Source: Planctomycetota bacterium
GTDB lineage: Bacteria > Planctomycetota > Phycisphaerae > WQYP01
DNA length: 15,035 nucleotides
Assembly (NCBI GenBank): GCA_021798635.1
Contig: JAJZGH010000109.1
Span: 1 to 15,035, forward strand
Direction of reading: 5' to 3'
How positions within the stretch are numbered: position 1 is the first letter of the stretch; every line of letters begins with the position of its first letter. The translations under genes were made by a program, and so were the position numbers. This document shows, piece by piece, positions 1-15,035 of this stretch. Below the pieces are notes generated by a model, which ran no database searches, was not told the origin of the DNA, and worked only from the letters and a program-made list of their open reading frames with translations.

Positions 1-464
1 GCTTCCTTAATGCGTTTGCACAGCATGACATCATCGGAGCAGTAAACCAGAACCTGAAAGCCGTCCTTAACCAGTATCTTCAAGGCTTCCAGCGTGCCAA
101 CGGGTTCGGGCAGAAGCGTTTTGGTATCTCCCAGGCATTCCAGTTTTACCCAGTCGGCACCGCGGTAGCCTGAGCCGGTTAACATTTCGCGGCCTAGTTT
201 TGCCACGCGCACCACTTCTTCGGCGTTAAAACAGCCGGCGGTGTTGGGCAGGAGAATGTATTTTTGCGGATCAATAAAATCCAGAATATTGCGACCGGAA
301 TTTTTATCCAGCAACCGCTCGCGCCGCACGGCGACGGTAACAACGTGTGCTCCGCTTTCGTGGTGGCACTGCTGCATGAGTTCCAGGGAACTGTATTTGC
401 CCGTACCGACAATCAGCCGGGATTGCAATTCGTAAGGTCCAATTTTTAAGGTTGTGGATGTCAT
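1..464 (-). CDS. thiG: Thiazole synthase ThiG, C-terminal part cut by window edge
   Basis: ThiG condenses 1-deoxyxylulose 5-phosphate, dehydroglycine and the ThiS thiocarboxylate into the thiazole phosphate of thiamine, in the cytoplasm. About 154 residues are visible of a family length near 255-265. Seen in the translation: the N-terminal GTGKY (residues 20-24), VTVAVRR (42-48), LLPNTAGC (71-78), WVKLE (105-109), whose Lys107 fits the lysine that forms the Schiff base with the sugar substrate, and [11 protein letters not shown] (135-145), matching the family's GFxVLPYxxDD stretch. The start ATG at 464-462 lies one base after the thiS stop, with a strong GGAGGGG ribosome site inside the end of thiS, so the two genes are translationally linked. 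The stop lies outside the window. Identification is secure. Confidence 0.95.
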
Positions 465-465
465 T

Positions 466-666
466 TTATCCCCCTCCGACAAAAGTTACAATTTCGACCG
501 TATCGCCGGATTTCAGCCCGGTATTTAAGTAGGCCTTTTTGGCAACAATATCCCGATTCAACTCCACCGCCACGCGCACGCTCTGGAGCTTATAATGATC
601 CAGCAGGGCCTGAATGGTGGCCCCGTCGGGCAGGTGAAGTTTTTCGCCGTTGACGCAAAGTTCCAT
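466..666 (-). CDS. thiS: Sulfur carrier protein ThiS
   Basis: ThiS is the small ubiquitin-like sulfur donor for thiazole synthesis. Its C-terminal glycine is adenylated by a ThiF-type enzyme and converted to a thiocarboxylate that ThiG uses. The protein is 66 residues, normal for the family. It begins MELCVNGE, has the central [12 protein letters not shown] strand-loop and ends EIVTFVGGG, the required exposed glycine tail. It is directly upstream of thiG on the same strand with a one-base gap. No clear Shine-Dalgarno sequence precedes its ATG, and I saw no thiamine riboswitch-like sequence upstream. No thiF, thiH or thiO is visible, so the rest of the pathway must lie elsewhere or past the left edge. 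Confidence 0.93.
471..477 (-). promoter_or_regulatory. Ribosome binding site of thiG
   Basis: On the minus strand GGAGGGG sits six bases before the thiG ATG and inside the last glycine codons of thiS. The same bases therefore encode the catalytic Gly-Gly tail and serve as the next gene's ribosome site, which fixes the thiG start. Confidence 0.75.
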
Positions 667-760
667 AAGATTATTTTACCCGCTTTGGGCGTGAAGTGTA
701 ATATGCTCCGCTCGGCCATGGATGATTTTCGGTCACGATGGCAGGAGAAGCGTGCGTCCC

Positions 761-812
761 GCAGGCGTCCCGCCTGCTTTTGTCGTGTTTCCGGTGCAGG
801 CAAGATGCCTGC
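761..812. repeat. Two adjacent GC-rich hairpin repeats
   Basis: Perfect 7-bp arms GCAGGCG/CGCCTGC with a 3-base loop occupy 761-777, and GCAGGCA/TGCCTGC with a 3-base loop occupies 796-812. The first is followed by TTTTG on the plus strand and could pass for a terminator, but no plus-strand gene precedes it. The paired, similar hairpins look more like a dispersed intergenic repeat. Confidence 0.6.
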
Positions 813-820
813 GGTCCAAT

Positions 821-954
821 GCAGGGCCTTTTAGTTTTCAGGGCTGTGTAGATTTTCGAGCGGCAGCTTGATCAAATTCCTCAATAAATCGTTTCGTTCC
901 GGAACATCGTAAAAACGAACAAGGCCCGACCAAGGGAAAACTGAAAGACCCTGC
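821..954. repeat. Imperfect inverted repeat pair, 19-base arms
   Basis: The arm at 821-839 (gcagggccttttagttttc) matches the reverse complement of 936-954 at 17 of 19 positions by hand. About 96 bases lie between the arms and hold no reading frame. Both arms overlap or touch copies of ctgcggtccaatg at 809-821 and 951-963. It could be a small non-autonomous element or two insertions of one short repeat in opposite orientation. Confidence 0.5.
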
Positions 955-1038
955 GGTCCAATGGGTTCCATCGCCTATTTTCCCCATTGAACGGCGATCG
1001 GAGTATAAATACTGCACGGGTGCGAACGGGCGCCGACA

Positions 1039-1458
1039 TCATTCAGTCATTTTCAGCCAGCCGGCGGCAGAAACACCCCAAAGCAGATTCAGAAACAGGA
1101 CAAATAGAGGCGTGGTTAAGCCGTGGTTTAATCCCATAAAGCGCTGGTTAAGAAAAATCGGGAACACGACAAAAAGCTGAAACGCCGCGGGCAGTAATCC
1201 CAGCAGCAGGCCGCGTTTCAACACGGAGTTGGTCAGCACGGGCAGAACCAGAAATAATCCAAATATTCCGCCCCATACAAGCCTCGAATAAATCCACGGC
1301 TTGTCAGCACTGACCGACAAGTTGCAGCCCAGCAAGTGAAATACGCCCATGCGTGACAACATCCAGGCCGCCAGCATATTGACTACAGCCCCCGCAACCC
1401 CGGCGGCAAAGCTTAATGATAATTGTCCCGGAACACTGGAAGAACCCGAACCAGCCAT
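1039..1458 (-). CDS. Small membrane protein, four predicted helices, function unknown
   Basis: The protein is 139 residues with a short polar N-terminus (MAGSGSSSVPG) and four hydrophobic segments at about 15-35, 57-77, 84-101 and 113-133. It therefore sits in the inner membrane with few soluble loops. Visible landmarks are WIYSRLVWGG (55-64), KRGLLLGLLP (81-90) and a final LLWGVSAAGWLK. I recognise the general look of small conserved membrane proteins but cannot name a family or role. The start is well supported by AGGAGT five bases upstream (1464-1469 on the minus strand). It is co-directional with thiSG but 372 bases away, so a shared transcript is doubtful. Confidence 0.75.
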   Translation of the reverse strand: MAGSGSSSVPGQLSLSFAAGVAGAVVNMLAAWMLSRMGVFHLLGCNLSVSADKPWIYSRLVWGGIFGLFLVLPVLTNSVLKRGLLLGLLPAAFQLFVVFPIFLNQRFMGLNHGLTTPLFVLFLNLLWGVSAAGWLKMTE

Positions 1459-1533
1459 AATTTACTCCTGCAAATCCGCAGGCCATGATACCGGAGCCAC
1501 AAAAAAATGGGCAACCGTTCGCGAGGAATCACC

Positions 1534-1561
1534 GCATCTGGCATCCAGCATTTAGCAGCGA
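1534..1561. repeat. Heptanucleotide array, GCATYYR type
   Basis: Four consecutive 7-bp units share the GCA start: GCATCTG, GCATCCA, GCATTTA, GCAGCGA. The same unit family recurs at 2758-2785. Confidence 0.6.
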
Positions 1562-1610
1562 AGCGCTTCAAACCCTTGCGTGAGCCTGTCCGGGTAATAG
1601 CGTGCCCGTC

Positions 1611-1635
1611 ACCACCGACAGAGCCGGCGGCTTTG
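1611..1635. repeat. 25-bp intergenic repeat, copy 1
   Basis: The run from accaccgac to ggcggctttg is identical to 1740-1764 except for one base. Its core, gccggc within agagccggcggc, gives it partial dyad symmetry. Confidence 0.6.
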
Positions 1636-1671
1636 TGGAGTATCGAGGCACCGGCGCTGTGCTGGGCCGTA

Positions 1672-1699
1672 TTCTAACTCCTGCCTTCTAGCTCCTTTC
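1672..1699. repeat. Heptanucleotide array, TYCTARC type
   Basis: Units are TTCTAAC, TCCTGCC, TTCTAGC and TCCTTTC, which is AGRAGTT read on the minus strand. Together with the following 31-bp repeat it matches, in order and orientation, the arrangement at 4968-5033. Confidence 0.65.
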
Positions 1700-1706
1700 A
1701 TCCTCG

Positions 1707-1737
1707 TAAAAGGTACCTGACACCTTTTCCGCGTGTT
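1707..1737. repeat. 31-bp palindrome-containing repeat, copy 1
   Basis: It is identical over 31 bases to 5003-5033. It contains the inverted repeat AAAAGGT (1708-1714) / ACCTTTT (1722-1728) around a 7-base loop, and also the palindrome AGGTACCT. The form resembles short REP-like elements linked to RAYT transposases, but no such transposase is in the window. Confidence 0.7.
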
Positions 1738-1739
1738 CC

Positions 1740-1764
1740 ACCACCGGCAGAGCCGGCGGCTTTG
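1740..1764. repeat. 25-bp intergenic repeat, copy 2
   Basis: It is the near-identical partner (24 of 25) of 1611-1635 in the same orientation. The two copies bracket the heptad array and the 31-bp repeat. Confidence 0.6.
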
Positions 1765-1791
1765 AGATAAAACGTAAACCCGTCATTTTCT

Positions 1792-1826
1792 ATTCATTAT
1801 TCATTGACCATTCTAAATTCTAACTA
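1792..1826. repeat. Heptanucleotide array, ATTCATT then CTAAATT/CTAACTA
   Basis: Five in-phase 7-bp units are ATTCATT, ATTCATT, GACCATT, CTAAATT and CTAACTA. The array ends 11 bases from the stop of the 1838-2467 gene, on that gene's 3' side. Confidence 0.6.
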
Positions 1827-1837
1827 CGTCCTGTCCG

Positions 1838-2467
1838 TTATCCCGCCTCCGGGCCGCCTTCGTCGGCGGGGGCGGCGAGGCGTTTATTATCAACTTCAAT
1901 GCGATTGAATCTTCCCAGAAGAGCTTTGCGCACATGCTGCAAAACGCCGATGGCTAATTGTGGGCCATCCACCGGGTCATGGTCACCATAAGAATCGGCA
2001 AATTTACAGGCCTTATCCAAAGCCTCATCCAGCACGTCTTTGACGCGGTCGCGATCCTGTACATTACGCACCTGGGCGTCGCGCCAGCGCCCGGCAGTAC
2101 GGCGGGGCAGGCGCTGGGCGGGGGCGGAATCTAAAACGCTGCTGCCTCTGTGGGACAGGGAAACGCCATCATGGGTCATGTAGCGCGCTTGAATTTTTCG
2201 GGCTGATCGCATCATTTGCCGATGCAGCATGAGGCCGAAATAAGCGCATGCGGCATGGCGCTGGGAATTGTATTTGTGCAGGCGGGTCATCACATACATC
2301 ACAGCCCCAGAAACCGTATCCTCCCGGTCCTGAAGATTTTGGAAATGAATTCGCTTGGCTTTGCATACCGCCAAGTCATGCATGGCCAGATAAATCCGGT
2401 CCCGGTTGGCGGGAATATCCCGTAACAGATGATTTAATTCCAGGCGCAGGGCGGGTGTGTCAGTCAT
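1838..2467 (-). CDS. Sigma-factor-like protein resembling phage T4 gp55 late sigma
   Basis: The protein is 209 residues. Residues about 47-97 read DREDTVSGAVMYV, then LHKYNSQRHAACAYFGL, then MLHRQMMRSARK. This follows the sigma region 2 layout, and more exactly the pattern of T4 gp55-type late sigma factors: an acidic patch, a 'KYnxxR', an 'AYF' and a basic helix. Region 2 binds the RNA polymerase clamp and melts the -10 element. No region 4 or helix-turn-helix is visible; the C-terminus is charged and probably flexible. The start is supported by GGAGA seven bases upstream (2475-2479, minus strand). It lies downstream of, and co-directional with, the sigma-70 gene at 2861-3715. The family call is motif-based and could be wrong; a plain hypothetical protein is the alternative. 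Confidence 0.5.
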   Translation of the reverse strand: MTDTPALRLELNHLLRDIPANRDRIYLAMHDLAVCKAKRIHFQNLQDREDTVSGAVMYVMTRLHKYNSQRHAACAYFGLMLHRQMMRSARKIQARYMTHDGVSLSHRGSSVLDSAPAQRLPRRTAGRWRDAQVRNVQDRDRVKDVLDEALDKACKFADSYGDHDPVDGPQLAIGVLQHVRKALLGRFNRIEVDNKRLAAPADEGGPEAG

Positions 2468-2589
2468 AACAGTATCTCCAAAAAGAAACTAAAAAAAATT
2501 GGATTGCACTTTATAAAAGCGTAGCTCTCCTCAACCTGACCAACTCCCCCGGTAACTTAGAAGCGGGAATTTAGAAGACGTTAATTCAC

Positions 2590-2680
2590 AAGGAGGTAGC
2601 GGAGGTAAACGGAGGACTTTCAATGTGCAAATGATGATGAAGTTAATCAGCGGCCCCGCTATATCCTCCGTTACCTCCTT
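2590..2680. repeat. Inverted repeat with purine-rich arms
   Basis: The arm aaggaggtagcggagg (2590-2605) matches the reverse complement of 2665-2680 at 15 of 16 positions. The 59 bases between contain AGCGG/CCGCT, a small secondary hairpin. The left arm carries a third GGAGG unit nearby (2611-2615), so this may be another short-period repeat placed in both orientations. Confidence 0.5.
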
Positions 2681-2721
2681 TACCTCTGTGGTAAAAAAAC
2701 AGTTCGATGGGTTCTGGACCG

Positions 2722-2785
2722 GGAAATTGGAATCTGAAATCTGGAACCTGGAATTTAGCATCTCGCATTTGGCATCCAGCAAAAT
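2722..2785. repeat. Nine-unit heptanucleotide array with changing unit type
   Basis: In-phase 7-bp units run GGAAATT, GGAATCT, GAAATCT, GGAACCT, GGAATTT, AGCATCT, CGCATTT, GGCATCC, AGCAAAA. The phase is unbroken while the unit sequence drifts from a GGAATCT type to a GGCATCC type. It is the longest array in the window. Confidence 0.75.
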
Positions 2786-2806
2786 AGCAGCGCACGTGTC
2801 AACGCC

Positions 2807-2838
2807 TTCTAACTAACTTCTAACTTCTGCGTTCTCGT
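2807..2838. repeat. Heptanucleotide array, TTCTAAC type
   Basis: Units are TTCTAAC, a 4-base partial TAAC, then TTCTAAC, TTCTGCG and TTCTCGT. It is the minus-strand AGAAGTT type, as at 5077-5111. Confidence 0.65.
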
Positions 2839-2844
2839 ACGATT

Positions 2845-2898
2845 TCTCATTACTCATTATTCATTTGATTCTGTCCCCTGTAACCCGTAACCTGGAAC
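2845..2898. repeat. Two heptanucleotide arrays covering the end of the sigma gene
   Basis: Units TCTCATT, ACTCATT and ATTCATT (2845-2865) are followed after five bases by CTGTCCC, CTGTAAC, CCGTAAC and CTGGAAC (2871-2898). The second type is also found at 5039-5066. The stop codon of the minus-strand sigma gene (2861-2863) lies inside the third unit, and its last residues are encoded by the second array. Confidence 0.75.
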
Positions 2899-3715
2899 CT
2901 CCACCGGCTTCGAGAAGCTGGTGGGAGCGCGGATTGTCGCGCAGATGAGCAATGGCTCCGCGGTAGATTTGTCCCACCCGCCCGTGATGCAGGCCCATGA
3001 GCTGCCCGATTTGCCGGCAGGTCTGGTCTTCCAGAATGACGCGCCGCAAAATAAATATTTCCCGTGCCGATAAGCCCCGTGTCAGCACTGTGAACGTATC
3101 CTCAAATTCCACGTTAGGAGTTTCGGAAACAGTGTCGGGTTTCGCAGTTGCTGTTTCAGTCCTTACATCCGCCAGATCGCCCGCGCGGGTGCAGCGGGAT
3201 TGCCGGATCCATTTTCGCCGGGCGTCTAAAACCGCCCCGATAATTCGCCAGCGTACAAAACCCGCCAGCGTGACGGCACGTCGCGGGTCGTAGCTGTGCA
3301 GGGCGTCATGCAGGCCGACAAATGCTTCCTGCTCCAGATCGGCCCGATCTACCACAGCGGAATTTTGACAGTGCCGGATGGTCGCACGGATCAAAGGCGT
3401 GAAGGCCTGCGTCAGATCGCCCAGTGCCTGCCGGCGCGTTTGCATGGTTGGAGCATTTCTCCAAGCCTGGTACATCGCATCGAGCTGGTCGGTTGTCGTG
3501 TGCTGCGGCGAGTTGGCAACCCGCGGCGTGCGGAAATGCACCAGGGGGCGGCGCGGCAGCTTTTCCATAATCGCCGGCAATTGGCCGCGTTGTTGAATCC
3601 ACCCCAGCAGGGTGGATCCCCAGGTCTGCCAGGGCACGGGCAACAATGCCACAGCCTGTGCTTCCATGGGGAAACCACTGATCATTAAGCCGGTTTTATA
3701 CATACGCGCTTCCAT
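2861..3715 (-). CDS. Sigma-70 family RNA polymerase sigma factor (regions 2 and 4)
   Basis: This should be a DNA-binding subunit directing RNA polymerase to a set of promoters. Region 2 spans about residues 100-172, with DLEQEAFVGLHDALHSYDP (126-144) and the basic melting helix GFVRWRIIGAVLDARRKW (152-169). Region 4 spans about 208-260, with LSAREIFILRRVILE (215-229) and the helix-turn-helix CRQIGQLMGLHHGRVGQI. The form is like alternative factors of the FliA/SigB group with a short linker. The start is uncertain: Met1, Met5, Met17 and Met50 are all in frame, no clear ribosome site was seen, and the first 80 residues match nothing I know. The last 12 or so residues (GSRLRVTGDRIK) are encoded by tandem heptads rather than by family sequence. 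It is divergent from the hydrolase. Confidence 0.8.
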   Translation of the reverse strand: MEARMYKTGLMISGFPMEAQAVALLPVPWQTWGSTLLGWIQQRGQLPAIMEKLPRRPLVHFRTPRVANSPQHTTTDQLDAMYQAWRNAPTMQTRRQALGDLTQAFTPLIRATIRHCQNSAVVDRADLEQEAFVGLHDALHSYDPRRAVTLAGFVRWRIIGAVLDARRKWIRQSRCTRAGDLADVRTETATAKPDTVSETPNVEFEDTFTVLTRGLSAREIFILRRVILEDQTCRQIGQLMGLHHGRVGQIYRGAIAHLRDNPRSHQLLEAGGGSRLRVTGDRIK

Positions 3716-3860
3716 TTATTCATTTCCCGAGCATACCAAACAAAAACCTAACATACAGGCTATACATCGAAATGGGAATAGCGACTTGGCGCATGAAAAT
3801 ATTTCACGATACAAAAGCCCTGAATTTCTTAATTTTCTGCGGGGTGGTATAAAATCCTGC
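3716..3860. promoter_or_regulatory. Divergent intergenic region, sigma gene and hydrolase
   Basis: These 145 bases separate the minus-strand sigma gene from the plus-strand hydrolase and are clearly A/T-richer than the neighbouring coding DNA. TATAAAAT at 3848-3855 is a tempting -10 box but lies only a few bases before the hydrolase start and has no well-spaced -35. Promoters for both genes should lie here. Confidence 0.4.
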
Positions 3861-4856
3861 ATGATGGATGGCGCATTACCAACGGATTTGAATATCAAAG
3901 TTGCCCAAAGCGTTCCCATGAGTTTTTTCGCCTTCGGCTCGCCTGTGCGACATGCCGCCGATTTTCGCTTTGAATCTGATCCGCAAGTTACCAATGACGT
4001 AACCTATTATGTTCCCAATGGCGAATGGAATATGCCGCTGAAGATTCTGCGCTGCTCCAGCAGGCCCAAACCGGTCCTGCTGCTGTTGCATGGTTTGGGG
4101 TTGCATCCGGCATCGTTTCGCGGCATTTGCGGACATCTTTTGGCGGTCTGTGATGTCATCGTAGCGGATTACACCGGCTTTACCTTCGCGGGATCGTGGC
4201 CCGATGGCGGAATGAGCCTGCGGGTGCTGACCCATGCGATCATGCGCATTGCCGACACACTTGGCCTGGAGAAAATCAATATCGGCGGCTCGAGCCTGGG
4301 CGGCGGATTAAGCCTGATGGCTGCGGTTGATTTTCCGCAGCGTATCGATCGCATCGTGTTATTAAATCCCGCTATTTTTCCGCAAACGCTCCCCTCATTT
4401 TACCGCCTGGTTCGCGTGCCCGTGCTGGGGCCACTTATCATGCGATTGACGGCACCGGAAAACCTGGTCTGGGGTGTCACGACCATCGGTTACGTGGATC
4501 CGTCGAAAGCCGATCCGGAATTGCTGGCCATATATCAGGAGAATATGCGGCCTGCCGCCAACCGCCGCCGACTTCTGGATTTAATCCGCCACTTGCCCGA
4601 ACGCGACGCCGAAGTGCGGCACTATCTGGACCACACCGGCAGGCTGCCACAGCAAGTGCTGGTAATATGGGGAGAACAGGACAAGCTATTAGCCGCAGGC
4701 ACGGGCGAGCGCCTGCGCCAAAGCCTGCCGCATGTTGAATTTCACAGCTTCCCTGATTTATCCCATCTGCCGCATGAAGAAGCACCCGATCGGATTGGGG
4801 TGATTGTCGCGAGATTTGTCGCTTGCGGGGAGAAGGAGTTAGAAGTTAGAAGCTAG
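3861..4856 (+). CDS. Alpha/beta-fold hydrolase
   Basis: This is a single-domain cytoplasmic serine hydrolase of the alpha/beta fold with unknown substrate. From the chosen start it has 331 residues. The fold is marked by LLLLHGLG (oxyanion His77-Gly78), the nucleophile elbow GSSLG with Ser145, the acid in WGEQDKLL (Asp274) and the catalytic histidine in DLSHLPHEEAP (His302), giving a complete triad. A cap region lies about 170-250. No signal peptide is visible. The frame is open further upstream to 3612, but that would overlap the divergent sigma gene and adds no recognisable sequence, so the ATG-ATG pair at 3861/3864 is preferred; 3918 is another option. The C-terminal KELEVRS and the stop are encoded by the heptad array at 4834-4875. 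It is convergent with the 5093-5413 gene. Confidence 0.85.
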   Translation: MMDGALPTDLNIKVAQSVPMSFFAFGSPVRHAADFRFESDPQVTNDVTYYVPNGEWNMPLKILRCSSRPKPVLLLLHGLGLHPASFRGICGHLLAVCDVIVADYTGFTFAGSWPDGGMSLRVLTHAIMRIADTLGLEKINIGGSSLGGGLSLMAAVDFPQRIDRIVLLNPAIFPQTLPSFYRLVRVPVLGPLIMRLTAPENLVWGVTTIGYVDPSKADPELLAIYQENMRPAANRRRLLDLIRHLPERDAEVRHYLDHTGRLPQQVLVIWGEQDKLLAAGTGERLRQSLPHVEFHSFPDLSHLPHEEAPDRIGVIVARFVACGEKELEVRS

Positions 4857-4875
4857 AAGTTAGGAGTTAGGAGTT
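4834..4875. repeat. Six-unit heptanucleotide array AGRAGTT over a gene end
   Basis: Six consecutive units are AGGAGTT, AGAAGTT, AGAAGCT, AGAAGTT, AGGAGTT and AGGAGTT, followed by a partial seventh. The hydrolase stop TAG (4854-4856) spans the boundary of units three and four. The inverted counterpart is found at 4968-4995 and 5077-5111. Confidence 0.8.
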
Positions 4876-4967
4876 AGAAGGCTTCGGAAGCACTGCGCTT
4901 TCGTTTTGTCTGGCAGGCCATCGCGCACCGAGCGCCTCGCCCATTTCAAAAGCGAAGCTCTTCCAAA

Positions 4968-4995
4968 TTCTAACTCCTAACTCCTGACTCCTCCA
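4968..4995. repeat. Heptanucleotide array TYCTAAC, inverted to 4834-4875
   Basis: Units are TTCTAAC, TCCTAAC, TCCTGAC and TCCTCCA. This is the reverse complement of the AGRAGTT type and can pair with 4834-4875. Confidence 0.7.
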
Positions 4996-5002
4996 CCCCT
5001 AA

Positions 5003-5033
5003 TAAAAGGTACCTGACACCTTTTCCGCGTGTT
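5003..5033. repeat. 31-bp palindrome-containing repeat, copy 2
   Basis: It is identical to 1707-1737, with arms AAAAGGT (5004-5010) and ACCTTTT (5018-5024). As in copy 1 it follows a TYCTARC-type array on the plus strand. Confidence 0.7.
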
Positions 5034-5038
5034 TCACG

Positions 5039-5073
5039 CTGTAACCTGTCACCTGTCCCCTGTAACCTCGGCC
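5039..5073. repeat. Heptanucleotide array CTGTAAC type
   Basis: Units are CTGTAAC, CTGTCAC, CTGTCCC, CTGTAAC and CTCGGCC. It is the same type, in the same orientation, as 2871-2898. Confidence 0.7.
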
Positions 5074-5076
5074 GCC

Positions 5077-5111
5077 TCCTAACTTCTAACTTCTAGCTCC
5101 TGCCTCCTCGT
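5077..5111. repeat. Heptanucleotide array TYCTARC over the end of a minus-strand gene
   Basis: Units are TCCTAAC, TTCTAAC, TTCTAGC, TCCTGCC and TCCTCGT. Read on the minus strand it supplies the last codons and the TAG stop (5093-5095) of the 5093-5413 gene. Confidence 0.75.
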
Positions 5112-5413
5112 CCCACGTTCCATTCCCGGCGTCTTTGGGCGCAGCGGCAATTGGGGGCGAGGGGGTTTTTTGATTTTCGGGACAGCACGGCATTTAATAT
5201 TCGGGCGATGGGGTTGGCAAAAAGGTAGACAATATCGCCCCAGCCGCGCGGGCGGCCGGAATAAGAGGGACACACACGGCAAGTGCCCAGACTTGGCTTG
5301 CCGCCGTAGCGGCCCTGGCGGCAGCATCCGCCGCCGAGGATGCCGCACTCATACCAGTGGCGACAACGGCTGGGGCTGGAACGTCTGTGAAAATTTGCCG
5401 TATTGCTGGTCAT
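5093..5413 (-). CDS. Small cysteine-rich protein, last gene of the phage-like cluster
   Basis: The protein is 106 residues with eight cysteines at 17, 23, 30, 31, 45, 48, 89 and 91; TCRVC (44-48) is a CxxC-type pair that could bind zinc or form a disulfide. The second half has GWGDIVYLFANPIARILN (57-74) followed by NCRCAQRRREWN (88-99). This layout, a 'GxGD' helix and then 'CxCxxRxxxxN', is one I associate with short proteins in planctomycete phage-like structural clusters; that link is from memory, not a search. It starts three bases after the upstream gene's stop, so it is in the same operon. The C-terminal GRGGRS and the stop come from the heptad array at 5077-5111. Function unknown. Confidence 0.6.
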   Translation of the reverse strand: MTSNTANFHRRSSPSRCRHWYECGILGGGCCRQGRYGGKPSLGTCRVCPSYSGRPRGWGDIVYLFANPIARILNAVLSRKSKNPLAPNCRCAQRRREWNVGRGGRS

Positions 5414-5416
5414 GCC

Positions 5417-5971
5417 TTATCCAATTTCTACCGTCGCGCGCGGGTCGCATCCGCCGGTGCGGGTATAGATTCCGGTGAAACCCGGGCCGGTGGCTTTGCT
5501 GCCCTGCCAGACAATCTCGCCGGAATTCTGGCCGTTCTGACCGGTAATCTGCATAAGAAATGTTTTGCTTGCCGGGCTGTACCACACACTGGAAATTCCC
5601 GGCGGCTGGAATTCCCACATGCGTGCGCCATGGAAGCTGCAATCAAAACAGCCGTTGCCGTCAAAGCAGTAGCGGTTGGAATAGGAGCAGGCTTGCGGAT
5701 CAAAATAATCAAAAACTCCATCCCAGACGCAATCTCCCGGGACCGCCGGTGTGGCATCGGGACACGGGGTAAAGTACGTATCGGTGTAATTGACAATCGC
5801 TAAACTGCTGGGCGCGTTGGCGCAGGGGTTGGTGTAACCGGCGGTGCCGCAGCAGCAGCTTTGCGCTGCAGATTGCAGCACGATGGCCCCGGCGGTTCCA
5901 GGCAAGCCTTCACCAGACGCTGCCAGTACAAGCTGCCCGGAGGAATTGAGTTGTACGAGATTTCCTGCCAT
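5417..5971 (-). CDS. Cysteine-rich hypothetical protein of the phage-like cluster
   Basis: From the chosen start it has 184 residues. It opens MAGNLVQLNSSGQLVLAASG, and the middle (39-111) carries ten of its eleven cysteines, including a CCC run and an aromatic-rich FDYFDPQACSYSNRYC. The end is glycine-rich (TGGCDPRATVEIG). No signal peptide is seen. The start at 5971 overlaps the stop of the upstream gene as TGATG, the usual arrangement for coupled translation; a longer version from 6013 would overlap that gene by 43 bases and is less likely. The content suggests a disulfide- or metal-stabilised structural protein, but no family is recognised. Confidence 0.65.
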   Translation of the reverse strand: MAGNLVQLNSSGQLVLAASGEGLPGTAGAIVLQSAAQSCCCGTAGYTNPCANAPSSLAIVNYTDTYFTPCPDATPAVPGDCVWDGVFDYFDPQACSYSNRYCFDGNGCFDCSFHGARMWEFQPPGISSVWYSPASKTFLMQITGQNGQNSGEIVWQGSKATGPGFTGIYTRTGGCDPRATVEIG

Positions 5972-6693
5972 CAACTGCACGCTGTCGTATTTTGGACTTC
6001 GCCCGCATCCCACAGGTGAACAATGCCGGAGGAATCGCAGAACGCTGTCCCATACGCCGGGCTGCCGGACTGGGGAACCATTGAGCCGTTGGGACGTGGC
6101 CGCGTCAAAGTCAGCGATGTTCCAAGCGATGTGGCACCGTCTATCGTGGAGACACTGTAGGTCCAGGTGGCCGGTGCTGTTTGCGTGCCATCGGCTCCGC
6201 CGTCCCGGCTGATCAGCACGGGAAAGATCACCGGCCCTGCGGAATCAATAAGCACAATCATGCGCGGCGGCGTCTCGGCGGTTATTCCGGCTTTTAACCC
6301 CACATGAAAACTGCCCAACAGCAGGCGATGCCCGAATGCACCTTCGGCAATGTTTAATATCAGAGCATTGGTATTGCCGGAATCCCGCAGTCCCTCGGGC
6401 ATGTTTATGCTGGTCGTGGCGGCCGCGGTGCAATTGCCCGAAAATACATGCCCCGCATATTTTCCCGCACCCGTATCGGTTGCTGTGACCGTTACCACCA
6501 CCATCGGATAACCGATGTGCCGCCGCTGCCCGCTGATGGCGGTGCCCGCGCTGGTGAGGCGCTGTGTGTTTAATCCCTCGGCCGCCAGAAGGGATGAATC
6601 GGTATTCACGGCATCGACGATGCGGTTGATCTGCCGGGCAATGGTTTGCCAGGGTTCATTCTGAGCGGACCAATGTGGTAAAGCGGGCTGCAT
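5971..6693 (-). CDS. Hypothetical structural-type protein of the phage-like cluster
   Basis: The protein is 240 residues. It begins with WSAQNEPWQTIARQINRIVDAVN (8-30), a short helical segment common at the start of planctomycete phage-like proteins as I recall them. The rest is predicted beta-rich with many Thr, Gly and Ser and ends SSGIVHLWDAGEVQNTTAC. No catalytic motif, signal peptide or membrane segment is visible. It starts 13 bases after the upstream gene, and its stop TGA overlaps the next start, so it is the second gene of a four-gene operon. A virion or tail-fibre-like role is an inference. Confidence 0.6.
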   Translation of the reverse strand: MQPALPHWSAQNEPWQTIARQINRIVDAVNTDSSLLAAEGLNTQRLTSAGTAISGQRRHIGYPMVVVTVTATDTGAGKYAGHVFSGNCTAAATTSINMPEGLRDSGNTNALILNIAEGAFGHRLLLGSFHVGLKAGITAETPPRMIVLIDSAGPVIFPVLISRDGGADGTQTAPATWTYSVSTIDGATSLGTSLTLTRPRPNGSMVPQSGSPAYGTAFCDSSGIVHLWDAGEVQNTTACS

Positions 6694-6706
6694 AAGAAAT
6701 TCCCGA

Positions 6707-7498
6707 TCAGGTGATTAAGGGAAATGCGGTATTAAAATCGGTTTGGCCAAATACAATAAATCGGCTCCAGCCGTTGCCGCTGGTGGCGGAACCATCGGTG
6801 ACGATCGTTGCGGCGATGTCGGGCGGAATGGAGCCATCGACATTTTTGAATACCGCATATTGATCCCAGGTTTCCGGATTGTAGGCAAAACAATAAGTGT
6901 TGCGGTACCAAATTCCGTCCTGCGTGCTGCCGGTGATGGGCAGACACAGCCAGGTCCGCGGCGGATAGTTTCGCCAGGTGACGCTGTTGACCAGTCCGGC
7001 GTAGGAAAGAGTCAGGGCTTCCGGGTCTGCGGTTTGCAGAAAGTGAAAGCTGATGGTGGCGTTGAGAATCAGGCGGTGCAAGTCGGCTACTTCGCTTTGC
7101 GCGGTGCCCCCGGCGGGCGTATAGCTGACGGTGGCGAGATTATTATTGGCGTCATAATGTCGCAGCACCTGCACCAGGCCGGCATTAAAACTTTTCAAAT
7201 AATTGGTGGGATAGGCATCCCACTGATATTCACATACCACATCAAAGCAGTCATACCCCTGGCAGTGGGCTTTGATATTTCGCACCACCGCATTGGGTTG
7301 GTCAGGATGTTGCGCCCCGATGGCGGGGATGACAAAACCCGTCACGCTGTCCGTGGCGGTAACCGCCATAATGGGTCGCTGAGTGGGTGAATATTCCGAT
7401 AAACCGGTTACCTGAAATTTACGGATAATATGGTAGCCCGTGGCGGACCACTCCAGTGGTTGGGATAAAAGCAGGTCTTCCTTAATGCTGATGGTCAT
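6707..7498 (-). CDS. Hypothetical phage-like structural protein, first gene of the cluster
   Basis: From the chosen start it has 263 residues, beginning MTISIKEDLLLSQPLEWSATG. The C-terminal half has WRNYPPRTWLCLPITG, then IWYRNTYCFAYNPETWDQYAVFK and a closing VFGQTDFNTAFPLIT. The pattern 'TWL..G..., Y.FaYnPeTWd..., .tDFn..FP' resembles structural proteins in phage-like regions of planctomycetes, on memory only. The frame stays open upstream to an ATG at 7618, giving 40 more proline-rich residues, but those would overlap the divergent phosphatidyltransferase gene. Neither start has a clear ribosome site. It heads the four-gene run 7498 to 5093. Confidence 0.6.
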   Translation of the reverse strand: MTISIKEDLLLSQPLEWSATGYHIIRKFQVTGLSEYSPTQRPIMAVTATDSVTGFVIPAIGAQHPDQPNAVVRNIKAHCQGYDCFDVVCEYQWDAYPTNYLKSFNAGLVQVLRHYDANNNLATVSYTPAGGTAQSEVADLHRLILNATISFHFLQTADPEALTLSYAGLVNSVTWRNYPPRTWLCLPITGSTQDGIWYRNTYCFAYNPETWDQYAVFKNVDGSIPPDIAATIVTDGSATSGNGWSRFIVFGQTDFNTAFPLIT

Positions 7499-7583
7499 GG
7501 GCGGGTTATAGGTGATCACGGGTGGCGATAATGTTAAAGCCGGTAGCGTTATGGGGGGGCGATGGGGTATTATTGCTGGAAGA

Positions 7584-8543
7584 ATGTTGCGTTCAGATAA
7601 ACCAGATCGGCCTGCCATGCGTTATCGTGATCCACGTTGGTTGCGGAAGCAGTCGGTTCATGGCCGACTGCGCCGGCGCATTTCCGTGCTGCCGACGTTG
7701 ATGACGCTGGGGAATTTGCTGTGCGGATTTTCCGCCATCTGGTACGCGTCATTGCCGGTGGGGGGCGAGACGGATACAGGCGGGGCGTTTACGATCGCGG
7801 GGTATCTGATTTTTGGGGCGATGGTATTTGATATGCTGGACGGCAGCATGGCCCGCTTAACCCGTGCCACCAGTGATTTTGGCGCGGAACTGGATTCTCT
7901 TGCGGATGTGGTTAGCTTCGGAATTGTGCCGGCGTTTTTAAGCCTGAAACTTATTGCGCATCTTCTGGTGGTCACAGCGGGAGAATTGATTAATCCGCTG
8001 GCGCAGAATGTGGATGGGCGGTTTTTCTGGATGATCGCGGCAATTTATGTGGCCTGCACCGCCTTGCGCCTGGCGCGGTTTAATGCCCATAACGCGCACA
8101 GTGTGGAATCGCATCTGGTATTCCGTGGCCTGCCTTCGCCGGGGGCGGCGGGCGTGGTAGGCGCTACGGTCATTTTTTTCGAGGCCTTGCGGCCCAACGC
8201 CTCGCATTTTTTGCCTTTTAACGTACCGGATTTTGTGCAATCGGCGGTGGGCGGGGCGTTTCCGTATTTAATGCCGGTGATTTTGCTGGCGTTATCGGCT
8301 CTGATGGTCAGTAGAATTGAGTATCCGCATGTGATCAATCAGTATTTGCGTGGTCGGCGTCCATTTTCCTACGTGGTGCGTCTGGTGCTGTTGGTGCTGC
8401 TGTTTTTTTGGCAGCCACAGCTTACGGCCTTGCTGGGCATATACTTCTACGCCTTTTATCCGGCGGTGAAAGCGATTATCCAGCGAATCGTTTCGCGCAA
8501 CAAACCGGAGGTACCGGTCCCACCGATACCCGTCGAGCCATAA
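7584..8543 (+). CDS. pssA: CDP-alcohol phosphatidyltransferase, phosphatidylserine synthase type
   Basis: This membrane enzyme transfers a phosphatidyl group from CDP-diacylglycerol to an alcohol, most likely serine. The family signature is complete: DMLDGSMARLTRATSDFG (83-100), then AELDSLAD, giving DxxDGxxARx8Gx3Dx3D with Asp83, Asp86, Asp104 and Asp108 as metal ligands. The N-terminus RRRISVLPTLMTLGNLLCGF is the usual lead-in of bacterial type II PssA, and several hydrophobic segments follow. Length is 319 residues, or 308 if the start is 7617. The start is uncertain: GGAAG lies only just before the ATG at 7584, and 7551 and 7617 are also in frame. No psd decarboxylase is next to it, unlike in many genomes, so phosphatidylserine as the product is probable rather than certain. 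Confidence 0.85.
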   Translation: MLRSDKPDRPAMRYRDPRWLRKQSVHGRLRRRISVLPTLMTLGNLLCGFSAIWYASLPVGGETDTGGAFTIAGYLIFGAMVFDMLDGSMARLTRATSDFGAELDSLADVVSFGIVPAFLSLKLIAHLLVVTAGELINPLAQNVDGRFFWMIAAIYVACTALRLARFNAHNAHSVESHLVFRGLPSPGAAGVVGATVIFFEALRPNASHFLPFNVPDFVQSAVGGAFPYLMPVILLALSALMVSRIEYPHVINQYLRGRRPFSYVVRLVLLVLLFFWQPQLTALLGIYFYAFYPAVKAIIQRIVSRNKPEVPVPPIPVEP

Positions 8544-8636
8544 AGCAACGGTTCACAGGGCGACTTGGGGATGGGGAACTGCGTCACAGAGCACCGTGGT
8601 GATAACCCGGTGGTTGGTTGGCGGCACTGGATCCAC

Positions 8637-8657
8637 CACCGGATTTAGCATCCGGTG
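8637..8657 (+). repeat. Perfect 7-bp stem-loop after pssA
   Basis: CACCGGA and TCCGGTG pair around the 7-base loop tttagca, about 95 bases after the pssA stop. No T-run follows, so it is not a standard Rho-independent terminator. The loop sequence resembles the TTTAGCA of the heptad units at 1551-1557 and 2754-2760. Confidence 0.5.
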
Positions 8658-8819
8658 CTCGGCGGGCCCGTCGTGGTTAAAGAGCACCGGCTCCGAGGCC
8701 GTAGTTGCCGCGCCCCACCTGCGGCAGAGCGTTTTCTGAAAATACCCTTGAACGCCCCCAAAAGATCAATTAATTACCATTTAATTTGCAACACGGAATT
8801 TTATTGCAATCTCGAATCA

Positions 8820-9005
8820 ATGCTTCTATATTCTTTTTTGGCGGCCCGCATTAAAGGCTTCTTGAAAGAGAAATTAGCTCATGAACTGCGGCAGAATAAT
8901 CGTGAAATTTTAATCGAACCTGCCACAGAGTTTGATACGTATGAGGAAAAAACTTCCAGTGATGTGAGGTGGTTGTCTATCTTAAACCCCGCCAAGCGAA
9001 ATTGA
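8820..9005 (+). CDS. Possible small protein, 61 residues
   Basis: The frame begins MLLYSFLAARIKGFLKEKLAHELRQNN, a plausible amphipathic, lysine-rich helix, and continues with an acidic middle. It lies in A/T-rich DNA between pssA and the lyase gene. There is no ribosome site before the ATG, and the frame stays open upstream into hairpin-rich DNA that does not look coding. It may be chance. Confidence 0.2.
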   Translation: MLLYSFLAARIKGFLKEKLAHELRQNNREILIEPATEFDTYEEKTSSDVRWLSILNPAKRN

Positions 9006-9104
9006 GCGGGCAGAGCTTTTGGAGCCATGGGGCAAATCGTTCGAGAATTGCGGTGATATGAAATATTCAAGAAATCTTTTTATTAGTGATCAGAGGGAAA
9101 GTTT

Positions 9105-12100
9105 ATGAAGCGTAACGTATTGTTGGGTGTGGCGGCTGCGGCAGCCGCGTTGGTTTTGCCCTCGGCAGCGTCTTTGATGGCGGCGGGGCAGTTGGCGATT
9201 CCGGATGCTCAGGGTTTTGGTGCCTACGCCACGGGCGGGCGCTCAGGCACCGTGCAGGTGGTCACGAATTTGAATGATTCCGGCCCCGGCTCGTTCCGGC
9301 AGGCGGTCAGTCAATCCAACTCGATTGTGGTTTTTGATGTCGGCGGGGTGATCAATCTGCAATCTGAACTTTTGATCGCCAGCAATGTGACGATATTCGG
9401 CCAAACCGCCCCGGGACAGGGAATCGCCCTTGAAGGCGGACCCAACGGTTATAATCTATCGCTTTCTAATTCATCGAACGATATTGTGCAGTACTTACGC
9501 ATGTTGCAGGGTGGCCCAAGCAATATAGGGAAAACCGCGGTGGATATGTACGGCACCAGCAATGCGCTGCTGGATCATGTCTCCATTGAATACGGCCCGT
9601 ATGACAACATCGACGCCGTAGGCAACGGCAATACCGGGGGGAATATCACCGTACAAAATTCGATTATTGCTGATCCGGTACTGGCGCAGACTTTTAACGT
9701 CCATTACCAGACCGGTCCCGGCAGCTTTTTTAATAATATTTTAGTCAGCGCGCATAACCGCAATCCCATGGCTAAAGCCAATATGCAGTTTGTCAACAAC
9801 GTGATTTATAACTTTCAGGCCGGCTATACCGTCGCCGATACCAGCGGCCGGTTTAATCAGGATATCATCGGCAATTATTTTATCACCGGTCCTTCCACCA
9901 CCAACCCCGGTGATGCCTTCTTCCAGATGGATACCAATATCAAGACCTACTCGGCCGGCAATCTGGAAAACAGCAGTGCCAACGGCGTTCTGAACGGCAC
10001 AAGCGTGACCCCTTCAAACACCACTGTTGCCACTACCCCGTTTTACTCAGAAACAGCCAAAACCGCGCAACAGGCCTACAGCTACGATGTTGCCAACGCC
10101 GGTGCTTCGCTGCACCTTAATTCTGTGGACGCCCAAGTGCTTAGTCAGGTGGAATCATTGGGCACTACCGGCCGCATTTTGAACACTCCTGCGGACACCG
10201 GCATTTCCAACGGCGGCTTCGGCACGGTTCAAGGCGGTTCTCTGCCTCTGGGCGGGCAAAGCGGTGATGTTCCCTTGGCGTGGATACAGCAGCACGGTCT
10301 CACGGCCGCCGATTTCGCCAACCCTACCGGCGACTACAACAACACCGGTTATGACAACATTGAAAAATATGCCGCTGCCCTTGCCGGTGAATCGATCCAG
10401 TTGGGCAACAGCGTCTATTGGAATGGTGCCGCCGGTAATGTATGGAATTCAGCCGGCAACTGGTCTACCTCGGCAACATCTAATGTAGCGTACAACAACA
10501 CGCCGCAGCCACTGGACGATGTCTATTTTACTTCCGGTGCCGATGTAACACTGGGGGCGGATCAAAGTGTTAACAGTGTCAACAGCAGTTCCAGCAATGC
10601 TGTGACCATCGGAGCCGGTGCCCATACATTAACAGTCGGAGCCGGCGGCATTCACACGTCCGCCGCCGGCGGATTAACCTTTAATTCCGCGGTGATGCTT
10701 AATGGCGGCGGCATTACCGCTTCATCGGGCCCCATCACCGTTGGCGACGGCCTGACACTTGCCAACGGCAACTATGAATTAACCGTTGCCGCCAACCAGG
10801 CTTTAACACTCAACGGTGTCCTGAATCGCAATAATGCCACGGCCGATTTCGCCAATAGCGGCAACATTTCCGGCAACAGCGTCGCCAATAGCGGCGCTAC
10901 CGGTATCATCGGCGGCTGGGCCACGTTCAATCAGACTGATTGGGCCACAGTTTCCGGCGGCAATGTTGTCGGGTATTCGAATTATCTGGATAATACCGGC
11001 AGTACTACAGCGATCAGCCACTTAACCGGATACAGCACCAGTTCCAATTTCCGCATCACCAGCGATTCCACCGGCGACGCTACTTTGGCTTCCGGGACCA
11101 CAGATATCAATACCCTGTTGGATGCGGATCAAACGACTGTCCGCCAAGTGGATATTGGCAGTGGCAACATTCTGCGATTGGGCGCTTCGGGCGGCGTACT
11201 GCAGGCCGCCAATGGCATGGGGCTGACGATTGGCGCGGCCGGTTCAACTTCCGGGTCCATCACTGCGGGCGGACCGGCCAGTAACAATGCCGGCGAATTA
11301 ATTCTTATCAACGATGCGACTGCCGCGCCGTTGACGGTGAATTCACAAATTATCAATAACGGTACAAGCAGCGTTTCACTTACCACCTCCGGGCCGGGCA
11401 CAACGGTACTTAATGCGGCCAATACCTATTCCGGTCCCACAAATATAGACTCGGGGACGCTGGTTCTGGGCAATGATGCGGCCCTGCCGTCGGCTGGCCA
11501 GGTCAATATCAGTCAGGGGGCCACCCTGGATATGGGCGGGCACAATGCTACGATTGGGTCGCTCAACGGAGCCGGCACGATAGACAACAACAATTCCAAC
11601 AATACCGGCAATTACACGCTCACCGTGGGCGGCAATAATGCCAGCAGCGTCTTTAACGGCGCGATAAACAACTCCGTGGGTTCTCTGGCGCTGGTAAAAA
11701 ATGGGACGGATAGTCTTACGCTGGGCGGGGCCAACAGCTTCTCCGGCGGTCTGACGTTGAACAACGGCACGCTGAATCTTAATAATGTTTCCGCTGCGGG
11801 GATCGGTACTTTGACCATCAATGGCGGCGCGGTGGATATGACCGCCGCAGTTACTACTTTGGATAACAACCTGCAACTCAACGGCGGCGTGGTTAATATT
11901 TCCAATGACTTCCTGGGGGTCAACGGGGCTGTTAATGTCACGGGCAATGCCACCATTAACACCGGCAACAAGGTTGTATATTTTGCCGGAGCGTTCAGCG
12001 GGAGTGGAACTTTGAACCTTACCGGTTCCTATGTGCCGACATTTGAATCCAGCTTCGCGGCCTTCACGGGCACGCTGAACCTCGGCTCCAGCAGTATGGA

Positions 12101-12959
12101 TCTCCGGCTCTTCGGCGGCTTTTATGGCAGCGCGGCGGCAATGTTTAATCTCGGCACGGGTGCTACCACGCTGGATGCTGGGAAAATTTACTACAATGAC
12201 ACCATTGCCCTGGGAGCACTGGACGGCGGCGGACAGACGGCCATTAACGGCAGTGCCACCGCCGGGCTAACCTTCGGCTATTCCATTGGAGGCAATAATC
12301 AGAATTCCAATTTTGCCGGTGTTATCAGCGACGGCTCCGGCTCACCGACATTTGTCACCAAAGTTGGTTCCGGCACGTTGACGCTTTCGGGAGCCAATAC
12401 TTACACCGGACCCACCACCGTATCGGTCGGCACATTGCTGGTTGACGGGGCGATTACCAGTGCTACCACCGTCAATGCCGGGGCAGTACTGGGCGGATCG
12501 GGCAGCGTTAATGCGGCGATCAACAACGCGGGAACCATCAGCCCGGGCGACGGCGGCACTGCGGGAACCTTGCAGATTACCAATCTGACGCTTAACAACA
12601 ACAGCAGCCTGAATTTTATCCTTAATGCACCCAATGTGGCTGCCGGCACCGGCGGTAATAGCCTCATTGCCACTACCGATACTACCCTGGGTACCGGAAT
12701 AGCGCTGAATATCGCGGCCGGTTCGCAGTTCGGTGCCGGCGTCTATCATCTGATGAGTTTTTCCGATGCGATCAATAACTTGGCCGACTTGAATTCCTGG
12801 AAAATCACCGGCCCGACCGGGTATACGTATACGCTTAGCGATCCAGCCGAAATGCTGAACTTGAATGTCGCAGCCGTACCTGAACCCGCCGCTCTTGGAT
12901 TGTTACTGCTTGGCGGCAGCGCAGCGTTGGTGATTGGCAAGCGCCGCAGAGTTGGCTGA
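9105..12959 (+). CDS. Secreted PL1-type pectate lyase with beta-strand repeats and PEP-CTERM tail
   Basis: The 1284-residue exported protein should cleave pectate-type polymers outside the cytoplasm. In order: signal peptide 1-27; pectate lyase beta-helix about 30-405, with AQGFGAYATGGRSGTVQVV, NLNDSGPGSFRQAV, the stack NVTIFGQTAPGQGI, LLDHVSIEYG and SAHNRNPM-NNVIYNF, the HNRNP matching the catalytic-arginine HxxRxP region; a DYNNTGYDNIEKY loop near 410 typical of the end of such lyases; WNGAAGNVWNSAGNW at about 437, which usually opens passenger-type repeats; autotransporter-associated beta-strand repeats with NTYSGPT (near 772), NSFSGG (near 870) and NTYTGPT (near 1090); and VPEP (1258-1261), a hydrophobic helix and KRRR at the end, the PEP-CTERM/exosortase sorting signal. 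There is no autotransporter barrel. The start is fixed by AGAGGGAAAG eight bases before the ATG. The catalytic assignment is by homology pattern. Confidence 0.88.
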   Translation: MKRNVLLGVAAAAAALVLPSAASLMAAGQLAIPDAQGFGAYATGGRSGTVQVVTNLNDSGPGSFRQAVSQSNSIVVFDVGGVINLQSELLIASNVTIFGQTAPGQGIALEGGPNGYNLSLSNSSNDIVQYLRMLQGGPSNIGKTAVDMYGTSNALLDHVSIEYGPYDNIDAVGNGNTGGNITVQNSIIADPVLAQTFNVHYQTGPGSFFNNILVSAHNRNPMAKANMQFVNNVIYNFQAGYTVADTSGRFNQDIIGNYFITGPSTTNPGDAFFQMDTNIKTYSAGNLENSSANGVLNGTSVTPSNTTVATTPFYSETAKTAQQAYSYDVANAGASLHLNSVDAQVLSQVESLGTTGRILNTPADTGISNGGFGTVQGGSLPLGGQSGDVPLAWIQQHGLTAADFANPTGDYNNTGYDNIEKYAAALAGESIQLGNSVYWNGAAGNVWNSAGNWSTSATSNVAYNNTPQPLDDVYFTSGADVTLGADQSVNSVNSSSSNAVTIGAGAHTLTVGAGGIHTSAAGGLTFNSAVMLNGGGITASSGPITVGDGLTLANGNYELTVAANQALTLNGVLNRNNATADFANSGNISGNSVANSGATGIIGGWATFNQTDWATVSGGNVVGYSNYLDNTGSTTAISHLTGYSTSSNFRITSDSTGDATLASGTTDINTLLDADQTTVRQVDIGSGNILRLGASGGVLQAANGMGLTIGAAGSTSGSITAGGPASNNAGELILINDATAAPLTVNSQIINNGTSSVSLTTSGPGTTVLNAANTYSGPTNIDSGTLVLGNDAALPSAGQVNISQGATLDMGGHNATIGSLNGAGTIDNNNSNNTGNYTLTVGGNNASSVFNGAINNSVGSLALVKNGTDSLTLGGANSFSGGLTLNNGTLNLNNVSAAGIGTLTINGGAVDMTAAVTTLDNNLQLNGGVVNISNDFLGVNGAVNVTGNATINTGNKVVYFAGAFSGSGTLNLTGSYVPTFESSFAAFTGTLNLGSSSMDLRLFGGFYGSAAAMFNLGTGATTLDAGKIYYNDTIALGALDGGGQTAINGSATAGLTFGYSIGGNNQNSNFAGVISDGSGSPTFVTKVGSGTLTLSGANTYTGPTTVSVGTLLVDGAITSATTVNAGAVLGGSGSVNAAINNAGTISPGDGGTAGTLQITNLTLNNNSSLNFILNAPNVAAGTGGNSLIATTDTTLGTGIALNIAAGSQFGAGVYHLMSFSDAINNLADLNSWKITGPTGYTYTLSDPAEMLNLNVAAVPEPAALGLLLLGGSAALVIGKRRRVG

Positions 12960-13106
12960 CCCGGTACGATCTTCTGCCGACATGGAAGGTCGGGGCGGGC
13001 ACTGACGTTTGACGCATCCGTCGGCGGTTGCAATTAAATGGATGGAGAGAGATGGAAAAAAATGTTGCCACGCGGTATTCGCGGTGCTGATGCTAAAGGA
13101 GTTTCC
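12960..13106. other. Short gap between lyase genes, weak hairpin and ribosome site
   Basis: CCGAC (12977-12981) and GTCGG (12989-12993) form a small stem without a following T-run, so read-through into the next gene is possible. AAGGAG at 13096-13101, five bases before the next ATG, is a strong ribosome site and decides that start. Confidence 0.5.
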
Positions 13107-15035
13107 ATGCGATCTCTCCAAACGTCTTGTGTTGTGTTTGCTGTTTCCGTGCTGGCGGGCGTTGGCGTTGGCGTTGCCCCGGCGTCCGCCGCGGCAGGGG
13201 TTACTACTCGAAAAGTTCTGGCAGGATTTAATTCGCCGCAATCATTGCATGGAATCAAGCTCTTTGGATCCGGCGTGAGTCTGAAGCTCAATACCAATCC
13301 GAAATTTATCCACTCCGGTTCGGGCAGCATGGAAGTCATTGCCAACGAAGCGAAAAATAAACATCCTCTGGGCGGCGTGCGGCCGGGGATTGTTATTCCT
13401 TTATCTAAGCCGGTCAATCTCCAGCATTACCGTGAAATTTCCCTGTGGGTCTATGTCCCCAAATCTGCGGCAGCGCATTTCTTCGGGCGGTATGATGTGC
13501 GACTTGCCGTCAATGGTGGTAATCCTTACTGGTCGTTTGCCGATGTTTCACCGGGCTGGAATTATGTTGTCTGGAACTTTGCCCGTCATCCGCAAAATGC
13601 CATTGCCGGTTCCGGTTCAGGTGCCACACGCTTTTTACCCTTCATGCACAGTTTGACCATTAACTTAGGCCCCCTGATGAGCGGTTATGGGTTGGCCAAG
13701 GTGTATGTAGATGATATTCGCCTTGTACCCATGCGACGCCTGGTGTGTACCACCGCTGAAGAACTGGAATCAGATCTGGGAAATGATGATTCCTGGTCCC
13801 GGCGGTATCAGGACGTTCAGCGGCTTAAAGCCATCGGCGGTGTGGGGGTATTACCGGCGCTAATTAATGCTACAGAAGATTCAGTACCTTTAATTCGCGG
13901 CACTGCCCGGCGAGCCATGGATACGGTCGTGGAAGCAGCAGGTAAAGCCGCTAAGGCAGACTTATTGGATACCATGCAGTTAGGCACACCCCGCATGCGT
14001 CTGGCAGTGGTGCAGTTGCTGATCAATATGGGGCCGGAGAAATTAGGCCAATGGGTGATACCGGAACTTAAGAATGCCTTATTGGACAATGACTTTTATG
14101 TACGCCGTGCGGCACGCTATGGCTTGGTACATCTGGGCATAAGCCAAAGGAAGTCAGCAGAATATCTCATGGCTTTGTTAAGCCAGGCAGACCAGCGGTA
14201 TGCGGCCATACGTTGTCTGGCGGAAATTGGTCCGGCGGCTAAGCCGGCGATTCCGGATGAACTTAAGATGATTCGCAATGCCAACAATCCCTTAAAGCTA
14301 CGCCTGTGGGCCTTAAGAGCAGTCTGGTGGACGCATGAGCGGTTTTTAGCGCCTGCCGATTGGGTTTTGGCATTACATCCTCATTCCAACAGGGTCTACA
14401 GGCACTTAACCGATCTGGCGATGTTGCGGCTGGAACAGGCTGGGGCACCGGGTGTAACGGTTTTAACTCATGCCCTGGGGGATTCCAAAGACCCGGTGGT
14501 ACAGGCACGAGCGGCAGAGGCGCTGGGGCATGTGAAATTAAAGGTTCTGGCGGCTGCAGCACCGGCATTGGAAAAAGCTTTGCATGATCCAGCGGCTTAT
14601 GTAGCCTGGCAGGCGAGGTATGATCTGCATCGACTCAATCCAAGAAAATATTCTCTGGCGGAGCATACAACATCCCGAACTCAAGCTGTCCCTGTAACCA
14701 TTACCCATCAAGGCGATGAAACCATTTTCAGCAATGGCTTGGTGCGTATGGTATTTAATAAAACCAGCATTGATCCCGGTCCGGTATCGGTGCAGTTAGA
14801 TAACGGCCCTAATCTGGTACATTCCCGCTGGGTGCATCACATTCTGGCCTTCCGTAAAAGCAAAGCTACCAATATGTTTGAACGCCAATGGCTGCAAAAG
14901 ATTGGTGGCAGCCCGATCAACAAGAACTTCCAGCAAACTATTACCCATAACAGCAAAGGTGAAGCAGAATATGTCTATACCTTCCCGGCCACCAGCACGG
15001 CACCGCTGACATGGGAAGAGCATTATGTACTGCGG
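13107..15035 (+). CDS. Secreted protein: carbohydrate-binding-like domain, HEAT repeats, lyase-like beta domain (partial)
   Basis: The frame is open from an ATG with AAGGAG five bases upstream to the right edge, 643 codons without a stop. Signal peptide: residues 1 to about 28, MRSLQTSCVVF through the likely cleavage site ASA. Residues about 32-210 form a beta-sandwich-like domain (GSGSMEVI, REISLWVYVP, YVDDIRLV), like galactose-binding or CBM-type modules. Residues about 217-511 are alpha-helical HEAT-type repeats, for example VRRAARYGLVHLG and RYAAIRCLAEIGPAAKPAIP. From about 530, VTITHQGDETIFSNGLVRMVF and VSVQLDNGPNLV look like the first beta domain of a polysaccharide lyase such as rhamnogalacturonan lyase; the catalytic part lies beyond the edge. 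Position 147 bases after the pectate lyase suggests joint pectin breakdown. The lyase call is tentative; export and HEAT repeats are well supported. Confidence 0.7.
   Translation, partial: MRSLQTSCVVFAVSVLAGVGVGVAPASAAAGVTTRKVLAGFNSPQSLHGIKLFGSGVSLKLNTNPKFIHSGSGSMEVIANEAKNKHPLGGVRPGIVIPLSKPVNLQHYREISLWVYVPKSAAAHFFGRYDVRLAVNGGNPYWSFADVSPGWNYVVWNFARHPQNAIAGSGSGATRFLPFMHSLTINLGPLMSGYGLAKVYVDDIRLVPMRRLVCTTAEELESDLGNDDSWSRRYQDVQRLKAIGGVGVLPALINATEDSVPLIRGTARRAMDTVVEAAGKAAKADLLDTMQLGTPRMRLAVVQLLINMGPEKLGQWVIPELKNALLDNDFYVRRAARYGLVHLGISQRKSAEYLMALLSQADQRYAAIRCLAEIGPAAKPAIPDELKMIRNANNPLKLRLWALRAVWWTHERFLAPADWVLALHPHSNRVYRHLTDLAMLRLEQAGAPGVTVLTHALGDSKDPVVQARAAEALGHVKLKVLAAAAPALEKALHDPAAYVAWQARYDLHRLNPRKYSLAEHTTSRTQAVPVTITHQGDETIFSNGLVRMVFNKTSIDPGPVSVQLDNGPNLVHSRWVHHILAFRKSKATNMFERQWLQKIGGSPINKNFQQTITHNSKGEAEYVYTFPATSTAPLTWEEHYVLR

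What the first reader, a model, noticed from the sequence alone, without database searches (positions are those of the whole stretch)
2845..5111. Three unrelated genes take their stop codon and C-terminus from heptad arrays
The sigma gene (stop 2861-2863), the hydrolase (stop 4854-4856) and the cysteine-rich gene (stop 5093-5095) all end inside arrays of 7-bp units. Their last residues (GSRLRVTGDRIK, KELEVRS, GRGGRS) are read from the repeats rather than from family sequence. A fourth gene (1838) stops 11 bases from an array. This suggests that the arrays insert at or near 3' ends and rewrite C-termini, or that selection keeps them as a 3'-end structure.
Basis: partly seen in the sequence, partly recalled or inferred. 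Interest (0 to 1): 0.72.

Follow-up and report, generated by a model that had tools for sequence, protein, structure and literature searches.

The report
Repeat islands rewriting bacterial protein ends
In an uncultured planctomycete, patches of DNA built from seven-letter repeats sit between genes, sometimes supply a gene's last few amino acids and its stop signal, and in a close relative are read straight through inside sugar-transferase genes.

Summary
In detail: sigma, hydrolase and Cys-rich genes stop inside 7-bp arrays and take their last residues from them. The tails lie past the conserved residues; none of 38 other listed hydrolase homologues shares GEKELEVRS. In L031, 98% identical, two of the three tails differ and the third array is one heptad shorter.
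In G001 and G002 arrays come within 20 bp of 3' ends more often than of 5' ends: 17 of 646 flanks against 3 of 702; 27 of 300 against 4 of 314. Random placement of each array block in its gap predicts 11.5 and 21.7 of these, so most of it reflects islands that fill the noncoding gap.
In G002 arrays are often arms of dispersed palindromic islands, which also lie in frame inside glycosyltransferase genes, array stops being spelled away in 13 of 16 arrays in ORFs, 4 of 77 between genes, in loops predicted disordered. C-terminal rewriting is thus probably a by-product of islands tolerated wherever sequence is unconstrained. Closest known: Rickettsia palindromic elements, REP/BIME, heptamer arrays. 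New variant; mover unknown.

The parts
2590..2690 (.). Inverted pair of 9-bp-unit arrays (GGAGGTAAC-type at about 2590-2615, CCTCCGTTA-type at about 2665-2690), inside the island between gene 1838-2467 and sigma
   Evidence: TRF 2592-2615, 2665-2686; paired in the fold
2722..2758 (.). Heptad array TGGAATC/TGGAACC in the sigma 3' island
2838..2865 (-). Heptad array (AATGAGT/AATGAAT on the sigma coding strand) holding the sigma stop codon 2861-2863
2871..2900 (-). Heptad array (GGTTACR/GGTTCCA on the coding strand) read as GSRLRVTGDR in the sigma C-terminus; homology with L031 resumes at 2877
2861..3715 (-). Sigma-70-family gene (regions 2 and 4); tail beyond region 4 differs in each of five relatives read
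3864..4856 (+). Alpha/beta hydrolase gene; conserved domain ends at about FVAC, tail GEKELEVRS is array-encoded
4831..4883 (+). Heptad array AGTTAGA/AGTTAGG; left arm of the palindromic island; holds the hydrolase stop codon
4884..4959 (.). Core of the palindromic island (GGCTTCGGAAGC..GCGCTTTCGTTTTG..GGCAGG..AAAAGCGAAGCTCTTCC)
4960..4998 (-). Heptad array CTAACTC on the + strand; right arm of the palindromic island
5006..5026 (.). AAAAGGTACCTGACACCTTTT, a REP-like palindrome; copies of its centre flank a RAYT transposase gene in G001 (L196); second copy in the window at about 1710-1730
5035..5069 (-). Heptad array CTGTAAC/CTGTCAC/CTGTCCC on the + strand
5074..5109 (-). Heptad array CTAACTT on the + strand holding the Cys-gene stop codon; L031 has one heptad fewer
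5093..5413 (-). Cys-rich small gene, conserved to REWN; tail after it variable
1811..1824 (.). Two imperfect heptad copies TTCTAAATTCTAAC, 13 bases from the stop of gene 1838-2467 (weak)

Best explanation
The arrays are pieces, often outer arms, of dispersed repeat islands that occupy the noncoding DNA of this genus. SHOWN: in G002 adjacent opposite-facing GTTAG arrays are mostly arranged [GGAGTTAG]n - core - [CTAACTCC]n, and the window island 4831-5110 folds as one palindrome; array blocks tend to start at the stop codon on a 3' side and lie further off on a 5' side; content differs between near-identical strains. When an island lies at or across a 3' end, the reading frame runs into the arm. 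Because 7 is not a multiple of 3, a heptad holding TAG or TAA closes all three frames within about 21 bases, and every frame through (GGAGTTA)n ends on a suffix of ELGVRS. A gene therefore gains a short repeat-encoded tail and a new stop. The GTTACAG arm has no stop on that strand and is read through as a longer tail (sigma, GSRLRVTG). INFERRED: islands spread by copying or transposition; they persist where sequence is unconstrained (past the last conserved residue, upstream of the promoter, or in a loop of a tolerant protein); C-terminal rewriting is a by-product, not a function. The mover is unknown.
For: Tails differ while domains stay: sigma GSRLRVTGDRIK (window), GSRLRVTGSRFRTKELPAIANATLL (L031)..VVEHAEKVSGTFYWEG.. 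(L032, L033; read, by my translation, through the REP-like module)..GRFNE (L034), TETQ (L035); hydrolase GEKELEVRS, AT, TT, RSRS, RRS, KRS in window and L031-L035, RGDIRR in L036. In the 38 other listed hydrolase homologues tails are 0-17 aa and unconserved. Against the 98%-identical L031: 351 bp at the sigma end is 40 bp, 105 bp at the hydrolase end is 2.4 kb, one heptad fewer at the Cys end. Of 40 adjacent GTTAG-array pairs under 300 bp apart in G002, 19 face inward, 4 outward, 17 run the same way; inward against outward p=0.0026; ten of the 19 gaps are 47-60 bp. Island fold z -6.86 as DNA, 0 of 200 shuffles as good. Block permutation explains most stop adjacency. Arrays more than 45 bp inside called ORFs: 21 of 174 in G002, 4 of 97 in G001, in nine ORFs, five of them glycosyltransferases. 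GTTAG arrays in G002 ORFs carry GTTGGAAG or GATAGGAG in 13 of 16 cases, between genes in 4 of 77 (Fisher 4e-10; the 13 come from four ORFs and are in part copies of one another). Islands between genes are stop-free in 9 of 390 frames. Five short homologues lack both inserts; AlphaFold gives pLDDT under 50 at 233-283 and 311-378, which cover most of the array-coded residues, and 90 or more for 318 of 499 residues.
Against: No transposition event, target-site duplication or mover was shown: 0 of 10 RAYT loci hold the core, and the strict REP-like module lies within 300 bp of an array in only 1 of 14 cases. A 3' excess remains after the block permutation (17 of 2000 and 39 of 2000 simulations reach the observed; 95 of 2000 in the 80 unpicked G001 stretches), and a larger one if arrays are placed singly (1 and 2 of 2000); the 40-bp buffer used for 5' sides is itself rough, since it forbids the 3 and 4 near-start arrays seen. 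In the window only one island is a clear palindrome; the sigma island and the Cys-side strand fold no better than shuffles (z -0.45, -0.91). Inward pairing is significant only in G002; G001 has just 2 pairs, both inward, and no orientation bias at 5' flanks (18:16). Internal in-frame copies are shown in G002, G007 and G008, not in the window. Slippage alone could explain copy-number change.
Confidence: 0.62

Rival explanations
1. The arrays are kept by selection as a 3'-end RNA structure (terminator or exonuclease block): the two arms pair in the transcript beyond the stop codon.
For: RNA fold of the hydrolase 3' end z -4.41, 0 of 200 shuffles as good. An array occupies the hydrolase 3' end in the window, L033 and L034 at about 80% identity. 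Reading away from the gene, the G-rich strand leads at 3' flanks under 60 bp in 30 of 32 signed cases in G002 and 14 of 15 in G001.
Against: The same orientation holds at 5' flanks in G002 (30:9), so there it is a property of the island. Cys and sigma ends do not fold significantly. Terminator-like sites 6 against 5.1 +- 2.6 in shuffles. L031 and L032 lack the array at the hydrolase end. No Rfam match at gathering scores.
Confidence: 0.14
2. The element inserts by preference at gene 3' ends or stop codons (for example into terminator hairpins), so C-terminal rewriting is part of its targeting.
For: Sharp peak in G001: 14 first arrays at 0-20 bp from the stop against 0 at 20-40 bp. Residual excess over random placement, 17 against 11.5 and 27 against 21.7 for blocks, against 9.0 and 17.2 for single arrays.
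Against: The block residual is small. With ORFs of at least 150 aa in the 80 unpicked G001 stretches the 3' against 5' contrast is 11 to 4, p=0.12 (6 to 1, p=0.12 at the stricter threshold). Copies inside glycosyltransferase genes and upstream of genes. Target-site duplications were not looked for.
Confidence: 0.13
3. No mobile element: heptads arise and grow in place by replication slippage in unconstrained DNA, like the short tandem heptamers described in cyanobacteria and Beggiatoaceae.
For: One-heptad difference at the Cys end between the window and L031; many different units (GTTAGRA, GTTACAG, GGTTCCA, CATCTGG, AATGAGT, GATCAGT).
Against: The same shoulder-plus-arm sequence recurs in unlinked places: AGCGCTTCCN0-8ATTCTAACT 47 times in G002 and 10 in G001, 0 in the reversed control, and 16 aligned elements share GCAGG at the centre (these were chosen as inward pairs). 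Slippage does not make inverted arms with a shared centre.
Confidence: 0.11

Closest known systems
Rickettsia palindromic elements, RPE (seen in passages of PMC2229807 and PMC10969869; original papers not read)
   Same: Short dispersed palindromic repeats, both between genes and fused in frame into protein genes, with recurring encoded peptides and apparently tolerated insertions.
   Different: Arms here are variable heptad arrays whose usual spelling closes all frames; in-frame copies carry stop-erasing units; the inserts studied pile up as mosaics at two loops of one glycosyltransferase family; a different phylum. Sequence kinship not tested.
TAACTGA heptamer direct repeats of Beggiatoaceae, cyanobacteria and Bacteroidetes (PMC4679880; abstract and sections 10 and 15 read)
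   Same: Intergenic heptamer arrays; that paper already notes that forward arrays give stops in all three frames and necessarily end ORFs, that in 13 ORFs repeats overlap the stop codon, and that insertions in coding DNA seem to succeed mostly at protein ends.
   Different: In its main strain most arrays lie just upstream of start codons; here they crowd 3' ends. The units differ, many are arms of palindromes, and internal in-frame copies at two loops of one protein family occur. I did not search for TAACTGA itself.
REP/BIME with RAYT transposases (PMC2817692, PMC3733652; start of abstracts in search listings only)
   Same: Composite palindromic intergenic mosaics; the GGTGTCAGGTACC palindrome of the window flanks a RAYT gene in G001 (L196), as REPs do; short heptad-like DNA (CTGTAACCTGTCCCC) lies beside one of those copies.
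   Different: The heptad palindrome core is absent from 10 RAYT loci, and arrays pass my threshold in 2 of the 10; the REP-like module is rarely beside arrays (1 of 14).
Cyanobacterial STRR and small dispersed repeats (recalled; the searches listed no paper devoted to them)
   Same: Heptamer tandem arrays with dispersed short elements in or beside them.
   Different: Not compared at sequence level; other phylum.

Membership tests
Rickettsia-palindromic-element-like repeats | Long palindromic (stem-loop) repeat dispersed in the genome | tested here: met
   Window 4831-5110 z -6.86; G002 inward pairs 19 against 4 outward and 17 same-way; shoulder-plus-arm pattern in 7 of 8 genus genomes. Other window islands do not fold above shuffles.
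Rickettsia-palindromic-element-like repeats | Open frame fused in frame inside protein genes | tested here: met
   Arrays inside open ORFs in G002: 21 of 174; five glycosyltransferase ORFs; homologues in G007 and G008 also carry repeat inserts in open frames. In the window itself only C-terminal tails.
Rickettsia-palindromic-element-like repeats | Insertions in many unrelated protein families | tested here: inconclusive
   Of nine ORFs with internal arrays five are glycosyltransferases; the other four (two in L079, one each in L140 and L151) were not examined for real insertion.
Rickettsia-palindromic-element-like repeats | Sequence homology to RPE families | not tested
   No RPE sequence was compared.
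REP/BIME | Palindromic module repeated beside a RAYT (Y1_Tnp) gene (window's GGTGTCAGGTACC module) | tested here: met
   Six copies around the RAYT ORF 754-1575 of L196; the other nine RAYT loci have none.
REP/BIME | Palindromic module repeated beside a RAYT gene (heptad palindrome) | tested here: not met
   Core in 0 of 10 RAYT loci, arrays in 2 of 10.
TAACTGA-type heptamer arrays | Arrays mostly just upstream of start codons, as in the main strain of PMC4679880 | tested here: not met
   Within 20 bp: 3' flanks 17 of 646 and 27 of 300, 5' flanks 3 of 702 and 4 of 314.
Intrinsic terminators | GC-rich hairpin followed by a T run at the 3' end | tested here: not met
   No excess over shuffles, 6 against 5.1 +- 2.6; one predicted site, 4885-4903, does lie in the island core.
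MITE | Target-site duplication and a matching transposase | not tested
   Arms of variable length leave no fixed end; no clean empty site was dissected.

The most novel reading that the evidence does not exclude
A planctomycete genus carries palindromic repeat islands whose heptad arms act in two modes: with the usual spelling they are universal three-frame stops that cap genes with an ..ELGVRS-type tail, and with one or two substituted units they become an open-frame, protein-coding form that has repeatedly entered two loops of a glycosyltransferase family, making those loops hypervariable between strains.
Probability: 0.4. Interest if true: 0.72.

Novelty: new variant of a known kind. Interest (0 to 1): 0.55.

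Why it matters
It ties short tandem heptamers, noted in bacterial intergenic DNA without agreed function, to palindromic islands that reach into proteins. The arithmetic (7 against 3) makes a testable rule: such arrays cap any gene they touch with the same few residues unless a unit is altered. The paired sites (array against no array at the same gene end in 98%-identical strains; inserts against no inserts at the same glycosyltransferase loop) give a natural series for asking whether repeat-made protein ends and loops are neutral or used. It also warns that predicted C-termini and loops in such MAGs may be repeat DNA.

Tried and rejected
Terminator reading: scan gives no excess, two of three ends do not fold above shuffles. 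RAYT as the mover of the heptad islands: RAYTs are in 8 of 8 genus genomes, but only the REP-like module sits beside one; the core is in 0 of 10 RAYT loci fetched (of 44 matches listed) and the strict module lies within 300 bp of an array in 1 of 14 cases, that one being the window's own counterpart in G001. Telomere-like end addition was considered from the inverted orientation (note) and integron attC in passing; both dropped: attC has the opposite edge order (recalled), and a shared core between the arms argues for a copied element. A surplus of ..GVRS ends is seen in G002 (4 of 376 complete ORFs against 0.015 expected) but not in G001 (0 of 870). A 3' contrast restricted to ORFs of at least 150 aa in the 80 unpicked G001 stretches is not significant (11 against 4 of 571, p=0.12). 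The 12 unpicked G002 stretches held no arrays, so G002 figures rest on 28 stretches chosen because the GGAGTTAG pattern was there; this biases which array types are seen, less so their place relative to gene ends. G001 figures of 100 stretches include 20 chosen for repeat hits and one contig that is the window's own counterpart. Gene calls come from my own script; stop codons are exact, starts are not. My first count of stop-erasing units (10 of 13 against 3 of 69) used a narrower array filter; one search recounts with a plain one (13 of 16 against 4 of 77). In the phylum draw the reversed control also gave 4 matches in 2 of 149 genomes. Output was cut in the middle and I used only what was printed. 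Rfam gave nothing.
Full report
WHAT IS THERE. The window comes from an uncultured planctomycete (record titles of near relatives: Planctomycetota and Phycisphaerales MAGs); its own assembly is not held and the nearest genome, G001, shares 62% of sampled 31-mers. Between 2.7 and 5.1 kb seven period-7 stretches are found. Three stop codons lie in them: sigma 2861-2863, hydrolase 4854-4856, Cys-rich gene 5093-5095. The fourth gene named (1838) has only two imperfect heptad copies 13 bases away.

THE TAILS ARE EXTRA. Sigma regions 2 and 4 end at residue 259 of 284 and the hydrolase domain at about 311 of 331. Relatives were read at each end where their contigs cover it: six for the hydrolase, five for sigma, three for the Cys gene. 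The hydrolase is conserved to about FVAC; then window GEKELEVRS, L031 AT, L032 TT, L033 RSRS, L034 RRS, L035 KRS, L036 (48% identical) RGDIRR. Sigma is conserved to about NPRxxQLL; then all five relatives differ from the window, and in L032 and L033 the tail VVEHAEKVSGTFYWEG is, by my translation, a read-through of a second repeat, the AAAAGGTGTCAGGTACCTTTT module. The Cys gene is conserved to REWN; L031 keeps the window's GRGGRS, L032 and L035 do not. Among 39 listed hydrolase proteins one is identical to the window's; in the other 38 tails are 0 to 17 residues and none is GEKELEVRS, though two end in RS. So the tails are repeat-made, but they stand where this family's C-terminus is free anyway.

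TURNOVER BETWEEN NEAR-IDENTICAL STRAINS. L031 (apparently the same contig as G001:C4) is 98% identical over 1,951 bp and 4,112 bp. At the sigma end 351 bp of the window is 40 bp in L031; at the hydrolase end 105 bp is 2.4 kb, holding DNA-methylase and HNH-like genes by eye; the Cys array is one heptad shorter. The array at the hydrolase end is shared with L033 and L034 at about 80% identity, while L031 and L032 share the other state. So the state of this gene end does not follow overall similarity.

GENOME-WIDE PLACE. In 80 unpicked G001 stretches (1,033,884 bp) lag-7 arrays number 70 against 4-8 at lags 8, 10, 11, 13. First array within 20 bp of the gene edge or overlapping it: 12 of 487 3' flanks, 3 of 527 5' flanks; with 20 picked stretches added 17 of 646 against 3 of 702, p=0.001. 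In G002, 27 of 300 against 4 of 314, p=8.7e-6. With only ORFs of at least 150 aa: G001 17 against 4 of 748 (p=0.007), unpicked part 11 against 4 of 571 (p=0.12), G002 31 against 5 of 325 (p=7.6e-6); at the stricter array threshold 7 to 1 (p=0.07), 6 to 1 (p=0.12) and 23 to 3 (p=6e-5). But when each array block is dropped at random into its own gap (40-bp buffer at 5' sides) 11.5 of the 17 and 21.7 of the 27 are expected, with 17 and 39 of 2000 simulations reaching the observed. If arrays are placed singly, 9.0 and 17.2 are expected (1 and 2 of 2000), so part of the excess is that arrays in a gap travel as one block. The block model says that islands fill gaps, and a gap ends at the stop codon on one side and near the promoter on the other; a modest residual remains.

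ANATOMY OF THE ISLANDS. Reading away from a gene the G-rich strand (GGAGTTAG, GGTTACAG) leads at 3' flanks under 60 bp, 30:2 in G002 and 14:1 in G001; over all distances 35:14 and 23:11 at 3' flanks, 30:9 and 18:16 at 5' flanks. Of 40 adjacent GTTAG-array pairs under 300 bp apart in G002, 19 face inward, 4 outward (p=0.0026) and 17 run the same way; ten inward gaps are 47-60 bp. G001 has two such pairs, both inward. Sixteen inward elements with gaps under 120 bp (one from the window, one from G001, fourteen from G002) align on a centre sharing GCAGG, usually GGCAGGC..GCCTGCC, with a GGAAGCGCT-like left shoulder, an AGCGCTTCC-like right shoulder, or both. The right-shoulder-plus-arm pattern occurs in 7 of 8 genus genomes, reversed control 0. 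The window island 4831-5110 folds as one palindrome (z -6.86; RNA 4820-5000 z -4.41); the sigma island and the Cys strand do not beat shuffles. GGAGTTAGGAGTTAGRAG is in 8 of 8 genomes of the genus, 12 of 28 of the family in 2 of 11 genera, and 1 of 149 of a phylum-wide draw, that one being G001.

WHY TAILS LOOK ALIKE. Seven is not a multiple of three, so a heptad with TAG or TAA closes every frame within about 21 bases, and all three frames through (GGAGTTA)n end on suffixes of ELGVRS. The rule of stops in all three frames was already stated for TAACTGA arrays (PMC4679880, section 15 read). In G002 four of 376 complete ORFs end in GVRS against 0.015 expected; in G001 none of 870.

INSIDE GENES. 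In G002, 21 of 174 arrays lie more than 45 bp inside called ORFs, in G001 4 of 97. Of the nine ORFs concerned five are glycosyltransferases (L150 393-1892 and 3653-5410, L162 6881-8146 and 12453-14045, L168 8507-9931); the other four were not followed. The L150 protein has two inserts, full of RSWKLED, SNSYLL and LQVTG peptides from the arms, where five short homologues (P0072, P0076, P0077, P0090, P0114) have none. Of 119 other homologues listed (391 found), 13 hold such arm peptides, two more only the loose motif NSSP; close ones read in full have other mosaics at the same two places, as do G007 and G008. AlphaFold gives a confident core (318 of 499 residues at pLDDT 90 or more) and pLDDT under 50 at 233-283 and 311-378; the arrays code for residues within 219-287 and 313-376. 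GTTAG arrays in ORFs carry GTTGGAAG or GATAGGAG in 13 of 16 cases, against 4 of 77 between genes (p=4e-10); the 13 sit in four ORFs and are partly copies of one another, so the p-value overstates. Intergenic island segments are open in 9 of 390 frames. So the reading frame has been kept through DNA that normally closes it.

COMPARISON WITH WHAT IS KNOWN. It works like the Rickettsia palindromic elements, known for in-frame fusions (passages of PMC2229807 and PMC10969869), and like heptamer arrays (PMC4679880, abstract and two sections). One module of the window is a REP-like palindrome by its place around a RAYT gene in G001; the heptad palindrome core is in none of 10 RAYT loci, though two of them hold arrays and short heptad-like DNA lies beside the L196 copies. 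I found no paper describing this element: the searches were made, in an open-licence library only, read at listing level apart from the passages named and passages of PMC4853749, which reports TAACTGA in Thiomargarita.

VERDICT. The stronger result is that the same kind of island reaches into proteins, at ends in the window and inside glycosyltransferases in relatives.

Noticed in passing
window 9030-13009: The PEP-CTERM, autotransporter-like 1284-aa gene (9105-12959; label by eye) is missing from the 98%-identical L031, where the flanking matches are about 6 bp apart (9011 and 9018).
   Followed up: no
window 8581-8689: About 100-bp dispersed repeat (AGCACCGTGGTGATAACCCGGTGG..) with dozens of matches in G001, some close together; its start motif is also in the G002 stretches.
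   Followed up: partly
L031 2522-4907; L032 2242-4848: A 2.4-2.6 kb stretch, holding DNA-methylase and HNH-like genes in L031 (by eye; L032 not read through), stands between hydrolase and Cys gene in place of the window's array.
   Followed up: partly
L196 754-1575: RAYT transposase gene flanked by six copies of the GGTGTCAGGTACC palindrome that also occurs at window 1712 and 5008.
   Followed up: yes
L162 1-18275, L154, L150 (G002): Arrays in G002 are strongly clustered: 44, 26 and 17 in three stretches; L162 and L150 are rich in glycosyltransferases and L162 holds, by eye, small nucleotidyltransferase/HEPN-like pairs; 12 unpicked stretches have none.
   Followed up: partly
L191 (G007) glycosyltransferase ORF: The same loops hold different repeats, including a tandem GIHKEVGEGYGGSLMVTTGDEQR-type stretch, so several repeat families use this site.
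   Followed up: no
window 2590-2690: Inverted pair of 9-bp-unit arrays (GGAGGTAAC / CCTCCGTTA) forming a hairpin within the sigma island.
   Followed up: no
L079 4786-6117 and 6930-8417 (G001): Two similar Rhs-like C-terminal ORFs (by eye), each with an array-encoded DSNSQLLAPNSS stretch.
   Followed up: no
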